A stretch of 64,000 nucleotides of DNA, from positions 1,612,001-1,676,000 of the forward strand of contig NZ_CP019067.1 of NCBI RefSeq assembly GCF_001989615.1, in the 5' to 3' direction. This DNA comes from Halorientalis sp. IM1011. Lineage in GTDB: Archaea > Halobacteriota > Halobacteria > Halobacteriales > Haloarculaceae. Shown here in pieces: positions 1 through 64,000 of the stretch. A program made the translations under genes and the position numbers. Position 1 is the first letter of the stretch, and each line of letters opens with the position of its first letter. A model generated the notes under the pieces. It had not been told where the DNA came from, searched no databases, and saw only the letters and a list, made by a program, of their open reading frames with translations.

Positions 1-154
1 ACCAGTACTCCAACCAGTAGCTCATTCCGCTGCCTTCCGTCGGCGCGAACAGCACTACCGCGGCCACGAAGATGATCGGTGCGGCGGCGACGAAGAGGTG
101 TTGATACCTCAGGAACGTCTTCTGGAGCCTGCTGGACCTTGACGACGCGGTCAT
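1..154 (-). CDS. N-terminus of an unidentified membrane protein (cut by window edge)
   Basis: Reading from the ATG complementary to 152-154, the first 51 codons are open to the window edge. The start is basic (MTASSRSSRLQKTFLRYQ). A hydrophobic run rich in Ala, Val, Ile and Phe follows at about residues 20-42, then the turn PTEGSGMSYWLEYW. A short positive N-terminus before one hydrophobic segment fits an inner-membrane protein with the N-terminus inside. Too little is visible to name the family; a transporter permease or respiratory subunit are both possible. Confidence 0.5.
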   Translation of the reverse strand, partial: MTASSRSSRLQKTFLRYQHLFVAAAPIIFVAAVVLFAPTEGSGMSYWLEYW

Positions 155-362
155 TTGAGCTTGGCCCGCGATTTGGGAATTGCCTCTGAAATACCTTGTC
201 GTTCGTTCGGCGAATGACCCGTGACAACTGCACACAACCGGCAATTTTTCTATCGGAGGTGACTGACCGTTAATTTCGCTGCCCCACTGTGTGGCGTTAG
301 TTGCCGACGCGTCCAGCGACGGCCACCGCCCCCGAATTTTTATTACAGACCCGGATAAACTA

Positions 363-557
363 ATGTGTGTAATGAGCCTTAAGGAGGGACTTCCGACCGA
401 GAGCGAGCAGTCCGCAGAGACCGACCGCCGGACGGACTCGGAGTCTCTCCCACCGACAGCGGAGCCCCCGGCGACTGGACTCCGCGGGAAGCTGGCGCGA
501 TTCAGTCGCGAGTGGTCGCGCCGCTACGTCGAGATGCGGGTCGAAGCCCGGAAATAA
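363..557 (+). CDS. Short hypothetical acidic/basic protein
   Basis: This is a 64-codon ORF; an alternative in-frame ATG at 372 gives 61 codons. Its first half is Asp/Glu/Ser-rich and its second half is Arg-rich (LRGKLARFSREWSRRYVEMRVEARK region). A T-rich box A (about 336-344) sits 25-28 bases upstream, right for a leaderless transcript, which is the main reason to accept the gene. No motif or family is recognised. It is convergent with uvrB. It could be a small regulatory or nucleic-acid-associated protein, but that is only a guess from charge. Confidence 0.45.
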   Translation: MCVMSLKEGLPTESEQSAETDRRTDSESLPPTAEPPATGLRGKLARFSREWSRRYVEMRVEARK

Positions 558-633
558 CGACTCCGCGGTCCGATTCGGCGAATCCGTTTTTCCGTCGAGC
601 AATCGCTCGCCAGCGGCGGGGCCGTCCGGCCAG

Positions 634-2694
634 TCAGAACTCGTCGGCCGGTTCCGGGACGACGCCTTCCTCGTCGGTCTCCATCTCGAACTCCTGGCGG
701 AGTTCGCGGATACGGTCGCGGATGTCCGCCGCGAGCTCGAACTCCAGGTTGTCGGCGGCCTCCGTCATGCGCTCTTCGAGTTCGGCGATCAACTGCTCGG
801 CCTCGCCCTCGTCGTCGGGGTCCATCCCGGCGACGCCGCCGGTGTCGGTCTCGGCACCGGGGAGGTTCGTCTCGCCGACGGGCTTGTCGATGGTCGTCGG
901 TTCGAAGCCGTGTTCCTCGTTGTACTCCTGCTGGATCTCCCGGCGTCGGTTGGTCTCCTCGATGGCCGACTCCATGGCCCCGCTCACCTCGTCGGCGTAC
1001 AGCACGACCTCGCCGTTGACGTTGCGGGCGGCCCGGCCCATCGTCTGGACCAGCGTCGTCTCGCTCCGGAGGAAGCCCTCCTGGTCGGCGTCGAGGATGG
1101 CCACGAGGCTCACCTCGGGGATGTCAAGCCCCTCCCGGAGGAGGTTGATGCCGACGAGCACGTCGATCTCGCCCAAGCGGAGCGAGCGGATGATCTCGTG
1201 GCGCTCGAGCGTGTCGGTCTCGTCGTGCATGTAGGCCACGTCGACACCGGCCTCCTCGAGGTACTCGGTGAGGTCCTCGGCCATCCGCTTGGTGAGGGTG
1301 GTGACGAGGGTGCGTTCGTCGCGCTCGATGCGCTCGTCGATCCGGTCCATGAGGTCGTCGACCTGTCCCGTCGCGTCGGCGATCTCCACCGCGGGGTCGA
1401 CGAGGTGTGTGGGGCGAACGATCTGTTCGACCACCTGCTCTGAGACCTCGCGCTCGTAGTCGCTCGGCGTGGCGCTGACGAACAGCGTCTGATTGGTCTT
1501 CTCCTCGAACTCCTCGAAGGTGAGCGGGCGGTTGTCGAAGGCGGTGGGGAGCCGGAAGCCGTTCTCGACGAGGCTCTCCTTCCGGCTCTTGTCGCCCTCG
1601 TACTGGCCGCGGATCTGCGGGACGGTCTGGTGGGACTCGTCGATGACGGTGAGGAAGTCGTCCGGGAAGTAATCCAGCAGGGTGTAGGGGGCTTCGCCCG
1701 AATCGCGGTCCGAGAGGTGGACCGAGTAGTTCTCGATGCCCGAACAGTAGCCGGTCTCCCGCAGCATCTCCAGATCGAAGGTGGTGCGTTCCTCGATGCG
1801 CTGGGCGGCGACGGCGTCGCCCTGGCGCTCGAAGTATCGGACTCGCTGTTCGAGCAACTCCTCGATCTCCTCGATAGCCCGGTCCAGTCGGTCCTCGGGG
1901 ATCGAGTAGTGCTCCGCGGGGTGGAGCAGGACGGCGGGGTCGGTGCTCTTGACCTCGCCTTCGAGAGGGTCGATCTTCAGGAGGCGGTCGATCTCGTCGC
2001 CCCAGAACTCGACGCGGACGGCGTAGCGGCCGTACATCGGATAGATCTCGAGGGTGTCGCCACGCACCCGGAAGGTACCCTGCGTGAAGTCCACGTCGTT
2101 GCGCTCGTAGTTCAGATCGACCAGCCGACCGAGCAACTCGTCGCGTTCGATCTCCTGGCCCTGTTCGAGTTTCAGGGACATGTCGACGTAGTTACGCGGG
2201 TCACCGAGGCCGTAGATGGCCGAGACGCTCGCGACGACGATTACGTCGTCCCGCGTGAGCAGCGAGCGGGTCGCGGAGTGTCGCAGGCGGTCGATCTCGT
2301 CGTTGATTGAAGCGTCCTTGTCGATGAAGGTGTCCGTCTGCTCGACGTAGGCCTCGGGCTGGTAGTAGTCGTAGTAGGAGACGAAGTACTCGACGGCGTT
2401 GTCCGGGAACAGCTCCCGGAACTCCTCGTACAGTTGCGCGGCGAGGGTCTTGTTGTGGGCGATGACGAGGGTCGGCTTCTGGATCTCCTCGATCACCCAG
2501 GAGACGGTGTTGGTCTTCCCCGACCCCGTGACGCCGAGCAGGGTCTGCTCGTCCATGCCCTGCCGGTACCCGTCGGCCAGTTTCCGGATGGCCTCGGGCT
2601 GGTCGCCCGCGGGGTCGAACGGCGCGTCGACGCGGAACGCCCGGTCCACGTCTGGACGGTCGGGCGAGAGGGGGCTGCCGGAGGTGTCGCTCAT
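634..2694 (-). CDS. uvrB: UvrABC excinuclease subunit B
   Basis: UvrB is the damage-verifying helicase-like subunit of bacterial-type nucleotide excision repair; it is loaded by UvrA and recruits UvrC. The 686-residue length is normal. Visible features are Walker A GVTGSGKT (54-61), the aromatic beta-hairpin [11 protein letters not shown] (about 106-116) that threads DNA, the DESH box (VIDESHQT), the later helicase motifs ([20 protein letters not shown]), and a C-terminal UVR domain (EELEERM...[12 protein letters not shown]) that contacts UvrC. It begins with ATG at 2694. Haloarchaea carry bacterial-type UvrABC, so this is expected here. No other uvr gene lies in the window. Confidence 0.97.
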
Positions 2695-2790
2695 TATCAG
2701 TGTAGTGGGGCTGGAGGACCTTCAGGCGCTCGCTCGTGGATCGGCGGTCGGCCGAAGCATAACTGGCTGGCCGTGGTACTCAACAGCACT

Positions 2791-3141
2791 ATGCAGGTGT
2801 TCTGCACGGACGGCACCGTGTTCCGCTGCGGGAGCTACGAGGTCACCCAGCACGGAGTGCAGCTGTACGGCTCACCGCCGGACGAGGACGGCGAGGAGCG
2901 CTACAGCGACGATCCGGAGATGATGGGATACGTGCCCCACGACCGGTTGTGGTACATCCTGCCCGACGGCGTCCGGTCCGCTGCGCCGACGCTGGCCCAG
3001 TCCCAGGGGACGCCGGGTCGGCCGCCGGGATCGGTGACGCCACAGGGTGGACAGTCACCGGGGGCGAGACAACAGCGCGGGGGCCACTCCGCCGGTAGAA
3101 GCCCCGGCGAAAGGCCACCGGAGTCGGGCGGACCGCCATGA
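2791..3141 (+). CDS. Conserved haloarchaeal-type hypothetical protein
   Basis: A 116-residue ORF starting at the ATG at 2791 (MQVFCTDGTVFRCGSYEV), which is the first start compatible with the uvrB divergent spacing. The N-terminal half (to about residue 60) looks folded and acidic, with alternating beta-type segments ending in GYVPHDRLWYILPDGV. The C-terminal half is low-complexity Gly/Pro/Arg/Ser and probably disordered. I do not recognise a function. It ends 4 bases before the stop of the convergent MFS gene. The boundary of the disordered tail is uncertain because high-GC sequence is open in many frames. Confidence 0.6.
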   Translation: MQVFCTDGTVFRCGSYEVTQHGVQLYGSPPDEDGEERYSDDPEMMGYVPHDRLWYILPDGVRSAAPTLAQSQGTPGRPPGSVTPQGGQSPGARQQRGGHSAGRSPGERPPESGGPP

Positions 3142-3145
3142 TCGG

Positions 3146-4462
3146 TCAGGCGTCCGCGGCGGTCGCGTCCGAACCCTCTGACCCTCCCGTCCCCCCGGTC
3201 CGGACGTGGAGGTAGGAGACACAGAGGATCGAGACGAAGCCGCTGACGGCGGCGAGCGCGAACATGACGCGGTAGCCGAACATGGTGTAGACCCGGGCAC
3301 CGGCGACGGTCTCGCCGGTCCAGTAGGCGTCGAGGATCGCGCCCATCGCCGTCGGGAAGACGGCCGCACCGGCGAAGGCGACGGCGTTGACCGCACCCGT
3401 CGCGACGCCGGAGGCTCCCGCGCCGTGGCGGTCCTTGACGACCGTGTAGCCCAGGGCGTAGGACCCGGCGAGGAAGCTCGCCAGGAAGAAACACAGGCCT
3501 ACGACCGCGAACGGGGGTTTCCCGACCAGCGAGAGGGCGGCGAACGTCGCGGTGTAGGCGACCGCGCCGGCGATCATGAGGTCGGTGCGCCGGCCCAACC
3601 GATCCGAGAGGCGGCCGACGACCGGCGGGCCGACGAGCAGGCCGACGCTGCCCAGCAGCGTCAGCGTCGACGCGACGGTGATCGACACGTCGTACACCTG
3701 CGAGACGTAGGGGACGCCCCACAGCCCGAGGACGGTGATGTTGAGGCCGGTCGAGGTGAAGAGGGCGAACCCGGCCAGCCACGTCTCCCGCTGGGCGAAC
3801 ACGCTCCGCACGTTACGGCCGACTTCTCCCAGCGAGAGGGTCGGTGCGGCGGGAACCTTCTCGATCGAGTCGAGGCCGGCGTCCTCGGGCGTGTCCCGCG
3901 CCAGCAGCCAGACCGCGGTCGCGATCAGCAGGCCGCCGACGCCGATGCCCAAAAGCGTCGTGCGGACGCCCAGCGCGGTCACGGCCACCGCGAGCGGCGT
4001 CGTCGCGAGGATGCCGCCCAGGCCTGCGATGCCGACGGTGAGGCCGTTCATCGTCGCGAACTCGTCCGGGCGGAACCAGTTGGCACAGAAGCGCAGGATG
4101 GCGATGAAGACGACGCTGCCGCCCAGCCCGATCAACAGCCGCGAGAGGAAGGCGACGGCGTAGGTGTCGGCCAGTCCGAACGCGAGACCGCCGACGCTCA
4201 TCACGGCGGTCCCGACGGTGGCGGTCCGGCGGATGCCCAGGCGGTCGGCGAGCACGCCCGCGAGCACCTGCATCGGCGCGTAGACGTAGAAAAACGCGGA
4301 GTGCAGCGTACCGAGGGCCGTCCCCGTGGTGTCGAAGGCAGCCATGAGGTCCTCGGAGAGGACCGCCGTCGAGAGCCGGTGGACGTTCACCAGCAGGAAG
4401 GCCGTCGCCAGGACGGCCCACACGATCCAGCGCCGCCGACCGGGATCCGACCAGACGCCCAT
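3146..4462 (-). CDS. MFS transporter (paralogue A)
   Basis: This is a 438-residue polytopic membrane protein of the major facilitator superfamily. About twelve hydrophobic segments are visible, with the MFS cytoplasmic loop 2-3 signature region (GVLADRLGIRR, about residues 69-79) and the equivalent after segment 8 (GRLSDRLGRR). ATG 4462 is preferred over the GTG three bases upstream because the T-rich box rc(AAAAAG) at about 4482-4488 lies ~25 bases upstream. The closest relative in the window is the gene at 5341-6618, which aligns over the full length (shared WSDP..RRWIVW, VHRLSTAVL, AILRFCANW). Substrate unknown; nitrate-, sugar-phosphate- and organic-acid-type MFS are all possible. Confidence 0.85.
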   Translation of the reverse strand: MGVWSDPGRRRWIVWAVLATAFLLVNVHRLSTAVLSEDLMAAFDTTGTALGTLHSAFFYVYAPMQVLAGVLADRLGIRRTATVGTAVMSVGGLAFGLADTYAVAFLSRLLIGLGGSVVFIAILRFCANWFRPDEFATMNGLTVGIAGLGGILATTPLAVAVTALGVRTTLLGIGVGGLLIATAVWLLARDTPEDAGLDSIEKVPAAPTLSLGEVGRNVRSVFAQRETWLAGFALFTSTGLNITVLGLWGVPYVSQVYDVSITVASTLTLLGSVGLLVGPPVVGRLSDRLGRRTDLMIAGAVAYTATFAALSLVGKPPFAVVGLCFFLASFLAGSYALGYTVVKDRHGAGASGVATGAVNAVAFAGAAVFPTAMGAILDAYWTGETVAGARVYTMFGYRVMFALAAVSGFVSILCVSYLHVRTGGTGGSEGSDATAADA

Positions 4463-4609
4463 CACCCGACCCAGCAGTACGAGTTCAAAAAGTGTTGTGT
4501 CAGTTCTGTATACTCTCGTTGGATCCGAACCGACTGGTCGCGTGGACCCGGGAGGTCACTGGTGGAAACGGAACCAGCGGTTTTTAGAGTGGCTTCCCTG
4601 CCGGGAGAC

Positions 4610-5356
4610 ATGGACGCCGCCCTCCCCGTCAAGGTCGAGGCGATCGAACCGGGCACGGTTCGCCGTCGACCGCGGCGCAGCCGTCACGTCCGCCTGCAGG
4701 TCGCCGACCGTGCGACGATCGCCGTCTACGACCCCGAGACAGTGGTGACACCGGACGCCGTCGGCACCGAGCGGGAGGTCGACCTCTCGGCGGAGGTGCC
4801 CTCGGTCGAGCCCTACCCCGGGGGCGAGGTCGGCATCGCCGCCCAGTCCGGGGGTGACACAGTGACCCTCTACGGTATCGTCGTCGCCGTCGAGGGGACG
4901 GCGGCGCTGCTCGACGTGGGCGCGGGGACGGTCCGGTTCGACACGAGTTCGACCGACCGGCGGCTCTACGTCGGCGACTGTCTCGAACTCGCGGATCCGG
5001 TCGTCCACGTCACGGAGATGTCCCCGACCGGGCAGTCCTACGACGCGTACCTCTCCCAGCTCGACAGCGACGACCCGGACGCCCGCCGGGAGGCGGCGAC
5101 ACACCTCGGCCATCGTGGCAGCGAGCGCGCGGTCGACCGACTGGTCGCGCAGTTCCGCGCCGAGGACGAGGCCGGCGTTCGCCGGGCCATCGTGACGACG
5201 CTCGGTCGCCTCGCTGTGACGGCCCGCCGGCCGGACGAACGCCCGGATCCGCGGATCCGCTCGACGCTGGAGGCGGCGACGGGCGACGAGGCCCAGGAAG
5301 TCAGAAACGCCGCCGACGGGTGGCTCGACCGCGTCGGCGACTACTGGTTCCCCTGA
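4610..5356 (+). CDS. HEAT-repeat protein with N-terminal beta-rich domain
   Basis: A 248-residue protein starting at ATG 4610, 25-28 bases after a TTTTTAGAG box (leaderless). Residues 1-140 are beta-rich and contain a region (GTVRFDTSSTDRRLYVGDCLEL) resembling small-domain sequences. The C-terminal ~95 residues form HEAT-type helical repeats: DDPDARREAATHLGHRGSERAVDRLVAQF, then DEAGVRRAIVTTLGRLA, then DEAQEVRNAADGWLDRVG. Such repeats usually act as protein-binding scaffolds or in bilin-lyase-like proteins. It lies between two paralogous MFS genes on the other strand, and its last 16 bases overlap the 3' end of the second. A functional link to transport is not shown. Confidence 0.75.
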   Translation: MDAALPVKVEAIEPGTVRRRPRRSRHVRLQVADRATIAVYDPETVVTPDAVGTEREVDLSAEVPSVEPYPGGEVGIAAQSGGDTVTLYGIVVAVEGTAALLDVGAGTVRFDTSSTDRRLYVGDCLELADPVVHVTEMSPTGQSYDAYLSQLDSDDPDARREAATHLGHRGSERAVDRLVAQFRAEDEAGVRRAIVTTLGRLAVTARRPDERPDPRIRSTLEAATGDEAQEVRNAADGWLDRVGDYWFP

Positions 5357-6618
5357 GCGCGGGCGAGCGCGAGCGCGGCCAGCAGTGCGAGGACGCCGGC
5401 AGCGGCCGCCAGCCCGAACGCGATCCGGTAGCCCAGCGTCGAGTAGACCTGCGCGCCGTTGATCGTCTCCCCGGTCCTGTAGGCGTCCAGCACGACCCCC
5501 ATCAGCGTCGGGAGCAGCGCCGCGCCGGTGAACGCGAGCGTGTTGACCGTCCCGGTAGCGACGCCGCTGGCGCCGCTGGCGTGGCGCTCTTTGATGACGG
5601 TGTAGCCCAGCGCGTACCCGCCGGCGAGAAAGCCCGCGGCGAAGAAGGCGAGGGCGACGACCGGCAGGGGCGGTCGACCCGTGACCGCGAGCAGCGCGAA
5701 CGCGCCGGCGAAGGCGGCCTGCGCGGCGACCATCAGCCCCATCCGGCGACCGAGGCGGTCCGAGAGCCAGCCGACCAGCGGCGGCCCCAGAAGCAGGCCG
5801 GCGCTGCCGGCGAGCGTGTACGTCGAGGCTTCGGTGACGGAGACGCCGTAAGTCTGGACGACGTAGGGGACGCCCCAGAGCCCGAAGACGGTGATGTTGA
5901 CCCCGGTGCCACAGAACAGGACGATGCCGACGAGCCAGGTCTCCCGTTCCCGGAGGACCGCCGCGGCGTTGCCGGCCACCGCCGACAGCGACGGAGTCTG
6001 GGCCAGCGGCACCCCGTCGATCTCGGGGAGACCCGCGTCGGCGGGCGAGTCCCGCGCGAGCAGGTAGGCGAGCGTCGCCAGCACGAAGCCGGCGACGCCG
6101 AGCCCCAGGAGCGTCGTCCGCCAGTCGGTGGCGGAAACGAGAACCGCCAGCGGTGTCGTCGCGAGGACGCCGCCGAAGCCGGCGGCAGCGATGGTCAGCC
6201 CGCTCATGCGGGCGAACTCGGTCGGCCGGTACCAGTTCGCACAGAAACGCAGGATGGCGATGAACAGCAGACTCCCGCCGAGGCCGATCAGCGCCCGGGC
6301 GAGGAAGGCGACCGGATAGGAGTCGGCGACCGAGAACACGAGCGCGCCGACGCTCATGACGACGGTACCGGCGGTGACGGCGCGGCGGCTCCCGACCCGA
6401 TCCGCGACGAACCCCGCCGGGAGTTGCATGGCCGCGTAGATGTAGAAAAACGAGGCGTGCAGGGTCCCCAGGGCCGCGCCGGTCGTGTCGAACGCCGTCG
6501 CCAGTTGCTCGGCCAGCACCGCCGTCGAGAGCCGGTGGACGCTGACCAGCGCGTAGGCCGCCGCTAGCGCCGTCCAGACGATCCAGCGCCGCTTCGTCGG
6601 GTCCGACCAGATGCGCAC
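5341..6618 (-). CDS. MFS transporter (paralogue B)
   Basis: A 425-residue MFS protein, clearly paralogous to 3146-4462: the first 60 residues share WSDP, RRWIVW, VHRLSTAVLAE, FDTTG, ALGTLH and the run continues to ILRFCANW. Loop signatures GFVADRVGSRR and GWLSDRLGRR are visible. The start is taken as GTG 6618 (MRIWSDP); an AT-rich box around 6640-6648 (CTTAACAATC read on this strand) is 26-28 bases upstream. The two paralogues have the same orientation with the HEAT gene inserted between them on the opposite strand. The substrate is unknown. Confidence 0.85.
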   Translation of the reverse strand: MRIWSDPTKRRWIVWTALAAAYALVSVHRLSTAVLAEQLATAFDTTGAALGTLHASFFYIYAAMQLPAGFVADRVGSRRAVTAGTVVMSVGALVFSVADSYPVAFLARALIGLGGSLLFIAILRFCANWYRPTEFARMSGLTIAAAGFGGVLATTPLAVLVSATDWRTTLLGLGVAGFVLATLAYLLARDSPADAGLPEIDGVPLAQTPSLSAVAGNAAAVLRERETWLVGIVLFCGTGVNITVFGLWGVPYVVQTYGVSVTEASTYTLAGSAGLLLGPPLVGWLSDRLGRRMGLMVAAQAAFAGAFALLAVTGRPPLPVVALAFFAAGFLAGGYALGYTVIKERHASGASGVATGTVNTLAFTGAALLPTLMGVVLDAYRTGETINGAQVYSTLGYRIAFGLAAAAGVLALLAALALARAQGNQ

Positions 6619-6756
6619 ACGTCCCGGTCGAACCTACTGATTGTTAAGTATTCGTAGTCGAGCAGCAACCAGCGTTCAGTTCGGGAGTGGCGGACGAAAC
6701 ATTGTTTGGTAGTGTCTGACAGAGGCGAGCGAGTGGAGCGGTGCGGTCGGGCACGG

Positions 6757-6884
6757 GCATCCGCCGAGCGCGGAGCGCGAGGCGGTTCAACGCGAGCGGC
6801 TTCGCCGCTCGCGCCTTTTTCGCCCACGTTTTTCAAGGAGGGGTTCGCGCCGAGCGCGAACCCGACGCAGAAAAAGGTGATTTA
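6757..6884. repeat. Three-hairpin palindromic intergenic element, copy E1
   Basis: Read on the plus strand: linker GCATCCGC (6757-6764), hairpin 1 (CCGCC...GGCGG, 6761-6785), linker GCGGTTCA (6782-6789), hairpin 2 (10-bp perfect stem 6791-6813, loop TTC), linker CCTTTTTCGCCCACGTTTTT (6814-6833), hairpin 3 (10-bp stem, 6841-6863), linker GAAAAAGGTG (6870-6879). The outer CCTTTTTC and GAAAAAGG can also pair. The element ends exactly at the stop codon of the minus-strand gene 6882-7505. A second copy with the same linkers and different stems is at 58126-58252 (inverted), and a diverged one is at 29152-29311. Confidence 0.85.
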
Positions 6885-7505
6885 GCAAACGGGTTTCGGG
6901 TTCACACCCAGGTCTTCGAGGGTGTCGAAGTAGTCGTCGTAGGCGGCCTGAACGGTGCCGACGGCGGCGTCGTGGGCCAGCTCCTCGTCGTCCGAGGAGT
7001 CACACACGTCGACGAGGACGTCGGGGGCGTCGTCGACGAGCGATTCGACGGTGCCGCGCACGTCGCGGAAGGTGCTGGCGGTCCCCGGCGAGGCCTGGCC
7101 GACGAAGAAGCCGACGGCCTGGCCGATCTTGTTATCGACGACCAGCGCCCACCCGAGGACGCCGGCGACGCGCTCGGGATCGGTATCGAGGCCCTGCAGA
7201 TACTCGGCGAGCGGCGACGGGTCGCCGGGTTCGTGATCGTCGAGTTCGCCGGCGACGGTGCCGTACTGCTCGCCGGCCAGATCGGCGGCGTCGGCGAGGA
7301 GGTCGGCGGCGGCCCCGTCGGCGTCGTCGGCCCAGTCCTCGAAGATCGAGTCGGCGTGGTAGAAGACGTCGGCGACGGCCGCGAGGACGGCGTCCTCCTC
7401 CATCTCGCCCTCGGTGTCGGCGTACAGCGACTTCGAGGAGCCGAGTCGGGAGAGTTCGGTCTGCTGTTCCTGGCGGATGCCGTCGAGGAAGTCTGCCGCG
7501 TTCAT
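6882..7505 (-). CDS. Rubrerythrin-like / ferritin-like family protein (putative)
   Basis: A 207-residue, very acidic, mostly helical protein (MNAADFLDGIRQEQQTELSRLGSSKSLYA start). The pattern LSRLGSSKxLYA...EGEMEEDAVLAAVAD...HADSIFEDWA resembles haloarchaeal proteins annotated as rubrerythrin-like or antitermination-like; I recall the family but cannot verify it. The full set of ExxH iron ligands of true rubrerythrin is not evident, so metal binding is uncertain. ATG 7505 is chosen because the longer upstream reading is a shadow of the divergent gene at 7623. Its 3' end runs into repeat element E1, which supplies the stop codon TAA. Confidence 0.65.
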   Translation of the reverse strand: MNAADFLDGIRQEQQTELSRLGSSKSLYADTEGEMEEDAVLAAVADVFYHADSIFEDWADDADGAAADLLADAADLAGEQYGTVAGELDDHEPGDPSPLAEYLQGLDTDPERVAGVLGWALVVDNKIGQAVGFFVGQASPGTASTFRDVRGTVESLVDDAPDVLVDVCDSSDDEELAHDAAVGTVQAAYDDYFDTLEDLGVNPKPVC

Positions 7506-7622
7506 GGCCGCCAATTCGACGGGTGGCCGCTTGTAAGCATCGACACTGGCAGCGTGACACCTCGATACTCTCACGCGCCGTCCCGAAGGTTCACTTCGGT
7601 GTCGTGAGTAGCCACCGAGGAG

Positions 7623-8876
7623 ATGGCTGTGCCACCCGTCGAGTCGCTGCCGACGCTCGTCCTCCGACTGGGAATCGCCGTCGGCGTCGGGGCCCTGATC
7701 GGCCTGGAGCGCGAGCAGAGTGAGTCGGGCGGGACCTTCGCCGGCAGTCGCACATTCCCCCTGTTCGCCCTCTACGGGGCGCTCGTCGGCGCGTTCTACC
7801 CGGACGCGCTGCCCATCGCCATCGCCGCCATCGTCGTGCCGCTGACCGTCGCGTACGTGGCCAAGGTATGGATCGAGCGGGACGTCGGCCTCACCACGCT
7901 GACGGCGGCGCTGGTGACCGTCCTGCTGGGTGCGCTGGCCACCCACTCCCCGGAGGGTGCCGTCGTCACCATCGTCGTCGGCGGACTGGTCACCGCCTTG
8001 CTCTCGGTGAAAGGGGACCTCCACCGGTTCGCGGACCGCATCGACGACGCCGAACAGCGCGCGATGGTGAAGTTCGTCCTCGTCGTGTTCGTCGTCCTCC
8101 CGGTCCTCCCGGATCGTGAACTCGACGCCCTGTTCGGCCTCAACCCCCGGTTCGTCTGGCTGATGGTCGTGTTCGTTACCGGCCTCAGCTTCGTCGCGTA
8201 CGTGCTGAGCCGCGTCGTCGGGACCGAACGGGGCATCGCGCTCACCGGCATCCTCGGCGGATTCGTCTCCTCGACGGCGACGACGGTCTCGATGGCCGAG
8301 CAAACCCGCGACTCGCCGGGCCTCTACCAGCTATGTGCCTTCTCGACGGTCGTCGCCGCCGTGGTGATGTTCCCGCGTGCGCTGGTGGAGGTCGCTGTCG
8401 TCAACCCCGCGCTCCTGCCGTCCGTCGCCGTCCCGCTGGGCGCGATGACGGCCGTCGGGGCGGTCGTCGCCGTCGTGGTCTACTGGCGTTCGGCCGTCGA
8501 GACGACCGTCGACGCCGACATCGAGAACCCGTTCCAGTTGCGGACGGCACTCTTCTTCGGGGCGCTGTTCGCCGCCGTCCTGCTGGTCTCTGACTACGCG
8601 AACGCGTGGCTTGGGACCTCCGGAATCTACGCGACGGCGTTCGTCTCCGGGCTGGCCGACGTGGACGCGATGACGCTCACCCTGAGCAAACTCGCCGCCG
8701 AGGGCACGGTCGAACCCGGAGTCGCCACGACCGGCATCGTCATCGCCGCCTCCGCGAACACGCTCGTCAAGGCCGGCCTCGCCTGGATCATCGGCACGCG
8801 CCAACTCGGGAAGCTCGTCACCGCCGTCCTCGGCGTCGTCGCCGCCGTCGGCCTCGGCATCGCCGTTCTCCTGTGA
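7623..8876 (+). CDS. MgtC/SapB plus DUF4010 membrane protein
   Basis: A 417-residue integral membrane protein with about 12 hydrophobic segments. The N-terminal third carries the MgtC/SapB signature (LRLGIAVGVGALIGLEREQ, then G.RTFPLFALYGAL). The remainder matches the DUF4010 arrangement (GGFVSSTATTVSMAEQ, SGLADVDAMTLTLSKLA, ANTLVKAGLAW). Proteins of this architecture sit in the cytoplasmic membrane; MgtC relatives are tied to Mg2+ homeostasis or ATP synthase control, but the role of the DUF4010 form is not established. Its ATG is 117 bases from the divergent gene at 7505. The sequence beyond the stop is a repeat-rich intergenic block. Confidence 0.88.
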   Translation: MAVPPVESLPTLVLRLGIAVGVGALIGLEREQSESGGTFAGSRTFPLFALYGALVGAFYPDALPIAIAAIVVPLTVAYVAKVWIERDVGLTTLTAALVTVLLGALATHSPEGAVVTIVVGGLVTALLSVKGDLHRFADRIDDAEQRAMVKFVLVVFVVLPVLPDRELDALFGLNPRFVWLMVVFVTGLSFVAYVLSRVVGTERGIALTGILGGFVSSTATTVSMAEQTRDSPGLYQLCAFSTVVAAVVMFPRALVEVAVVNPALLPSVAVPLGAMTAVGAVVAVVVYWRSAVETTVDADIENPFQLRTALFFGALFAAVLLVSDYANAWLGTSGIYATAFVSGLADVDAMTLTLSKLAAEGTVEPGVATTGIVIAASANTLVKAGLAWIIGTRQLGKLVTAVLGVVAAVGLGIAVLL

Positions 8877-8906
8877 GACTGGCCGCAAAAATCGGTGGTT
8901 TTCGTG

Positions 8907-9153
8907 CGCTACGCTTACTCAGCCTCGCCCTGCTCTGCGGTTCGCCCTCCGGGCTCACCGCTTCGCCACGAGGCCTCCTCCTTCGCTACGCGGCTCGCGG
9001 GTCACTCCGTTCCCCGCTCCCCAAACCGGGGTCTCGCTCCGCTCGACCTCGCGTCAGTCGTCGGCCTCGCCTTTCTCCGCGGGTCGCATCCGCTCCCCGC
9101 TCCGTTCGAGGCCGACTCCTGCGCTACGCTTAGTCGTCGGCCTCGCCTTTCTC
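8907..9153. repeat. Tandem partial copies of the rhodanese 3' end
   Basis: A 22-base segment (AGTCGTCGGCCTCGCCTTTC then TC) occurs at 9132-9153, where it encodes the last residues EKGEADD and stop of the rhodanese gene. It recurs, identical, at 9056-9077. A third, weaker copy at about 8908-8936 reads EQGEAE-stop on the minus strand and shares the flank TGCGCTACGCTTA with 9120-9132. The DNA between copies (8877-9129) is rich in short imperfect palindromes and has no convincing gene. This looks like stepwise duplication of a gene tail. Confidence 0.7.
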
Positions 9154-9996
9154 GATCGGCGCACCGACCAGATTACCCCACTCGGTCCAGGACCCATCGT
9201 AGTTGATGGTGTCCTCGTAGCCGAGCAGTTCGTGGAGCGCGAACCACGCCACGGAGGAGCGCTCGCCGATCCGGCAGTAGGCGACGGTGGTGCCCTCGCC
9301 GTCGATGCCCTTCTCGGCGTAGAGTTCCTCGATCTCCTCGGCGTCCTTGAAGGTGCCGTCGTCGTTGGTGACGGCGGCCCAGGAGATGTTCTGGGCACCG
9401 GGGATGTGGCCGCCGCGCTGGGCGGTCTCCTGCAGGCCCGGCGGCGCGAGGATCTCACCGGAGAACTCCTCGGGCGAGCGAACGTCCACGAGGGGAACGC
9501 CGCGCTCGATGGCGTTCTCGACGTCCTCGCGGTAGGCGCGGATGCTCTCGCGCGGGCCGGAGGCGTCGTAGGACTGTGCGGAGAAGTCCGGTTCCTCGTC
9601 GGAGAGCGGGTAGTCGTTCTCGACCCAGTAGTCGCGGCCGCCGTCCATCAGGCGCACGTCGTCGTGGCCGTAGTACTTGAACTGCCAGTAGGTGTAGGCG
9701 GCGAACCAGTTGGAGTTGTCACCGTAGAGGACGACCGTGGAGTCCTCGGTGATGCCGTTGCTGCCCAGCAGGTCCTCGAAGTCCTCCTTCGAGAGGATGT
9801 CCCGCGTCTGCTGATCCTGCAGGTCCGTCTCCCAGTTGAAGCCGATGGCACCGGGCGCGTGACCCTCCTCCTCGTACAGTTCCGTGTCTACGTCGACCTC
9901 AGCGAGTCGATACTCCGGATCGTCGCTCTGGAACTCCTCCAGATGGTCCTCGACCCAGTCCGCAGAGACGAGAACGTCCTTGGCGTAGTCGCTCAT
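9130..9996 (-). CDS. Thiosulfate/3-mercaptopyruvate sulfurtransferase (tandem rhodanese)
   Basis: A 288-residue two-domain rhodanese. It transfers sulfane sulfur from thiosulfate or mercaptopyruvate to an acceptor, in the cytoplasm. The N-terminal non-catalytic domain covers about residues 1-140. The C-terminal domain has the CH2A-type motif LVDVRSPEEFSGE, AQRGGHIPGAQNISW and the active loop AYCRIGERSS, with Cys as the persulfide carrier. ATG 9996 (MSDYAKDVLVSADW) is chosen over the ATG at 10002. A TATA-like box (ACTATATGG on this strand, about 10021-10029) lies about 28 bases upstream. A second tandem rhodanese is divergent at 10262. Confidence 0.93.
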   Translation of the reverse strand: MSDYAKDVLVSADWVEDHLEEFQSDDPEYRLAEVDVDTELYEEEGHAPGAIGFNWETDLQDQQTRDILSKEDFEDLLGSNGITEDSTVVLYGDNSNWFAAYTYWQFKYYGHDDVRLMDGGRDYWVENDYPLSDEEPDFSAQSYDASGPRESIRAYREDVENAIERGVPLVDVRSPEEFSGEILAPPGLQETAQRGGHIPGAQNISWAAVTNDDGTFKDAEEIEELYAEKGIDGEGTTVAYCRIGERSSVAWFALHELLGYEDTINYDGSWTEWGNLVGAPIEKGEADD

Positions 9997-10261
9997 ATGC
10001 ATCCCCCTATTGGTCCACGACCCATATAGTCCTGCACGTCACGGCACATTCGGCCCCTCCTCCCCCGTGCCGGCAGTATTTACCCCTTCAGCACCCGAAG
10101 GCCGTGCGAGCGCGTCACACGCCGCGGAACGTGCAACGCGGCCGATAGCCCACCGTCCGCGTCGACGACCGACCGGTCCGTGCAAATGCCGGTCAGTGTT
10201 GCCCCTATCTGAGAGAGGTCGAGAGAGAAGCCTTGAAACGCCCGCTCGCGTATCTGGAGGT

Positions 10262-11059
10262 ATGAGCGAGGTAGTGGTTCCGGCGGCGTGGGTGGCCGAC
10301 CGACGCGACGAGCTCGTCCTCGTCGACGTCCGAGACGCCTGGGAGTTCGACGGCATCGGCCACGTTCCGGGCGCGGTGAACGTCCCGTTCGACTCCTTCC
10401 GGGACGACGAGAGCGACGAGACGGGAATGCTCCCCGGCGGTGAGGCCTTCGCGGACCTCGTGGGCGAGGCCGGTATCAGCAGGGACGATCACGTCGTCGC
10501 GTACGACGACCACCACGGCGTCTTCGCCGCGCGCCTGCTCGTGACCGCCGAACTGTACGGACACGACCCCGCGAAGCTCCACCTGCTCGACGGGGACTTC
10601 TCGGCCTGGCAGCGCGAGCGCGAGACCACGAGCGACGCGACCGAGGTCGAGCCGACGACCTACGAAGTGACCGATCCCGAGGAGATCGAGACGCCGCTGG
10701 TCGACGCCGACACGGTGTCGGCGGCGGCCGACGACCCCGACGCCGTCGTCGTCGACACCCGCGAGGACTGGGAGTACGAGGAGGGCCACATCCCCGGCGC
10801 GGTCCGACTGGACTGGCGGGAACTCGTCGACGACGAGAGCCGGGGGCTGAAACCACGCGAGGAGATGGAGGAAATCCTCGACTCCCGTGGAATCACCCCC
10901 GACCGGCGGGTCGTCCTCTACTGCAACACCGCACGCAGGATCAGCCACACCTACACCGTCCTCCGCCATCTGGGCTACCCCGACCTGCAGTTCTACGAGG
11001 GAAGCCTCACCGAGTGGGAAGAAGAGGGGCGGCCACTCGAAACGGGCGAGTCCGAGTGA
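10262..11059 (+). CDS. Tandem-domain rhodanese, second paralogue
   Basis: A 265-residue sulfurtransferase. The N-terminal inactive domain (VVVPAAWVADRRDELVLVDVRDAWEFDG...) has Asp-Asp where the catalytic Cys would be (VAYDDHHGVFAAR). The C-terminal domain has VVDTREDWEYEEGHIPGA and the active loop LYCNTARRISHTY with the catalytic Cys. The loop CNTARR differs from CRIGER in the neighbour at 9130-9996, suggesting a different sulfur donor or acceptor. ATG 10262 directly follows GGAGGT, too close for a Shine-Dalgarno role. The shared 265-bp intergenic region carries promoters for both divergent genes. Confidence 0.9.
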   Translation: MSEVVVPAAWVADRRDELVLVDVRDAWEFDGIGHVPGAVNVPFDSFRDDESDETGMLPGGEAFADLVGEAGISRDDHVVAYDDHHGVFAARLLVTAELYGHDPAKLHLLDGDFSAWQRERETTSDATEVEPTTYEVTDPEEIETPLVDADTVSAAADDPDAVVVDTREDWEYEEGHIPGAVRLDWRELVDDESRGLKPREEMEEILDSRGITPDRRVVLYCNTARRISHTYTVLRHLGYPDLQFYEGSLTEWEEEGRPLETGESE

Positions 11060-11228
11060 CCAGCGGGAACGAGGACTCGGGGTAGCGAGCGGGGAACGCG
11101 AGGTCTTTGACCTCGGTTCGAGCGGGCTATGCCCGTGAGAACGGAGTGACTCGCGAATAGCGAGGACGAGCGAAGCGAGTCCTCGGGAAAATTCGAGCGG
11201 TGACCGAAGGGAGCCGCGAGCACGGCAC
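11060..11228. other. Palindrome-rich intergenic block
   Basis: This 169-bp space between convergent genes has no supported ORF. It holds several short inverted repeats, for example GAGGTC...GACCTC near 11100-11116, CGGGC/GCCCG near 11124-11133, and GAGGACGAGCGAAGCGAGTCCTC (11160-11183). The phrase AACGGAGTGACTCGCGA resembles (in complement) sequence at 8990-9010. It may act as a bidirectional terminator for the convergent genes. Confidence 0.5.
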
Positions 11229-12239
11229 CTAGTCCTCAGGGCCTGCGGGTTCGACGCCCATCTCGGTCGAGAGTTGCTGGCCGGCTTCGAGCAGAACGGC
11301 GACGGCCAGCGGGCCGGCGATGAAGCCGACGATACCGACGGTGAGGACGCCGCCGACGAAGCCGACGAAGTAGAGGCTCCCGGGCATCCCGGCGGTGTAG
11401 GACGCCAGCCGCGGCCGGATGAGCGCGTCCGGGAGGAAGCCGATCAGGAGCAGGCCGAAGGCGACGACCAGCAGCGCCCCACCGGGGTTGCCGAGCGTCA
11501 CCTGGTAGATCGCCAGCAGGATCACCAGGACGCTCGGGCCGATGATGGGGATGAACTGGAGGATGCCGGCGAACACGGAGAGCACCAGCGTCGATTCGTA
11601 CCCCAGGATAGCGAAGACGGCGTAGGCGATCAGGAAGGTGCCGAAAGCCGTCGCCGCCTGCAGAACGTAGATCGCGTACAGCGTGTCCCGCACCCTGCGG
11701 TGGAACCCCTCCACGATGTCGTGGTAGACCGAGGGGACGAGTTCGAAGGTCGTCGCCCTGATCTCGTGGGGTCGCCACAGCAGGGCGTACACGAGGAGGC
11801 CGAACAGCGTCGCCTTCAGCGCGATGACGGGTGCGGCCGCGGCCAGATCGACCGCCACCTCCGTCAGCACCGACTGGACCCGCGTGCGCACCACGCTCAC
11901 GTCGACCGCGAACTCGAACCCGAACGCGGCGACGGGGATCTCCGCGGGGAGTTCCCGGACGAACGCGATGAACTCCAGTCGCCGGGCGTACAGCGCGCCG
12001 ACGATCGGCAGCGCCGCCGCGACGACCGCCAGGAACCCCACCAGCGTCGCCACACCGGCCGCCACCCGCCGGCCGTGGCCCCGTCCCCGGACCCGCTGGC
12101 GCACGGGATAGAGGACGTACGCCACCGTCACCGCGAAGAACACCGTCGCCAGCACCTCCGAGAGAACGAACGTCGTCAGCAGCACCAGCACGACGAACGC
12201 ACCCAGCAACACACGACGCCGACGCCGATCTACCGCCAT
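11229..12239 (-). CDS. AI-2E family (PerM-type) permease
   Basis: A 336-residue membrane protein. Hydrophobic segments occupy the N-terminus (VLLGAFVVLVLLTTFVLSEVL) and the C-terminal half. The family hallmark region GYESTLVLSVFAGILQFIPIIGPS is followed by the last three segments. AI-2E transporters/PerM proteins export small molecules or ions; some are Na+/H+ or K+ antiporters, so the AI-2 name should not be read literally in an archaeon. The start is ATG 12239 (MAVDRRRRR), giving the usual positively charged inside N-terminus. The upstream extension to 12329 is poor coding sequence. Confidence 0.88.
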   Translation of the reverse strand: MAVDRRRRRVLLGAFVVLVLLTTFVLSEVLATVFFAVTVAYVLYPVRQRVRGRGHGRRVAAGVATLVGFLAVVAAALPIVGALYARRLEFIAFVRELPAEIPVAAFGFEFAVDVSVVRTRVQSVLTEVAVDLAAAAPVIALKATLFGLLVYALLWRPHEIRATTFELVPSVYHDIVEGFHRRVRDTLYAIYVLQAATAFGTFLIAYAVFAILGYESTLVLSVFAGILQFIPIIGPSVLVILLAIYQVTLGNPGGALLVVAFGLLLIGFLPDALIRPRLASYTAGMPGSLYFVGFVGGVLTVGIVGFIAGPLAVAVLLEAGQQLSTEMGVEPAGPED

Positions 12240-12374
12240 GGCGATCACTTCCGGGCCGCCCGACAAAACTCTGCTGTCGAAACACGTCGCCCGGCCGAGA
12301 CCACAGCACGGCGCACGCCACCACGCCACAATAGTAACTATTTGCAGATGAAACGAAGGGGTTGGAGTCGGCGG

Positions 12375-13055
12375 TCAGGGGACGACCCCAATCGTCAGCA
12401 GCGTGCCGTAGGTGCGGTAGCGTTCGACCATGGCATCGCGCGACTCCCAGTCTTCGGTTGGAAATTCCTCGGCCGGTGGGATTTCGATCTCGCGGTCCGG
12501 GATGCGGTCCTGTTCGGCGACGTGAAAGCCGGCCGACCTGAACGCCTCGCGGTACTCGCGTTCGGACCAGCGGGTCATCTCGACGCCGACCAGATCGGGC
12601 CAGTGGTGGGAGTGGACGTTCTCCTCGTAGAAGTTGACGGCGCAGTAGAACGTGCCGCCGGGCCGGAGGACACGGGCCAGTTCCGACAGCGCCGCGTCAG
12701 GATCGCTCGCGTAGTAGAACGCCTCCATGGAGAAACAGTGGTCGACGCTGTCGTCCTCGAAGGGGAGGTGTTCGAAGTCGCCGACGAGGTAGGCCACGTC
12801 GGGGTCGTCGGTGTAGCTCCGGGCGTTCGTCGCCATCTCCGGGGAGGCGTCGATACCGTACACACGGCCGGCGTCGGCGGTGTCCCGGAGCGCGCGGCCG
12901 GCGTAGCCGCTGCCACAGCCCAGATCGAGGACGGTGTCGCCGGCCCGGACCGGCATCCGTGCCAGCGCGTGTTTCGCGGTGTGCCAGTGGCGCTCCTCCA
13001 TACCCCTGTCGCGGCCCTCGTTGGCCCACTGGTCGAACTCCTCGCGGACGCTCAT
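12375..13055 (-). CDS. SAM-dependent class I methyltransferase
   Basis: A 226-residue Rossmann-fold methyltransferase (Methyltransf_11 type). Motif I is VLDLGCGSGYAGRAL (about residues 42-56). The acidic residue of motif II is in VYGIDASPEM, motif III is GDFEHLPFEDDSVDH, and motif post-IV is LARVLRPGGTFYCAVNFYEEN. The acceptor cannot be deduced; relatives act on quinones, small metabolites or proteins. ATG 13055 (MSVREEFDQWANEG) leaves an 87-bp divergent region to the DUF2391 gene. The 3' end lies about 135 bases from the permease start. Confidence 0.88.
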   Translation of the reverse strand: MSVREEFDQWANEGRDRGMEERHWHTAKHALARMPVRAGDTVLDLGCGSGYAGRALRDTADAGRVYGIDASPEMATNARSYTDDPDVAYLVGDFEHLPFEDDSVDHCFSMEAFYYASDPDAALSELARVLRPGGTFYCAVNFYEENVHSHHWPDLVGVEMTRWSEREYREAFRSAGFHVAEQDRIPDREIEIPPAEEFPTEDWESRDAMVERYRTYGTLLTIGVVP

Positions 13056-13142
13056 GGGACGGGACAGCGCCGGGATGGGCATAACGGATTCGGTCCGCCA
13101 GAGAGTCGGGACGGTTTTGGGGCTGGGCGCTCCCGTGGGAGT

Positions 13143-13580
13143 ATGGTACGCCGCCGGTATCGGATCGCGGACACCGCCCAGCAGGTCGTCGGCGGGTTCC
13201 TGCTGGCGGGGCCGTTCGTCGTCACCGAGGAGGTGTGGGTGCTGGCGGCGGAGATGACGTGGTGGCACACGCTCGCCGTCGTCGCCATCGTCTTCGGCAT
13301 CGGTTACGGCGCGCTGTACAAGGCCGACGCCGGCCGCGAGCTCGACCGCGAGGCCGAGGTCGCCGGGATTCCGATCCGGTTCGTCTCGCTGATGATCGTC
13401 GCGTTCGGGTCGGTCGCGGTGCTGGCCGTGGCGCTGACCGCACCGCAGACGTTTCTGGTCGAGAGCGGTATTCTGGCCGACCCGACCCCGAGGACGGTCG
13501 CGCTGACGACGGTCAGAGCCGTCGCCGTCGGTGCGATCTTCAGCGTCGTCGGCGCGGCGACCGCCGACAGCGTCTTTTGA
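13143..13580 (+). CDS. DUF2391-type integral membrane protein
   Basis: A 145-residue protein with four hydrophobic segments and the start MVRRRYRIADTAQQVVGG, followed by LLAGPFVVTEEVWVLA. This arrangement matches the DUF2391 group of small archaeal and bacterial membrane proteins as I recall it. No catalytic motif is visible and no function is known. It is followed 47 bases later by the DUF7090-like gene on the same strand, so they may be co-expressed, although that gene has its own A/T-rich box (CAAATTTAAC, about 13592-13601). Confidence 0.75.
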   Translation: MVRRRYRIADTAQQVVGGFLLAGPFVVTEEVWVLAAEMTWWHTLAVVAIVFGIGYGALYKADAGRELDREAEVAGIPIRFVSLMIVAFGSVAVLAVALTAPQTFLVESGILADPTPRTVALTTVRAVAVGAIFSVVGAATADSVF

Positions 13581-13627
13581 GCTCTCCGACCCGCAAATTT
13601 AACGCCGGGCCTCTCCGTGGTGCCCGC

Positions 13628-14206
13628 ATGGACTACGAACTCGCCATCGAGAACACGCCGGACACCATCCCCGGGGGGACAGGGGTACTCCTTCTGCATC
13701 CGAGCACGGGCGAAACCGACCGCATCGACACCGACTTCCTCAAGACCGACACCGACCGCATGCTCATCATCTCGACCCGCACCACCGCCCGCGAGGTCGA
13801 ACAGAAGTTGGAGTACTACGACGTGGACGAAACCTGCGCCACCATCCTCGACACCCTCTCGATCGAACGCGGCTACACCCGCCGGCGCTCCGAGAACGTC
13901 CACTACGTCTCCTCACCGGACGACCTCGCCGGCATCGTCGAGGACGCCCGCGAGTGGATCGAGTCCCACGACGGCAAACTCCGCATCACCGTCGACTCCA
14001 TCACCGAGATGGCCTACTACGCCGACGACGAGCGCACCCGCGAGGCCGTCGAGGACCTGCTCGACCTGCTGGCCGAACACGACGCCGTCGGCCTCTTTCA
14101 CCTCTCGCCGGAGGTCCACGACGAGGCCATCGTCGACGGCTATCGCGACCTGTTCGACGGCGTCGTCGAACTCTCGGCGGACGGCACCGTGACCAGCGAG
14201 TTCTGA
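13628..14206 (+). CDS. RecA/KaiC-like ATPase relative lacking a P-loop (HTR-like family)
   Basis: A 192-residue acidic protein (MDYELAIENTPDTIPGGTGVLLLHPSTGETDRIDTDFLKTD). The fold pattern resembles the KaiC/RecA-like domain: a beta strand and a glycine-rich turn (PGGTGVLLLHPSTGETD), DRMLIISTRTTAREVEQKLE, then LRITVDSITEMAYYADDE and FHLSPEVHDEA. The turn lacks a GxxxxGK[ST] Walker A, so ATP hydrolysis is unlikely. Haloarchaeal members are often annotated HTR-like, a label with little support. A box A about 30 bases upstream supports ATG 13628. Confidence 0.7.
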   Translation: MDYELAIENTPDTIPGGTGVLLLHPSTGETDRIDTDFLKTDTDRMLIISTRTTAREVEQKLEYYDVDETCATILDTLSIERGYTRRRSENVHYVSSPDDLAGIVEDAREWIESHDGKLRITVDSITEMAYYADDERTREAVEDLLDLLAEHDAVGLFHLSPEVHDEAIVDGYRDLFDGVVELSADGTVTSEF

Positions 14207-14410
14207 TCAGGGGTCATCGGGAGTGTCGCCAGCCTCACGCTGGTCGGCCAGTCGTTCGAGCGCCGCGGCCGTACGACGGGTGTTGTTCCGGATGTCGAAC
14301 AGGAGCGAGAACAGCAGGACGACGACGAACAATGGGACGACGACGGCGACGAACGGCCCGAACGCAGCTATCTGGAGGACGACGCTACCGACCACAGTGG
14401 GGACAGCCAT
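14207..14410 (-). CDS. Small single/double-span membrane protein
   Basis: A 67-residue protein (MAVPTVVGSVVLQIAAFGPFV...). A hydrophobic region covers about residues 5-38, enough for one long or two short spans. A charged C-terminal helix follows (DIRNNTRRTAAALERLADQREAGDTPDDP), resembling a short coiled coil on the cytoplasmic side. No family is recognised. Its stop is immediately adjacent to the convergent gene ending at 14206, and it starts 30 bases from the end of 14441-15235, so it may be the last gene of that transcript. Confidence 0.6.
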   Translation of the reverse strand: MAVPTVVGSVVLQIAAFGPFVAVVVPLFVVVLLFSLLFDIRNNTRRTAAALERLADQREAGDTPDDP

Positions 14411-14440
14411 ATCGCCACTGTCCGCGCCATATCCAAAAAG

Positions 14441-15235
14441 TCAGTCGTCCAACTTCTCGAAGGTCTTTCTGGCCCACTCGACGGCGTACTCGGCTCCGTG
14501 TTCGGCGTAGGCGCTCGAGTCCAGCGCGGCGAAGGGCGTCGGAATCTCTATTCTGTCGTCCGCGGCGTGTTTGATCGCGCTACAGGCCAGTTCGGCGGCC
14601 GCAGGGAACTCGGTCTCCCCCCGCGCGACCTCCGTCGAGAGGTCGCTCAGCCGCGGTTCGAGCCGCTCGCCGGCGTCGACCCACGCGTCGAACAGGTCGG
14701 GACGGGTCCCCTCCCAGTCTGCGAAGATTTCGCGCGTGTGCAGGCCGCAGTAGGCGGTGTAGAGGGCGGCTGCCAGCTGGTAGACGCCCGCGGGGTCCAG
14801 CGGCACCGCGGCCGCCAGCTCGCGGTAACCCTCCCCGAAGAAGGCCAGGAAGGACTCGGGCAGGTCGAGCCCGACCTCCACGAGCCCCTCGGCGAGCAGG
14901 AAGTCGACGAAGGGGTCTGGCGAGGTGCGCAGGCGCGGTTTGACGAACACCACCGGTGGCTCGGTCTGGCGGGTCCAGGTGACGCCGCCGTCGCCGGGCA
15001 GCCCGATGGTGAAGTCGCTCCCGGCGTAGTGGGCGAGCTGGTCCGGAGCGTCGGCCGGGAGCCACTCGTCGGGGTAGCCGACGGGGTCGAGACCGTCGAC
15101 CAGCAGGCCGAGTTCTTCGGCGACGGCCGGGTCCAGCGTCTCGAAGTCCCGTTCGGTGTTCACCACGAGCGCGTCGGGGGCGTGGGTCTCGCGGACCGCC
15201 GCGAGGTCACCACCGAGAGCACGCGACTCGAACAT
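14441..15235 (-). CDS. Haloarchaeal hypothetical protein (264 aa)
   Basis: A 264-residue soluble, acidic protein with predicted alternating helices. Stretches that look conserved are HAPDALVVNTERDFETL near the N-terminus, WLPADAPDQLAHYAGSDFTIGLPGDGGVTW in the middle, and YTAYCGLHTREIFADWEGTRP in the C-terminal half. I do not recognise a catalytic motif, and Cys/His spacing does not suggest a metal site. The ATG at 15235 abuts the stop of the 29-codon gene 15236-15325, so the two read as an operon. Confidence 0.7.
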   Translation of the reverse strand: MFESRALGGDLAAVRETHAPDALVVNTERDFETLDPAVAEELGLLVDGLDPVGYPDEWLPADAPDQLAHYAGSDFTIGLPGDGGVTWTRQTEPPVVFVKPRLRTSPDPFVDFLLAEGLVEVGLDLPESFLAFFGEGYRELAAAVPLDPAGVYQLAAALYTAYCGLHTREIFADWEGTRPDLFDAWVDAGERLEPRLSDLSTEVARGETEFPAAAELACSAIKHAADDRIEIPTPFAALDSSAYAEHGAEYAVEWARKTFEKLDD

Positions 15236-15325
15236 CTACGCCAGCGCGGCGCCGAGAATCTGTGCGACGGCGAGGACCGCCGTGAGGCCGACGGTCAACA
15301 GGACGATCTTGGTTGCCTGACTCAT
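15236..15325 (-). CDS. 29-residue single-span membrane microprotein
   Basis: The ORF is ATG to TAG, 29 codons: MSQATKIVLLTVGLT then AVLAVAQILGAALA. It consists of one Lys near the start and then one uninterrupted hydrophobic span of about 23 residues. Its stop codon lies directly against the ATG of the 264-residue gene (zero spacing), and the region has no other plausible use. Tight packing and a clean transmembrane helix support it as a real gene, too short for usual cut-offs. Role unknown; such microproteins often associate with larger membrane complexes. Confidence 0.65.
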   Translation of the reverse strand: MSQATKIVLLTVGLTAVLAVAQILGAALA

Positions 15326-15364
15326 GCCCCCGACTACCGCCAGCAGCGGTTTAAATCCGACTAT

Positions 15365-16831
15365 TCAATCGTCGCCGGTCGTCCCGACTCCCGCGCGCCG
15401 GGCGACCCCCTGCCACTTCCCCGTCCAGAACCGAGTGATGTTGACCGCCGCCTTCACGTAGTAATCGCCCACGAGCGCGACGAACACCGCGGGCAGCCCC
15501 CACCCCAGCCCGGGCGTGACCGAGACCCCGGCGATCGAAACCGCGAAGCCAGTCGGCAGCGCCAGCGCCGCGATCGGCAGGCGGACCAGATACGACCCGG
15601 CGAAGGTGCCGTAGAGCGGCCAGCGCGTGTCGCCCGCGCCCCGCAGGCTCCCCCGCATCGTCCGCGAGATCGAGAAGCCGGCGACGATCACGCCGAACAC
15701 GCGGATGAACTGCACCGCCAGATCGGGGTGGGCGGTGCCGAACGCCAGCGCGACGGGGCGGGCCGCGAGCACGAGAACCGCGCCGAAGACGAGTTGCGTG
15801 ATCAGGGCGATCCGCATGGTCTGCCAGCCGTAGGCCGTGGCTTCGCCGTTCTCGCCCGCGCCGACGGCCTGCCCGACGAGCGTGCTGGCGGCCGTCGCGT
15901 ACCCCCACGCGGGCATCAGCGCCAGCAACATCACCCGGCGGCCGATGGCGTAGGCCGCCACGACGGGCGTCCCCAGCACGCCCAGCACGAACAGGAACGG
16001 GAACCGACCGAACGTCTGGAGCAGGCGCATGCCGGCCAGCGGCAGTCCGACACGAACGATCTCCCGACACAGCGAGAGGTCGAGTTGCGGCCCGCGGAGC
16101 GGCAGGCGGACGACGTATCGTCCGGAGACCAGCAGGGCGAGAAAGACCGTCGCGGCGAGCGTGTTGGCGATGGCGGTCCCCCAGGCCGCCCCGGCCACGC
16201 CGAGTTCGGGGAACGGACCCCACCCGAAGATGAGGACGGCGTTGAGGACGACGTTCGTCGGCAGGGTCAGCAGGCGGACGTACATCGGCGTGCGCGTGTC
16301 GGCGCTGCCCGCGAGCGCCCGCGCGGCGATCATGCTCCAGAACCGGAAAGCCAGCGACAGCATGACGATCTGGAGGTAGATCGCCCCGAGTTCGATCGTC
16401 CGGGGGTCGTCGGTCAGCACGTCCAGCATCGGGCCGGCGTACACCCACGTTAGAACTGTCAGCGGGAGCGAGATGGCGAGCGAGAGCCACAGCGACTGCT
16501 TGACCGCGAGATCCGCTCGCCCGGGTTTGTCGTCGCCCTGCAACCGGGAGACGACGCTGATCGTCCCCGAGGACAGCGCCAGCGACAGCCCGAATCCGAC
16601 GAAGTAGTACTGAAAGCCCAGTTCCAGCGCGGCGATGGCCGCGTCGCCGACGGCGACCCCGACCATCAGGAAGTCCGCGACCCGGAGGAGGACCCGGAGG
16701 CCGCCGGTGACCATCACGGGCACCGCGAGGTCGAACGCCTCGGTCCCCTTCTCGCGGTCGACGAGCCCGAGCCGGGCCAGGAGCGCGGGGAACCCCAACA
16801 GCGCGGCGCGCACGGCGGCGCGGATACCCAT
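15365..16831 (-). CDS. MATE family multidrug/Na+ antiporter
   Basis: A 488-residue membrane protein with about 12 hydrophobic segments in two homologous halves. Typical MATE stretches are DLAVPVMVTGGLRVLLRVADFLMVG, LALSSGTISVVSRLQGDD and ARALAGSADTRTPMYVRLLTLPTNVVLNAVLIFG in the first half, and GRRVMLLALMPAWGYATAASTLVGQAVGAGENGEA in the second. The family exports cationic drugs or metabolites using Na+ or H+ gradients. ATG 16831 is the first start and gives a short basic N-terminus. It is about 65 bases downstream of the ferredoxin gene on the same strand. Confidence 0.92.
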   Translation of the reverse strand: MGIRAAVRAALLGFPALLARLGLVDREKGTEAFDLAVPVMVTGGLRVLLRVADFLMVGVAVGDAAIAALELGFQYYFVGFGLSLALSSGTISVVSRLQGDDKPGRADLAVKQSLWLSLAISLPLTVLTWVYAGPMLDVLTDDPRTIELGAIYLQIVMLSLAFRFWSMIAARALAGSADTRTPMYVRLLTLPTNVVLNAVLIFGWGPFPELGVAGAAWGTAIANTLAATVFLALLVSGRYVVRLPLRGPQLDLSLCREIVRVGLPLAGMRLLQTFGRFPFLFVLGVLGTPVVAAYAIGRRVMLLALMPAWGYATAASTLVGQAVGAGENGEATAYGWQTMRIALITQLVFGAVLVLAARPVALAFGTAHPDLAVQFIRVFGVIVAGFSISRTMRGSLRGAGDTRWPLYGTFAGSYLVRLPIAALALPTGFAVSIAGVSVTPGLGWGLPAVFVALVGDYYVKAAVNITRFWTGKWQGVARRAGVGTTGDD

Positions 16832-16897
16832 CTACGCGCACGTCGGGCCGGAGCCCCCTGTGGTTTTCGACCGCGGAGCCCCCCGGGATTGGCCGAC

Positions 16898-17143
16898 TCA
16901 GGGGATGATCTGCTCGCCGTCGTCGTCGTAGATGGCGATGGCGTCGACGGGACAGGATCGGGCGGCGAACTTCGCGTCGAGTTCGGCGTCCTCGGGAATC
17001 TCGCGGGCGAACAGGTCCTCGTCGATCTCCTCGCCGTCGACGAGGACGGCCTTGCCGGCGTCGTTGTCCTCCTCGAAGCCCTCCCACTCGGCGGTACACT
17101 GGAACATCCCGATACAGGTGTCGCGGTCGAATTCGACGCGCAT
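16898..17143 (-). CDS. Short [3Fe-4S]-type ferredoxin
   Basis: An 81-residue acidic ferredoxin. Only three cluster Cys are visible: Cys10 and Cys16 in DTCIGMFQCTAEW (CX5C) and Cys64 in ARSCPVDAI. The CX5C...CP pattern is that of monocluster [3Fe-4S] ferredoxins, or a 4Fe site with one non-Cys ligand. It acts as a soluble electron carrier; the partner is not evident nearby. The start ATG 17143 (MRVEFDRDTC) removes a non-coding-looking extension. It is divergent from the M48 peptidase gene. Confidence 0.88.
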   Translation of the reverse strand: MRVEFDRDTCIGMFQCTAEWEGFEEDNDAGKAVLVDGEEIDEDLFAREIPEDAELDAKFAARSCPVDAIAIYDDDGEQIIP

Positions 17144-17236
17144 GGCCGGGCGTTCGACCGACGCGAGTATAGGTGTGGCGACGAACGCGCCGGCCGTCGG
17201 ATACATTTTTGACTGACAGGTGTGCAGTCGGACGTG

Positions 17237-18355
17237 ATGCCCGCCTCGCCCTCCATCGCGGTCGTCGCCCACTGCTGGCTGGCGGCCGTCGTGCTCGCGA
17301 CGGTCCGAACGGTGGCCACCCACGTCCACCGAATCACCGCCGACCCCGCCCGCACCGCCGAACGGCTCCGGACACTCCGCGAAGTCGGCTACGTCGCGGC
17401 CACCCTCGCGACGCTCGCGCTCGCGCTGCAGATCGGAACCCTGTCGGTGGCCGTTGCTGCGGTCCAGGCTGTCGCACCGCCGCTCCCGGCCGGTCTCGTC
17501 GGCGTGATCGCCGCCGTCGTTCTCCTGCTCGGGCCGGTACTTTCGGGCCTGCTCGCGGTGCGGCTCGGGACGCTCCGGTCCCGCCGGGACTCCCGACGGC
17601 TCGATCTGACCTACCGGGACGTGACGGGCTGGTTCACCAGCCGGTACGCCGCCACGGTGCTCGCACTCGCGGCGGCCACGGCGGTGGTCACGGCCGCCGA
17701 CTCGACGGTCGGCCGGCTCGCCGTGGCGACCCTGCTGGGCGGTCTCGGGACGGCGCTCTCGCCCTACGCGATCAGTTTCACCGTCCGGGACCGGCCGGCG
17801 ACCGAGCGCGAACGCGAGATCGCGCGGGTACCCGAGGACTGTCGGCTCCGGGTCGTCGACGACCGGACGCGGTTCGGCGTGGCACTGGCCGCCGGCGTCC
17901 TGCCGGGCCAGCGGTACGTCTTCGTCGCCGAATCGCTATTCGGCCTGCCCGAGCGGGAACTGGCGGCGATCGTCGCCCACGAGGTCGGCCACCACGACGG
18001 GCACCACGTCCCGCTCCGGTTCGGGGCCTTCCTGGCGGCGGTCGTTCCGCTACTGGCGGCGCTGGAACTCGGCGGGACGACCGCCTTGCTCGTGGGTGTC
18101 GGACTGGCGTGTGTGGGCGCGCTCGGTGCGTTCGCCGTCGTCCGTCGGACGGAGTACGCGGCCGACGCCTACGCCGCCCGGCAGGGGCTCGGGCCAGCGC
18201 TCGCCGCGGCGCTGGAAGAACTTGCCGTCCGGCGCGTCCTGCTGACGACGCCCGGCCCCCACGCCGGCCCCTTCGCGGCGCATCCGCCGCTGCACGCGCG
18301 GGTCGCGCTGCTGGAAGCGGAGACGACGCGGGAGCCACCGGTGACCACGGTCTAG
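17237..18355 (+). CDS. M48 family zinc metalloprotease, membrane-bound
   Basis: A 372-residue membrane protease with HtpX/Ste24-like layout. Several N-terminal spans precede the zinc site HEVGH (248-252, in IVAHEVGHHDGHH), then two more spans and a glutamate in VRRTEYAADAYAARQ, the usual third zinc ligand. It degrades misfolded or damaged membrane proteins in relatives. ATG 17237 is preferred over GTG 17222 because the ATACATTTTT box at about 17203-17212 is 27-28 bases upstream. Its last four bases overlap the convergent cheC stop. Confidence 0.85.
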   Translation: MPASPSIAVVAHCWLAAVVLATVRTVATHVHRITADPARTAERLRTLREVGYVAATLATLALALQIGTLSVAVAAVQAVAPPLPAGLVGVIAAVVLLLGPVLSGLLAVRLGTLRSRRDSRRLDLTYRDVTGWFTSRYAATVLALAAATAVVTAADSTVGRLAVATLLGGLGTALSPYAISFTVRDRPATEREREIARVPEDCRLRVVDDRTRFGVALAAGVLPGQRYVFVAESLFGLPERELAAIVAHEVGHHDGHHVPLRFGAFLAAVVPLLAALELGGTTALLVGVGLACVGALGAFAVVRRTEYAADAYAARQGLGPALAAALEELAVRRVLLTTPGPHAGPFAAHPPLHARVALLEAETTREPPVTTV

Positions 18356-19020
18356 ACGAGTTCGGAGAAGTCTGTGGGGGCGGTCTCGGCGTCGGCGATG
18401 GAGTCGACGTCGATGTCGTGGATGAGGTCGACGAGCGGTTCCAGTTCGGGGAAGGTGTAGCAGGTCAGCGAGAAGTCCACGTCGGCGGCGGTGATCTGTG
18501 AGTCGACGACGAACACGATGTCGGTGTCGGGCCACCCCCCAATCTCCGACAGCATCGTCTCGCTGTCGCCGTAGGCGAAGTGTGGCGGCGAGTGGGCGAT
18601 GGTCGTCCCCAGCACGTTCGCCCAGCCGTCGATGAAGGCCGAGGTCATGATGTTGCCGACCTCCTGGATCGCGGATTTCTGCATGTCCGTGAAGCCGCTA
18701 CCGTCGGCCTCCGCCTCCGCCCCCTGCCCGAGCATGGCGTTCGCCAGCCGCTTGGCCTCGGCGCGAGAGACCAGAAAGAGCAGATAGCCGTGGGGCGCGT
18801 CTTCGAGTTCGGTGTAGATGCCCACGTGGGAATCGGATTCGGTCTCGGTCCGCAGGTGTGTCCCCACGTCGTCGAAATCGAGGAAGTTCAGTTTCGAGAC
18901 CGACGCCGCGGTTTCGAGCCCGCTCATCTGCTGGAGGTTGTCGGCGACGGTTTCGGCCCCCTCTTTGGCCAGCCCGTTGAACAGGTGGAGCTTCCGCACG
19001 TCGACCTTCAGGGAATCCAT
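18352..19020 (-). CDS. CheC-family CheY-P phosphatase-like protein
   Basis: A 222-residue protein with the CheC helix pattern AIQEVGNIMTSAFIDGWANVLG (about residues 115-136), carrying the Glu and Asn of the phosphatase motif. The N-terminal helix LAKEGAETVADNLQQMSG is a weaker counterpart of the first motif. The C-terminal part (DIVFVVDSQITAADVDFSLTCYTFPELEPLVD) matches the CheC core. CheC removes phosphate from CheY in taxis signalling. No other che or archaellum gene is in the window, so it may be an orphan. ATG 19020 is 126 bases from the divergent hel308. Confidence 0.85.
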   Translation of the reverse strand: MDSLKVDVRKLHLFNGLAKEGAETVADNLQQMSGLETAASVSKLNFLDFDDVGTHLRTETESDSHVGIYTELEDAPHGYLLFLVSRAEAKRLANAMLGQGAEAEADGSGFTDMQKSAIQEVGNIMTSAFIDGWANVLGTTIAHSPPHFAYGDSETMLSEIGGWPDTDIVFVVDSQITAADVDFSLTCYTFPELEPLVDLIHDIDVDSIADAETAPTDFSELV

Positions 19021-19146
19021 GCGGAATCCTTCGCGTCCACAGGCATGAAACCACGGGGCAACTAGGCTGTCGATACTGAACACCCGTCCCGTTCGGCCGG
19101 AGCGAGGACGACAATTTAAATCCGGGGACGCACGAAGGTAGCGGTA

Positions 19147-21552
19147 ATGGACGTCGCGGCGATTCCGGGGGTTCCCGACTGGCTGCCCGGACACCTACAG
19201 GACGAGGGCATCGAGTCGCTGTACCCGCCACAGGCCGAGGCGGTCGAGGCGGGCGTCACCGAGGGCGAGAACCTCGTCGCCAGCGTGCCGACAGCCAGCG
19301 GGAAGACCCTGGTCGCCGAGCTGGCGATGCTCTCGGCGGTCGCCGGTGCGGAGAACGAAGCGGCCGGGAAGGCACTCTACATCGTCCCGTTGCGGGCACT
19401 GGCCAGCGAGAAGGCCGAGGAGTTCGCGCAGTTCGAGGAGTATGGAATCGAGATCGGCGTCACCACGGGCAACTACGATTCCGACGGTGGCTGGCTCGCC
19501 GACAAGGATATCATCGTCGCAACCAGCGAGAAGGTCGACTCGCTGGTGCGCAACGACGCCGGCTGGATCGAGGATCTCTCCTGTGTGGTCGCGGACGAGG
19601 TCCACCTCGTCGACGACGGCCAGCGCGGCCCCACGCTGGAGGTGACGCTCGCCAAGCTCAGACAGCTCAACGCCGACCTGCAGACGGTCGCCCTCTCGGC
19701 CACCATCGGCAACGCCGACGAACTCGCCGACTGGCTCGACGCCGAACTCGTCGATTCGAACTGGCGACCCATCGAACTCCAGAAGGGGGTCCACTTCGGG
19801 CAGGCACTGCACCTCGAGGACGGCAGCCAGCAGCGCCTCGAAGTCCGCAACGGCGAGAGCGAGACCGCCGCCATCGTCCGGGATACCCTCGAAGACGACG
19901 GCTCGACGCTCGTGTTCGTCAACTCCCGGCGCAACGCCGAGGCCGCGGCCCGCCGGCTCGCCTCGACGACGAGTGACTTCCTCGACGGCGAGGAACGGGA
20001 GCGACTCGACGAGATCGCAGCGGAGATCCGTGACGTGAGCGACACCGAGACCAGCGACGACCTGGCCGACGCCGTCGCGAAGGGGGCGGCCTTCCACCAC
20101 GCCGGTCTCGCGAGCGACCACCGATCGCTGGTCGAGGAGGCCTTCCGCGACCGCCTGCTGAAAGTCGTCTGTGCGACGCCGACGCTCGCGGCGGGCGTCA
20201 ACACCCCCTCCCGGCGGGTCGTCGTCCGGGACTGGCGGCGCTACGACGGCTCGGCCGGCGGGATGGCCCCGCTTTCGGTGCTGGAGGTCCACCAGATGAT
20301 GGGACGGGCCGGCCGGCCCGGGCTGGACCCCTACGGCGAGGCCGTCCTGCTCGCGAACAGCCACGACGAACTCGACGAACTGTTCGAGCGGTACGTCTGG
20401 GCCGACCCCGAGCCGGTGCGGTCGAAACTCGCCGCCGAACCCGCCCTCCGCACGCACCTGCTGGCGACGGTCGCCTCCGGGTTCGCCAGTTCCCGCGAGG
20501 GCGTGCTGGAGTTCCTCGAACGGACGCTGCACGCCAGCCAGAACGCCGACCGGAGCGAACTGGAGCGGGTCACCGACCAGATGCTCGACTATCTGGAGAT
20601 GAACGATTTTCTGACCAGAGACGGCGACCAGTTGCAGGCGACGGGCCTGGGCCACACGGTCTCGCGGCTCTACCTCGACCCGATGAGCGCCGCGGAGATC
20701 ATCGATGGCCTGCGCGACTGGGAGCGGTCGGGCGGCCGGTCGACGGGACGGGGCGATAGAGCCGAGAGGGACGCCGAGGAAGAGCCCGCTGGGTTCACCC
20801 GGGCCAGCGAACTGACGGCCGACGACGACGGGGACGACGGACCCCGGGAGCCACCGTCGGCGCTGGGGCTCTACCACCTCGTCGCGCGCACGCCGGACAT
20901 GTACGAACTCTACCTCCGGAGCGGCGACGAGGAGGAGTACACGCAACTGGCCTACGAACGGGAGACGGAGTTCCTCGGCCCGATGCCCAGCGAGTACGAG
21001 GAGGGGCGGTTCGACGACTGGTTGTCGGCGCTGAAGACCGCTCGCCTGCTCGAAGACTGGGCCAGCGAGGTCGACGAGAGCGAGGTGACCGACCGCTACG
21101 GCGTCGGCCCGGGGGACATCCGCGGGAAGGTCGAGACCACCCAGTGGTTGCTGGGGGCCGCCGAGTCACTGGCGGGCGAACTCGACCTCGACTGCGTGCC
21201 GGCGATCCGCGAGGCACGCACCCGGGTCGAACACGGGGTCAAGAGCGAACTCGTCGACCTCGCGGGGGTGCGCAGTGTCGGGCGGAAACGCGCCCGACGG
21301 CTCTACGACGCGGGGATCCGGACCCGGGCGGACCTGCGGGAGGCCGACAAATCGGTCGTCCTCGGCGCGCTCCGGGGCCGGGAGAAGACCGCCGAGAACG
21401 TACTGGAGAACGCCGGCCGCGAGGACCCGTCGATGGACGATGTCGACCCCGCGGACGTCGACGGGATCGACGCGACCCTCCCCAGCGGGACCGGCGAGAC
21501 CGGTGGCGACTCCGACGAACCGGACGATCAGTCCAGCCTGGGTGATTTCTGA
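19147..21552 (+). CDS. hel308: ATP-dependent DNA helicase Hel308
   Basis: An 801-residue superfamily 2 helicase that unwinds forked DNA 3' to 5' during replication restart and recombination. Visible motifs are PTASGKT (48-54), DEVH (150-153), [37 protein letters not shown] and [10 protein letters not shown]. Winged-helix and ratchet regions follow, with a helix-hairpin-helix near the end ([26 protein letters not shown]). A disordered acidic tail ends in DDQSSLGDF, reminiscent of a short interaction peptide. An ACAATTTAAAT box at 19110-19120 is ~28-30 bases before ATG. The stop overlaps the Cgi121 start by one base. Confidence 0.96.
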
Positions 21553-22070
21553 TGGAGGTGATCGAGGGGACGGCGACGGTCGCGGACGTGGACGCCTTCG
21601 TCGCGGAGCTGGGCGAGATCGGCGACGAGTACGACTCGGCGGTGCAGGCGTTCGACGCCCGGTACGTCGTCGGCCGCGAGCACCTCGACCGCGCGGTCGC
21701 GTGCGCCGAGCGCGCCCGGGCCCAGGGCGAGGCCATCGCAGACGATCCCGCCGTGGAGATCCTGCTGTACGCGGCCGGTCGACGACAGATCTCCCGGGCA
21801 CTCGAGATGGGGGTCTCTGCGGGCGAGTGCCCGGTCGCGGCCGTCGTTCACGGACTGGCGGACGGGGCGGACGGGTCGGATATCGCGGACGAGTCGGGAG
21901 CGGCCGCGGCGGTCGCGGACCTGCTGGAACCGGCCGAGACGCTCGGTACGTACGACGAGAACCGCGTCCGGGAGTTTTTCGACGTGTCCGACCGCGAACT
22001 CGCGGCGACCGACGCCGGGCTGTCGGCGCTGGTCGTCGAGCGGGTGGCGCTACTGGCCGTCGAGAAGTGA
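21552..22070 (+). CDS. cgi121: KEOPS complex subunit Cgi121
   Basis: A 172-residue Cgi121/TPRKB-family protein, the KEOPS subunit that binds Bud32 and recruits tRNA for t6A37 synthesis. Family features are the N-terminal EGTATVADVDAFVAELGEI, the VQAFDARYVVGREHLDRAVACAERA helix, and the ILLYAAGRRQISRALEMGV segment with the strongly conserved LYAAGxRQIxxAL. It overlaps the hel308 stop (TGATG), so the two are translationally coupled. The hel308-cgi121 neighbourhood recurs in archaea, to my knowledge. Confidence 0.92.
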   Translation: MEVIEGTATVADVDAFVAELGEIGDEYDSAVQAFDARYVVGREHLDRAVACAERARAQGEAIADDPAVEILLYAAGRRQISRALEMGVSAGECPVAAVVHGLADGADGSDIADESGAAAAVADLLEPAETLGTYDENRVREFFDVSDRELAATDAGLSALVVERVALLAVEK

Positions 22071-22287
22071 TCTGTCGGCCCGGAAGGTTGAAACGGCCGG
22101 CTTCGGTCGGTCCGTTCGGGAGATCGCAGTGACCGACGAGTCGACGGGGCGACGACGAACCGGCACCGGGATCCGAACGCACGGCGTACCCACCCGACAA
22201 TATGCTACATCGTGACACGAGTTTCGGCGGATCCGGAACCGGAGATATCGGGCGCGAACGGGGGCCGTCCGGACGCACACCACACGT

Positions 22288-23004
22288 ATGAGCGCGTGGT
22301 GGGGAATCGTCGCGAGCGGGGGGTCTCTCGGTGTCCTCGGGAGCCAGGCGCTCGTCGGTCGGGCAGCGGCGACCGCGCCGGGGACCGACAGCGACGCGCT
22401 GGGCTATGCTATCATCGCGGGCATGGCCATCAGCGCGGGGTTGCTCGTCGCCTGGATCGCGACGACCCAGCGGCTGGAGAGTCACGACGGACTGGCGGCC
22501 GACTGGCTGGCGGTGGGAGTCGGGCCGCTGCTGTCGAGTCTCGGGGCGGTCGCCATGCTGACGGCGGCGGGCGAGAACCCCGGCGTCGCGGGCGTGGCTG
22601 CGGCGTTCGGAACGATTCTGGCGTGGGCCGTCGTCGGCGCGACCGACGGGGCCGACGGTCGGGGGCCGCTGGTTCGACGCGGCGTCGGCGGCGCGACGCT
22701 GGCGGCCGGATACGCCGCCGGGTCGCTGGTGGGCCTGCTCGGCGCGGCGATACTGGCCGGGCACGTCACGGTCGAGACGGCGGTCGGCCGCGAGGACGGG
22801 TGGCTCCGCGCGACGGGCGTGACGGTCGGTATTCTGGGCGTGTTCCTGGCCGCGACAGCGCTCGGGATCGGAGCGTTCGGTCTGTCCCCGGCCGGGCGGG
22901 TGGCGGCGCTGGCGTTCGCCGGAGGGAGCCTGCTCGTCGTCGGCCTCTCGGAGACGAACCTCACCGGGTCGCCGCCCCGAAATCGGCGGATCGACACCTC
23001 CTGA
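22288..23004 (+). CDS. Multi-span membrane protein, unknown
   Basis: A 238-residue protein that is mostly hydrophobic: about seven or eight Ala/Gly/Val-rich spans separated by short acidic loops (for example AATAPGTDSDALGYA, TTQRLESHDGLAAD). The C-terminal tail is hydrophilic and basic (ETNLTGSPPRNRRIDTS). No transporter signature, Cys pairs or catalytic residues stand out. It follows cgi121 after 217 bases of non-coding sequence and precedes an alpha/beta hydrolase by 40 bases. Confidence 0.65.
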   Translation: MSAWWGIVASGGSLGVLGSQALVGRAAATAPGTDSDALGYAIIAGMAISAGLLVAWIATTQRLESHDGLAADWLAVGVGPLLSSLGAVAMLTAAGENPGVAGVAAAFGTILAWAVVGATDGADGRGPLVRRGVGGATLAAGYAAGSLVGLLGAAILAGHVTVETAVGREDGWLRATGVTVGILGVFLAATALGIGAFGLSPAGRVAALAFAGGSLLVVGLSETNLTGSPPRNRRIDTS

Positions 23005-23044
23005 GTGCGAAGACACAAGGTCAGTGATCCCGAGTTACGGACGA

Positions 23045-23929
23045 ATGGCGAGTTCGAGCAGTGACGCGTCGGGCGGTACCGGCGGGCCACAGACAGTCGA
23101 AGTGACGGCAACGGACGGGGCGGGACGGTCGACGACGACGACCGTCCGGTACAGCGACACGGGGAAGGGGCGACCGCTGGTGCTGTTACACGGCGTCGGA
23201 CTCGACGCGAGACACATCTCCTGGAAGCACGCGATCCCCCACCTCGCGGACGATCGGCGCGTGATCGCCCCCGACCTGCCGGGCCACGGCGACAGCGACA
23301 AGCCGAACATCCGGTACACGACCGACTACTACGTCGACGTGGTGTCCGGACTGGTCGAGGAACTCGACCTGAACCAGCCCAGCGTCGCCGGCATCTCGAT
23401 GGGTGGTGCCATCGCACTGGGGTACGCGCTGGCGGAGGACGTCGAGCGGCTGGCGCTGGTCGACAGCTACGGACTGGGCGCGGACGCGAGCTGGCGGCCG
23501 ATGGCGTCGGTCGCCCTGCGCGTGCCCGTGATGGATCAGTTCGTCTGGAACACGATGGGCGTCAACGAGGGGACCGTCCGGGACACCCTGCGGGGGTACA
23601 TGACCAACGCCTCCGAGGAATTCGTCTCGGAAGTCCACGACGTGTTGCAGGACGACGCCTGTGGCCGGACCCTTCGGCGCTGGCAGCGCAGCGAGTTCGG
23701 AGCCTGTGGCTTCCGGACCTGCTATCTCGACGACCTGTCCGAACTCTCGGTCCCGACGCTGCTGGTCCACGGCGACGACGACACGCTCCTGCCCACGTCG
23801 TGGTCCGAGCGGGCCCACGACCGGCTCCCCGACAGCAGACTGCACGTGTTCGAGGACTGTGGCCACTGGCCACCCCGGGAACGCCCCGCCACCTTCAACC
23901 GCGTCCTGGCTGACTTTCTGGCGAGCTAA
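23045..23929 (+). CDS. Alpha/beta hydrolase
   Basis: A 294-residue hydrolase of the alpha/beta fold. It shows the oxyanion strand VLLHGVGLDARHISW, PDLPGHGDSDKP, and the nucleophile elbow VAGISMGGAIAL with Ser in GISMGG. The acid lies in LVHGDDDTLLP and the catalytic His in VFEDCGHWPPRERP. It is most like esterase or haloperoxidase-type epoxide/ester hydrolases; the substrate is unknown. ATG 23045 (MASSSSDASGG) is taken instead of GTG 23024, giving a Ser/Gly-rich flexible N-terminus. Confidence 0.88.
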   Translation: MASSSSDASGGTGGPQTVEVTATDGAGRSTTTTVRYSDTGKGRPLVLLHGVGLDARHISWKHAIPHLADDRRVIAPDLPGHGDSDKPNIRYTTDYYVDVVSGLVEELDLNQPSVAGISMGGAIALGYALAEDVERLALVDSYGLGADASWRPMASVALRVPVMDQFVWNTMGVNEGTVRDTLRGYMTNASEEFVSEVHDVLQDDACGRTLRRWQRSEFGACGFRTCYLDDLSELSVPTLLVHGDDDTLLPTSWSERAHDRLPDSRLHVFEDCGHWPPRERPATFNRVLADFLAS

Positions 23930-24096
23930 CGGCGGTCCGCGGTGCGATTTCTCGGCGCTGGCACTCGACCCGTGACGGTAGTCAGTGACTGGAACGGATC
24001 GGATTGTGGTGCTCGATGGCACAAAACATACCAGTAGAGAGATGCGGTGGGGCCGGGGACCGCGGTAGGGCGAGGAGTGGAGCGCGCGTGCTGGAG

Positions 24097-24717
24097 TTAT
24101 TCGGGCTGTTCGTCGACCAGGATGACGGCTTCGCCGTCGATGACGACTTCCTCGTCCTGCTTGACCTGCGTTGTCAGCCGGAACTGGTCGTTGCCCAGGT
24201 CCTCGACGATCTCGATATCGGCGGTGAGTCGGTCGCCGATGCGGACCGGGTTGTGGAACTCGAGATCCTGCGAGAGGTAGACCACGAGCCCGGGCACACG
24301 GGCCAGCGCGGCGCTGATGAGGCCGCCGACGAGCGTCCCGTGGGCGATGCGGCCCCGGAACCGGGTCTCGGAGGCGTACTCGTCGTCGAGGTGGAGCGGG
24401 TTGGTGTCACCGCTCGCTGCAGCGAAGTTCGTCACGTCGTCTTCGGAGATTGTCTTGGTGAACTGGATGCGATCCCCGACGCCGAGTTCTGTCCGGTCGT
24501 CCTCCGTTCGCTCGATGGTCCACTCGGGGAGGTCTTCGTCGGGTTCGATCCGCTCTCGCGGCGGCAGCGCCGGGTCCTCGTCGGTGTCGTCGTCGTCGGA
24601 GTTGACACCGAAGGCCGCGAACGCCGCTCTGTTCGCCTCGAGAACGCTGTTGAAGACGTGCGACGAGGTCTCCGTCCACGTGTCCAGCAACGCGCTCCGA
24701 TGCGGGTTGGAGCTCAT
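24097..24717 (-). CDS. MaoC-like (R)-specific enoyl-CoA hydratase, PHA-linked
   Basis: A 206-residue hot-dog-fold protein. The hydratase-2 motif is SGDTNPLHLDDEYASETRFRGR, with the Asp/His pair expected for (R)-specific hydration of enoyl-CoA, followed by IAHGTLVGGLISAALARV. An N-terminal ~80-residue extension (TWTETSSHVFNSVLEANRAAFAAFG) contains a PhaE/phasin-like helix and an acidic linker. It is divergent from phaR, the arrangement described for PHA clusters of Haloferax mediterranei (maoC next to phaRPEC). It probably supplies (R)-3-hydroxyacyl-CoA for polymer synthesis. ATG 24717 lies about 27 bases from CTTTAATAG. Confidence 0.88.
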   Translation of the reverse strand: MSSNPHRSALLDTWTETSSHVFNSVLEANRAAFAAFGVNSDDDDTDEDPALPPRERIEPDEDLPEWTIERTEDDRTELGVGDRIQFTKTISEDDVTNFAAASGDTNPLHLDDEYASETRFRGRIAHGTLVGGLISAALARVPGLVVYLSQDLEFHNPVRIGDRLTADIEIVEDLGNDQFRLTTQVKQDEEVVIDGEAVILVDEQPE

Positions 24718-24867
24718 TGGCACCAGTTGTTGGAAGTGGCTCTATTAAAGCGTGATGGTTCACATGACTCGTCGGCTACAGAACGGCGTCTGCGGGCCGC
24801 TCCGTACGAATCTCGCGCGCTCGCCGTGGTCGGTGAGGGCCGGCAGTCGGCCCCCGCGGGATCAGTC

Positions 24868-24893
24868 GCTACCATTTGCTACCATTGTATGGT
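24868..24893. promoter_or_regulatory. Candidate PhaR operator: 10-bp tandem repeat plus palindrome
   Basis: GCTACCATTT and GCTACCATTG lie in tandem at 24868-24887. The second half joins the palindrome ACCATtgtATGGT (24881-24893). A further ATGGTG occurs at 24919-24924. The site is about 60-85 bases upstream of the phaR ATG and between the divergent maoC-like and phaR genes. A 10-bp period puts both repeats on the same DNA face. An AbrB-type PhaR dimer is the natural candidate ligand (inference). Confidence 0.6.
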
Positions 24894-24952
24894 GAACAGT
24901 GGTGAGAAGCATAACCCTTATGGTGTCAGGTGGCGTAGAGAGGGGTGAAGGG

Positions 24953-25264
24953 ATGACCGAGCAACACGACAGCGAGGACGGGTTGATGTGGCCCCCACAG
25001 ATGATGAAGGGATTCCAGCAGGCCAGCGAGCAGGCGATGGAGCAGCAACAGGAGTTCATCCAGCAGCTGCTCGGTGCCAGCACGTCGGGCGTTGGCGTCC
25101 CCCAGCTGGGCGCGATGAGTCAGATGGCGACGTTCAAGACCCGCGTCCAGAGCGGCGGACGCATCAGCATTCCCGACGCCGAGCGCGAGGCGCTCGACAT
25201 CGAGGAGGGCGACATCGTCCAGACTGTCGTGGTTCCGGTCAAGCGCAAGCGTTCCCAGGAGTGA
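24953..25264 (+). CDS. phaR: PHA synthesis regulator PhaR (AbrB-like)
   Basis: A 103-residue protein. The N-terminal half is amphipathic helix (MMKGFQQASEQAMEQQQEFIQQLLG), likely a granule-associating or oligomerising segment. The C-terminal half is a SpoVT/AbrB swapped-hairpin DNA-binding domain (FKTRVQSGGRISIPDAEREALDIEEGD). Haloarchaeal PhaR represses phaRP and senses granules; this is family knowledge from Haloferax mediterranei. The start is ATG 24953, preceded by AGGGGTGA (24941-24948), a Shine-Dalgarno-like sequence. It is followed 7 bases later by phaP. Confidence 0.93.
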   Translation: MTEQHDSEDGLMWPPQMMKGFQQASEQAMEQQQEFIQQLLGASTSGVGVPQLGAMSQMATFKTRVQSGGRISIPDAEREALDIEEGDIVQTVVVPVKRKRSQE

Positions 25265-25271
25265 ACCCACT

Positions 25272-25823
25272 ATGACAGAGTACACCACCCCCATCACGAC
25301 GACGTTCGAGATGCAGCGCCAGGCGATCAAGCAGTCACAGAACGCGGTCGAGCAGGGCGTCGAGTTCCAGCAGACCGTCAGCGAGGCCTTCGTCGACAGC
25401 CTCGACAGCCAGGAGTCGGCCCAGCGCCGCACCGTCGAGCTGTCGAAGACCGCCTTCGACAGCTACCTCGACGCCGTCGAGAGTACGGTCCCCGGCGCGG
25501 CCGGCTCCGTCGAGGAGGTCCGCGAGGCCGTCGACGAGCAGTTCGAGTTCCTGCTCGAGAACCACGCCGAACTGTTCGAGAACATCGAGGCCGAGACCCG
25601 TGACGGCCTCGACGCCTACGAGGACCTGACGGCGGACTACCTCGAGGCTATGGACGAGCAGATCGAGATGGTGCTCGAGGCCCACGAGGACCTCGAAGGC
25701 CAGTCGATCGAGGCCGCCGAACAGGTCGAAGACCAGATCGAGCAGATGCAGGAGCAGGTCGAGCAGGTTCAGGACCAGGTCCAGGAGGTCCAGGAGCAGG
25801 CCGCCGACCAGATCGAGGCCTGA
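25272..25823 (+). CDS. phaP: Phasin PhaP
   Basis: A 183-residue acidic, all-helical protein coating PHA granules. Its N-terminus is MTEYTTPITTTFEMQRQ. The body has amphipathic helices (FQQTVSEAFVDSLDSQESAQRRTVELSKTAFDSYLDAVES), and the C-terminus is a heptad coiled coil (EQVEDQIEQMQEQVEQVQDQV). Haloarchaeal PhaP is the major granule protein and limits granule coalescence. It is co-directional with phaR, 7 bases downstream. Composition rich in Glu and Gln, with no Cys, is normal for the family. Confidence 0.92.
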   Translation: MTEYTTPITTTFEMQRQAIKQSQNAVEQGVEFQQTVSEAFVDSLDSQESAQRRTVELSKTAFDSYLDAVESTVPGAAGSVEEVREAVDEQFEFLLENHAELFENIEAETRDGLDAYEDLTADYLEAMDEQIEMVLEAHEDLEGQSIEAAEQVEDQIEQMQEQVEQVQDQVQEVQEQAADQIEA

Positions 25824-25840
25824 CCTCGAACGAACGACCC

Positions 25841-25850
25841 GATTTTTTGT
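25841..25850 (+). promoter_or_regulatory. Internal box A before phaE
   Basis: GATTTTTTGT lies 24-33 bases upstream of the phaE ATG at 25874, the spacing seen for leaderless starts across this window. It suggests phaEC can be transcribed separately from phaRP. It could alternatively be a T-rich terminator for phaRP, or both. Confidence 0.5.
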
Positions 25851-25873
25851 TGCCCGCGATATACGTTACCACC

Positions 25874-26416
25874 ATGAGCGATACAACCAACGATCCGATG
25901 GAGGACTGGAACGAGATGGTAGAGGAGATGAACGACGCGGTCGCGGACTCCGTCGAGCAGAACATGAAGGCCCAGGCGGCCTTCATGGAGTCCTGGGCCG
26001 AGGCCGTCGAGGGCTCGATGCCCGAGGAAGACGAAGTCGCCGAGGGCTTCGAGGGGTACAACCGCGCCTACGAGGTGTGGATGGACGCCTCCGAGAAGAT
26101 GTTCGAGCGCACGACCGACGCGGCCCAGGGCGAGGACGTCGACCCCTCGGAGATGCGCGACATCTGGCTCCAGTCGGCCAACGAGGCCTTCAAGGAAGTC
26201 ATGGGCACGTCCGCCTTCGCCGCCGCCAACGGCCAGCTGGTCGAGGCGATGATGGACATGCAGGAGGAGGCCGACGAGGTCACACAGGACACCATCCAGC
26301 AGATGGGGCTGCCGACACGTGACGACGTGATGGAGGTCGGCGAACGACTGGTCGAACTGGAGCGGCGTCAGCACGCCGTCGAGCAGAAGCTCGACGAGAT
26401 CCTCGAGGAACTATGA
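25874..26416 (+). CDS. phaE: PHA synthase subunit PhaE (haloarchaeal class III)
   Basis: A 180-residue subunit of the class III PHA synthase; it activates and is required for PhaC. It is highly acidic and helical. The C-terminal PhaE box is recognisable: [21 protein letters not shown] followed by a short coiled coil [15 protein letters not shown]. Haloarchaeal PhaE is shorter than bacterial PhaE (about 40 kDa), as here. ATG 25874 is used because of the box A 28 bases upstream. The ATGA overlap with phaC (26413-26416) indicates coupled translation, matching a 1:1 complex. Confidence 0.93.
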
Positions 26417-27858
26417 TCAACCCGTTCGCGAACGCACTGAACGCCCAGCGTGAGGGGTTCGAGGCGATGGCCGACGCCGTCGACAAGGCGAGCGTCGCGC
26501 CCGAACGGGCCGGGCCGCTGGCGAGCATCGAGGTCGGCGAGACCCCCAGCGAAGTCGTCTACACCGAGAACAAGCTGGAACTGCTCCACTACAAACCCGA
26601 GGACGCCGGCATCGAGGTGCCCGAGGAGGAGCAGTGTGACGTGCCGATCCTCATCGTCTACGCGCTGATCAACAAGCCGTACATCCTCGACCTCCAGCCC
26701 GAGCGGTCGGTCGTGCGCCGCCTGCTCGAAGCGGGCCACGACGTGTACCTCATCGACTGGAACGAACCGTCCCGGATGGACCAGTTCCTCACGCTCGACG
26801 ACTACGTCAACCGGTACATCCACAACTGCGTCGAGGAGGTCGCCGAGCGCTCCGGACAGGAGAAGATCAACATCCTGGGCTACTGCATGGGCGGTACCAT
26901 GACGGCGATGTACGCCGCGCTCCACCCCGAAAAAGTCAACGCGATGGCGCTGATGGCCGCCGGTCTCTACTTCGACGATACCGGTGGCGTCCTCGAGGAG
27001 TGGGGGAGCGACGAGTACTACGACCCCGAGGACGTGACCAGCGCGTTCGGGAACGTCCCGGCGGGGATGCTCGACGTCGGGTTCGCCCTGATGGATCCGG
27101 TCGACAACTTCGTCTCGAAGTACGTCCGGCTGTACGACAACCTCGAGAACGAGGACTTCGTCGAGAACTTCGCCCGGATGGAGCGCTGGCTGGACGAAGG
27201 GATCGACCTCGCCGGCGCGGCCTACGAGCAGTTCCTGGGCGACATCTACCAGGACAACAAGCTCTACGAGAACGAGCTGTACCTGGACGGGAAACACGTC
27301 GACGTCTCGAAGATCGACATGCCCCTGCTCCAGCTCATGGGCGAGTACGACCACCTCATCCCGGCGGCGGCGAGCAAGCCGTTCAACGACGTGGTCGGCT
27401 CCGACGACATCGAGACCATCGAGTACCCGACCGGCCACATCGGCCTGTCGGTCTCGGGGTCGTCTCACGAGGACGTCTGGCCCCGCGCCGCCGAGTGGTT
27501 CCACGAACAGAGCGACGACGTGGAACTGGAAGACGAGGCCACCGCGATCGAGATCGGCGACGAGGCCGACGCGGCCGTCGAGGCCGAGGAGTCCGACGCC
27601 GAGGAGTCTCCGGGCGAGGACACCGAAATAGAGGTCGAGACGACGGAGAGCGAGGACGGCGAACAGGCGACGCTCACCGACGAGAACGCCGAAAGTGTGG
27701 AGACGGTCGCCGGCATCGGCCCGACCTACGCCGAGCGACTCACCGCCGCCGGCATCGAGACGACCGCCGACCTGGCCGCGGCCGACGCCGCCACCGTCGC
27801 CGAGGCCGCCGAGGTCTCGGAGTCCCGCGCACGGGACTGGATCGATCAGGTCGCCTGA
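26413..27858 (+). CDS. phaC: PHA synthase catalytic subunit PhaC with C-terminal HhH domain
   Basis: A 481-residue class III polyester synthase. It polymerises (R)-3-hydroxyacyl-CoA on the granule surface. The alpha/beta hydrolase core has the lipase-like box GYCMGG with nucleophile Cys158, Asp313 in GEYDHLIP and His342 in TGHIGL. After the core there is an acidic linker (about 360-428, many Glu/Asp) and a ~50-residue C-terminal domain. That domain reads [19 protein letters not shown] then [16 protein letters not shown], a helix-hairpin-helix-like sequence. Haloarchaeal PhaC enzymes are known to carry long C-terminal extensions; the HhH reading here is my inference. Confidence 0.94.
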
Positions 27859-27894
27859 TTCCCACGACGGCAATTATCGCGCCGGTGTGCGAAC

Positions 27895-27906
27895 ATCCTT
27901 TTTGTT
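27895..27906 (+). promoter_or_regulatory. Box A before the PhaB-like reductase
   Basis: CCTTTTTGTTC, centred about 26 bases upstream of the ATG at 27927, matches the leaderless promoter pattern of this window and suggests the reductase has its own promoter downstream of phaC. Confidence 0.45.
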
Positions 27907-27926
27907 CCGCGGGTCGAACGTGACGT

Positions 27927-28667
27927 ATGCTCGACGGACAGACCTGCCTGGTCACTGGGAGTTCACGCGGCATCGGCCGCGGTATCGCGGAGGAACTGGG
28001 GCGACACGAGGCCGAGGTGGTGGTCAACTACCGGTCCTCGGAAGCGGCGGCGCACGAGACCGTCGATGCCATCGAGGACGCGGGTGGGACGGCCATCGCC
28101 GTCCAGGGTGACGTCGCCGATTACGACGAGGTGCAGGCCATGTGTGAGCGGGTCCACGACGCCTTCGGCCGGGTGGACGTGCTGGTGAACAACGCGGGGA
28201 TCACCATCGACAAGAAGTTCGAGCACATGACCAAGGAGGACTGGGAGACAGTGGTAGACGTGAACCTCGGCGGCGTCTTCAACTGCACGCACTGCCTGTT
28301 CGAGGACATCAAGGCGTCCGATCAGGGCCGACTGATCAACATCTCCTCGGTCGTGGGCCAGCAGGGCAACTACGGGCAGGCCAACTACGCGACCACCAAG
28401 TCCGGCCTCTTCGGCTTCACCCGGACGCTGGCGCTCGAACTCGCCTCGACGGGTTCGACCGCCAACTGCGTGGCACCCGGGTTCGTCAAGACCGACATGC
28501 TCGAAGACGTGCCCGAGCGCGTCCAGCAGAAGATTCTCGACCGGATTCCCCTCAACCGGTTCGCGGAGGTCGAGGACATCGCGGGGATCGTCCGCTTTCT
28601 CTCCAGTCGGGAGTCGGGCTACATGACCGGGCAGGTGCTGGCCGTCAACGGCGGCATGGAGTGGTGA
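27927..28667 (+). CDS. Short-chain reductase, acetoacetyl-CoA reductase (PhaB/FabG-like)
   Basis: A 246-residue SDR. The cofactor motif is TGSSRGIG (about residues 9-16), followed by NNAGIT, the catalytic Ser in INISSVVGQQGNYGQ and the YATTK pair (YxxxK). The C-terminal AVNGGMEW is typical of FabG/PhaB. The Arg/Asn after beta 2 (NYRSSEAA) suits NADPH. It probably reduces acetoacetyl-CoA to (R)-3-hydroxybutyryl-CoA for the adjacent PHA synthase, though FabG-like genes elsewhere in the genome could do the same. It is followed 1 base later by the GTG of the next gene. Confidence 0.9.
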   Translation: MLDGQTCLVTGSSRGIGRGIAEELGRHEAEVVVNYRSSEAAAHETVDAIEDAGGTAIAVQGDVADYDEVQAMCERVHDAFGRVDVLVNNAGITIDKKFEHMTKEDWETVVDVNLGGVFNCTHCLFEDIKASDQGRLINISSVVGQQGNYGQANYATTKSGLFGFTRTLALELASTGSTANCVAPGFVKTDMLEDVPERVQQKILDRIPLNRFAEVEDIAGIVRFLSSRESGYMTGQVLAVNGGMEW

Positions 28668-28668
28668 C

Positions 28669-29118
28669 GTGCGAGTCAGCGTGATCGGCGGTGGGGTGAT
28701 CGACGAGGCGACTGCGGCGACTGCCCGCGAGGTTGGTCGCGAACTCGGCGAGCGCGGCCACACCGTCGTCTGTGGCGGCCTCGGCGGGGTGATGGAAGCG
28801 GTCTGTGAAGGCACACGGGAGACGGGGGGCGACACCATCGGGATCGTCCCCGGCCCCGACCGCGAAGCGGCCAACGAGTACGTCGACACGGCCATCGCGA
28901 CGGACATGGGCAACGCCCGGAACGTCCTCGTGGCGCTGAACGGCGACGCGACCATCGCCATCGACGGATCGACGGGAACGCTCTCGGAGATCGGGCACGC
29001 GCTGGATTTCGGCCGGCCAGTCGCGGGGATCGACACACACGAGATCGAGGGGATCGAGGCTGTCGAATCGGCGGCCGCGGCGGTCGATCACGTGGAGTCG
29101 GCAGTGGGCGGGCGGTAG
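28669..29118 (+). CDS. TIGR00725/LOG-like Rossmann protein
   Basis: A 149-residue protein starting with GTG one base after the PhaB-like stop. The pattern VSVIGGGVI...GRELGERGHTVVCGGLGGVMEAVCEGTRETGG...GIVPGPDRE resembles the SLOG/LOG lysine-decarboxylase-like fold, in which a GGxxGxM[ED] loop and later Thr/Glu bind a nucleotide. The second motif is visible as AIDGSTGTLSEIGHAL. Members hydrolyse or bind nucleotide-like ligands; the exact role of TIGR00725 is unknown. It is probably co-transcribed with the reductase. Confidence 0.8.
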   Translation: MRVSVIGGGVIDEATAATAREVGRELGERGHTVVCGGLGGVMEAVCEGTRETGGDTIGIVPGPDREAANEYVDTAIATDMGNARNVLVALNGDATIAIDGSTGTLSEIGHALDFGRPVAGIDTHEIEGIEAVESAAAAVDHVESAVGGR

Positions 29119-29151
29119 CGGACAACGAGCACCCGCGGGGCGAAGTCGGTC

Positions 29152-29311
29152 GAAAGGCGCGTCGCGCCTTTCGTGATGACGAGAGAGCTTTGCTCTCTCG
29201 GACCACGCCGTGGTCCTTCCCGAGCGCGGCACCACCGCGCTCGGGCTTTCTCCCCAAGTTTTCGCGCAGGGGGTCGCCTATGGCGCCCCCTCTACGGAAA
29301 AAGTGGGTTTA
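29152..29311. repeat. Palindromic intergenic element, diverged copy E2
   Basis: Five consecutive hairpins: GAAAGGCGC/GCGCCTTTC (29152-29172), GAGAGAGC/GCTCTCTC (29181-29199), GGACCACG/CGTGGTCC (29200-29216), an 11-bp stem (29219-29245), then the linker GGGCTTTCTCCCCAAGTTTT, a hairpin at 29268-29291 and GGAAAAAGTGGGTTTA. The last linkers match E1 and E3 in order and spacing but with substitutions. As in E1, the final TTTA contains the stop codon of the minus-strand gene 29309-30823. Confidence 0.75.
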
Positions 29312-30823
29312 GAGCCAGTCGGCGAAGGAGCCTTCGATCAGCGTCTCGGTCTGGTTCTCGACGTAGCGGGCCTGCATGCCCCAGATGGCTTCGGTGAGGG
29401 GGACGCCGCGTTCGATCTGGCGTTCGACGAGGCCGTGTTTCCAGCGGGCGGGCGTCGTCCGGCGGTCGACGCGCTCCCGGAGGGGACGGATGTACCGGCG
29501 GGCCTCCTCGGTCGAGAGGCCGCGCAGTTCGAGGCCGTCGCGGGCGTACTCGAAGATCTCGCCGTAGATCTCGTCGATGGCTCCCGTCTCCGTCGCGTCG
29601 GCGGTGAGCCAGGTGAACTCCGCGTCGAGGCCGTCACAGACTGCGGCGTAGAAGTTGGCCTTTGCGGTCTGCCAGTCCAGGTTGCGGACGGGGTGTTCCC
29701 GGCGGGGCAGGCTCTCCATGAGGCCGCCGAACAGCGCCTGGAAGGCGACGGCGTCCCGGATGGTCGGTTGGGCGGCGAGCGGGCGGAACTCGATCCGGGC
29801 GTTGGCCGCCGACCGGGAGCCGCCGTCGAAGACGGGGCGGACCCACCGCCAGTAGGAGCCGTGCTTGTGCCGGAAGTGTCGGAAGCGGTCGTCGAAGCGC
29901 TGGCCGTCGGGCACGTCCATCGGGACGATGGTGCGGTCCTGTGCGATGTCGTGGATGGCGTCCTCGACGGTGTCGAAGTCGGGCGGGAAGCAGACCTTGG
30001 GGTCGCCCTCGCCGGTCGGCGGGTTGAGCACGTCCTCGAAGACGGTGATGCGGTTCTCCATCCAGGCGTCGGCGAGGATCTGCCCGGCGGGCACGTCGTC
30101 GTACATCTCCGGCGGGAAGAAGGGGGAGTTGGCACCGAGAGCGGCGAGCGGGCCGGCCACCCGGAGGGCGTAGGTGAAGTGCTCGGGCAGGTCGGGGGCG
30201 TGGGGGACCTGATAGTGGGGCTGGATCGAGGTGATGAGGCTCTCGGGCATCACCGTGTCGGCTTCCAGCGTGACGTGCGGGGCGTCGATCCGCAGGCCCG
30301 AGGGGTAGTCGGTGTTGGCCATCGTGTGGTAGCGCACCGAGTCGGACATGTTGGTCGCGATGCGAACGCCGTCCGCCTCGATGCTGTCACAGAGGTAGTC
30401 GGTGGCCGTCTCGCCGTTGGGCGGGACGGTCCACATGCCGTCGGCGACGAGGTGGATGTTCTCGCGGCCGACGGCTTCCTCGGCGGCGGCGACGTGGGCC
30501 TGCAGTTCGGCCTCCTGGGCTTCGAGCCCGTGCCGAGAGAGGGGAGCCGGCGAGGTCTGGAGTTCGGCGTTGTGGAGCCCGAGTTCCTTCTCGAAGCCGA
30601 TGCGGTCCAGGAGCTGGCGGGGGACCCGCATCAGGGCGTCGGTCCGGTCGTCGACGGCGTACAGCTCCTGTTCGAGCCCGATGATGGCCTGGGAGTTGTC
30701 GAAGGTGCCGTCGTACACCTCCTCGATCAGTTCCTCGGCTTCGGCCTCTGCGCGTTCCTGGAACTCCTCGGCGTCGACCGTGAGTGCCTCCCTGACCTGT
30801 GCCGCGAGCTCGGAGCCGGACAT
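29309..30823 (-). CDS. Glutamate-cysteine ligase family 2-like protein
   Basis: A 504-residue protein of the GCS2/carboxylate-amine ligase type. The signature IIGLEQELYAVDD (about residues 47-59) matches the G[LV]E.E start of that family. ELGLHNAELQTSPAPL and later SRSAANARIEFRPLAAQPTIRDAVAF fit the ATP-grasp-like core with acidic metal ligands. Haloarchaea make gamma-glutamylcysteine, but the well-characterised GshA is shorter, so the product is uncertain; an amide-bond ligase of another substrate is possible. The 3' end overlaps the last bases of repeat E2. Confidence 0.65.
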   Translation of the reverse strand: MSGSELAAQVREALTVDAEEFQERAEAEAEELIEEVYDGTFDNSQAIIGLEQELYAVDDRTDALMRVPRQLLDRIGFEKELGLHNAELQTSPAPLSRHGLEAQEAELQAHVAAAEEAVGRENIHLVADGMWTVPPNGETATDYLCDSIEADGVRIATNMSDSVRYHTMANTDYPSGLRIDAPHVTLEADTVMPESLITSIQPHYQVPHAPDLPEHFTYALRVAGPLAALGANSPFFPPEMYDDVPAGQILADAWMENRITVFEDVLNPPTGEGDPKVCFPPDFDTVEDAIHDIAQDRTIVPMDVPDGQRFDDRFRHFRHKHGSYWRWVRPVFDGGSRSAANARIEFRPLAAQPTIRDAVAFQALFGGLMESLPRREHPVRNLDWQTAKANFYAAVCDGLDAEFTWLTADATETGAIDEIYGEIFEYARDGLELRGLSTEEARRYIRPLRERVDRRTTPARWKHGLVERQIERGVPLTEAIWGMQARYVENQTETLIEGSFADWL

Positions 30824-30868
30824 ACGCCTCCGTGTGCTGGCCTCGGTGAAAAGCGCGGGGGTCTCGGC

Positions 30869-31249
30869 TCAGTCGAGGTCGGGCAACGGGACCACGACGA
30901 CGGGCACGTCCAGACTCACCAGCAGGTCGGCAGCGGTCCCACCCAGCCCGGGGGCGGCGTCGGGGTCGCCGCGTCGGGAGCCGATCAGCACCTCGTCGAT
31001 GCCCCGTTCGGCGACCAGCGACTGGATCACCTCGCTCGGGCGGCCCTCCTCGGTGAGGGTCTCGACGGTCGGGTCGACCAGCCGCGTCCGGGCGACGTTC
31101 GTCGCGTCCCCTGCATCGCGGGGGTCGCCGTCGGGTTCTGTGACACTCACGACGATGACGGTGTCGTCGGCGGTGGCGCGGTCGCCGAGGTAGTCGCAGG
31201 CGGCCGCGGTGGTGTGGACCGAGGCGGTGGCGACGAGGAACGTGGTCAT
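30869..31249 (-). CDS. Universal stress protein (UspA) domain protein
   Basis: A 126-residue single UspA domain. Visible parts are the N-terminal strand FLVATASVHTTAAACDYLG, the middle TRLVDPTVETLTEEGRPSEVIQSLVAERG and the ATP loop GSRRGDPDAAPGLGGTAADLLVSLDVPVVVV, a variant of GxxGxxxxxxGS. It probably binds ATP in the cytoplasm; role unspecific. ATG 31249 (MTTFLVATA) is divergent to the nuclease gene with 87 bases between them. Confidence 0.82.
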   Translation of the reverse strand: MTTFLVATASVHTTAAACDYLGDRATADDTVIVVSVTEPDGDPRDAGDATNVARTRLVDPTVETLTEEGRPSEVIQSLVAERGIDEVLIGSRRGDPDAAPGLGGTAADLLVSLDVPVVVVPLPDLD

Positions 31250-31336
31250 ACTGACCGGTGCGTACGCGACCGACATAAATCGTCGCCGCGGCGGGCAGCC
31301 GACAGCGTTTTGTCCGCCGGACTCACCCGTGTCGGT

Positions 31337-32086
31337 GTGCGAATCGAGAACAGCTTCATCCCGGTCCGGGGCGTGGGCGAGACGACGGAGCGCCGGCTCT
31401 GGGAGGCCGGCGTCACCCACTGGGACGAGTTCGACGGGTCCGTCGTCGGCGACACCACCGCCGACCGCATCCAGTCGTTCATCGACACCGCCCGCGACCG
31501 GCTGGCCGACGGCGACGCCCGCTACTTCGGCGAGCAGTTCCCCAGCGGCGAGCAGTGGCGCATCTACGAGAACTTTCGATCGGACGCGTGCTTCTTCGAC
31601 ATCGAGACGACCGGCCTCTCACAGGAGCGGGACGAGGTGACGACGGTGAGTTTCCACCGGGACGGCGAGACCACGACGCTCGTCCGGGGCGACGACCTCA
31701 CCATCGACGCCCTGCGAGCCCAGTTCGAGGACGCCGCCATGCTCGTGACCTTCAACGGGAAACGCTTCGACGTGCCCTTCCTCGAGACCTCCTTCGACCT
31801 CTCGCTGGATCACCCGCATCTCGACCTGATGTACCCCTGCAAGCAACTCGGGCTCACGGGTGGACTCAAGCGGATCGAGGGGGAGGTAGGCGTCGAGCGC
31901 GACCGCCCGGACATCACCGGGGAGGACGCCGTCCGCCTCTGGAAGGAACACCAGCGCGGGCGCGACGGCGCGCTCGAGACGCTGATCTCCTACAACCGCG
32001 AGGACGCCGTCAACCTCCGGACGCTCACCGACACCGTCGCCGACCGCCTCCACGACGACGTGTTCGCCCCCGTTGCCGAACGCTAG
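31337..32086 (+). CDS. RNase H-like 3'-5' exonuclease (YprB type) with HhH-like N-terminus
   Basis: A 249-residue protein with GTG start (MRIENSFIPVRGVGE). Residues 8-35 (VRGVGETTERRLWEAGVTHWDEF) look like a helix-hairpin-helix. The nuclease core has motif I DIETTGL (88-94), motif II VTFNGKRFDVPFLE and motif III SYNREDAVNLRTL with YxxxD. This fits DEDDy-family RNase H-like nucleases (YprB_ribo_like). It probably acts on DNA or RNA ends in repair, but that is inferred. GTG is chosen because the family typically begins MRIENSFIPV and there is no in-frame ATG upstream in good context. Confidence 0.82.
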   Translation: MRIENSFIPVRGVGETTERRLWEAGVTHWDEFDGSVVGDTTADRIQSFIDTARDRLADGDARYFGEQFPSGEQWRIYENFRSDACFFDIETTGLSQERDEVTTVSFHRDGETTTLVRGDDLTIDALRAQFEDAAMLVTFNGKRFDVPFLETSFDLSLDHPHLDLMYPCKQLGLTGGLKRIEGEVGVERDRPDITGEDAVRLWKEHQRGRDGALETLISYNREDAVNLRTLTDTVADRLHDDVFAPVAER

Positions 32087-32189
32087 AGTCTGTCTCTCCA
32101 CTCACCTTCCGACACCCCTTCGTTTCGACTGCGTAACCAGTTTGTGTGAGTGGGACTACTGGTGAGAATCGCTCCACCCGAAATCGTGG

Positions 32190-32879
32190 TCAGTCGTCTG
32201 ACTCCTCGGTGGATTCGAACAGTTCGTCCACGTCGGCGGCGTCGGCGTCGAGCCACTCCTCCAGTCGGAACCACTCGGGCGCTTCGCGGTCAGAGAGTTC
32301 GGGCGCGGCGGGGTCGTCGACGGGGTCGTCGGTGTCAGTCCCGCCGTGGAGGTCGGGGGTGTCGGTCGGGTCCCGGTCGGCCTCGAGCGGTTCCGCGTCG
32401 GCGACGTGTTTGCGCATCCGGACGAACTCGACGGAGACGTCCTCGATGGTGGTCACTTCGTCGTCGAGTCGCCAGTAGCCGACCGACTCGTAGAAGGGGA
32501 CGGCGTTGCGCGCGGCGACGATGTCGAGTTTCTCGATGCCCTGGAACTGCGCGGAGAGTTCGAGTTGCTTGACCAGCGCTGTCGCGACGCCGTGCCCGTG
32601 GTGGTCGGGGTGGACGTAGACGGCGTCGATGCGTTCGTCGGGGACGTTCAGCGCGCCGTAGCCGACGATCCGCCCGTCGCGTTCCCCGACGTGGACGACG
32701 AAGCGGTCGTCGTCGATGGCCTCCTCGAAGGTGTCGAGATAGCTGTCCTTGGGTTTCCAGGCGTCGACCTGTTCTGGACTGTACTGCCAGTGTTCGAGGT
32801 CCTCGATCGCGGCCCGCTTGATCGAGAGGATCTCCTCGGCGTCCTCCGACTCGGCTCGACGGAAGCGAACGTCCGACAT
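32190..32879 (-). CDS. GNAT family N-acetyltransferase with acidic C-terminal tail
   Basis: A 229-residue protein. The N-terminal ~145 residues are a GNAT domain (VRFRRAESEDAEEILSIKRAAI...) with the acetyl-CoA loop VYVHPDHHGHGVATALVKQLE and FYESVGYWRLDDEV. The remaining ~80 residues are Asp/Glu/Pro-rich and end EWFRLEEWLDADAADVDELF, probably disordered with a short helix. Substrate unknown (protein N-terminus, amine or antibiotic). ATG 32879 follows the MSDVRFRRAE start typical of the family. Confidence 0.85.
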   Translation of the reverse strand: MSDVRFRRAESEDAEEILSIKRAAIEDLEHWQYSPEQVDAWKPKDSYLDTFEEAIDDDRFVVHVGERDGRIVGYGALNVPDERIDAVYVHPDHHGHGVATALVKQLELSAQFQGIEKLDIVAARNAVPFYESVGYWRLDDEVTTIEDVSVEFVRMRKHVADAEPLEADRDPTDTPDLHGGTDTDDPVDDPAAPELSDREAPEWFRLEEWLDADAADVDELFESTEESDD

Positions 32880-32965
32880 CGCACGACCTGTCCGGGATAC
32901 CGGAGCCGCGAATAAAAGTACTCGCAACGTACCGGCCCGTGACACACAGTCGAGAGCGGCCCGAA

Positions 32966-33319
32966 TCAACGGATGCCACGCGCCAGCGCGCCGAGGAGGC
33001 TTCCGACGAGCGGGACGGCGGTGCTGACCGTGAGGACCTGGCCCATCCCGAGGTAGAGCACGAGGTCACCCCGCCCCGCGAGCCAGAGGGCGAAGACCAG
33101 CCAGGAGAGGACGCCGAATCCCAGTCCGGCGAGCAGGCCGCGACGGATCGAGGGCTGGACGAGCGCCACCAGTGCCCCGCCGAGGACGAACCCGAGCCAG
33201 TGGAAGGGGACGGTCACCAGTCCGACGACGACGGCCCCCGCAGTCGCGAGTCGGCGGCTGCGGAGGTCGGTGCGGAGCGCGTCGAGACGCGTGCAGAGCG
33301 TCGGCGACCGCGCGCTCAT
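32966..33319 (-). CDS. Small three/four-span membrane protein
   Basis: A 117-residue protein (MSARSPTLCTRLDALRTDLRSRR, then spans). Hydrophobic segments are GAVVVGLVTVPFHWLGFVLGGALVALV, LLAGLGFGVLSWLVFALWLA and VLYLGMGQVLTVSTAVPLVGSLLGAL. The ATG overlaps the stop of the upstream penicillin acylase by four bases (ATGA), so it is translated from the same message. No family is recognised. It may help anchor or secrete the acylase, but that is only suggested by the overlap. Confidence 0.7.
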   Translation of the reverse strand: MSARSPTLCTRLDALRTDLRSRRLATAGAVVVGLVTVPFHWLGFVLGGALVALVQPSIRRGLLAGLGFGVLSWLVFALWLAGRGDLVLYLGMGQVLTVSTAVPLVGSLLGALARGIR

Positions 33320-35733
33320 CGCTCGCCCTCCTCGAACCGCACGGCTACGGTGCCGTTCGTCCCGAGCGGGATGGGTTTGTACTCGCCGTCGGCCCAGGCG
33401 CGGAGCTGGTCGCGGTAGTGGTCGGAGAAGACCGAGCCGTCGTTGCCGCCGGGGAACGCGCCCTCGGAACGGGCCGACTCGGCCATCGGACAGATCATCC
33501 GCCAGCTACTGCCGATGGCCTCCTCGTGGCGGAAGTTGTTCAGCGACGCCGCCGAGCCGTCCGTGGGATAGCGGGGGTAGTTCAGCCACGACCGGTCGAA
33601 CGGGTGATCGACGGCGGTCGTGTTGTAGTCACCGTAGGTCTCCCAGCCCTCCTCGTCGAGTTCCGTCGCTGCCCGGGCGAGCGCCTCGGCGATGGCCGCC
33701 TCCCGACCGTCGGGGAACCACTGCGAGTCGGGCGGGAGCCCGAGCACTACCCAGTCGCTCCCGTAGTACTCGGTCACGTCCCGTCGGTCGCCCAGGGCGT
33801 CGTCGAGTCGGGGTTCGAACACCACGTCCCGGTAGTGGTCGACGAAGCGGGCGAAGACCAGCGCCGCCCGCGAATCTCGATCCATCCGGTAGTCCCAGTC
33901 GGCGAGGTCGGCGAGCAGGGTCGCGGCGTCACCGTCGACGGCCGACCCCGCTTCCTGCATCACGGGGACGAACTGGGCCGCGCGCTCGTCGTAGGTGTCC
34001 CGCTGGAGGGCGCGCACGAATGCGGGGTCTGCGGGGTCGTCGCTCGCCACGCGGCGGTCGAGCCGATCCCAGAGCCGCAGTCCCCGGTAGGGGTCGCCGT
34101 AGGCTTCCGCGAAGTAGTAGGGGTAGTCGGCGTCGTCGACGACGCGCTGGTTGGCGGTCCCGAGATACTCCGGTTGCTCGGCGTGGGGCATCTCCGCGAA
34201 CGGAATGAATCCCTCGCCGTCCCAGTCGGTCTCGTCGTAGGGTCGGTAGCCGGCCCACTCGCCCTCCTTCGCGGAGCCGTCGAACACGCGGTCACCGCGG
34301 ACCTGCTCGCCGTCGGTGCGCCGGATCGGGACTTTGCCGACGACCCGGAAGTGGGTGTTGCCGTCGCGGTCGGCGTAGACGCAGCTCTGCGTGGGGAGGT
34401 CGAACCGCTCCAGCGCCGCGAGCGCGTCGTCGAGCCCGTCGCTCCGGTTGAGGTCGTGGACGGCCTCGGTCGTGCGGGTGGCACCGAGACCGGTCCAGGC
34501 CACGCCGACTTCGGTCCGGAGGTCGTCCCCATCGGCCTCGGCGGAGAGGACGGGTCCGTGGACGGTCTTGCGGACGGTCACGGTCCGGTCGTCGCCGCCG
34601 TCGACCGCGACGGTCCGCTCCTCGGTCTCGAAGTCGCGCCACTCCTCGCCGTAGCGATACTGGCCGTCGCGGGTCTCGTACTCGTAGAAGTCGATCACGT
34701 CCGCGCCGGCGTTGGTGAACCCCCACGCGCCGCCGTCGTTCTCCCCGATGACGACGAAGGGGACGCCCGGAAAGGTGACCCCGCGAACGGTCGTCTCCGG
34801 ACCGTCCAGTCCCATCTCGTACCACACCGGCGGAGCCATCAGCGACAGGTGCGGGTCGTTGGCGAGGATCGGCGCGCCCGAGGCGGTGTGGTCGCCCGAG
34901 ATCACCCACGAGTTCGACCCGACGCCCGGCGGCGACCCGAAGCCCGAGAGCCAGCCCTCGAGATCGGGATGGGTCGCGCGCCGGCCGCCGGTGTCGGACG
35001 GCTCGGTCGACTGGCGTGCCGCGGTGCCGCCCCCATGGTCCCCGGGTTCGTGGCCCAGAATGGCCGCGTCGTGATCGAGGCGGTTCGGATACAGTCCCTC
35101 GATGCCCGCGGCCCGGACCGTCTCGCGCCGGAGCGTCCGAAAGCTGCCCGTGAGCGTCCAGCCGATCTGTTTCTCGGCGAGCATCGCGTCGGCCGGTCGC
35201 CAGGGCTCGGGCTCGAACCCGAGCAGGTCGTACTCCGCGGGGAGCGGACGGTCGCCCTCGACGTGGCGGTTGACGCCCGCGGTGTAGGCCTCGACGAGGT
35301 CGCCGGTCTCGCTCCCGTCGAGTCGTTCCCACGTCGCCTCGGCGGCCCCGGCGAAGTCCATGGCGACGTGGAACCGATCCGAGTCGAGGGTGGCCTCGCC
35401 GACGACCGCGGAGAGTTCGCCCCGCAGCTGCCGACGCTGGAGGTCCATCTGGAACAGCCGATCGGCCCCCTGCGCGTAGCCGACCGCGAAGTACAGCGCC
35501 CGCTCGTCGTCGGCCGAGACGTGGGGCACGCCGCGGTCGTCGTAGCGTAGCGTCGCCGCGCCGTAGGGGCTCTCGACAGTCTCCGGGAGGTCGTCGTCGA
35601 CGGTGTCCCAGAGGGCGCCGCTGAACGGCGCGAACCGGTCGAGGTAGCGCCGGATCGGTGTTCCGAGTGCGCCGGCGACGCCGCCCGCCAGCAGCGCCCC
35701 CAGCACTGTCCGGCGGGTTCGTTCTCTATCCAT
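33316..35733 (-). CDS. Penicillin acylase-type Ntn hydrolase (extracytoplasmic)
   Basis: An 805-residue penicillin G acylase/AHL-acylase family precursor. The N-terminus DRERTRRTVLGALLAGGVAGALG has a twin-Arg plus hydrophobic stretch, so Tat export is likely. The autocatalytic cleavage point is before Ser273 in GVGSNSWVISGDHTASG; the SNxW start of the beta chain supplies the nucleophile. ANDPHLSLMAPPVWYEMGL and ENDGGAWGFTNAGADV are further family blocks. It cleaves amide side chains such as acyl-homoserine lactones or penicillins in relatives. It is translationally coupled to the small membrane protein at 32966-33319. Confidence 0.92.
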   Translation of the reverse strand: MDRERTRRTVLGALLAGGVAGALGTPIRRYLDRFAPFSGALWDTVDDDLPETVESPYGAATLRYDDRGVPHVSADDERALYFAVGYAQGADRLFQMDLQRRQLRGELSAVVGEATLDSDRFHVAMDFAGAAEATWERLDGSETGDLVEAYTAGVNRHVEGDRPLPAEYDLLGFEPEPWRPADAMLAEKQIGWTLTGSFRTLRRETVRAAGIEGLYPNRLDHDAAILGHEPGDHGGGTAARQSTEPSDTGGRRATHPDLEGWLSGFGSPPGVGSNSWVISGDHTASGAPILANDPHLSLMAPPVWYEMGLDGPETTVRGVTFPGVPFVVIGENDGGAWGFTNAGADVIDFYEYETRDGQYRYGEEWRDFETEERTVAVDGGDDRTVTVRKTVHGPVLSAEADGDDLRTEVGVAWTGLGATRTTEAVHDLNRSDGLDDALAALERFDLPTQSCVYADRDGNTHFRVVGKVPIRRTDGEQVRGDRVFDGSAKEGEWAGYRPYDETDWDGEGFIPFAEMPHAEQPEYLGTANQRVVDDADYPYYFAEAYGDPYRGLRLWDRLDRRVASDDPADPAFVRALQRDTYDERAAQFVPVMQEAGSAVDGDAATLLADLADWDYRMDRDSRAALVFARFVDHYRDVVFEPRLDDALGDRRDVTEYYGSDWVVLGLPPDSQWFPDGREAAIAEALARAATELDEEGWETYGDYNTTAVDHPFDRSWLNYPRYPTDGSAASLNNFRHEEAIGSSWRMICPMAESARSEGAFPGGNDGSVFSDHYRDQLRAWADGEYKPIPLGTNGTVAVRFEEGER

Positions 35734-35765
35734 GACACCTCAGACGGGCCGAGACGTGAAAAAGC

Positions 35766-36527
35766 CTAGAACCCGAATCCGCCCCACCGCAGGTAGACCA
35801 TCGCGACGATGATCAGCAGTTGAAAGAGGCCCTGGATCGCGCTGAGTTTCGCGTTGCGCATCCCGATCTCGCTGATGAGGTCCGCGTCCGGGTTCGCCGA
35901 CTGCATCTCCAGGTACATCCGCACCTCGCCGGGCATCAACACGCCGAATCCCAGCACGCTGAGGACGGTGACGATGGCCAGGATGACCACGAACACCGGG
36001 CGCGTCATCCCGAAGTCCGGCAGGGCGACGGCCAGATAGGCCCCGCTGAGCAGGAGCGCGACGCCGAAGACCGCGAGCCACCGCCAGTCGGTGAACGCGT
36101 CGAACTGCCAGCCGATCAGGACGAGGGCGGGCAGCAGCGTCGCCGCGGTCAACAGCGCCAGCCAGGCGTGCGCGTGTGGGAACGGCCAGACCGGACTGCG
36201 GAGGACGAGCGTGATCCCGCCGGCGATCGTCACCAGCGCCAGCGACGGCAACAGGAACGATGTCTTCGGCGTGAGCCGCCGGAAGACGTTCGCCCGTTCC
36301 TCGACGGCCAGCCCGCCCAGCACCGGCCCCAGCACGAGCGCCATGAACAGGTCCGTCCCCGTCCACAGCACGCCCGCCATGACGTGAACGTAGGTGTGTT
36401 GCTGGAGCGTCCCGAGTGTCACGGCGTAGACGAGCGCGGCGACCGGAACGGCCACCGCCCCGACCGCGAACGCCGGATTCGCCCGTGTCCCCATACCACG
36501 TACCGTATTTCGTACCGAAACTGCCAT
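35766..36527 (-). CDS. CopD/DUF2269-like integral membrane protein
   Basis: A 253-residue protein with about seven spans. The segment YVHVMAGVLWTGTDLFMALVLGPVLGGL resembles the HxxxAxxWxGx heme- or metal-linked motif of CopD/DUF2269 proteins, and HAHAWLALLTAATLLPALVL adds further His. A role in copper or heme-linked membrane processes is possible but unproven. ATG 36527 and ATG 36494 are both available; the palindromic AAATATAT box at 36556-36563, ~30 bases upstream, favours 36527. It ends 33 bases before the acylase start, so a joint transcript is possible. Confidence 0.65.
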   Translation of the reverse strand: MAVSVRNTVRGMGTRANPAFAVGAVAVPVAALVYAVTLGTLQQHTYVHVMAGVLWTGTDLFMALVLGPVLGGLAVEERANVFRRLTPKTSFLLPSLALVTIAGGITLVLRSPVWPFPHAHAWLALLTAATLLPALVLIGWQFDAFTDWRWLAVFGVALLLSGAYLAVALPDFGMTRPVFVVILAIVTVLSVLGFGVLMPGEVRMYLEMQSANPDADLISEIGMRNAKLSAIQGLFQLLIIVAMVYLRWGGFGF

Positions 36528-36614
36528 CCTATCGGATGCGTCGAGAAGGTGTCAGAAATATATGACGGTCGTGTCAGGGTCGTGAAACCCACTGACAGCG
36601 GGACCGCCCAGCTC

Positions 36615-39293
36615 TCAGACGATGTGGATCGCCGGTCGGTTGGGTTCGGCGTTCGTCGCGAGGTCGTCGCCGTCCTCGGCCTGCCGGACCGTGACCGCGG
36701 CCCCGAACTCCTCTTCGAAGAGCCACGCAGCCTGTTCCAGAATCTCCCGCTCGCGATCCGGTGCCATCGTCGGTTCGAGTTCGGCGCTGCGCTCGCCCAG
36801 CGACGCGGCGAAGTCGGCCGCGGCGTCGCCGTGCTCGCGGACCGATTCGTCGTCCATGATCTCCCCGACGACGGCGGTGGTGTCGTCGGCCGCCCGCGCC
36901 ACCTCGTAGGCCCGATACTTCCAGTCCTGGGCGACGACGATCTCGATCCCCTCGGGGTCGTCGATGTCGACCACGTCCGTGATGTCGCGCACGTCGTCGA
37001 GCGTGGTCCGGACGAGTTCCCGCTCGATCCGGAAGTCCTCCACGTCGTGCAGCGCGGTCGGCCAGTCGGCGCTCGCGGCCAGTCCCTCCTCGCCGAGCAG
37101 GTGCCACAGTTCCTCGCCGAGGTACGGCGCGATGGGCGCGACCATCGCCGCCAGCGCCCGGAGCGCGCGGCTGTAGGCGTAGCGGTAGGGCGACTCGTAG
37201 TCGCGGTATCGCCGGAGCAAGCGGGCGAACCGCCGGAGTTCGCCGACGACCTGGTGGAACCGGAAGCGGTCGTACTCGGTGGTGACCGCGGCGATCGTCC
37301 GGTCGATCTCGCGTTCGAGGTAGGCGTCGTGGGGTTCGCTCTCGGTCCGGGTCTCGATGTCACCCTCGGAAAATTCGGCGACCATCCCGTACAGCTCCTG
37401 CTGGAACTCGTAGGCAGTCTTGACGTTTTTCACCGTCCACTCGAAGTCCTGGCTGGGGTGGGCCGCAGAGAGGACGAACAGGCGCGTGGTCTCCGCGCCG
37501 TACTCGTGGGGCGCGATGGCGTTACCCTTCGATTTCGACATCTTCGTCCCGTCCTTCAAAACGGTCCCCTGGTTGACCAGTCGCTCGACGGGTTCGCGGG
37601 CGTCGAGCAGATCCAGATCGGCCAGCGCCCGCGTGAAGAAGCGGATGTACAGCAGGTGGAGGATCGCGTGTTCCTCGCCGCCGACGTACACGTCGACCGG
37701 GAGCCACTCGTCGGCGAACTCGGAGTCGAAGGGAGCCTCGTCCAGATCGGGCGAGAGATAGCGCAGGAAGTACCACGAGGAGTCGACGAAGGTGTCCATC
37801 GTGTCGGTCTCGCGCTCGGCGGGCCCGCCACACTCCGGACAGGTCGTCTCGACGAATTCATCGTTTTCGGCGAGGGGATTCCCCGTCGTCTGGACGTACT
37901 CGGGGAGTTCCACGGGCAACTCCTCCTCGGGGACCGGCACGGGGCCACAGTCCTCGCAGTGGACGATCGGGATGGGGGTCCCCCAGTAGCGCTGGCGGGA
38001 GATGAGCCAGTCCCGGAGCCGGTAGGTCACGTCGCTCTCGACGGCGTCGTGGGCCCCCAACTGCTCGCGGGCGGCGGCGCTGGCCAGCCCGTCGTACTCC
38101 CCGCTCGCGGTGAGCATCCCGTCCTCGGTGTACGGTTCGTCGGGCAGCCGGGTCTCGGCGTCCCCGATGGGTTCGATCACCTGCCGGACGGGGAGGTCTT
38201 GCTCGGCGGCGAAGGCGTGGTCGCGCTCGTTGTGGGCGGGCACGCCCATGACCGCGCCGGTGCCCACGTCGTCCAGCACGTAGGCGGCGACGTAGACGGG
38301 GAGCTCCTCGCCGGTGAAGGGGTGCGTCGCGGTCAGGTCCGTCTCGACGCCGCTCATGCCGGCCTCGCCGGGGTCGGCCGCCCGGACCGCGTCGACGTAC
38401 TCGGCGACGGCCTCGTCTTCGGCGGCGACCGTCTCGGCGAGGTCGTGGCCCGGCGAGAGCGCGAGGTAGGTCGCGCCGAAGACCGTGTCGAGGCGGGTCG
38501 TGAACACGTCGACCGACTCGTCGTCGAGGGCGGCGTCACCGGCCCCCTCCACCTCGAAGGCGACGCGCGTGCCCTCCTGACGGCCGATCCAGTTGCGCTG
38601 GATGTCCCGGACGCCCTCGGGCCAGCCCTCCAGGTCGTCGAGGCCGGCGTGGAGTTCGGCGGCGTAGTCGGTGATCGTGAAGAACCACTGGTCGAGTTCG
38701 CGGCGGCCGACAGGCGTCTCACAGCGCCAGCAGACCTCGACGGTCTCGGTGGTGCCGTCGTCGGCCTCGTGTTGGTGTTCGTCTACCTGTGCGTCGGCGA
38801 GCACCGTCTCGCAGTCGGGACACCAGTTGACGGCGGCCCCCTTGTAGTCGACGAGATCCTCCTCGTAGAACTTCGTGAAGAGCCACTGGTTCCAGCGGTA
38901 GTAGTCGGGGTCGCAGGTGGTGATCTCCCGGGACCAGTCGTAGCCAAAGCCCATCCGTTCGAGTTCGTCGCGCATCCGCTCGATGCAGGTGCGGGTCCAG
39001 GACTCGGGGTCGGTGTCGCGCTCGAAGGCGGCGTTCTCGGCGGGGAGGCCGAACGCGTCCCACCCCATCGGGTGGAGCACGTCGTCGCCGCACATCCGCC
39101 GGTAGCGGGCGTAGGCGTCGGTGATCGCGTAGTTTCGGACGTGACCCATGTGGAGCGCCCCGGAGGTGTAGGGGAACATCCCGAGGACGTAGGTGGGATC
39201 CGCGGGGGACTCGGGACAGTCGTAGACCCCGTCCTCTTCCCAGACGTGTTGCCAGTACTCCGTGACCTGTGAGGGATTGTAGCGCCGGGACAT
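36615..39293 (-). CDS. leuS: Leucyl-tRNA synthetase
   Basis: An 892-residue class Ia synthetase that charges tRNA-Leu with leucine, with editing. The HIGH box is HMGH (48-51, in TSGALHMGHVRNY) and the KMSKS box is at about residues 583-587 (GTKMSKSKGNA). The CP1 editing domain has TRLDTVFGATYLALSPGH and GTGAVMGVPAHNERDHAFA. Zinc-binding pairs are CPDC...CWRC and CPEC. The order of domains is bacterial-like, as in haloarchaea. The first ~10 codons and the upstream 20 bases are duplicated at 39718-39770. Confidence 0.97.
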   Translation of the reverse strand: MSRRYNPSQVTEYWQHVWEEDGVYDCPESPADPTYVLGMFPYTSGALHMGHVRNYAITDAYARYRRMCGDDVLHPMGWDAFGLPAENAAFERDTDPESWTRTCIERMRDELERMGFGYDWSREITTCDPDYYRWNQWLFTKFYEEDLVDYKGAAVNWCPDCETVLADAQVDEHQHEADDGTTETVEVCWRCETPVGRRELDQWFFTITDYAAELHAGLDDLEGWPEGVRDIQRNWIGRQEGTRVAFEVEGAGDAALDDESVDVFTTRLDTVFGATYLALSPGHDLAETVAAEDEAVAEYVDAVRAADPGEAGMSGVETDLTATHPFTGEELPVYVAAYVLDDVGTGAVMGVPAHNERDHAFAAEQDLPVRQVIEPIGDAETRLPDEPYTEDGMLTASGEYDGLASAAAREQLGAHDAVESDVTYRLRDWLISRQRYWGTPIPIVHCEDCGPVPVPEEELPVELPEYVQTTGNPLAENDEFVETTCPECGGPAERETDTMDTFVDSSWYFLRYLSPDLDEAPFDSEFADEWLPVDVYVGGEEHAILHLLYIRFFTRALADLDLLDAREPVERLVNQGTVLKDGTKMSKSKGNAIAPHEYGAETTRLFVLSAAHPSQDFEWTVKNVKTAYEFQQELYGMVAEFSEGDIETRTESEPHDAYLEREIDRTIAAVTTEYDRFRFHQVVGELRRFARLLRRYRDYESPYRYAYSRALRALAAMVAPIAPYLGEELWHLLGEEGLAASADWPTALHDVEDFRIERELVRTTLDDVRDITDVVDIDDPEGIEIVVAQDWKYRAYEVARAADDTTAVVGEIMDDESVREHGDAAADFAASLGERSAELEPTMAPDREREILEQAAWLFEEEFGAAVTVRQAEDGDDLATNAEPNRPAIHIV

Positions 39294-39312
39294 CGAAATT
39301 CGCCGTTGTGCC
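39260..39312. repeat. leuS start region, copy 1 of a ~53-bp direct repeat
   Basis: The bases covering codons 1-11 of leuS and about 20 bases upstream recur at 39718-39770 with about four substitutions. Both copies have CGCCGGGACATCGAAATTCG unchanged. Copy 1 is the functional start of leuS. Confidence 0.85.
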
Positions 39313-39416
39313 CCTTCAGAGAGGGACCACTATCACGTTTTGGTTATTCAGGGTACTTCCAATTATCGCCGCGAGATCAATTTTTGAAAGGAAAGAGTCG
39401 GGAGAAAGGACCACGA

Positions 39417-39641
39417 ATGAATCCTAACATGCCTTCGAGCTCAGTACACCGTCTGAATCGCAGGTTATTGACCGTTCTATACCTTCTTTCGATAGTGGTT
39501 ACAGCAGCGCTTGCAGTCGCTACAAAAGGTCCGACTCCTGTGGCACTGATCGATGGAGTCGCATTCGGAGCTGTCGTTTTTTTGCCGGTGCTACTGATCG
39601 ACGCCGCCATCGTCGGCCGTGACCGCTACTTCCGTGAATAG
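39417..39641 (+). CDS. 74-residue two-span membrane protein in an AT-rich insert
   Basis: ATG 39417 (MNPNMPSSSVHRLNRRLLTVLYLLS) to TAG/TAA-type stop at 39641. Two hydrophobic spans are visible: LLTVLYLLSIVVTAALAVAT and VALIDGVAFGAVVFLPVLLIDAAIV. The C-terminus is charged (GRDRYFRE). An AATTTTTGA box (about 39379-39388) lies about 30 bases upstream. Codon use and base composition are clearly more AT-rich than neighbours. It sits between two copies of the leuS start region, which suggests acquisition as a unit. No function is recognised. Confidence 0.65.
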   Translation: MNPNMPSSSVHRLNRRLLTVLYLLSIVVTAALAVATKGPTPVALIDGVAFGAVVFLPVLLIDAAIVGRDRYFRE

Positions 39642-39717
39642 GTCCCAGCGAAGTCGCGACTCCGGTCGTGTGTTTTTATCGAACATACCGCAAGAAGGCC
39701 AGCGTACGGTCGGCACA

Positions 39718-39770
39718 CCGTGACCTGCGAGGGGTTGTAACGCCGGGACATCGAAATTCGCCGTTGTACC
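39718..39770. repeat. leuS start region, copy 2 (truncated duplicate)
   Basis: This copy repeats 39260-39312 at an offset of 458 bases. On the minus strand it reads ATG and MSRRYNPSQVT, exactly as leuS, then diverges (VCRPYAGLL...) and reaches a stop by about 39631, so it cannot make a synthetase. It shows either a duplication of the leuS start or the scar of an insertion into it. Confidence 0.8.
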
Positions 39771-39835
39771 CTCTGGCACCGCGACCCACAAGACGCTTCG
39801 GTTGCGCGCGTGGCGAGCCCAGTGCCCGCCGCCGG

Positions 39836-41011
39836 TCAGCGCTGCAGGGGCGGCTCCCCGGTGGGCTTGCCCAGCGCGGCCGACCGGCTCTCCTGGAGGA
39901 TCTCGAAGACCGTCATCAGGTCGGTCCGGGAGACCAGCCCCGCCAGGTCGCCGTTCCGGTCGACGACCAGCAACCGCCCGACGTTCTGGCGGAGGATCGT
40001 CGAGACGGCGTCCTCGGCTTCGGTCTCGGGCGTGACCGTCCGCAGATCCGTCGTCATCACGTCCTCGACGCGCATCGCGTCGCGCTCGACCTGATCGACC
40101 TGCTGGACGTCCGAGAGGGTCACGATGCCCCGGAGGTCACCGGATTCCGTGACGACCGGGTAGCCGGTGTGGCGCTCGCTGACCATCCGGTCGACGAGGT
40201 CGGCGAGGCTGGTCTCCGGCGAGACCGTCGAGAGCTCGCCCGCGGGCGTCATCACGTCCGCGACGGTGAGCCCCTCGAAGGCGGCCTCGAGGATGAGCTG
40301 ACGGGTCTCGCCGCTCGCGCCGATGTAGATGAAGAAGGCGATGGCGATCCAGAAGATCTGGCCGAGCAGGATGCCGCCCAGCCCGAGCAGGACGGCGAAG
40401 CCCTTCCCGACGCCGGCGGCGATGCGGGTGGCCTCCAGTCGCGAGCGGTTGCGCGAGAGGACCGCCCGGAGGATGCGCCCGCCGTCCATCGGGAACCCGG
40501 GCAGCATGTTGAACGCCGCGAGAAAGACGTTCAGGATGGCCAGATAGCCGAAGACGAACCGCGGCGCGGGCTGGCCGACCGGGAGCGCCAGAAAGACCGC
40601 GTAACAGATCGCACCGACGCCGACGCTGACGATCGGGCCGGCGACGGCGATGGAGAACTCCTGTTTCCAGTCGTCGGGAAACGCCTCTAGCTGGGCCAGT
40701 CCGCCGAGGAACCAGAGGGTGATCGAGTCGACGTGGACGCCGTACCGCTGGGCGACCAGCGCGTGGCCGAACTCGTGGATCAACACCCCGGCGAACAGTC
40801 CGAGCGCGGCCGCAAGTCCCAGCAGCCACGGGAGCGAACCGCCGGTCAGCGCCGCCGCGTCGATGGTCGTCCCGAGCGACTCGGCCAGCACCTCCGCGGT
40901 CACGTCCACCTGCGAACCGATCAGGAAGACGAGCACCGGGAGAACGAGCAGGAACGATCCGCCCAGGCGAATCGGGATACCGAACGCCGAGCCGATCCGA
41001 ACACTTGCCAT
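39836..41011 (-). CDS. Site-2-type M50 metalloprotease with two CBS domains
   Basis: A 391-residue membrane protease. The zinc motif HEFGH is at 79-83 and the second metal motif NMLPGFPMDGGRILRAVLSRNR is about residue 170. About six spans are followed by a soluble C-terminal pair of CBS domains (about 250-385: VADVMTPAGELSTVSPETSLADLVDRM and VEDVMTTDLRTVTPETEAEDAVSTIL), which bind adenine nucleotides. It performs intramembrane cleavage of a membrane-tethered substrate, probably gated by ATP/AMP in the CBS pair. ATG 41011 (MASVRIGSAFG) is favoured by CTTATCC at about 41034-41040, ~26 bases upstream. Confidence 0.92.
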   Translation of the reverse strand: MASVRIGSAFGIPIRLGGSFLLVLPVLVFLIGSQVDVTAEVLAESLGTTIDAAALTGGSLPWLLGLAAALGLFAGVLIHEFGHALVAQRYGVHVDSITLWFLGGLAQLEAFPDDWKQEFSIAVAGPIVSVGVGAICYAVFLALPVGQPAPRFVFGYLAILNVFLAAFNMLPGFPMDGGRILRAVLSRNRSRLEATRIAAGVGKGFAVLLGLGGILLGQIFWIAIAFFIYIGASGETRQLILEAAFEGLTVADVMTPAGELSTVSPETSLADLVDRMVSERHTGYPVVTESGDLRGIVTLSDVQQVDQVERDAMRVEDVMTTDLRTVTPETEAEDAVSTILRQNVGRLLVVDRNGDLAGLVSRTDLMTVFEILQESRSAALGKPTGEPPLQR

Positions 41012-41216
41012 GGACGTGTCTAGGGCCATGGGCCGGATAAGTCGTCCCCCTTCACGGCGATGCTGGCCCCGGACCATCACCCGCGACCGGGCGAGAGGCG
41101 TCCCGCCAACCCGTTCGCTTCGGGTCGAGAACCGACGGACTGCGCCGGTACCGACCCGGCCCCAGCGGCAGGCGAAACGGACCTCCATAGATTCCGGAGC
41201 GGTACCGTGTGGTAGA

Positions 41217-41795
41217 TTACCAGTCGTCGCCGAGCGCCTCGCGGGCGCGTTCGTAGCCCGCTGTCGTCCGCCAGGTCCGACCCGACGCCCGGTGGACGAC
41301 GACGTACTCGCTCCCACACTCGCCACACTGATAGCCGGCGTCGGGGTTCCGGACGGGTTTGGAGGCGCGGTGGCGTTCGGGCCGCCAGTCGCAGTCCTCG
41401 GCCGTGCAGACCAGTTCGAGGCGGCCGTCGGTGAACGACCGGCAGTGTCGCGGCGCGTCGATCTCGTCTGCCTTCCGGTAGAAGCGCTCGCCGTGGCCGG
41501 ACTCGCCGAAGTGGTGGAACTCCCAGGCGTGGACGAGTTCGTGTCTGATCGTCCCCGTGAACTCCGCCCAGCCGAACTCCCGATAGGCGTCCCACGTCAG
41601 GACGACGGTGATATCGCCGGTGTCGGTATCGTACCGGCAACAGCCGGCCCGCCGCCGGGCGCGCTCGGAGATGTCCCAGTCCAGCGCGTCCACGTCGAGG
41701 TCGATCGGGACCGTCGCGGCGTAGTCAGCCGCCCGCGCCAGCAACTCCTCGCGCGTCGTCGGGCCCTCGCCGGCCGCCGGGTCCGCAGTGGTCAC
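41217..41795 (-). CDS. SprT-like zinc metalloprotease
   Basis: A 192-residue SprT/Spartan-type protease. HELVH (85-89) with a further His in GESGHGERF makes the zinc site. The C-terminal zinc ribbon has CTAEDCDW and CGECG pairs. Eukaryotic Spartan digests DNA-protein crosslinks; the role of archaeal members is presumed similar but not tested here. It is divergent from the acyl-CoA dehydrogenase (145-bp spacer). Its N-terminal 15 residues are low-complexity, so the exact start is uncertain. Confidence 0.88.
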   Translation of the reverse strand: MTTADPAAGEGPTTREELLARAADYAATVPIDLDVDALDWDISERARRRAGCCRYDTDTGDITVVLTWDAYREFGWAEFTGTIRHELVHAWEFHHFGESGHGERFYRKADEIDAPRHCRSFTDGRLELVCTAEDCDWRPERHRASKPVRNPDAGYQCGECGSEYVVVHRASGRTWRTTAGYERAREALGDDW

Positions 41796-41940
41796 GCCCC
41801 TCCCCTCGAAGCCGTCCCCCTAAGCGGTTGCGCCCTGCGGTTCCGCCCTTGGCTAACAACGTGCGACGTTCGCCGACGATATTCTAACATTGTGAGGTTT
41901 CGGCGCGGGATTTATGTTGTCTCCGCGGGATCATCGGGAC

Positions 41941-43158
41941 ATGCTCTCGTTCAACGACTCCGAGGCGGCCGAGGAACTGGCGTCCCGCGCACACGATCTG
42001 ATGGAGGAAGTGGTTCTCCCGAAAGAGCGGGAACTGTCCGGCGGGATGGCGGTCTCGGACAGCACGATCAACGAACTCCGGGAGGCCGCCCGCGAGTACG
42101 GCGTCTACGCGCCCCAGATCGACGAGGAGTACGGCGGCATGGGCTATGACTTCCGGGACACGCTCCCGACCTTCGAGGAGGCCGGCCGGTCCACGCTGGG
42201 CCAGATCGCCATGCGGGTCGACGCCCCCGACGAGGGGAACATGCACCTGCTGGAACTCCACGGCTCCGAACTCCAGAAAGAGCAGTACCTGGAGCCACTC
42301 GTGAAAGGCGAGATCGCCTCGGGTTTCTCGATGACCGAGCCGATGCAGGGCGGCGGCTCGGACCCGAAGATGCTGAAGACCACCGCCGAGAAGGACGGCG
42401 ACGAGTGGGTCATCAACGGCCACAAGTGGTGGACCAGCAAGGGGATCAAGGCCGACGTACTGCTGGTGTTCGCCCGCACGGACCAGGAGGCCCACCCCTA
42501 CGAGGGCTGTTCGGTGTTCCTGGTGCCCAAGGACGCCGACGGCGTCGAGGTCGTCCGGAACATCCCTCACATCGGCAGCGACGTCCACGGGATGGGGCAC
42601 GCCGAGATCAAGTACGACGACGTGCGCGTCCCCGAGGAGCACCTGCTCGGTGAGGAAGGCAAGGGGTTCCAGCACGTCCAGGAACGGCTCGGCCCGGCCC
42701 GGCTGACCCACTGCATGCGCTACTCCGGGATGGCAGAGCGGGCGCTGGACGTGACCAAGGCCTACATGAGCGAACGCGACGCGTTCGGCTCCAAGTTGGC
42801 CGAGAAACAGCACCCCCGGATGGTCATCGCCGAGCAGGAGACCAACCTCGCGGCCGCGCGGTCGCTCGTCCGACAGGCCGCAGACCGGATCGCCGCCGGC
42901 CACGAGGCCCGGATCGAGGTGAGCATGGCGAAGGTGTTCACCGCCAACGCCACGCAGGAGGCCATCGACACCGCCTTACAGTTCCTCGGCGGCAACGGTA
43001 TCGCCAAGGACCTGCCCGTGGCGGACTTCTACGAGAGCGTCCGGCAGTTCCGCATCGTCGACGGAGCCGACGAGGTCCACAAGCGCACGGTGGCCCGCGA
43101 AGCCTTCGCTGACGTGCCCGAGGAGGAACTCGACGCGCTCACCCGCTTCGACGGGTAA
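41941..43158 (+). CDS. Acyl-CoA dehydrogenase (ACAD10/11-like)
   Basis: A 405-residue flavoprotein. FAD and substrate blocks include GFSMTEPMQGGGSDPKMLKTTAEKDGDEWVINGHKWWTSKG and YDDVRVPEEHLLGEEGKGFQHVQERLG. The C-terminus has FLGGNGIAKDLPVADFYESVRQFRIVDGADEVHKRTVAREA; the usual YEGT catalytic-base motif of short-chain ACADs is absent and RIVDGADEVH stands in its place, as in ACAD11-type enzymes. It catalyses the first step of beta-oxidation, likely on longer or substituted acyl-CoAs. The box GGGATTTATG at 41907-41916 is ~28 bases before ATG 41941 (leaderless). Confidence 0.93.
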   Translation: MLSFNDSEAAEELASRAHDLMEEVVLPKERELSGGMAVSDSTINELREAAREYGVYAPQIDEEYGGMGYDFRDTLPTFEEAGRSTLGQIAMRVDAPDEGNMHLLELHGSELQKEQYLEPLVKGEIASGFSMTEPMQGGGSDPKMLKTTAEKDGDEWVINGHKWWTSKGIKADVLLVFARTDQEAHPYEGCSVFLVPKDADGVEVVRNIPHIGSDVHGMGHAEIKYDDVRVPEEHLLGEEGKGFQHVQERLGPARLTHCMRYSGMAERALDVTKAYMSERDAFGSKLAEKQHPRMVIAEQETNLAAARSLVRQAADRIAAGHEARIEVSMAKVFTANATQEAIDTALQFLGGNGIAKDLPVADFYESVRQFRIVDGADEVHKRTVAREAFADVPEEELDALTRFDG

Positions 43159-43161
43159 CCG

Positions 43162-44883
43162 TCATTCCAGTCCCTCCCGGTCGCGCAGGGACTCGCGTCT
43201 GACCTTCCCCGTCGCGGTCTTGGGAAGGTCGTCGACGAACTCGATGTCGCGGGGGTACTCGTACTTGGCCAGCCGATCCCGGACGTGCTGGCGGAGCGAC
43301 TCGCGGGTGTCCTCGGTCGGCTCGTGGCCGTCGGCGAGGACGACGAACGCCTTCGGGACCGTCCCGCGTTCGTCGTCGGGGACGCCGATGACGGCGGCGT
43401 CGGCGGCCGCGGGGTGGCCGGCGACGCTGTCCTCGACTTCCTCGGGCCCGATTCGGTAGCCCGCGGAGATGATCACGTCGTCTTTGCGGCTCTTGAACGC
43501 GACGTAGCCGTCCTCGTCCATCAGCCCGAGGTCCTCGGTGAGCAGCCAGCCGTTCCGGACTTTGTCGGCCGTCTTCTCCGGTTCGTCCCAGTACTCCACG
43601 AAGCAGACCGGGTTCCCCTCGTACCGGAGGGCGATCTCGCCGACCTCGCCGCGGTCGACGGTCGGTTCGGCCGTCTGGGGATCGACGATGGCGATTTCGT
43701 GGCCGGGGCCGGGCCGGCCCATGTAGCCCTCGCGGAACTCCGTGAGGGCGGTACAGCCGCCGACGAGCATGTTCGCCTCCGTCTGGCCGTACCCCTCGTG
43801 GACGGTCGTCCCGCCGAAGGTGTCGGCCGCCCAGTCGACGATGCTCTGGCCGAGGGATTCGCCGCCGCTCGCGATAGCCCGGAGACCGTCCACGTCGAAC
43901 CGGTCGGTGTCCTCGACCTGCATCATCATCCGCAGGGCCGTCGGCGGGGCGAAGAAGTTCGTGACGCCGTAGCGCTCGATTACCTCGAAGGCCGCCCCCG
44001 GGTCGAACTGGCCGCCGTCGTAGGCGACGACCGGCTGACCGTAGTAGAGGGCCGGGAACACCACGTCGAACAGCGAGGCGATCCAGGCCCACTCCGCCGG
44101 CGTCCAGAACACGTCGCCGTCCGGGGCTTCCAGATTCAGCATCGTCGTCACGAACAGCGGGAGGTGGCCCAGTAACATTCGGTGCGCGTGGCGGACGCCC
44201 TTCGGGTCGCCGGTGGTCCCCGACGTGTAGATGATGATGGCGTCGTCCTCGGCGTCGGTCGCGACCGTCTCGAACTGGCGGGACTGGTCGGTGACGGCGT
44301 CCCGAAACGTGACCTCGTCGGCCTGCGGGTCGGCGTCCCCGACTGTCACGACCGTCTCCAGTTCGGGCAGGGACTCGCGGGCCTCCCGGACGCTGTCGAG
44401 GTTCGACGCGTCGACCACCGCGGCGACGGCGTCGCAGTCGTCCAGCCGGTACTCGACGGCGTCGGGGCCGAACAGCGTCGACAGCGGCACCGAGACCGCG
44501 CCGAGTTTCCAGGCCGCGACGTGGGCGAACACCGTCTCCGGCCGCTGGGGTGCGTTCACGCCGACGCGGTCGCCTCGCTCGACCCCCTGCTCGCGCAGGT
44601 AGTTCGCCAGCCGGTTCGCGATCGCTTGAAACTGCCAGAACGTGTAGGTCTCGCGGTCGCCCGCGGGGACGCCCGTCGCGTCGGTCGGCGACGCCCCCGA
44701 CCGCGACTCGTGTTCGCCGAACAGGGCCACCCGTCGCCGGTCCGTCGCCCAGCGGTCGCAGACGTAGGTCGCCATGTTGAACTGGTCCGGTACCTCCCAC
44801 TCGAAGGTCTCCCTGAGCTGGTCGTAGCTGTCCCAGTCGTCCTCGTAGAAGTGATAGGCGTCGAGCCGGTCGCCACGTGCCAT
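43162..44883 (-). CDS. Acyl-CoA synthetase (medium-chain, AMP-forming)
   Basis: A 573-residue adenylate-forming enzyme. The P-loop motif IIYTSGTTGDPKGV, A5 motif GYGQTEANMLVGG, A7 motif LTEDLGLMDEDGYVAFKSRKDDVIISAGYRIGP and C-terminal catalytic Lys in KTATGKVRRESLRD are all visible. The start MARGDRLDAYHFYEDDW at ATG 44883 resembles ACSM/benzoate-type members. It activates fatty or aromatic acids to CoA esters using ATP. It is convergent with the ACAD at 41941, ending 3 bases from it, which fits a beta-oxidation locus. Confidence 0.93.
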   Translation of the reverse strand: MARGDRLDAYHFYEDDWDSYDQLRETFEWEVPDQFNMATYVCDRWATDRRRVALFGEHESRSGASPTDATGVPAGDRETYTFWQFQAIANRLANYLREQGVERGDRVGVNAPQRPETVFAHVAAWKLGAVSVPLSTLFGPDAVEYRLDDCDAVAAVVDASNLDSVREARESLPELETVVTVGDADPQADEVTFRDAVTDQSRQFETVATDAEDDAIIIYTSGTTGDPKGVRHAHRMLLGHLPLFVTTMLNLEAPDGDVFWTPAEWAWIASLFDVVFPALYYGQPVVAYDGGQFDPGAAFEVIERYGVTNFFAPPTALRMMMQVEDTDRFDVDGLRAIASGGESLGQSIVDWAADTFGGTTVHEGYGQTEANMLVGGCTALTEFREGYMGRPGPGHEIAIVDPQTAEPTVDRGEVGEIALRYEGNPVCFVEYWDEPEKTADKVRNGWLLTEDLGLMDEDGYVAFKSRKDDVIISAGYRIGPEEVEDSVAGHPAAADAAVIGVPDDERGTVPKAFVVLADGHEPTEDTRESLRQHVRDRLAKYEYPRDIEFVDDLPKTATGKVRRESLRDREGLE

Positions 44884-44982
44884 GGTAGCTGGTATCGTCG
44901 ACTGGGGCCGTGATACGCGTTTCCCATACACACGTCCGAGAGCCGGACGAAATTTTAACAGGACGCGCTCCCAGCCACGGCC

Positions 44983-45786
44983 ATGGTAGACGCGAGCGTG
45001 ACGGTCCTCGACCGGGGGAGCCTCCGGACGGACGTGAACCACATCGTCGAGAACTTCTCGGTCGGCACCGCCACCGAACCCAACCCCGACACCGTCATGG
45101 GCGAGGGGCCGGTGTACAATCTGGTGATCGACCACCCGGAGGCCACAGTCCTCTGGGACACCGGCTCCCACCCCGAGGCCGGCGAGGGTCACTGGCCCGC
45201 CGCGCTGTACGACGCCTTCGAGCACTACGACGCCGACGAACACGCCCTCCCCCACGCGCTCGACGAGGCGGGCTATACTCTCTCGGACATCGACGCCGTC
45301 GTCCAGACCCACCTCCATCTGGACCACGCCGGCGGCCTCCACAACTTCGCCGGGACGGACGTGCCGATCTACGTCCACGAAGAAGAGCTGAAATACGCCT
45401 ACTACAGCACCGAGACCGACGAGGGGTCGACGGCCTACGTCCGCGGCGATTTCGACCACGACCTGAACTGGGAGGTGATCCACCGCGACCGCACGGAGTT
45501 GTTCAGGGACCTCGAACTGCTCCACCTCCCGGGCCACACGCCCGGGCTGCTCGGGACGAAACTCGATCTCGACGGCTACGGGACGGCCGTCTTCGCCGGC
45601 GACGAGGCCTACACCCGTGCGAACTTCCACGACGAGCAACCCATGGGGGGCTCGCTCACCTGGAGCAAACGCGACTGGTTCGACAGCCTCCGGTTCCTGA
45701 AGGACCTGCAGCGCCGGACCGACGCGGCCGTCTTCTGCGGGCACGACAGCGACGACGTAGAGCGGATGCGCGAGGAGTTGCCCTGA
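44983..45786 (+). CDS. Metallo-beta-lactamase fold hydrolase, AHL-lactonase-like
   Basis: A 267-residue metallo-beta-lactamase fold protein. The dinuclear site HLHLDH (110-115, in VVQTHLHLDHAGGLHNF) is followed by His in LHLPGHTPG, Asp in VFAGDEAY and a late His in FCGHDSDD. Overall spacing and the N-terminal half (RTDVNHIVENFSVG...GPVYNLVIDHPEATVLWDTG) match N-acyl-homoserine-lactone lactonases such as AiiA. The natural substrate could be any lactone or ester. It is on the opposite strand to the acyl-CoA synthetase, with 99 bases between their starts. Confidence 0.85.
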   Translation: MVDASVTVLDRGSLRTDVNHIVENFSVGTATEPNPDTVMGEGPVYNLVIDHPEATVLWDTGSHPEAGEGHWPAALYDAFEHYDADEHALPHALDEAGYTLSDIDAVVQTHLHLDHAGGLHNFAGTDVPIYVHEEELKYAYYSTETDEGSTAYVRGDFDHDLNWEVIHRDRTELFRDLELLHLPGHTPGLLGTKLDLDGYGTAVFAGDEAYTRANFHDEQPMGGSLTWSKRDWFDSLRFLKDLQRRTDAAVFCGHDSDDVERMREELP

Positions 45787-45934
45787 GCGAGAGGGGCGGT
45801 GGTTCGGTTTTCCAGATATTCCCGCGAATCGGCTTCGGATTCACAGCCACAACTCCATAGAGTCCCCGGTGACAACATGATGACCGAACGGGTGCATGGT
45901 GGTCGGCAGTCGATACGGTTCACACGGTGTATCC

Positions 45935-46657
45935 ATGAGTCTGCTCACACGGATCGAACGCGCGCTCGAACCGGTCCGACAACTGCTGACGCCGATCCTG
46001 TCCGATCCGCGACTCCTGATCGGCTGGGCGGTCGTCGTCGCCGCCGCGGTCGCGGTCCTGTGGTGGGATTTGCGCGAACGCAACGCGGCACTCCCCTCGC
46101 TCATGAAGGGCGTCTGGACGCTCGTGGTGCTGTACTCCGGCCCGTTCGGGCTGGGGATCTACTGGGTCTCGGGGCGGACCCAGATCAGTCGGGACTCGCT
46201 GTGGCGGCGGGGCCTGCGCTCGACCGCCCACTGTTACTCGGGCTGTGGGGCCGGCGAAATCGTCGGCATCACCCTCGCGCAGGCGATCCTCGGCCTCGCG
46301 GTCGGCTGGGTCGCCGCCGTCACCTTCGGCTTCGCCTACCTCTTCGGGTTCGGGCTCACAGTGGGACCACTGATGCAGGAGGGCGTCGGGTTCCGGGAGG
46401 CGGTGCTCGACGCCCTCTACAGCGAGACGCCCTCGATCACGGTGATGGAGATCGTCGCCATCGGGTCGGACCTGCTGCTCGCCGCCGAGGCCCACGTGAC
46501 CGACGTGTTGTTCTGGCTGGCACTGGCGCTGTCGCTCTCGCTGGGCTTTCTCGCGGCCTTCCCCGTGAACGTCGCGCTCGTCCGGGTCGGCGTCAAGGAG
46601 GGCATGCAGAACCCCGCCGAGATGGGAAGTACCGGCGGGTCGGCACAGGCCGCCTGA
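45935..46657 (+). CDS. DUF4396 integral membrane protein
   Basis: A 240-residue membrane protein. The HCxSGCxxGE motif (TAHCYSGCGAGEIVGITLA) is the hallmark of DUF4396: one His and two Cys in a membrane-flanking position, suggesting metal or heme handling. Six or so hydrophobic segments are visible. It has no assigned function. The start ATG 45935 (MSLLTRIERA) is preferred to a longer one at 45896 because of GATACGG about 20-25 bases upstream. It is followed by a thioesterase after 58 bases. Confidence 0.82.
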   Translation: MSLLTRIERALEPVRQLLTPILSDPRLLIGWAVVVAAAVAVLWWDLRERNAALPSLMKGVWTLVVLYSGPFGLGIYWVSGRTQISRDSLWRRGLRSTAHCYSGCGAGEIVGITLAQAILGLAVGWVAAVTFGFAYLFGFGLTVGPLMQEGVGFREAVLDALYSETPSITVMEIVAIGSDLLLAAEAHVTDVLFWLALALSLSLGFLAAFPVNVALVRVGVKEGMQNPAEMGSTGGSAQAA

Positions 46658-46715
46658 TCGGGGCCCTTCGAACCCCATCCGACCGTTTTTGTCTCCGCCG
46701 CGTCTGTGACGGGCC

Positions 46716-47150
46716 ATGTCGGATCACTACCGGAAGCTGGAGGCGATGTACCACGACACGAACGTCAACGACCACGTCCCGGCGGAGCTAACCGTGCGGG
46801 AGGGGGAAGCCACACTCGAACTCCCCGTCGGCGAGGAGTACCACCACGCACTCGGGGGCGTCCACGGGTCGCTCTACTTCAAGGCGCTCGACGACGCGGC
46901 CTTCTTCGCGGCCAACTCGCTGGTCGAGGACGTGTTCGTGTTGACGACCGACTTCGACCTCTACCTCGAACGCCCCGTCTCGGAGGGGACGATCACCGCC
47001 GAAGGAGAGGTGTTCAACGACAATCCCAGCCAGTTGATCGCGGGCGCGGTCGCCACCGACGACGACGGCAACGAACTCGCCCGCGGGACCGGCACCTTCC
47101 GGAAGAGCGACGAGGAACTCACCGAAGACATCGGCTACACGCTGGACTAG
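46716..47150 (+). CDS. PaaI-type hot-dog thioesterase
   Basis: A 144-residue hot-dog fold thioesterase of the 4HBT/PaaI group. YHHALGGVHGSLYFKALDDAAFFAANS contains the HGGxxxxxxDxA-like active segment (here HGSLYFKALDDAA). A strand pattern follows (VFVLTTDFDLYLERPVSEGTITAEGEVF). It probably hydrolyses acyl-CoA thioesters; substrate unknown. ATG 46716 (MSDHYRKLEAMYHD) follows a T-rich box near 46685 at about 27-30 bases. It is convergent with the SDR gene that ends 13 bases away. Confidence 0.85.
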   Translation: MSDHYRKLEAMYHDTNVNDHVPAELTVREGEATLELPVGEEYHHALGGVHGSLYFKALDDAAFFAANSLVEDVFVLTTDFDLYLERPVSEGTITAEGEVFNDNPSQLIAGAVATDDDGNELARGTGTFRKSDEELTEDIGYTLD

Positions 47151-47162
47151 ACCAGCGCCGGA

Positions 47163-47891
47163 CTACCGGAACACCCGGCGTTTCAGGACATCGGGCATGT
47201 AGTCGATCAGTTTCGCGACCAGCACCCACCGGCGCGTGACGAAGGCGTGGCGGCGTTTCTTCTCGATGGCGCGGCGGATCTGTTCGGCGGCGGTCTCTCT
47301 GTCTGCCTTCCAGAAGTCCCCGCCCGCGAGGTCCGTGTCGACGTAGCCGGGTTCGACCGTCGTCACGTCCACGTCGGCGTCGAGTCGACCCGCCCGGTAG
47401 CGAAGCCCGTCGAGGTAGTTCGAGACGAAGGCTTTCGAGGCCCCGTAGGCGGGCGCTTCGCCGTTGCCGAACCGCGCCGCGACCGAGGAGATACCGACGA
47501 GGTGGCCCTGCCCCTGGTCCTCGAAGCGGTCCATCGCGGCGGTCGCCAGGGCCGAGAATCCGCGGACGTTCGTGTCGATGGTGTCCCGTTCGGGCTCCCA
47601 CTCCAGATCGGGGTTGTCGAAGGCGACGCCGGCGTTGAGCACGACCACGTCGATCTCGCCCATCGCGTCGGCGACCTCGTGAAAGGTCTCGCGGGCCGCC
47701 GCGAGGTCGGTCACGTCCATCCGCGCCACGTACGCCTTCGTCGGGAGGACTCGTCCCAGGTCTTCCAGCAGTTCCCGCCGGCGGGCGGTCAGCCCCACGT
47801 CGTAGCCGGCGTCCGCGAGTTCGCGCGCCAGCGCCTCGCCGATCCCGGAGGACGCGCCCACCACCATCGCGCTCCGTCTCGCCTCAGTCAT
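47163..47891 (-). CDS. Short-chain dehydrogenase/reductase (sterol/ketone type)
   Basis: A 242-residue SDR. The cofactor site is VVGASSGIG (residues 10-18), Arg in LTARRREL prefers NADPH, and NAGVAFDNP, SSVAARFGNGEAPAYGASKAF with Ser and YxxxK form the active site. The C-terminal part (RAIEKKRRHAFVTRRWVLVAKLIDYMPDVLKRR) is basic and hydrophobic and may associate with membrane. Substrate unknown. ATG 47891 lies 27-29 bases from ATTATTTTC (AATAATG read on this strand, about 47916-47924). Confidence 0.9.
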   Translation of the reverse strand: MTEARRSAMVVGASSGIGEALARELADAGYDVGLTARRRELLEDLGRVLPTKAYVARMDVTDLAAARETFHEVADAMGEIDVVVLNAGVAFDNPDLEWEPERDTIDTNVRGFSALATAAMDRFEDQGQGHLVGISSVAARFGNGEAPAYGASKAFVSNYLDGLRYRAGRLDADVDVTTVEPGYVDTDLAGGDFWKADRETAAEQIRRAIEKKRRHAFVTRRWVLVAKLIDYMPDVLKRRVFR

Positions 47892-48015
47892 ACCAGAGTA
47901 ACTGTGCGGTTCGTACATTATTTTCGGGGTTCCGATATCCCCTGTCGGCTCGCGCCGCTCGCGTCCGTGTTCGCCCATTTCGACCGGGTGGCGAGGGGGC
48001 GAGTCCAGATCGTCC

Positions 48016-49149
48016 TCAGAACCCGGTGAAGACGATCGGGACAGGTGTGAACGTCAGGGCGGCCAGCCCGAGCGTGACGGCCGCGACGGCCTGTCGCCGG
48101 CGGTCGACCGGCGTCGGATCGAGCGGGTCGGCCCCGCCGATCCGGGTGAAAACGAGTGCGAGGAACGCCCAGAACCCCCAGAGGACGGCGACCATCGCGG
48201 AGTTCTCGACGAGGTAGACGTACGCCGCCAGCCCGAGCAGGCCGGCCGGAACGAGCAGTTGCGCGGTGTCGAGCCGGTCGCCGATCAGCGCCCGGAGGAC
48301 GTGTGCACCGTCGAGTTGGCCCACGGGAAGCAGGTTCAGGAAGGTGACGAACGCACCGACCCAGCCGCCGATCACGACGGGGTTGGCGATCAGCGAGGGG
48401 TCGCCGTAGTAGAGCTGTTCGCCCAGCAGCAGGGCGATGCCCTGGATCAGCGGCGGGTAGCCGAGCCGGTACTGTTCGGCGAAGGAGGTCCCCGCGGCGG
48501 CCCCCACGTCGATGGGCGGCAGCGTGACGCCGACGGCGGTGACGACGACGGTGGCGGCGAGGCCGGCGAGCGGGCCGGCGACACCGATGTCGAAGAGGGC
48601 GCGACGGCTCGGGATGTGGTCGCGCATCCGGATCACCGCGCCGAGGGTCCCGAGGACGTTCGGGAGCGGGATGAAGTAGGGCAGCGAGACCTCGACGCCG
48701 TGGTACCGGGAGAGGGCGTAGTGGCCGAACTCGTGGACCGCCAGCACGGAGAGTACGGAGAGGGCGAAGGGCCACGCGCCCAGCACCGCAGCCGGGTTAC
48801 CTTCGAGGGGAATGCCGTACCACTGCGCCCCGGCGAGCAGCGTCGTCGCGACGGTGAGCCCGAACAGGGCGACGTTGGTCCAGGGAATACCGTCGACCTC
48901 CGGAGACCGCTCGGTCGCCACTAGCACGTGCTCGCCGGTCTCGCGGGCCAGCCGGACGCGGTAGCCCCGTTCCCGAAAGAGCGGCGCGAGTCTCCGGACG
49001 ACGGCGTCCTGTGCGTCCAGCGGCTCGCCGTAGTACCGGGCGTTCCCGTCGGCCATCTCGACGTCGTAGACGTGAAAGGCGTCGGACAGCGACTCGGGGT
49101 CCGGCAGCTCCGGCGGCAGGGACGACGGGGTCGACGGCGGGGTCGACAT
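48016..49149 (-). CDS. M50 site-2-type metalloprotease with N-terminal soluble domain
   Basis: A 377-residue membrane protease. Residues 1-90 are soluble, including FHVYDVEMADGNARYYGEPLDAQDAVVRRLAPLF, then spans with HEFGH at 139-143 and the partner motif LLPVGQLDGAHVLRALIG about residue 275. FIPLPNVLGTLGAVIRMRDHIPSRRALFDIGVAGPLAGL is a typical archaeal/plant EGY-like block. It cleaves membrane proteins within the bilayer; substrate unknown. ATG 49149 is supported by TATTTAG (about 49172-49178) 25-28 bases upstream. Confidence 0.92.
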   Translation of the reverse strand: MSTPPSTPSSLPPELPDPESLSDAFHVYDVEMADGNARYYGEPLDAQDAVVRRLAPLFRERGYRVRLARETGEHVLVATERSPEVDGIPWTNVALFGLTVATTLLAGAQWYGIPLEGNPAAVLGAWPFALSVLSVLAVHEFGHYALSRYHGVEVSLPYFIPLPNVLGTLGAVIRMRDHIPSRRALFDIGVAGPLAGLAATVVVTAVGVTLPPIDVGAAAGTSFAEQYRLGYPPLIQGIALLLGEQLYYGDPSLIANPVVIGGWVGAFVTFLNLLPVGQLDGAHVLRALIGDRLDTAQLLVPAGLLGLAAYVYLVENSAMVAVLWGFWAFLALVFTRIGGADPLDPTPVDRRRQAVAAVTLGLAALTFTPVPIVFTGF

Positions 49150-49248
49150 CGACGGCGCTAGGGCCGCGAGCACTAAATACCTGTTCGCCCGCCAGCGGGC
49201 GATTCCCGCACCAGCGACCGGCGCGGCCGTCCCCGGTCGTTCGCCGCC

Positions 49249-50259
49249 TCAGTCCTCGACTTTCACGAGTTGCTTGCCGATGTTGACGCCGTCGAAGAGT
49301 CCGAGGAAGGCCTCGGGCATGTTCTCGAAGCCCTCGGTGACGGTCTCGCGGTACTGCACGTCGCCGTTCTGGACCCACTCGGCCAGCTGTTCGGTCGCCT
49401 CGCCGAAGCGTGCGGCCCAGTCCCGGACGAGCAGGCCCTGCACGCGAGCGCGGGTCTCGATCAGGCCCGCCAGCTTCCGGGGCCCCATCGGTCGCTCGGT
49501 GGCGTTGTAGAGGGAAATCTGGCCACAGACCGCGACGCGGGCCCGGACGTTGAGGTGGGCGAACGCGGCGTCGGTGATCTCCCCACCGACGTTGTCGAAG
49601 TAGGCGTCGACGCCGTCGGGACAGGCCTCACCGACCGCGGCGTAGAGGTCGTCGGTCTCCTTGTAGTTGATCGCCGCGTCGAAGCCCAGCTCCTCGGTGA
49701 GCCAGTCGGTCTTCTCCTCTGCGCCGGCGATGCCGACGACGCGAGCGCCCGCCAGCTTGCTGATCTGGCCGACGACCGAGCCCACTGCGCCCGCCGCGCC
49801 CGAGACCAGCACGGTGTCTCCGGGTTCGGGTTCGGCGACTTCGAGGGTGCCGAAGTAGGCCGTTCGACCGGGCATTCCCAGCACCCCCAGCGCCGTCGAG
49901 ACCGGCGCGAGGTCCGGGTCGACGGGCTGGAGTTCGTCGCCGTCGGCGGTGGCGTACTCCGCCCACCGGAGGTTCCCCGTGGCCACGTCGCCTTCCTCGA
50001 AGTCGGGGTGGTTGGACTCGACCACGTCGCCGACGACGCCGGCCTGCATCACGTCGCCCACGTCCCACGGTTCCGCGTAAGACTCGGCGTCGCGCATCCG
50101 CCCGCGCATGTACGGGTCGACCGAGAGGTAGCGGGACTTCACGAGGACCTCCCCGTGATCCGGCTCGGGAATCTCGCTCTCCCGTAGCTCGAAGTTGTCC
50201 ATCGTCGGTTCGCCGGTCGGTCGGCTCTCCAGGATCCACTGCCGGTTGGTGCCAGCCAT
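49249..50259 (-). CDS. NADPH-dependent enone/quinone reductase (CurA-like MDR)
   Basis: A 336-residue zinc-free medium-chain reductase. The cofactor loop is VSGAAGAVGSVVGQISKLAG, preceded by ALGVLGMPGRTAYFG. The start MAGTNRQWILESRPTGEPTMDNFELRES is that of the CurA/leukotriene-B4-dehydrogenase-like group. It reduces activated C=C bonds with NADPH. ATG 50259 gives this conserved start; the extension to 50307 is not conserved-looking. It is divergent from the VOC protein at 50365. Confidence 0.92.
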   Translation of the reverse strand: MAGTNRQWILESRPTGEPTMDNFELRESEIPEPDHGEVLVKSRYLSVDPYMRGRMRDAESYAEPWDVGDVMQAGVVGDVVESNHPDFEEGDVATGNLRWAEYATADGDELQPVDPDLAPVSTALGVLGMPGRTAYFGTLEVAEPEPGDTVLVSGAAGAVGSVVGQISKLAGARVVGIAGAEEKTDWLTEELGFDAAINYKETDDLYAAVGEACPDGVDAYFDNVGGEITDAAFAHLNVRARVAVCGQISLYNATERPMGPRKLAGLIETRARVQGLLVRDWAARFGEATEQLAEWVQNGDVQYRETVTEGFENMPEAFLGLFDGVNIGKQLVKVED

Positions 50260-50364
50260 GACACAGTGGGATGGGCGTCGCACTGTTGAGTGTTCGGGTC
50301 TCGACACCGCGCTGGGCTCCGAACGCCCGACAGGTCCAAACCCGTTCCGTCCCTACTGGGGGCT

Positions 50365-50976
50365 ATGGCAGACGACGCCCCCGAGGTGACCGCGGAGCTC
50401 CCGGACAGCCCCATCCACACGACCGGCACGGACCACATCACGCTCGTCGGCAGCAACGAGGAAGACACCATCGCGTTCTACCGCGATCTGCTGGGGATGC
50501 CGCTGGTGCTGCGCCAGCCCAATCTCGACGACCCATCCTCGACGCACCTCTTTTTCGACACCGGCGACGGGCGGATCATCACGTTCTTCGTCGGCGACCG
50601 GCCGTCGAACGAGCAACCGCCACGGGGCGGCGTCGGCGGCGTCCACCACCTCGCGCTCTCCATCGACCCCGAGCGGTTCGTCGAGATCCGCGAGGCTCTC
50701 GACGACGCCGACCGCCACTACAACGAGTTCGACCGCGGCATCTTCCACTCGCTGTACACCCGCGACCACAACGGCTTCCTGCTGGAACTCTCGACGGACA
50801 AGTTCTCCATCCCCGACGAGCGGAAAGGCGAGGTGCTGGCGACCGCCCAGCGCATCCGCGAGGAGGCCGGCGCTGACTTCGCCCGCGAGGAGGACATGGA
50901 GGCCGCGCTGAACGAACTGGACATCGAGTACGACAAAGTGGAACTGCCGGACGCCCCGAGCGGTTCCAAGTTCTGA
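50365..50976 (+). CDS. VOC (glyoxalase/dioxygenase-like) protein
   Basis: A 203-residue vicinal-oxygen-chelate fold protein. Metal ligands of the usual set are seen: His in TGTDHITLVG, Asp/Glu in FYRDLLGMP and LELSTD, and His in GGVHHLALSID. The length and DHNGFLLELSTDKF pattern fit glyoxalase or ring-cleaving dioxygenase members. Substrate unknown. The last ~40 residues form a charged helical tail (AQRIREEAGADFAREEDMEAAL). ATG 50365 is at about 27 bases from no clear TATA, so transcription may come from the shared divergent region. Confidence 0.85.
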   Translation: MADDAPEVTAELPDSPIHTTGTDHITLVGSNEEDTIAFYRDLLGMPLVLRQPNLDDPSSTHLFFDTGDGRIITFFVGDRPSNEQPPRGGVGGVHHLALSIDPERFVEIREALDDADRHYNEFDRGIFHSLYTRDHNGFLLELSTDKFSIPDERKGEVLATAQRIREEAGADFAREEDMEAALNELDIEYDKVELPDAPSGSKF

Positions 50977-51024
50977 GGCAGGACGGAGCCACCCAGCATC
51001 TCCGCTCGGTACAGACGGATACTG

Positions 51025-52140
51025 TCAGACGAGATCCATTGCCTGGGCAGTCAGTCGATAGCGATACGCCGGTCGGACGAACACGATTTGCCCGTACTCT
51101 TCCGATTTCGTGACTTCTTCGGAGGACTCGATGGCTTCCACAGCCGTATTGAGTCGATCCACCGGGTCACCTGACCGCAGAAAGTCCGTCACCTGCTCTG
51201 GCGCGATACCGAATTCCGTAGCCAAGATGCTCCGAATCGTTCGACCCGCCCCGTCAGCGACGGCGACAGACGGTGCTGACACCCGGGTCTGCGGACCGTC
51301 CCGCTCTGCAGCGTCGTCAGAAAGCGCTGTGACCTGCAGTTCGTCGTCGATATGCGCGATCAGCGCATCCAGGTTCGCTTCCGCTTCCTCGGTCACCTGC
51401 CCATTCACGATGTCGTCGAGCCGCTCACTAATCGCAAAGACGTCCGGTCCGGGCGGCGCGGTCTGGGCAAGCACGCCAGCATCGACGAGGTGATTCAGCA
51501 CTGTTCGCGGTTGGTACTCGATGTCGACATCGAGCGAGTCCAGCAGTTCTGTTCGCTTGAGTCCCTCTTGCTCGGGACCGATCCCCGCGTTGTAGAACGC
51601 CTTTGCAACGGTTACCTGATCGTCGACGCTGTGTGTGTTCCCCTTTCGTTCCCGGATATACCGCTCCAGGCGGTCGAAATCCGTGTCGTCATCCTCGTCA
51701 GTCGTGAGTGCGTCGCTGACTGCGTCTGGAAGTTCTGGACGCGGCGCATCACGGTGCCGCTGGGCTTTCTCCGACAGGCGCGTGTTGTCGTAGAGGGCAC
51801 GCGCGACGGGGAGCCCACGGAGGTAATTGTACTCGTAGAGAATCTCCACACCGTGTTCAGTCAGGCCGTAGAACTGACTGGGGAGATCGCGCGCGTCCTC
51901 GTTCGGCGGGTGCCGATAACAGTCGATGATATCGTCGTCACTGAGAACCGCTATCTGATCCCTGATTGCGGCCTTGTTCTTCGGCATCATGTACGCCAGC
52001 TCGTCGAGTGATGGGAGATGCTCTGGGTGGCCAAGGATGAACTGCAGAATCAGGTGCCGTGTCTCCTGGGAGAGAAGGTCGTAGATCTGCCGCTGTTCTT
52101 CGAACGGGCCGCCACCCTCCGCGGCAGGCGCATCACTCAT
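51025..52140 (-). CDS. Winged-helix (ArsR/MarR-like) transcriptional regulator, large
   Basis: A 371-residue regulator. The N-terminal winged helix (about residues 15-100) contains IYDLLSQETRHLILQFILGHPEHLPSLDELAYMMPKNKAAIRDQIAVL and QFYGLTEHGVEILYEY. A second HTH-like segment lies at about 170-235 (RTELLDSLDVDIEYQPRTVLNHLVDAGVL). The C-terminal third (TIRSILATEFGIAPEQVTDFLRSGDPVDRLNTAVEAIES) may sense a ligand or partner. It diverges from the gene at 52262. The sequence is more AT-rich than neighbours, suggesting transfer. ATG 52140 lies after the TATTATT box at 52170-52176. Confidence 0.75.
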   Translation of the reverse strand: MSDAPAAEGGGPFEEQRQIYDLLSQETRHLILQFILGHPEHLPSLDELAYMMPKNKAAIRDQIAVLSDDDIIDCYRHPPNEDARDLPSQFYGLTEHGVEILYEYNYLRGLPVARALYDNTRLSEKAQRHRDAPRPELPDAVSDALTTDEDDDTDFDRLERYIRERKGNTHSVDDQVTVAKAFYNAGIGPEQEGLKRTELLDSLDVDIEYQPRTVLNHLVDAGVLAQTAPPGPDVFAISERLDDIVNGQVTEEAEANLDALIAHIDDELQVTALSDDAAERDGPQTRVSAPSVAVADGAGRTIRSILATEFGIAPEQVTDFLRSGDPVDRLNTAVEAIESSEEVTKSEEYGQIVFVRPAYRYRLTAQAMDLV

Positions 52141-52165
52141 AGTCTCACTTGAGAGTACCTCGGCG

Positions 52166-52240
52166 ACGCGAATAATACTTTGGGTCAACTGGTGTGGTTA
52201 ATCGGCGCGTTAGTCATACTGGTTGGCAACCTATTTATCC
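52166..52240. promoter_or_regulatory. Divergent promoters with a repeated ACTGGT
   Basis: AATAATACTT (52171-52180, used leftward) and CTATTTATCC (52231-52240, used rightward, 27 bases before ATG 52262) are box A candidates for the two divergent genes. Between them ACTGGT occurs at 52188-52193 and 52218-52223, 30 bases apart (about three helical turns), a possible site for the regulator encoded at 51025. Confidence 0.5.
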
Positions 52241-52261
52241 ATCCCCCAAGGAGCACACAGT

Positions 52262-53020
52262 ATGGCTGACCCCGGCCCGCCCCCGAATGCAACAGAGATC
52301 ATGGAGAGCGTGAACGACGCGCTCCAGGGTCTCGAATTAGAACCTCACGAGACGTCGGAAATACTGGGGTTCGCCAACCGAGAACTCCCGCACCTCCACA
52401 CGCCCGAAGACTCGTACTTCATCCTCGGCAGCTACCGCGACCCGTACCTTCGACGGCTCCGCATCGTCCAGAACGAACTGGACAAGCGCCTCGGTACATA
52501 TCCGTTCCTGATGGCCGATCTCCCCGAGTTGGATATCGACCGGCTCCCCGTCTTCCGCATCCGATTCACTCTCCTCGCCGCGCATGCCGATACTATCGTC
52601 GCTGTGTATGAACAGGATGCCGGGGGCGAAGTCACCGAACTCGGGAAGATCAGCACGACACCATACTTCGACAAATCGTACGTACTGCCGCGAGACTACG
52701 CGTGGATGACTGAACAGAATCTCGCTACGGAAGCAGACGTCATCGCGGCTGCCGCGACGATCTACTTCAACGACGATCTCGACGAAGCGGCTACCGAAGA
52801 AGAACTGGACTCGCTCATCGCCGCAGTCAACCAGAACGACATCAGCCTCACACCACCCGACGTCATCGACCGATTAGAGGATCGAGAGGACAGTGAGCAG
52901 GCACCTGTCTCATACAGCTGGGTCCACCTCAACGAATTCCGTCTCTTCGAACTCCACGGCCGATGCTACGCGTGGTCTAGTCGAGACGACTTACGAAATG
53001 TCGTAGACGAGATTCCATAG
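52262..53020 (+). CDS. Unknown protein with TIR/nucleoside-deoxyribosyltransferase-like core
   Basis: A 252-residue protein, leaderless ATG 52262. Residues 50-150 carry a Rossmann-like pattern seen in TIR and nucleoside 2-deoxyribosyltransferase families: FILGSYRD (54-61) near the start of strand 1, FLMADLPELD, then AAHADTIVAVYEQDAGG (107-122) and the acidic residue in EVTELGKI (123-130), in the place of the catalytic Glu of those families. The C-terminal part (HLNEFRLFELHGRCYAWSSRDDLRNVVDEIP) is separate. I infer an NAD- or nucleoside-binding enzyme; no homologue was checked. It diverges from a winged-helix regulator. Confidence 0.6.
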   Translation: MADPGPPPNATEIMESVNDALQGLELEPHETSEILGFANRELPHLHTPEDSYFILGSYRDPYLRRLRIVQNELDKRLGTYPFLMADLPELDIDRLPVFRIRFTLLAAHADTIVAVYEQDAGGEVTELGKISTTPYFDKSYVLPRDYAWMTEQNLATEADVIAAAATIYFNDDLDEAATEEELDSLIAAVNQNDISLTPPDVIDRLEDREDSEQAPVSYSWVHLNEFRLFELHGRCYAWSSRDDLRNVVDEIP

Positions 53021-53336
53021 CACTGGTTTCTGCTGTTCGAGGTATCAGAACGGGTCGGCCCATGTTTGCGCTCTGTCTGCGACCAATACTTGGTTTGGAA
53101 GGAGTATCCACTGGTCGATCAGGCAGTCACGATACGGGCTACAGGATCGGTCAACGTCCCCGGTTCCGTGGCGGTGTCGCTCGTCGAAGCTACGGAGCTC
53201 GCCCACACTGGACGTGGGCCCGACGCTGTCCTGTTCTCTCCTCTGACGTCCTGAACGGTTCTGTGACCGACTTCGAATGGAGTCACCATCGGATAGCAGG
53301 GCAGAAAACTGGCGGCCGGAGGGCACCGACGTCCGC
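53021..53336. other. 316-bp region without a supported gene
   Basis: No ORF here has haloarchaeal-type composition or a good start. A 62-codon plus-strand reading at 53066-53254 has no box A and is unlike coding sequence. The region separates the AT-rich regulator/TIR-like pair from the old-yellow-enzyme gene and may be the right boundary of the insert. Confidence 0.5.
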
Positions 53337-54443
53337 TCAGAACGCCCGGTGGTACTGGGGCGGCACGTCCACTTCCTCTTCCCGACCCAGTTTCTGTGCG
53401 GCGTGGAGCGTGAAGTACGGATCCCGCAGATGCTCGCGGCCGACGATGGCGAGGTCGGCCCGCTCGTTTCGCACGAGAGAATCGGCCTGTTCGGGCGTCG
53501 TGATGCCGCCGACCGCCCCGACTTTCAGGTCCTCGGGTGCGGCGTCGCTCTCCTCCCTGACGCGACGGCCGTAGCCGATCTGGTAGCCGGGGCCGCCGTC
53601 GGGCACCTGCTGGTCGGGGTGGATCCCGCCGGCGGACACGTCGATCAGGTCGACGCCGGCCTCGCTGGCGCGGTCGGCGAAGCGGATCGAGTCCGCGACG
53701 GTCCAGGACTCGCGGTCGGGGAGCCAGTCGGTCGCGGAGATGCGGAGGAACACGGGCTTTTCGTCGGGCCAGACCTCGCGGACGGCCTCGATGACTTCCA
53801 GCGGGAACCGGATCCGGGACTCGAAGTCACCCCCGTAGGCGTCCTCGCGGGTGTTGGTGACCGGCGAGAGGAACTCGTGGAGCAGGTAGCCGTGGGCGGC
53901 GTGGACCTCGGCGATCTCGAAGCCGGCGTCGAGCGAGCGGCGGGCCGCGTCGGCGAAGGCCTCGCGCACGTCCGCGAGGTCGGCCTCCGTGGCCTCGCGG
54001 ATCGGCGGCGCGTCGTCCTCGTAGGGGTAGGGCTCGTCGGTCGGGGCCAGCGTCTCCCAGCCGCCCTCGTCGGGCTGGAGGGGATCGTGGCCCTCCCACG
54101 GTCGGGACGTGGCGGCCTTCCGGCCGGCGTGGGCCAGCTGGATGGCGGGAACACTGCCCTGCTCGCGGACGAAGTCGGTGATATCCGACAGGGCGTCGGC
54201 ATGGTCGTCGCTCCAGATGCCGAGGTCCTCGGGGGAGATCCGGCCGCGGGGTTCGACGGCGGTGGCCTCGGTCATCACGACGCCCGCACCGCCGACGGCG
54301 CGGCTGGTGAGATGCTGGAAGTGCCAGTCGGTCGCGAGGCCGTCGCGGTCCTCACAGGAGTACTGGCACATGGGCGAGACCATCACGCGATTGGGGATCG
54401 TTGTTTCCGAGAGATCGAGCGGCGTAAAGAGGTCGTCCGTCAT
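53337..54443 (-). CDS. NADH:flavin oxidoreductase / old yellow enzyme (YqjM-like)
   Basis: A 368-residue FMN enzyme of the OYE family. The start MTDDLFTPLDLSETTIPNRVMVSPMCQYSCEDRDGLATDWH has the Cys26-type residue of YqjM. QLAHAGRKAATSRPWEG carries the substrate His, and AHGYLLHEFLSP and NTREDAYGGDFESRIRFPLEVI are family blocks, with phosphate binding in AVGGITTPEQAD...VGREHLRDPYF. It reduces activated alkenes with NAD(P)H. ATG 54443 is chosen; the upstream reading to 54581 is not coding-like. It is divergent from the methyltransferase. Confidence 0.93.
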   Translation of the reverse strand: MTDDLFTPLDLSETTIPNRVMVSPMCQYSCEDRDGLATDWHFQHLTSRAVGGAGVVMTEATAVEPRGRISPEDLGIWSDDHADALSDITDFVREQGSVPAIQLAHAGRKAATSRPWEGHDPLQPDEGGWETLAPTDEPYPYEDDAPPIREATEADLADVREAFADAARRSLDAGFEIAEVHAAHGYLLHEFLSPVTNTREDAYGGDFESRIRFPLEVIEAVREVWPDEKPVFLRISATDWLPDRESWTVADSIRFADRASEAGVDLIDVSAGGIHPDQQVPDGGPGYQIGYGRRVREESDAAPEDLKVGAVGGITTPEQADSLVRNERADLAIVGREHLRDPYFTLHAAQKLGREEEVDVPPQYHRAF

Positions 54444-54552
54444 CACGGACACGAAGGGGTGGGGGCGGAAACGGTCGGCGCTCGCGGCGAGACGGGCCGC
54501 TACCGGAACCCGACCCCGGCCCTTGACGGTGCCGGCGGCCCTCGACTCGGCC

Positions 54553-55158
54553 ATGCCCACCTGGGACGAGCGGTTCCGCACGGGGGAGTACCCGACGGAT
54601 CCGGACCCCGATCCGCTGCTCGAACGTTACGTGGATTCGTTCCCCGAGGGCCGCGCGCTGGACGTGGCGACCGGCACCGGCCGCAACGCGATCTTCCTCG
54701 CCGAGGAGGGCTACCGCGTCGACGCCCTCGACCAGTCCCGCGCCGGACTGGAGATCACCCGGGAGAACGCTCGCGAGCGCGGCGTCGCCGAGCGGATCGA
54801 GCCGATCCAGACGGACGTACCGCGCCACGTGTTTCCCAAGGAACGGTACGCCGTCGTCACCACCAGTTTCTACCGGGCACTCGACCGCCTCTCTGATATC
54901 AAGGCCGCGCTGGAACCCGGCGGCTACCTGTTCGTCCAGCACCACCTCCGGACGAGCGACGACGTCGACCGCGGGCCGAGCACCGACCGCTACCGCTTCG
55001 CCGCCAACGAACTCCTCCGGGCCTGTCTGGATCTCACGGTGCTGTATTACGACGAGCGCACCGAGCACAGCGACGGCCGCCGCGGCGCGACCGTCCGCGT
55101 CCTGGCCCGCAACTCGACCGGCCAGCACCAGTCCTACCCGGAAATCCCATCGTCGTGA
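54553..55158 (+). CDS. SAM-dependent methyltransferase (TehB-like)
   Basis: A 201-residue class I methyltransferase. Motif I is ALDVATGTGRNAIFLAEEGYRVDALDQS, followed by ENARERGVAERIEPIQTDV and the post-motif IKAALEPGGYLFVQHHLRT. N-terminal MPTWDERFRTGEYPTDPDPDPLLERY is characteristic of TehB/tellurite-resistance-type methyltransferases. The acceptor is unknown; relatives modify small molecules or thiols. The C-terminal tail (NSTGQHQSYPEIPSS) is hydrophilic. ATG 54553 is 110 bases from the divergent OYE start. Confidence 0.87.
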   Translation: MPTWDERFRTGEYPTDPDPDPLLERYVDSFPEGRALDVATGTGRNAIFLAEEGYRVDALDQSRAGLEITRENARERGVAERIEPIQTDVPRHVFPKERYAVVTTSFYRALDRLSDIKAALEPGGYLFVQHHLRTSDDVDRGPSTDRYRFAANELLRACLDLTVLYYDERTEHSDGRRGATVRVLARNSTGQHQSYPEIPSS

Positions 55159-55221
55159 ACACGAGTTTATTTACACACAGTTTCATTTCCGAGTGGGTGG
55201 TTAACACCGTAATCCGTTCCC

Positions 55222-55257
55222 GGAATATATTTTACAGAACAGGCATTAGGGTGGCAT
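55222..55257 (+). promoter_or_regulatory. Strong TATA promoter of the acyl-CoA dehydrogenase
   Basis: GGAATATATTTTACAG with the AT core at 55224-55233 is centred about 28 bases before ATG 55258. The 100-bp upstream stretch (55159-55257) is unusually AT-rich, including GGTTAACACC (55199-55208), a 10-bp imperfect palindrome that might bind a regulator. Confidence 0.65.
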
Positions 55258-56394
55258 ATGTCGTTCCAGCTATCGGACGAACACCGCGCGATCAGGAAGG
55301 CCGTTCGGGAGTTCGGCGAGGAGGAGATGCAGCCGGTCGCCAAAGAGCACGACCAGAACAAGGAGTATCCGGAGGAGATCCGGCGGAAGGCCGCCGAGGC
55401 CGACTTCGTCGCGCCGAACATCCCCCTAGAGTACGGCGGCGCGGGGATGGACAAGCTCTCCTCGACCATCGTCACCGAAGAGCTCTGGCGGGCCGACCCC
55501 GGCATCGGGAGCGCCGTCGGCTCCGCCGGCTTCGGGACGGACATGATCGTCGAGTACGGCGACGAGTGGATGAAAGAGGAGTACCTGCCGCCGATCGCCA
55601 ACGGCGAGTCGGCCTCCTGTTCGATGATCTCCGAGCCGGCCCACGGCTCCAACGTCGCCGGCATCGAGACCCACGCCGAGAAGGACGGCGACGAGTGGGT
55701 CATCAACGGGAACAAGATGTGGATCACGAACGGCACCGTCGCCGACGTGGGCGTCTGCATGACCAAGACGACACCCGGCGAGGGCCACGGCGGCATCACC
55801 GCCATCCTCGTGCCGATGGACACGGACGGCGTCAAGACCGAGAAGATCGACAACAAGCTGGGCATTCGCGCCTCGGACCTCGCGGAGGTCGTCCTCGACG
55901 ACGTGCGCGTGCCCGAAGACAACGTCATCGGCGAGGTCGACAAGGGCTTCTACCAGCTGATGGACTTCTTCGCCTCCGGCCGGACCAGCGTCGCCGCACA
56001 GGCCGTCGGGGCCGCGGAGGGCGCACTCGACGCCGCCATCGACTACGCCAGTGAGCGCGAGCAGTTCGGCCAGACGATCGACGGGTTCCAGGCCATCCAG
56101 CACAAGCTCGCCGAGATGGCGACGAACGTCGAGGCCGCCCGCTCGCTCACCTACCGCGCCGCGAGTACGGTCGAGGCCGGCCGCGACCAGACCGCCGCGA
56201 AGTTCGCCAGCATGGCGAAGCTCTTCGCCTCCGAACACGCCGTCGACGTGGCCGACGAGGCCATCCAGGTCCACGGCGGCGCGGGCTACGTCACCGACCA
56301 CCCCGTCGAGCGCTACTACCGCGACGCCCGGATCACCAAGATCTACGAGGGCACCAGCGAGATCCAGAAGAACATCATCGCCGACCGCCTGTAG
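55258..56394 (+). CDS. Acyl-CoA dehydrogenase (short/medium-chain type)
   Basis: A 378-residue flavoprotein of fatty-acid beta-oxidation. Blocks are ISEPAHGSNVAGIETHAEKDGDEWVINGNKMWITNGTVADV, the FAD site, DLAEVVLDDVRVPEDNVIGEVDKGFYQLM, and QVHGGAGYVTDHPVERYYRDARITKIYEGTSEIQKNII. The IYEGT catalytic Glu motif is present, unlike the ACAD at 41941. It oxidises acyl-CoA to enoyl-CoA, passing electrons to ETF. ATG 55258 is 28 bases after a clear TATA box. A promoter separate from the neighbouring genes suggests individual control. Confidence 0.95.
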   Translation: MSFQLSDEHRAIRKAVREFGEEEMQPVAKEHDQNKEYPEEIRRKAAEADFVAPNIPLEYGGAGMDKLSSTIVTEELWRADPGIGSAVGSAGFGTDMIVEYGDEWMKEEYLPPIANGESASCSMISEPAHGSNVAGIETHAEKDGDEWVINGNKMWITNGTVADVGVCMTKTTPGEGHGGITAILVPMDTDGVKTEKIDNKLGIRASDLAEVVLDDVRVPEDNVIGEVDKGFYQLMDFFASGRTSVAAQAVGAAEGALDAAIDYASEREQFGQTIDGFQAIQHKLAEMATNVEAARSLTYRAASTVEAGRDQTAAKFASMAKLFASEHAVDVADEAIQVHGGAGYVTDHPVERYYRDARITKIYEGTSEIQKNIIADRL

Positions 56395-56433
56395 AACGAG
56401 CCACCCAAGTTTTTCCCGCAACTGCGTCGACCC

Positions 56434-57663
56434 GTGACGACACGCGACGAGTCGCTGTTCGCCGGCTACGGCGGTCGGATGCTCGGCAGCCTCGCCCTCG
56501 GCTGGGCCGTCCTCCAGCTCGGCCGCTTCCTGCTCTCCCCGCTGTTGCCCGCCATCATCGACGATCTCGGCATCACCACGGTGGCGGCCGGGTTCGTCCT
56601 CGGCGGGTTCCAGGCGGTCTACGCGATCACCCAGTACCCCAGCGGTCGCCTCTCGGACCGGTTCTCGCGGGCCGCGCTGATCGTCCCCGGCCTCGCGGCG
56701 CTGACCCTCGCCTGCCTGCTCCTGGCCAGTGCCGTCACCCCGCTCCTGTTCGTCGGCGGCGCGCTCGCGCTCGGCCTCGGGAAGGGGCTGTACGCCATCC
56801 CGTCCCGGGCCCTGCTGTCGGACCTGTTCGTCGAGCGTCGCGGGCAGGCGCTCGGGCTGTACGCCGCGGGGACCGACGTAGGCGGCGTCCTCGCCTCGCT
56901 CGCGGCGCTGGTGGTCACGGGCGCTGGCGCGGCCGGACTCGGCCCCGTGGGCGCGCTCGTCCCGTCGGTTCCGGGACTCACCTGGCGGGCCCCCTTCTTC
57001 CCGGTGGCCGCCGCGCTGTTCGTCCTCGGCGTGATCTACGTCCGCTGGAACCGCGACCCCTACCGGCTCGGCCGGATGAACCTCGAACTCGGTGCGACCG
57101 TGCGGCGGCTCGGGGCGACCCGCGGCCAGCGGGAGGCGCTCGTGGCCTTCTCCATCTTCTTCTTCGTCGTCGGCGCGTGGGTCAACTTCCTGCCGACCTA
57201 TCTCGCGCAGGGGAAGGGCACGAGCGAGGCGCTGGCGGCGGGGCTGTTCGCGGTCATGTTCGTCGTCGGCATCGGCGCGAAACCGCTGGCCGGCCTCGTC
57301 TCGGACCGGTTCCCCCGCCGGGCGGTCGGCGTTGCCGGCCTCTCGCTGGCCGTGGTGGCACTCGCCGGCCTCGTCCTCGCGTCGGCGCTGTGGGCCGTGA
57401 CCGGTGCCATCGTCCTGTTCGCGCTGGGCTACAAGTCGCTCTTCCCGGTCACCGACGCCGTGTTGCTCGACGCCGCACCCGACGGCAACACCGGCGGCGA
57501 CCTCGGGGCCGCCCGGGCGCTGTTCCAGGGCGCCGGGGCGTTCGGCCCCGTCTACATGGGGTCGGTCGCGGCCCTGGCAAACTACACCGTCGCCCTCGCC
57601 GGCCTCGCCGTCTGTCTGCTCGCGAGCGCCGGCCTGCTCGCTCGCGGGTTACTCCGGGACTGA
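56434..57663 (+). CDS. MFS transporter
   Basis: A 409-residue MFS protein, about 12 spans, with loop signatures GRLSDRFSRAA (residues ~67-77) and GLVSDRFPRRAVGV. It starts with GTG 56434 (MTTRDESLFAGYGG), 25-28 bases after the CAAGTTTTTCC box. It follows the acyl-CoA dehydrogenase by 39 bases, but that box A and the GTG start suggest its own promoter. It is not a close paralogue of the two MFS genes at 3-6.6 kb. Substrate unknown. Confidence 0.88.
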   Translation: MTTRDESLFAGYGGRMLGSLALGWAVLQLGRFLLSPLLPAIIDDLGITTVAAGFVLGGFQAVYAITQYPSGRLSDRFSRAALIVPGLAALTLACLLLASAVTPLLFVGGALALGLGKGLYAIPSRALLSDLFVERRGQALGLYAAGTDVGGVLASLAALVVTGAGAAGLGPVGALVPSVPGLTWRAPFFPVAAALFVLGVIYVRWNRDPYRLGRMNLELGATVRRLGATRGQREALVAFSIFFFVVGAWVNFLPTYLAQGKGTSEALAAGLFAVMFVVGIGAKPLAGLVSDRFPRRAVGVAGLSLAVVALAGLVLASALWAVTGAIVLFALGYKSLFPVTDAVLLDAAPDGNTGGDLGAARALFQGAGAFGPVYMGSVAALANYTVALAGLAVCLLASAGLLARGLLRD

Positions 57664-57722
57664 GATACAATGATACAGACATACATTTTTAAGTCGAGCC
57701 GTCCTAGTCCGCTGTGAGAGCG

Positions 57723-58064
57723 ATGCCGATTAGCATCGACGAGTTCGACGAGTTCGATCCGGGCGACCGGACGGTAACCAACGCCGAGCGAGTGCTTCGG
57801 TTTCTCGTCCGGAACCGCGAGCAGGCGTTCAAAGCGGCCGAGGTCGCCGACCGGACCGGCGTCGACGAGAACTCGATCCACCCCGTTCTGAACCGGCTCG
57901 AAGAGCGTGATCTGGTCCGGCACAAAGAACCGTACTGGGCGATCGGCGACCTCGACCGCGTTCGGAACGCGACCGTCTTCCAGTCGACCGCGGCGTTTCT
58001 CGACGAGGAACTCGGGACGGAGAGCCGCGAGGAGTGGCTCGACGCCGCCGAGGAAGAGCCGTGA
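57723..58064 (+). CDS. Winged-helix (MarR-like) regulator, antitoxin-like
   Basis: A 113-residue protein with a winged HTH at about residues 10-80 (RTVTNAERVLRFLVRNREQAFKAAEVADRTGVDENSIHPVLNRLEERDLVRHKEPYWAI). A C-terminal helix follows (TVFQSTAAFLDEELGTESREEWLDAAEEEP). This layout is the one I know from haloarchaeal MarR-type proteins encoded just upstream of PemK-like toxins. Its TGA overlaps a GTG (GTGA) that opens a PemK-like reading frame. The box TTTTTAAG (57687-57694) gives a start near GTG 57714 or ATG 57723. The gene appears intact. Confidence 0.75.
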   Translation: MPISIDEFDEFDPGDRTVTNAERVLRFLVRNREQAFKAAEVADRTGVDENSIHPVLNRLEERDLVRHKEPYWAIGDLDRVRNATVFQSTAAFLDEELGTESREEWLDAAEEEP

Positions 58065-58198
58065 GTGGGACGCCCGATTTCGCCGAGTTACGACGGGGAC
58101 ACGTCGTACTCGCCCCGGACCCCTTCAAATCCACCTTTTTCCCGCTCGGGTGGCCTACGGCCACCACTCGCGGCAAAAACGTGGGCGAAAAAGGCTGA
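58061..58198 (+). pseudogene. PemK/MazF-like toxin, truncated by repeat element E3
   Basis: GTG 58061 overlaps the upstream stop. The reading MSGTPDFAELRRGHVVLAP then DPFK resembles the N-terminus of haloarchaeal PemK-like growth inhibitors, where an RGDVVLxxDPF strand pair opens the toxin fold. After about 24 codons the frame enters the palindromic element and ends at TGA 58196-58198, losing the catalytic and RNA-binding parts. It would be inactive, leaving the regulator as an orphan. The element junction is at about 58126-58135 (CAAATCCACC). Confidence 0.65.
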
Positions 58199-58252
58199 AG
58201 CCTCACTTCGTTCGGCTTCAGTGAACCGCGCTCGCTGCGCTCGCGCGGATGC
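58126..58252. repeat. Three-hairpin palindromic element, copy E3 (inverted)
   Basis: Read on the minus strand: GCATCCGC (58252-58245), hairpin 1, GCGGTTCA (58229-58222), hairpin 2 (CTGAAGCC/GGCTTCAG, 58195-58221), CCTTTTTCGCCCACGTTTTT (58194-58175), hairpin 3 (GGTGGCC/GGCCACC, 58149-58165), GAAAAAGGTGGATTTG (58141-58126). All linkers match E1 in order and near-identical spacing, while the three stems have different sequences. It sits in the 3' part of the PemK-like gene. Confidence 0.85.
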
Positions 58253-58284
58253 TGGTACTCAATACAGCTGAACAGACTACCGGC

Positions 58285-58499
58285 TTATCTTTCCTGAAGG
58301 CCTTCGAAAAAGAGCGAGAGTATCCAGTAGCCTGTTCCAAGTGTAACGATCACACCGATAATACCGATCAGGTAATCCCCTACCAGAAGTCTCCCTGCTA
58401 ATTCGATAGCAAATATACCAACTATTCCGAGAAGCAGCCCTAAGAGCCACGGTGAAGTGATGACGCTAATTGTTCAGTCTCGGATTCTGGGGAAGGCAT
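58285..58499 (-). pseudogene. Small membrane protein gene broken by a frameshift
   Basis: ATG at 58497-58499 (MPSPESETEQLASSL) stops early (RGS-stop). In the next frame the sequence continues as a clear membrane protein: ITSPWLLGLLLGIVGIFAIE, LAGRLLVGDYLIGIIGVIV then TLGTGYWILSLFFEGLQER to TAA at 58285. The whole is 215 bases, one short of 72 codons, so a one-base loss is the simplest explanation. A programmed frameshift or sequencing error is possible. The region is AT-rich relative to flanks, suggesting acquired DNA. No family is recognised. Confidence 0.6.
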
Positions 58500-58724
58500 G
58501 TCAGTATAAAAACTACACACGACTTGTTGAGCATTTCGGTGCTTGATCAAAGCTTCAATGAGCAATACGCACGTCTACTGAGCGGGAGAGTCGTTCCTGA
58601 CGGTCACGAAACCAATCACCTCACGAAGGGTTCTACGATACCCGAAAACAACGACCCGACTCGTTCCCGGCGAAACCGAAGCCGTCCACGCAACTTTAGA
58701 CGCTGCTCCCCATAGGGGCTGAGA
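58500..58724. other. AT-rich stretch, possible mobile-element remnant
   Basis: The stretch contains TATAAAAACTACACACGACT, then GCATTTCGGTGCTTGATCAAAGCTTCAATG with TTGATCAA and AAGCTT palindromes. Composition is unlike the haloarchaeal backbone. No ORF is convincing. It could be the edge of a decayed insertion sequence or MITE; I could not identify terminal inverted repeats. Confidence 0.35.
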
Positions 58725-60329
58725 ATGAGTGCGTTGTCCCAGCGGGTCTCGGGGCGGGTGTCGAGTCCGGAACTGGCGGTGTTCGTCTCCGGCGTCGTCA
58801 GCATGGGCCTCGAAATTCTGGCCGGGCGGATGGTGGCCCCCCAGTTCGGGAGCAGCATCTACACCTGGGGGTCGATCATCGGCGTCTTCCTGGCCGCGCT
58901 GAGTCTGGGCTACTATCAGGGCGGTAAGCGGGCGAGCCGGCGGGCGACCGAGGATCGGCTCGTCCGAATCCTGCTCGCGACGGGTGCGTTCGTCGCCGTG
59001 GTAATCCTGGCGGGCGACCTGTTGATCGCGGGGCTGTCGGGGTTCCCGCTGCCGCCTCGCTTCGCCTCGCTGCCCGCGGTGACGGTCCTCTTTGGCCCGC
59101 CCACCTACCTGCTGGGCTTTATCAGCCCCTACGGGGCCGAACTGTCGCGGAAGGAGAGCAAGGGCGAGGCCTCCGGGCACGTCTACGCGGTCGGGACCAT
59201 CGGGAGCATCGTCGGCGCGTTCGGCTGTACCTTCCTGTTGATTCCGTCGCTTTCGGTGTCGATGATCGGGCTGGTCTTCGGCCTCCTGCTGGTGGTCACG
59301 TCGCTTTTCATCCTCGCGCCGTCGTTCCCGCGGCGGACGGTGCTGGCGACGGCCTTCGTCGCCGTGTTGCTCGTGGGAGCCGTCGCCGTCCCCTCGGCGG
59401 GCTACTCCGTCCGCGGGGAGACCGTCTACCAGACCCAGACGCCCTATCAGGAGCTCGTCGTCGCCGATGCCGGCGACACCCGAACGCTCTATCTGGACGG
59501 CCAGCCCCACAGCGCGATGGACCTGTCGGAGCCGAACCGCCACGTCTTCGATTACACCCGCTACTTCCACGTGCCCTTCCTGATGACCGACTGGGCGAAC
59601 GAGAGCACGAGCGCGCCGCACCAGTCGGGCGACATCGACCGCGTGCTGTTCATCGGCGGGGGCGGGTTCACCGGCCCCAAGCGGTTCGTGAACGACTACA
59701 ACGCCACCGTCGACGTGGTGGAGATCGACCCCGAGGTGATCCGCGTCGCGAAGGAACGGTTCCGCGTCGAGGAGGGGCCGAACATGAACGTCTACAACGC
59801 CGAGGGTCGGGAGTTCCTCCGGAACACCGACCACGAGTACGACCTGATCGTGCTGGACGCCTACAAGAAGGACAAGGTGCCCTTCCAGCTGACCACCCGG
59901 GAGTTCATGCAGTTGACGTCCGATCGGCTCGACGAGGACGGCGTCCTGCTGGCGAACGTCATCTCCGCGCCGACGGGGCCGGCCTCGCAGTTCTACCGCG
60001 CGGAGTACAAGACGATGAACGAGGTGTACCCGCAGGTGTACAGTTTCCCGACGAGCGGCGGCTCGGTCGTCCAGAACATCGAGGTGGTCGCGACCAAATC
60101 TGACCGGCGACTCACCGAGGAGCAACTTCAGGCGCGCAACGAACGGCGGGACATCGGCATCGACCTCTCGACGGAGGTCGACGACTACCAGGCCGAGGTC
60201 GAGACCGGTGACGTGCCGGTGCTCACCGACGACAAGGCACCGGTCGACGCGCTGCTGGAGCCGATGGCCGGCCAGCGGTACGTCGTCTCCCAGACCGGGT
60301 CGAACGGGACCGTCGCGGGCGCGGGCTAA
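58725..60329 (+). CDS. Membrane-fused spermidine synthase-like protein
   Basis: A 534-residue protein in two parts. Residues 1-225 are membrane spans (VFVSGVVSMGLEILAGRMVAPQFGSSIYTWGSIIGVFLAALSLGYYQGG...), the polytopic module often fused to SpeE-like domains. Residues 235-534 are a Rossmann SAM/decarboxy-SAM-binding domain: VLFIGGGGFTGPKRFV, VDVVEIDPEVIRVAKERF, EGREFLRNTDHEYDLIVLDAYKKDKVPFQLTTREF. True spermidine synthase would transfer aminopropyl groups; fused forms are of uncertain chemistry. The first ATG at 58725 gives MSALSQRVSGRVSSPELAV. Confidence 0.9.
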   Translation: MSALSQRVSGRVSSPELAVFVSGVVSMGLEILAGRMVAPQFGSSIYTWGSIIGVFLAALSLGYYQGGKRASRRATEDRLVRILLATGAFVAVVILAGDLLIAGLSGFPLPPRFASLPAVTVLFGPPTYLLGFISPYGAELSRKESKGEASGHVYAVGTIGSIVGAFGCTFLLIPSLSVSMIGLVFGLLLVVTSLFILAPSFPRRTVLATAFVAVLLVGAVAVPSAGYSVRGETVYQTQTPYQELVVADAGDTRTLYLDGQPHSAMDLSEPNRHVFDYTRYFHVPFLMTDWANESTSAPHQSGDIDRVLFIGGGGFTGPKRFVNDYNATVDVVEIDPEVIRVAKERFRVEEGPNMNVYNAEGREFLRNTDHEYDLIVLDAYKKDKVPFQLTTREFMQLTSDRLDEDGVLLANVISAPTGPASQFYRAEYKTMNEVYPQVYSFPTSGGSVVQNIEVVATKSDRRLTEEQLQARNERRDIGIDLSTEVDDYQAEVETGDVPVLTDDKAPVDALLEPMAGQRYVVSQTGSNGTVAGAG

Positions 60330-60330
60330 C

Positions 60331-60525
60331 TCAGTGCCGGGCTGGGACGTCCCTGGAGGCGACGTGGTAGAGGCGGACGAGGACGACGCCGAGGACGAGC
60401 GCGCCGAGGACGCCGAGCAGGACGCCGGCAACGGGGCTGACGAACTCGTAGAGAGCGGCGGCCGCGACGAAATCGACCACGGAGAGCGGGAGGGCACGCA
60501 GGGCAGGGCGGAGGGGCGACGCCAT
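60331..60525 (-). CDS. Small two-span membrane protein
   Basis: A 64-residue protein (MASPLRPALRALPLSVVDF), with spans FVAAAALYEFVSPVAGVLLGVLGALVLGVVLVRLY and a short polar end (HVASRDVPARH). Its stop is 1 base from the end of the convergent spermidine-synthase-like gene. AT-rich DNA upstream (TTTATGAGACC on this strand, about 60548-60560) could provide its promoter. No family is recognised; length and composition support a real membrane gene. Confidence 0.55.
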   Translation of the reverse strand: MASPLRPALRALPLSVVDFVAAAALYEFVSPVAGVLLGVLGALVLGVVLVRLYHVASRDVPARH

Positions 60526-60631
60526 TACGTGAATCGTCGCCGGACGGTCTCATAAATCTCCTTTATTGACAAACAGGCGTTGTAGTTATCGGGTACTTGC
60601 GGGACGGCTTCGGAGTAGTGTCGGCGCTCGC

Positions 60632-61363
60632 TCAGTCGGCGTACGTCGGTCGTTCGGTGTAGTCGATCGGGTCGCGGACGCCGCAGTTCTGGAAGGCTTC
60701 GAGTCGGAACGCGCAGGCATCGCAGGTGCCACAGGCCGGTGACTCCTCGCGGTAGCAGCTCCATGTCAGTTCGTAGGGCACGCCCAGTTCGAGGCCGCGC
60801 TCGGCGATGTCGGTCTTGGACCACTCGACGAACGGAGCGACGAGGTCGATCTCCGTGTCGGGTTTGGTGCCGGCGTCGATCACGCGCTGGAACGTGTCGA
60901 AGAATTCCGGGCGGCAGTCCGGATACCCCGAAAAGTCCTCGCTGTGAGCGCCGATGAAGACGGCCTCGCAGTCGGTGGCCTCGGCGTAGGAGACGGCCAT
61001 CGCGAGCAGGTTCGCGTTCCGGAAGGGGACGTAGGAGGTCGGAATCTCGTCGCTGTCGGGATCGGCGTCGGCAACCTCGATCCCGTCGTCGGTGAGGCTG
61101 GACGCGCCGATAGCGGCGAGGTGGCCGGTCTCGACGTGGAGGAAGTCGGCGGCGTCGACCTCGGCGGCCAGTTCCTCGGCGCACTCCCGTTCCCTGTCCT
61201 CGGTCTCCTGGCCGTAGGAGGTGTGCAACAGGTACGGGTCGTAGCCGCGGTCGATGGCCTCGTAGACGGCGGTCGCGCTGTCCATCCCGCCGGAGACGAG
61301 GATCACGGCGCGGCGGTCGTCGTCGGTCGATGCGTCGGTGTCGGTGTGAGTCTCTCGGGTCAT
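60632..61363 (-). CDS. queC: 7-cyano-7-deazaguanine synthase QueC
   Basis: A 243-residue enzyme that converts 7-carboxy-7-deazaguanine to preQ0 with ATP and ammonia, for archaeosine in tRNA. The PP-loop SGGMDS is at 24-29 (VILVSGGMDSATAVY). The C-terminal zinc site is in WSCYREESPACGTCDACAFRLEAF. FRNANLLAMAVSYAEATDC is another family block. It is the last gene of queD-queE-queC; its ATG at 61363 is 2 bases downstream of the queE stop. Confidence 0.96.
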   Translation of the reverse strand: MTRETHTDTDASTDDDRRAVILVSGGMDSATAVYEAIDRGYDPYLLHTSYGQETEDRERECAEELAAEVDAADFLHVETGHLAAIGASSLTDDGIEVADADPDSDEIPTSYVPFRNANLLAMAVSYAEATDCEAVFIGAHSEDFSGYPDCRPEFFDTFQRVIDAGTKPDTEIDLVAPFVEWSKTDIAERGLELGVPYELTWSCYREESPACGTCDACAFRLEAFQNCGVRDPIDYTERPTYAD

Positions 61364-61365
61364 AC

Positions 61366-62175
61366 TCAGGTTCCGGGTGCGTCGTTCCAGAGATCGACGT
61401 GGAGGCGGGGCGTGTAGCGGTAGCCTCGATCGAGCGCCAGTTCGGCGACGGTCTCGCGGGTCTCGTCCAGCGCCTCGCGGGTCGTACCCTCGGGCATCAA
61501 CAGGACGTCGCTGTCGGGGACGGTCGCGTCGGCGGCGTCGCGGACGCGGTCGACCAGCCGGTCGATCTCGGCCATATCGTCGGGGCCGGTGACGACGAAT
61601 TTGAGTTGGGTATCGTAGGTCTCGACCAGTCGAGCCAGCGCGTCCAGATCGAGCCGGTCGGCCTCGTGGCGCTCCGCAGCGGCGGGATCGACGGGTTCGC
61701 CGTCCGGCCGGATCGATCCCTCGTCCTCGCCGATCAGGTCGGCCGAGGGTGTACTGCTCGCCAGTTTCGGGCTGACGCTCGCGAGGTCGATCGGGGCGTC
61801 CCGGAAGATGGTCCCGTTGGTCTCGACGGTGGTGTGGTAGCCCGCGGCGTCGAGACGTTCGAGCAGCGTCACCGACTCCTCGTGCAGGAGCGGTTCACCG
61901 CCCGTGAGGACGACGTGGTCGGCGTCGAACGCCTCGACTTCCGCCACGATCTCGTCCATATCGAACCAGGCGTGGGACGGCTCCCAGGAGGTGTGATAGG
62001 AGTCACAGAACCAGCACCGGAGGTTACAGCCGCTGGTACGGACGAACACGGACGGGACGCCCGCGAGCCGTCCCTCGCCCTGCAACGAGTGGAACAGTTC
62101 GTTGATCGGGAGCGCTGTCTCGGTGTCGGGTGGCGATTCGGCCGCGTCGCCATCGGGATCAGCGTCGACTGGCAT
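61366..62175 (-). CDS. queE: 7-carboxy-7-deazaguanine synthase QueE (radical SAM)
   Basis: A 269-residue radical SAM enzyme that contracts the ring of 6-carboxytetrahydropterin to 7-carboxy-7-deazaguanine. The cluster motif CxxxCxxC is Cys50, Cys54, Cys57 (SGCNLRCWFCDSYHTSWE). HSLQGEGRLAGVPSVFVRTSG and VLTGGEPLLHEE are family hallmarks. ATG 62175 overlaps the queD stop (TGATG) by one base. A ~22-residue acidic N-terminal extension is haloarchaeal-like. Confidence 0.96.
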   Translation of the reverse strand: MPVDADPDGDAAESPPDTETALPINELFHSLQGEGRLAGVPSVFVRTSGCNLRCWFCDSYHTSWEPSHAWFDMDEIVAEVEAFDADHVVLTGGEPLLHEESVTLLERLDAAGYHTTVETNGTIFRDAPIDLASVSPKLASSTPSADLIGEDEGSIRPDGEPVDPAAAERHEADRLDLDALARLVETYDTQLKFVVTGPDDMAEIDRLVDRVRDAADATVPDSDVLLMPEGTTREALDETRETVAELALDRGYRYTPRLHVDLWNDAPGT

Positions 62176-62636
62176 CAGTAACTGGCACAGAGTTCGCCGG
62201 TCTCGGCCACCTCGACGGCCACCTCCGAGACCGTCTCGGGGAGGCGGTCTTCGAGGCGTCGTTCGAGGACGAGGCTCATCACCTCTGCCGTGGGCGGGTG
62301 ATCGAGGACGACGAGCGCGTCGCCGTCGCCGCTGTCCTCGAAGGCCTCGACCAGCGGATCGTCCCGCTCGACGAGGAACCGATGATCCCACTCGTCGATT
62401 ACCTGGGTAATATCACCTTTGTCGACGACCCATCCCTCCTCGGTCAGTTCACCCGTGACAGTGACGCTGATCTCGTAGTTGTGGCCGTGTGGTCGCGAAC
62501 ACTTCCCGTCGTGATGACGGATACGGTGGCCCGTGCTGATGCGAATGGGACGATCCCGGCCGACGTGGAGTGTCCGCTCGCCCGCGTCGGCGAGAGCATC
62601 AGCGTCCCGTCGCTCTCCGACAGCAGTCTCGGTCAT
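62175..62636 (-). CDS. queD: 6-carboxytetrahydropterin synthase QueD
   Basis: A 153-residue tunnelling-fold enzyme that converts 7,8-dihydroneopterin triphosphate to 6-carboxytetrahydropterin. Zinc and catalytic residues are seen in STGHRIRHHDGKCSRPHGHNYEI: His37, Cys46, His50 and His52. WVVDKGDITQVIDEWDHRFLVE and HPPTAEVMSLVLERR complete the fold. First gene of the operon. ATG 62636 is 136 bases from the divergent PAS-sensor gene. The 25-residue N-terminal part before DRPIRIS is acidic and variable. Confidence 0.96.
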   Translation of the reverse strand: MTETAVGERRDADALADAGERTLHVGRDRPIRISTGHRIRHHDGKCSRPHGHNYEISVTVTGELTEEGWVVDKGDITQVIDEWDHRFLVERDDPLVEAFEDSGDGDALVVLDHPPTAEVMSLVLERRLEDRLPETVSEVAVEVAETGELCASY

Positions 62637-62772
62637 ATCTCGGTATTATCCGAGGAATACAAAAAGCTACTCACTGTCCGAGCGGTGTCGCGTCCGGCAG
62701 GCCCCGGTACACCGGTATCAGACGTGGTAATGGCGGCCAACGCTGATATACGCCAGACCCCATGTACGGACA
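62637..62772. promoter_or_regulatory. Divergent promoter region queD / PAS sensor
   Basis: GCTGATATACGCC (62744-62756, core about 62747) lies about 26 bases before ATG 62773 and is the box A of the sensor gene. For queD, TAATACC at about 62641-62650 (GGATAATACC read leftward) is close to the ATG, so the queD start may use a box further in. Confidence 0.5.
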
Positions 62773-64000
62773 ATGACCGTCCCCGAGTCGGTATCACGCG
62801 AGAGACGCCCCGACGCAACGGTCTACTGCGACGAGGGGTATCCGGCGGGGATGGAGGAGTTGCGGGCGGGACTGGAAGCGGTGTCGTCGCTATCGGTGTC
62901 AGAGGTACAGCGGCTGGCGGAGGGCCCCGTGGAGCCGGCCGACAGCCGCGTGACGCTCGTGTTCACCGATAGCGTCCCCGACGAACGGACCGTGGAGCGG
63001 GTGACGAGGCCGCCCTCGATCTGGATCACGACGGCGGCGGACGTGGTGACCGCCGGGACCGAACGCGGCGTCACGGACGTGTTCAACTGGGAGCCAGCCG
63101 ACGGCTGGGCGATGCTGGCGGCGAAACTTTACCACCGACTGGACGAGCGGACGGAAGCAGCCGCGGACGAGCGGGCGATCCCCGAGCAGGCACTCCAGCG
63201 GATCAGCGACGGGGTGCTGGCACTGGACGACGAGTTCCGTATCACCTACCTGAACAACGCGATGGCGTCGGTGTTGCGGGACGGTGACGGCGACGTTCGC
63301 GGCGATCGGTTCTGGGACCACCTCTCGCCGGACGTGACCGAGGTGCTCCGGCCGGCGCTCGAACGAGCGATGGCCGATGGCGCGACCGTCACGACCGAGG
63401 TCCAGACCCCGGAGACCGAGCAGTGGTACGAGGTGACCGCCTACCCGTCGGCGGAGGGACTGTCGCTGTACGGCCGGGAGGTGACCCAGCGCAAACAGCG
63501 CGAGGCTCAGCAGGCTCGTTACGAACACCTCGTCGAGACCGTCGGCGACGCCGTCTACATCCTGGACGAGGACGGGCGGTTCACGTTCGTCAACGACGCA
63601 CTCTGTGAGATGACGGGCTACGACCGCGAGGACCTGCTCGGCTCGTCGGTCCACGTCATCAAAGACGACGAGACCGTCGCGGAAGCCGAGGACGCGCTCC
63701 GTGACCTGCTCCGGAGACAGGACGAGCCGGGGATGCCCATCGCCAAACTCGACGTGGAACTGATCACGGGCGACGGCGACCGCGTTCCGGCGACCGACAG
63801 GATGACACTCCGTCCCCTCTCGGAGGACGGCGATTTCACCGGGACCGTCGGGACGCTCCGGGACATCAGCCGCCAGCGCCGCCGGCAGGACATCCTCGGC
63901 GGTATCCTCGCGAGCACACAGGACATGATGGCCGCGACCACGACCGACGAGGTGAGTCAGCTGGTCGTCGACACCATCCGCGAGGTCTTCGAGTTCGATC
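62773..64000 (+). CDS. PAS-PAS-GAF signalling protein (partial)
   Basis: The first 409 residues are present and the gene runs off the window. Residues 1-110 resemble a degenerate receiver-like domain (MTVPESVSRERRPDATVYCDEGYPAG...WITTAADVVTAGTERGVTDVFN). PAS 1 is at about 140-235 (RISDGVLALDDEFRITYLNNAMASVL), PAS 2 with PAC at about 255-375 (VETVGDAVYILDEDGRFTFVNDALCEMTGYDREDLLG), and a GAF domain begins at about 380 (ILGGILASTQDMMAATTTDEVSQLVV). Such proteins end in a histidine kinase or a Bat-type HTH; which one is outside the window. ATG 62773 is 26 bases after a TATA-like GATATA. Confidence 0.8.
   Translation, partial: MTVPESVSRERRPDATVYCDEGYPAGMEELRAGLEAVSSLSVSEVQRLAEGPVEPADSRVTLVFTDSVPDERTVERVTRPPSIWITTAADVVTAGTERGVTDVFNWEPADGWAMLAAKLYHRLDERTEAAADERAIPEQALQRISDGVLALDDEFRITYLNNAMASVLRDGDGDVRGDRFWDHLSPDVTEVLRPALERAMADGATVTTEVQTPETEQWYEVTAYPSAEGLSLYGREVTQRKQREAQQARYEHLVETVGDAVYILDEDGRFTFVNDALCEMTGYDREDLLGSSVHVIKDDETVAEAEDALRDLLRRQDEPGMPIAKLDVELITGDGDRVPATDRMTLRPLSEDGDFTGTVGTLRDISRQRRRQDILGGILASTQDMMAATTTDEVSQLVVDTIREVFEFD

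Follow-up and report, generated by a model that had tools for sequence, protein, structure and literature searches.

What sort of element carries the same short linkers, in the same order, at two sites of a chromosome and yet surrounds them with unrelated hairpin stems that still pair? This question was raised by E1 and E3, two copies found in inverted orientation within a 64,000-nucleotide stretch of a Halorientalis chromosome (hereafter the window; Table 1), in which the 20-base linker that they share has 2 exact matches versus 0 expected in shuffled sequences. Both copies were recovered where an initial annotation had placed them, with four linkers in the order that it had described. One border had to be moved: E1 had been extended to 6884, but E1 proper stops at GGTG 6879, and positions 6882-6884 are the stop codon of a neighbor on the minus strand. 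In the 5′-to-3′ direction, the element consists of an optional module A (GCATCCGC-hairpin-GCGGTTCA), hairpin 2, the linker TTTTTCGC, and hairpin 3.

Table 1. Coordinates of E1, E3, and the adjoining genes (positions are those of the window unless preceded by C1)
Feature	Positions	Strand	Basis or remark
Analyzed window, Halorientalis chromosome	C1:1612001-1676000		genome size 3.78 Mb
E1, whole element: module A + hairpin 2 + T-tract + hairpin 3	6757..6879	+	sequence; R1 match C1:1618784-1618880
E1 module A: GCATCCGC-hairpin-GCGGTTCA, foot CCGC/GCGG	6757..6789	+	sequence
E1 hairpin 2: CGCGAGCGGC / GCCGCTCGCG	6791..6813	+	sequence; family pairing test
20-base linker CCTTTTTCGCCCACGTTTTT in E1, exact	6814-6833	+	
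E1 free T-tract TTTTTC, putative transcription stop	6816..6821	+	unpaired in folds; Haloferax volcanii stop motif
E1 hairpin 3: foot CCACGTTTTT/AAAAAGGTG, internal GAG.GG/CCCGA motif, inner stem GGTTCGCGC/GCGCGAACC	6824..6879	+	folds, covariation
ORF with neighbor gene ending at E1 (..GVNPKPVC*; stop 6882-6884; true start inside ORF)	6882..8303	-	
Gene remnant ending ..RGHVVLAPDPFK, cut by E3	57907..58130; ORF continues into E3 to 58224	+	
E3, whole element	58131..58252	-	sequence; R1 match C1:1670131-1670223
E3 hairpin 3: foot CCACGTTTTT/AAAAAGGTGG, inner stem GGTGGCC/GGCCACC	58131..58184	-	sequence, folds
20-base linker CCTTTTTCGCCCACGTTTTT in E3, exact	58194-58175	-	
E3 free T-tract TTTTTC	58187..58192	-	as for E1
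E3 hairpin 2: CTGAAGCC / GGCTTCAG	58195..58221	-	sequence
E3 module A: GCATCCGC-hairpin-GCGGTTC	58223..58252	-	sequence

The resemblance between E1 and E3 goes far beyond chance and extends to a large family: the linker occurs 24 times in the genome at up to 3 mismatches, and its reversed pattern occurs 0 times. The exact 18-mer TTTTTCGCCCACGTTTTT was present in 8/8 genomes of the genus Halorientalis, at 7 to 29 copies per genome, and in 72 of the 391 genomes of the class, nearly all of them Haloarculaceae; the reversed 18-mer gave 0 matches across all 391. R1, a covariance model, detects 51 copies in the genome containing the window and 34 to 67 copies in each of six genomes of the genus, and some other families were also positive, with fewer copies. 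Rfam covariance models applied at the gathering score returned 0 matches within the window, and nothing relevant to the linker letters or to haloarchaeal repeat families was found in the open-licence literature searched. Two copies from the genome containing the window, L008 (C1:11157) and L019 (C1:3372887), are far apart and have identical surroundings, which suggests a larger duplicated region.

The linkers had been described as single-stranded, which is correct for TTTTTCGC but not for the second half of the 20-base linker. The latter pairs with the GAAAAAGGTG linker and is part of the foot of hairpin 3 (CCACGTTTTT/AAAAAGGTGG). In minimum-energy folds, T2 paired with the A-run in 108/110 cases; T1, in the first linker half, was considered as the partner of the A-run instead (CCTTTTTC/GAAAAAGG) and was discarded, being used in 1/110 folds only. 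The foot covaries between subtypes (CCAC/GTGG, GCAC/GTGC, CGAC/GTCG, and CTAA/TTAG), and rarer linkers are accompanied by matching feet (CGCGCACG..GGTGC, CACGCACG..CGTGC, CACCGACG..GGTCG, and ATACTAAA..GTTAG), which confirms that the second linker half is paired. Mean foot complementarity reached 1.77, compared with a mean of 0.31 and a maximum of 1.17 in 2000 permutations. The other stems behave as initially claimed, since hairpin 2 differs between E1 and E3 and is self-pairing in each, as it is in many copies of the family. Next to the T-tract, hairpin 2 forms 8/8 pairs in 83/180 copies versus 2/180 with swapped arms, and the inner stem of hairpin 3 is 91% paired versus 54% after arms are swapped between copies, with all four Watson-Crick pairs being used. 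An RNAalifold consensus on a MAFFT alignment recovered only 13 pairs, mainly in the invariant foot, because hairpin lengths vary, and covariation was for this reason tested through the arm-swap and permutation controls instead.

Hairpin 3 also contains a conserved GAG.GG/CCCGA step, folds with a mean z of -4.4, and has its greater stability on the sense strand in 150/156 copies under DNA parameters and in 148/156 under RNA parameters. The tips of hairpin 2 match GA-NN-GNA-NN-GA in 57/156 windows versus 2 shuffled ones. According to the work of Yoshizawa (1997) as cited in PMC6479982, GNA triloops are known for very stable DNA minihairpins; the structure may therefore be of importance in the DNA itself as well. 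Variations on this architecture were observed at several loci. Upstream of the core, loci L011, L016, L100, L124, and L260 have a further hairpin module that recurs (..CGTTCGTTCCCTGCGGTCACTC.. CGAGGACACCG), and compound hairpins are nested within hairpin 3 (..CCATGCGAACGGGC..GCCCGTGAGCAGA..). Module A is also combined with other linkers in the genome under study, where module A (GCATCCG-hairpin-CGGTTC) and the sister linkers TTTTTATACTAAATTTTT, TTTTTCCCCACGTTTTT, and TTTTTCCCCAAGTTTTT make up related modular gene-end elements at loci L213, L216, L220, L228, L232, L237, and L239.

To place the copies relative to genes, GC by codon phase was used to assign the strand of each gene. The left gene reads toward the element in 98 copies and in the opposite direction in 23; among the 92 that could be classified as pairs, neighbors are convergent in 40, compared with approximately 16% at random positions, and the left gene reads away in 21. 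For a genuine element, the initial annotation had predicted that covariation would be significant and that gene 3′ ends would hold many copies, and both were found. A T stretch followed by C lies downstream of the stop codon, with TTTTTC present in the core of every copy by construction, and CCACCTTTTTC, read from the opposite side, offers the convergent gene a T-tract of its own. Intergenic stop sites of Haloferax volcanii likewise have a T stretch as their motif, transcription stopping at C, and 503 sites are preceded by hairpins (PMC7237163). Given the stop motif, the hairpin, and the gene-end position, a terminator is the natural reading, and the element is predicted from its sequence to end transcription.

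Both window copies had been placed exactly at the 3′ end of a gene, which is only partly accurate. E1 is two bases from the stop codon of its neighbor, but its orientation is that of the minority of the family: it is antisense, between two minus-strand genes, which counts against a terminator at this site. E3 adjoins a gene reading toward it, but this gene is a truncated remnant, presumably PemK/MazF-like as judged by eye from its sequence. The remnant breaks off after ..RGHVVLAPDPFK, beyond which it runs only into E3; its 3′ end was thus made by the junction, which falls exactly at GGTGG within this unrelated gene. At locus L269 of genome G001 the gene is longer and continues ..PDDEATRPWVIVNNERHPFDG.. 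/ ..PWVIVNNERHPFDG... On its other side, E3 is preceded by a small gene ending ..WILSLFFEGLQER*.

Orthologous copies and tandem units with near-identical flanks carry different stems. Among genomes G000 to G006, the site orthologous to E1 holds the element in G000, G004 (degenerate), and G005, whereas no element was seen there in G001, G002, G003, and G006; every stem is different among the genomes that carry it. Loci L018 and L257 (G001) have a common right flank up to the base after GGTGG, and all of their stems differ. Across six genomes, neither hairpin was shared in 59/74 pairs with homologous flanks. At unrelated sites, hairpin 3 was shared in 34/908 pairs within genomes and in 56/4162 pairs between genomes; within genomes, hairpin 2 was shared in 8/908 such pairs and both hairpins in 1/908. 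Tandem units show the same for each hairpin in turn. In L331 (hisH), hairpin 3 is identical and the gene end matches at 49/50 positions, and hairpin 2 differs, with three pairs changed on both sides; in L320 (argF), units 2 and 3 match at 50/50 positions of the gene end and 34/34 of hairpin 2 and have a different hairpin 3. Stems are therefore replaced faster than their flanks, each independently of the other. A single template-switching event is able to make or mend a stem (PMC8794818). The stems were probably rewritten by template switching or conversion between hairpins, via the short conserved joints.

A second feature of the family is a direct repeat of the upstream flank, which follows 67/189 elements and starts 0 to 14 nt after them (at 0 in 25 cases). 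Random pairings of upstream and downstream flanks gave such a repeat in 1/129. The 66 distinct cases are 27 to 152 nt long (median, 56) with a median identity of 96%, 11 being identical. In 58/66, the repeat derives from a long left open reading frame (ORF) in the same direction, of which it reproduces the 3′ end, usually including the stop codon; from their translations, we take the genes concerned to include argF, hisH, and pheT. These duplications of the upstream gene end are polar, with the foot of hairpin 3 as their starting point. Their polarity and variable length led us to reject a plain target-site duplication. The majority of downstream copies extend to the stop codon or its vicinity and not cleanly to a hairpin foot. 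Those at L010, L043, L076, L077, L091, L103, and L158 include hairpin 2 and end at the left foot of hairpin 3, TTTTTCGCC(CAC); in an automated scan of 67 downstream copies, 15 had the hairpin and T-run only and 48 had neither. At hisH, L184 (without hairpin 3) and L188 (hairpin 3 plus gene-end copy) form a near before/after pair. Another subtype of the element, with the linker TTTTTG[GC]TCCAGCTTTTT and variants of it, occurs at the same gene end at argF loci L166, L169, L171, and L176, and is likewise accompanied by gene-end copies in L166 and L176.

Differences between gene ends and their copies are distributed 24/19/90 over codon positions 1, 2, and 3, with 86 synonymous versus 37 nonsynonymous codons. 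These differences cannot all stem from the decay of a plain gene-end copy, as 68% fall at position 3 compared with a rough estimate of ~46% for a lower copy that decayed beside an upper one under selection (p ~4e-7). The excess at position 3 indicates that most of the divergence accumulated when both copies still had a coding function, and hence between alleles. As judged from this pattern, the downstream copy is a formerly coding, displaced gene end. Some copies end in other complete C termini: the L166 gene ends ..LAER* and its copy ..LRERA*, compared with ..LAERA* in the sister L162, and the C termini at L300 are ..GEQA*/..SEQG*/..GEQA*. The left borders in argF differ among genera, pointing to recurrent events.

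A polymerase that stalls at hairpin 3 and returns could produce this arrangement. Coming from the right, the polymerase would meet hairpin 3 of the sense strand, on which it is more stable, and stall there. It could then bypass the hairpin or jump to another allele, copy part of the gene end, and return to the foot, giving A-X-E-X′-B, in which X′ would be the displaced gene end, devoid of hairpin 3 and with its border fixed at GGTGG. Such a stall-and-return event would account for the fixed junction, the variable length, the polarity, and the strand asymmetry. A simple polymerase slip within one genome does not give the codon bias, for which diverged alleles must have recombined. The synonymous differences would be accounted for if the polymerase returned to a homeologous chromosome, haloarchaea being polyploid and able to exchange DNA. 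Overall, these elements constitute a haloarchaeal family of modular 3′-end structures that are most likely terminators, with hairpin 3 probably serving as a template-switch or recombination breakpoint.

Other explanations were weighed against this one. Chance similarity of GC-rich hairpins has the abundance of GC-rich palindromes in haloarchaeal intergenic DNA in its favor, but an exact 18-mer shared by so many genomes and never found reversed, together with the arm-swap and permutation controls, makes it scarcely credible, and it was discarded. The options initially listed were a 3′-end RNA structure, a terminator module, and a nonautonomous mobile unit, of which a 3′-end structure or terminator fits best and the mobile unit fits poorly. 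A REPIN- or MITE-like element, bounded by imperfect terminal inverted repeats (CCAC[G/C]TTTTT), mobilized in trans, and producing long variable target duplications, would be consistent with the dispersal over 7 to 29 mostly nonorthologous sites per genus genome, with presence and absence at the orthologous E1 site, with the direct repeats bordering the element, and with identical hairpin 3 modules at unrelated sites of one genome. We nevertheless regard it as unlikely. MITEs have terminal inverted repeats and a fixed-length duplication; the foot repeat here matches at 9/10 positions, but the duplications vary from 27 to 152 nt, are missing in about two-thirds of the copies, and derive nearly always from the gene on the same side. 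The element is not copied as a whole, as shown by the near absence of pairs sharing hairpins 2 and 3 together. No parental autonomous element was seen among the loci examined, and neither the core nor module A lies near any of the five Y1 transposase loci examined, out of 6 matches to PF01797 in the genome. An IS200/IS605 origin, suggested by TTCAC next to module A, was dropped because nothing was found at these transposase loci. The viral contigs searched contained a single exact match, without the rest of the element, which does not point to a virus-borne repeat.

Integrative elements, such as e14 in icd, displace gene 3′ ends, supplying a new end and leaving the old one downstream. By analogy, a cassette made of the element and its own copy of a gene 3′ end could insert at that gene and push the resident end downstream. 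Such a cassette would account for downstream copies that are intact, in frame, formerly coding, and different at synonymous sites, and for the other C termini encoded at L166 and L300. However, the haloarchaeal unit measures only ~120 to 200 bp, no integrase was identified, the borders are variable, with many left borders within argF alone, and the 11/66 identical pairs fit local duplication, leaving this explanation quite improbable. At about the same low level, or marginally below it, we place an mRNA 3′-end element with another role (stability, processing, or protein binding), in which the T-tract alone would terminate. The conserved GAG.GG/CCCGA motif and the sense-strand stability bias are compatible with such a role, and the hairpin plus T-tract exceeds what Haloferax terminators need; conversely, termination is favored by the conserved TTTTTC directly after hairpin 2 and by the surplus of convergent sites. 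Because haloarchaeal termination needs only a T stretch, the elaborate hairpin 3 is not explained by termination alone.

Among known systems, the closest are the REPINs, and the element belongs to the interspersed palindromic repeat/terminator kind. Like REPINs/REP-BIME of Pseudomonas and enterobacteria (PMC3116915, PMC3733652), it is short, extragenic, and multicopy, has conserved ends around a variable spacer that pairs through compensatory changes, and occurs in tandem clusters that include flanking sequence. Unlike them, it lacks a symmetric REP doublet, has no RAYT neighbor that we could find, and is not moved as a unit; it has instead an asymmetric T-tract and foot, a gene-end position, and a polar duplication of the gene 3′ end. 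The T-stretch terminators of Haloferax volcanii (PMC7237163) resemble it in placing an intergenic T stretch before a C at gene ends, frequently downstream of a hairpin. They are not reported as a repeat family, and the element adds fixed joints, a second, foot-paired hairpin, and replaceable stems. In hairpins maintained by template switching (PMC8794818; quasipalindrome correction), multibase compensatory stem changes are likewise expected in single events, whereas here stems are replaced in a dispersed family, linked to gene-end duplication, through a mechanism that we infer.

A bolder and rather doubtful reading is that of a self-rewriting repeat, the stems of which would be exchanged between copies, as interchangeable modules, by recombination at joints of 5 to 18 nt; it would act as a programmed breakpoint that exchanges gene 3′ ends with the alleles of other lineages without a dedicated integrase, leaving the displaced coding ends behind. 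Evolutionary work on structured nucleic acids has yet to settle how the two arms of a stem change together, and tandem units with identical neighboring sequence and different stems capture such a change as it happens, in archaea that can be cultured. At core genes (argF, pheT, and hisH), the gene-end copies preserve a fossil record of replaced alleles, tied to one structural breakpoint. Finally, the family would give haloarchaea a describable class of structured terminators that current annotation has missed.

Follow-up and report, generated by a model that had tools for sequence, protein, structure and literature searches.

E2 fills the 190-bp gap (29119–29308) between two convergent haloarchaeal (Halorientalis-like) genes in the 64,000-nucleotide stretch of Halorientalis sp. 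IM1011 DNA considered here (hereafter, the window). The 3′ end of a TIGR00725 / LDcluster4 (SLOG) gene adjoins E2 on the plus strand, and the facing minus-strand gene encodes a conserved haloarchaeal protein of 504 aa, which has no Pfam or NCBIfam match and whose nearest named orthologues are from Halorientalis (79–95% identity). Just upstream, at 26413–28667, lie polyhydroxyalkanoate synthesis genes, including a class III PhaC and an acetoacetyl-CoA reductase type enzyme. The features at the locus are as follows:

28669–29118, plus strand: TIGR00725 / LDcluster4 (SLOG) gene
29127–29145, plus strand: left arm of the host hairpin, GAGCAYCC type, ending in ..GGCGAAG at the putative insertion point
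29146–29205, plus strand: module A, a putative mobile double-hairpin element of 60 bp, TCGGTCGA...TCGGACCA, assigned by grammar match
29151–29173: hairpin 1 of module A, CGAAAGGCGC-GTC-GCGCCTTTCG, 10 bp perfect stem, loop of 3
29174–29179, plus strand: central linker of module A, TGATGA, 6 nt
29180–29200: hairpin 2 of module A, CGAGAGAGC-TTT-GCTCTCTCG, 9 bp perfect stem, loop of 3
~29200–29216: small fourth hairpin, GGACCACGCCGTGGTCC
29206–29217, plus strand: right arm of the host hairpin, CGCCGTGGTCCT
29217–29311: module B, two hairpins around opposed T-runs
29219–29245: outer hairpin of module B, CCCGAGCGCGG-CACCA-CCGCGCTCGGG, 11 bp perfect stem, loop of 5
29246–29262, plus strand: T-run motif of module B for plus-strand transcripts, CTTTCTCCCCAAGTTTT
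29263–29296: inner hairpin of module B, CAGGGGGTCGCC..GGCGCCCCCTC, with compensatory variation in relatives
29297–29311, minus strand: T-run of module B for the minus-strand gene, TAAACCCACTTTTTC on the minus strand, stop codon included
29309–30823, minus strand: 504-aa gene, its stop codon adjoining module B

The initial annotation of this locus had described a fixed order of linker, hairpin, and linker preceded by extra hairpins with near-perfect stems, and both points were borne out. The order runs from CTTTCTCCCCAAGTTTT (29246–29262) through a GC hairpin to GGAAAAAGTGGGTTTA (29296–29311), and an unbiased scan recovered the perfect hairpins at 29151–29173, 29180–29200, and 29219–29245 (stems of 10, 9, and 11 bp with small loops), while the whole window contains only 20 hairpins with perfect stems of at least 8 bp and loops of 3–8. 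Likewise, the last TTTA does hold the stop codon (TAA) of the minus-strand gene. The right arm of the host hairpin also forms, with the end of module A, a small chimeric hairpin (GGACCAC-GCC-GTGGTCC). Compared to shuffled sequences, the gap with its stop codon (29119–29311) folds exceptionally well on either strand (z of −6.5 and −7.3; 0 of 200 shuffles as good), and an Rfam scan of the window and of 29000–29400 returned no family at the gathering score and one chance match to RNase P (E 0.88). The suggested kinship of E2 to two further elements, E1 and E3, holds for a looser frame, TTTTTC[GC]CCCA-N1-2-TTTTT, which with up to 3 changes occurs at exactly three places in the window (6816, E1; 29247, E2; 58175, E3), but not for the exact linkers, which are single in the window (GGAAAAAGTGGGTTTA, one match with up to 3 mismatches allowed; CTTTCTCCCC, one exact match).

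The description of E2 as one expanded copy did not survive. With BLAST, the gap matched 14 places in its own genome and gave matches in 28 of 39 related genomes, and these fell into two separate stretches of the query (~18–92 and ~103–191), which divides E2 into modules A and B. We put at about three in four the probability that E2 is a composite of a gene-end bidirectional terminator (module B) and an inserted, non-autonomous mobile double-hairpin element (module A), for which we infer movement as a single strand; the extra hairpins are thus a separate element, distributed across the class. Other copies of module A, detailed below, document its exact boundaries, the lack of target duplication, insertion between G and C with GCGNAG^C preferred, flanks complementary to each other, and stems that change in sequence yet remain paired.

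Read from the neighboring gene, the stop codon and a few further bases lead into CCCACTTTTT, which in module B is followed by a GC hairpin, AAAAACTTGGGGAAAAA, and a second hairpin. The stop codon of a gene lies at −4 to +21 bases of the same module B end, in one orientation, at 26 of 28 loci (within 5 bases at 24 of the 28), and these 26 loci represent ~17 different gene ends, several of them orthologous. Hence, the earlier proposal that the element adjoins gene ends systematically applies to module B and not to the gained hairpins of module A, which at 47 loci were found in tandem (21), convergent (17), and divergent (3) settings, inside a gene (1), or at the locus edge (5), indicating that module A itself does not adjoin gene ends. 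Module B is most likely a bidirectional terminator. In E2, a T5 run begins 6 nt past the stop codon of the minus-strand gene and would end the transcripts of that gene; archaeal terminators have such a T-rich tract shortly after the gene 3′ end. Transcription from the opposite direction would terminate at the hairpin followed by the T-run motif, which is TTTTTCCCCAAGTTTTT in most copies and degenerate in E2. Work on Haloferax volcanii found a T5C sequence to terminate 95% of transcripts, and hairpins to lie upstream of 503 mapped ends (PMC7237163). Module B shares the T5C motif with these terminators yet differs from them, as they are described in that report, in that it is one particular sequence occurring repeatedly, its T-runs are opposed, it has both an inner and an outer hairpin, and it lies a few bases from the stop codon.

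Near-identical flanks (CCCACTTTTT and AAAAACTTGGGGAAAAA) at ~17 different gene ends could also point to a mobile module B with stop codons as its target, instead of a selected terminator, as could its absence, judged by eye, from the 10 orthologous E2 gaps. We consider this unlikely, given orthologous gene ends of several species keep module B with compensatory stem changes (27 cells with two-sided changes compared to 8.6 in shuffles, counted on the 25 aligned of 26 genus-level B loci, L109 being left out because the search had selected another place in it). Furthermore, different stop codons precede the copies, indicating that the stop is not carried by module B, and copies are also found behind tRNA genes. 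The only two module B loci that lack a neighboring stop codon are both from another family (G033), where six module B copies occur at five loci near tRNA genes; the end of one is 2 bases away from the 3′ end of a tRNA-Gly, and three lie ~100–210 bases behind tRNA-Leu genes in the same orientation. We did note by eye that two G033 copies (L116, L168) sit beside seemingly truncated tRNA-Gly 3′ ends with an intact tRNA-Gly near, as if the tRNA 3′ end and terminator had been duplicated by an integrating element.

Module A follows the grammar TCGTY-hairpin-TGATSA-hairpin-RACSA, or more fully TCGTYCGA, hairpin, TCGTGATSACGA, hairpin, TCGRACSA, with constant linkers, variable stems, and a length of 53–66 bp among the grammar matches. 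Pairing holds at 283 of 288 and 286 of 292 positions of the stems across 48 distinct elements; exchanging arms among the elements lowers these counts to 251 and 276 or fewer. An ungapped 19-row alignment, restricted to copies of equal length, had 99.5% of its cells paired and 7 pairs with two-sided changes, and none of 500 shuffles reached either value. The linkers are near-palindromic, one half-unit is present twice, the second time inverted (L071, L078, and L118 being symmetric or nearly so), and the hairpins may swap places relative to the linkers (L013 compared to L009). As each inverted half carries a foot and a hairpin, either single strand folds into two hairpins with the ends side by side; at the DNA level, module A folds with a z of −6.0, both strands equally well. 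A C/D-box reading of the TGATGA linker was dropped, as no D box was seen by eye. Two copies (L073, L088) have a double-hairpin insert of their own in the central linker, bordered left and right by TGATG, which may be a duplicated target.

That hairpin modules can be gained, as the initial annotation had supposed, is borne out by exact filled and empty sites of module A at other loci. In the IS200 tnpA gene, module A lies between GATGTGGAG and CGACAG in 4 haloarchaea, and these flanks are contiguous in 3 relatives; in tnpB, it lies between GATGGGG and CCTC in 2 genomes, with the flanks contiguous in 3 others. A site in an IS605-type right end (TCGGGCGTAG|CCCGA) is empty in the genome under study (L052) and filled in two other genomes (L060, L063), and a site in another hairpin element (CAG|CCC) is likewise empty in the genome under study (L017) and filled in G006 (L146). 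All four are exact insertions of 53–61 bp without target duplication, and the boundaries of those in tnpA and tnpB are not shiftable. Module A is found in both orientations relative to genes and occurs antisense or in frame inside transposase genes; in Haloferax larsenii, it is in frame in TnpA (150 compared to 132 residues), with the 18 extra residues shortly before DHVH. The hairpin modules are therefore gained by insertion, and the part adjoining gene ends is module B. Recent independent jumps were not seen among 8 groups of identical copies within genomes (19 loci), the flanks of which are related save for one right flank.

Related arrangements were noted at several of these loci. Two more double-hairpin insertions, 51 and 56 bp long and with ends unlike those of module A, lie in the tnpB 3′ region (L118:1250-1750, L142:301-730), indicating that there are several families of elements of this kind. 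At L017 and L146–L148, a double-hairpin array flanked left and right by ACGTT splits the T-run motif CCCACGTTTTTG, and in G006 module A is nested inside this array. At L052, two hairpins are inserted into the loop of the right-end palindrome of the tnpB element, at the place where L060 and L063 have module A.

Given its presence in IS605 genes and ends, module A might instead be a terminal-only derivative (PATE), that is, the fused ends of an IS605-type transposon. The PATEs of Haloquadratum are related to IS605-type near-terminal palindromes, lack target duplication, and can be ~52 bp (PMC3119063). However, PATEs are defined in that study as having no terminal inverted repeats, whereas module A has inverted ends (TCGTY / RACSA); its hairpins gave no more than weak BLAST matches to the 16 tnpB loci of its own genome, and the readable tnpB right ends look different by eye (GAATCCTCGCGC..GAGGATGTCA type). 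An origin of this kind is quite improbable in our assessment.

Where species share a gene end, the T-run frame of module B stays constant, and its T-runs may enclose one hairpin (L099, L112) or a nested array with module A (L015 and L076, respectively). Such differences between orthologous arrays, together with stems that vary freely with pairing kept and identical copies that share related flanks, would suit an E2 that is as a whole one terminator or 3′-end structure, its hairpins multiplied by replication slippage and template switching and module A immobile. The TCGTY/TGATSA/RACSA linkers, however, are common to the whole class, and local multiplication cannot give clean insertions of module A into tnpA and tnpB coding sequence; the exact filled and empty sites have already largely refuted this explanation, to which we assign little credence. 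Lastly, module A could be a structured RNA under conservation, with a UGAUGA linker in a three-way junction, that is expressed from 3′ untranslated regions and has spread through its RNA function. This is highly improbable: despite conserved linkers, strongly covarying stems, and a position often behind genes, it has no Rfam family, and such an RNA is at odds with the presence in both gene orientations, the equal folding of the strands, the near-palindromic linkers, and the antisense and in-frame sites in transposase genes.

Returning to module A as an inserted mobile element, we analyzed its target in 29 non-redundant copies (31 copies, with 2 same-site duplicates dropped). The base before module A was G in 28 of 29 and the base after was C in 29 of 29, noting that the search pattern slightly favors G and C at the ends; the −4 base was G in 22 and the −5 base C in 21, which together indicate GCGNAG^C as the preferred target. 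The G and C are part of the target, since the empty tnpA and tnpB sites hold both bases. One pair of copies (L161, L162) has A after the element. A strict in-loop folding test of the joined flanks, made first, showed no enrichment (6 of 31, compared to 9.9 expected from re-pairing), although folding energy was enriched. The base counts above and a flank-pairing test came afterwards; in the latter, the joined flanks had a pairing sum of 117, a value that none of 2000 re-pairings reached (highest, 107), and stems of at least 6 bp formed at only 9 of the 29 sites, compared to at most 6 on re-pairing. GC-GNA-GC sequences form very stable DNA mini-hairpins. Extraordinarily stable hairpins of this sort are treated in PMC10527192. 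These properties suggest, rather than prove, that the target of module A is folded single-stranded DNA.

In E2, module A sits between GGCGAAG and CGCC, and the joined flanks can form a GGCG-AAG-CGCC hairpin. Module A would have entered without target duplication between the G and C in the loop of this pre-existing hairpin (GGCG-AAG^CGCC), beside the terminator, and hairpin-rich gene ends would then serve as landing sites that tolerate it. In a comparison of orthologous gene ends, the check that had been proposed for this locus, module A was present at 0 of 10 orthologous loci, nine of which lack such an array by eye, and none of the loci compared provided a nucleotide-level filled/empty pair for the site in E2 itself. 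At the orthologous gap, Halorientalis persicus (L032) has a different hairpin array without module A in which the host hairpin type is kept, namely an uninterrupted GAGCAYCC-type hairpin with different arms, 8 nt past the same stop codon, as in E2.

The module A grammar was matched in 138 of 194 genomes of the haloarchaeal class (reversed pattern, 0), a count that is slightly high given a few matches are without hairpins (e.g., one locus each in G202 and G040). In a sample of the phylum, it occurred in 27 of 33 members of the class and in none of the 163 genomes from outside it. The E2 gap also has matches on haloarchaeal plasmids from ten genera (nine to module A, one to module B). The phage collection searched gave no match, and 0 viral contigs had the exact half-element pattern. 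Regarding a mobilizing enzyme, Y1_Tnp (PF01797) is present in 101 of 138 genomes with module A and in 31 of 56 without, an association (Fisher p 0.018, Spearman 0.28) that ignores kinship and is too weak to name the enzyme. The match is absent from 37 of the 138, including genomes with 12–17 module A matches, and 12 genomes with at least 5 module A matches lack it. Among Y1 enzymes, only the IS200 subclass has been reported from Archaea, according to the survey in PMC6006769. An IS200-type (Y1 HUH) TnpA acting in trans is possibly the mobilizing enzyme, and folded single-stranded module A would then move at the replication fork into single-stranded mini-hairpins. More broadly, and tentatively, the copies may constitute a class-wide family of folded ssDNA that inserts at GC-GNA-G^C in mini-hairpin loops and nests hairpins at gene ends and in IS605 elements without a RAYT, via an IS200 TnpA in trans or some hairpin-loop nuclease, with stems exchanged from a small vocabulary and linkers kept. 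Such a tiny mobile unit, entering existing hairpins while the terminator frame persists, would explain the hairpin stacking at some haloarchaeal gene ends, and annotators gain a defined grammar for a repeat absent from Rfam.

Several known systems share features with module A, of which a literature search covering openly searchable papers returned no description. Rickettsia palindromic elements are likewise palindromic mobile units found in frame in coding genes, but they are longer, bacterial, and formed of a single palindrome. Mitochondrial double-hairpin elements, reportedly first described from Allomyces, lack, to our knowledge, both a linker grammar shared across a class and a fixed G^C target in hairpin loops. 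Those of fungal and other mitochondrial DNA resemble module A in their two hairpins, apparent mobility, and presence also in genes, though the genomes are unrelated to the hosts of module A (PMC2800124).

The small mobile repeats (SMRs) of Haloquadratum walsbyi, SMR-A and SMR-B, are like module A transposase-free, with terminal inverted repeats and no target duplication, and are often inserted in IS605-type elements and PATE palindromes (PMC3119063). Module A similarly shows no target duplication and insertion in IS605-type tnpA, tnpB, and a right end. The terminal repeats of SMRs are unrelated to transposons, and the module A counterparts are the inverted ends TCGTY / RACSA, with weak matches to the tnpB loci of its own genome. 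As described in that report, SMRs are 80–110 bp long and form high-identity families in one species; module A is 53–66 bp, class-wide, and linker-defined with variable stems.

The REPINs (BIMEs), inverted REP doublets linked to RAYT Y1 transposases, are likewise short, non-autonomous units of two inverted hairpin-bearing halves with compensatory stem changes and extragenic abundance, and a single-stranded Y1 mechanism has been suggested for them, as it is here for module A (PMC3116915, PMC6006769). Two inverted copies of one hairpin-bearing half (TCGTYCGA-hairpin-TCGTGAT / inverse) are indeed present in module A; a RAYT gene is not a constant companion, as PF01797 is absent from the 37 genomes noted above and a match does not separate RAYT from IS200. 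Compared to REPINs as those sources describe them, module A is 53–66 bp and enters hairpin loops and transposase genes. Its foot is TCGTY or TGGTT, giving with the host G (28 of 29) a junction of G|TCG or G|TGG that lies 2 nt from the stem; the REPIN foot is GT[AG]G. By analogy, module A appears to work like a REPIN or a small mobile repeat and is a candidate member of such a class, and with its exact boundaries, target rule, and in-frame insertions, the movement of a REPIN-like unit without a known RAYT becomes testable in Haloferax.
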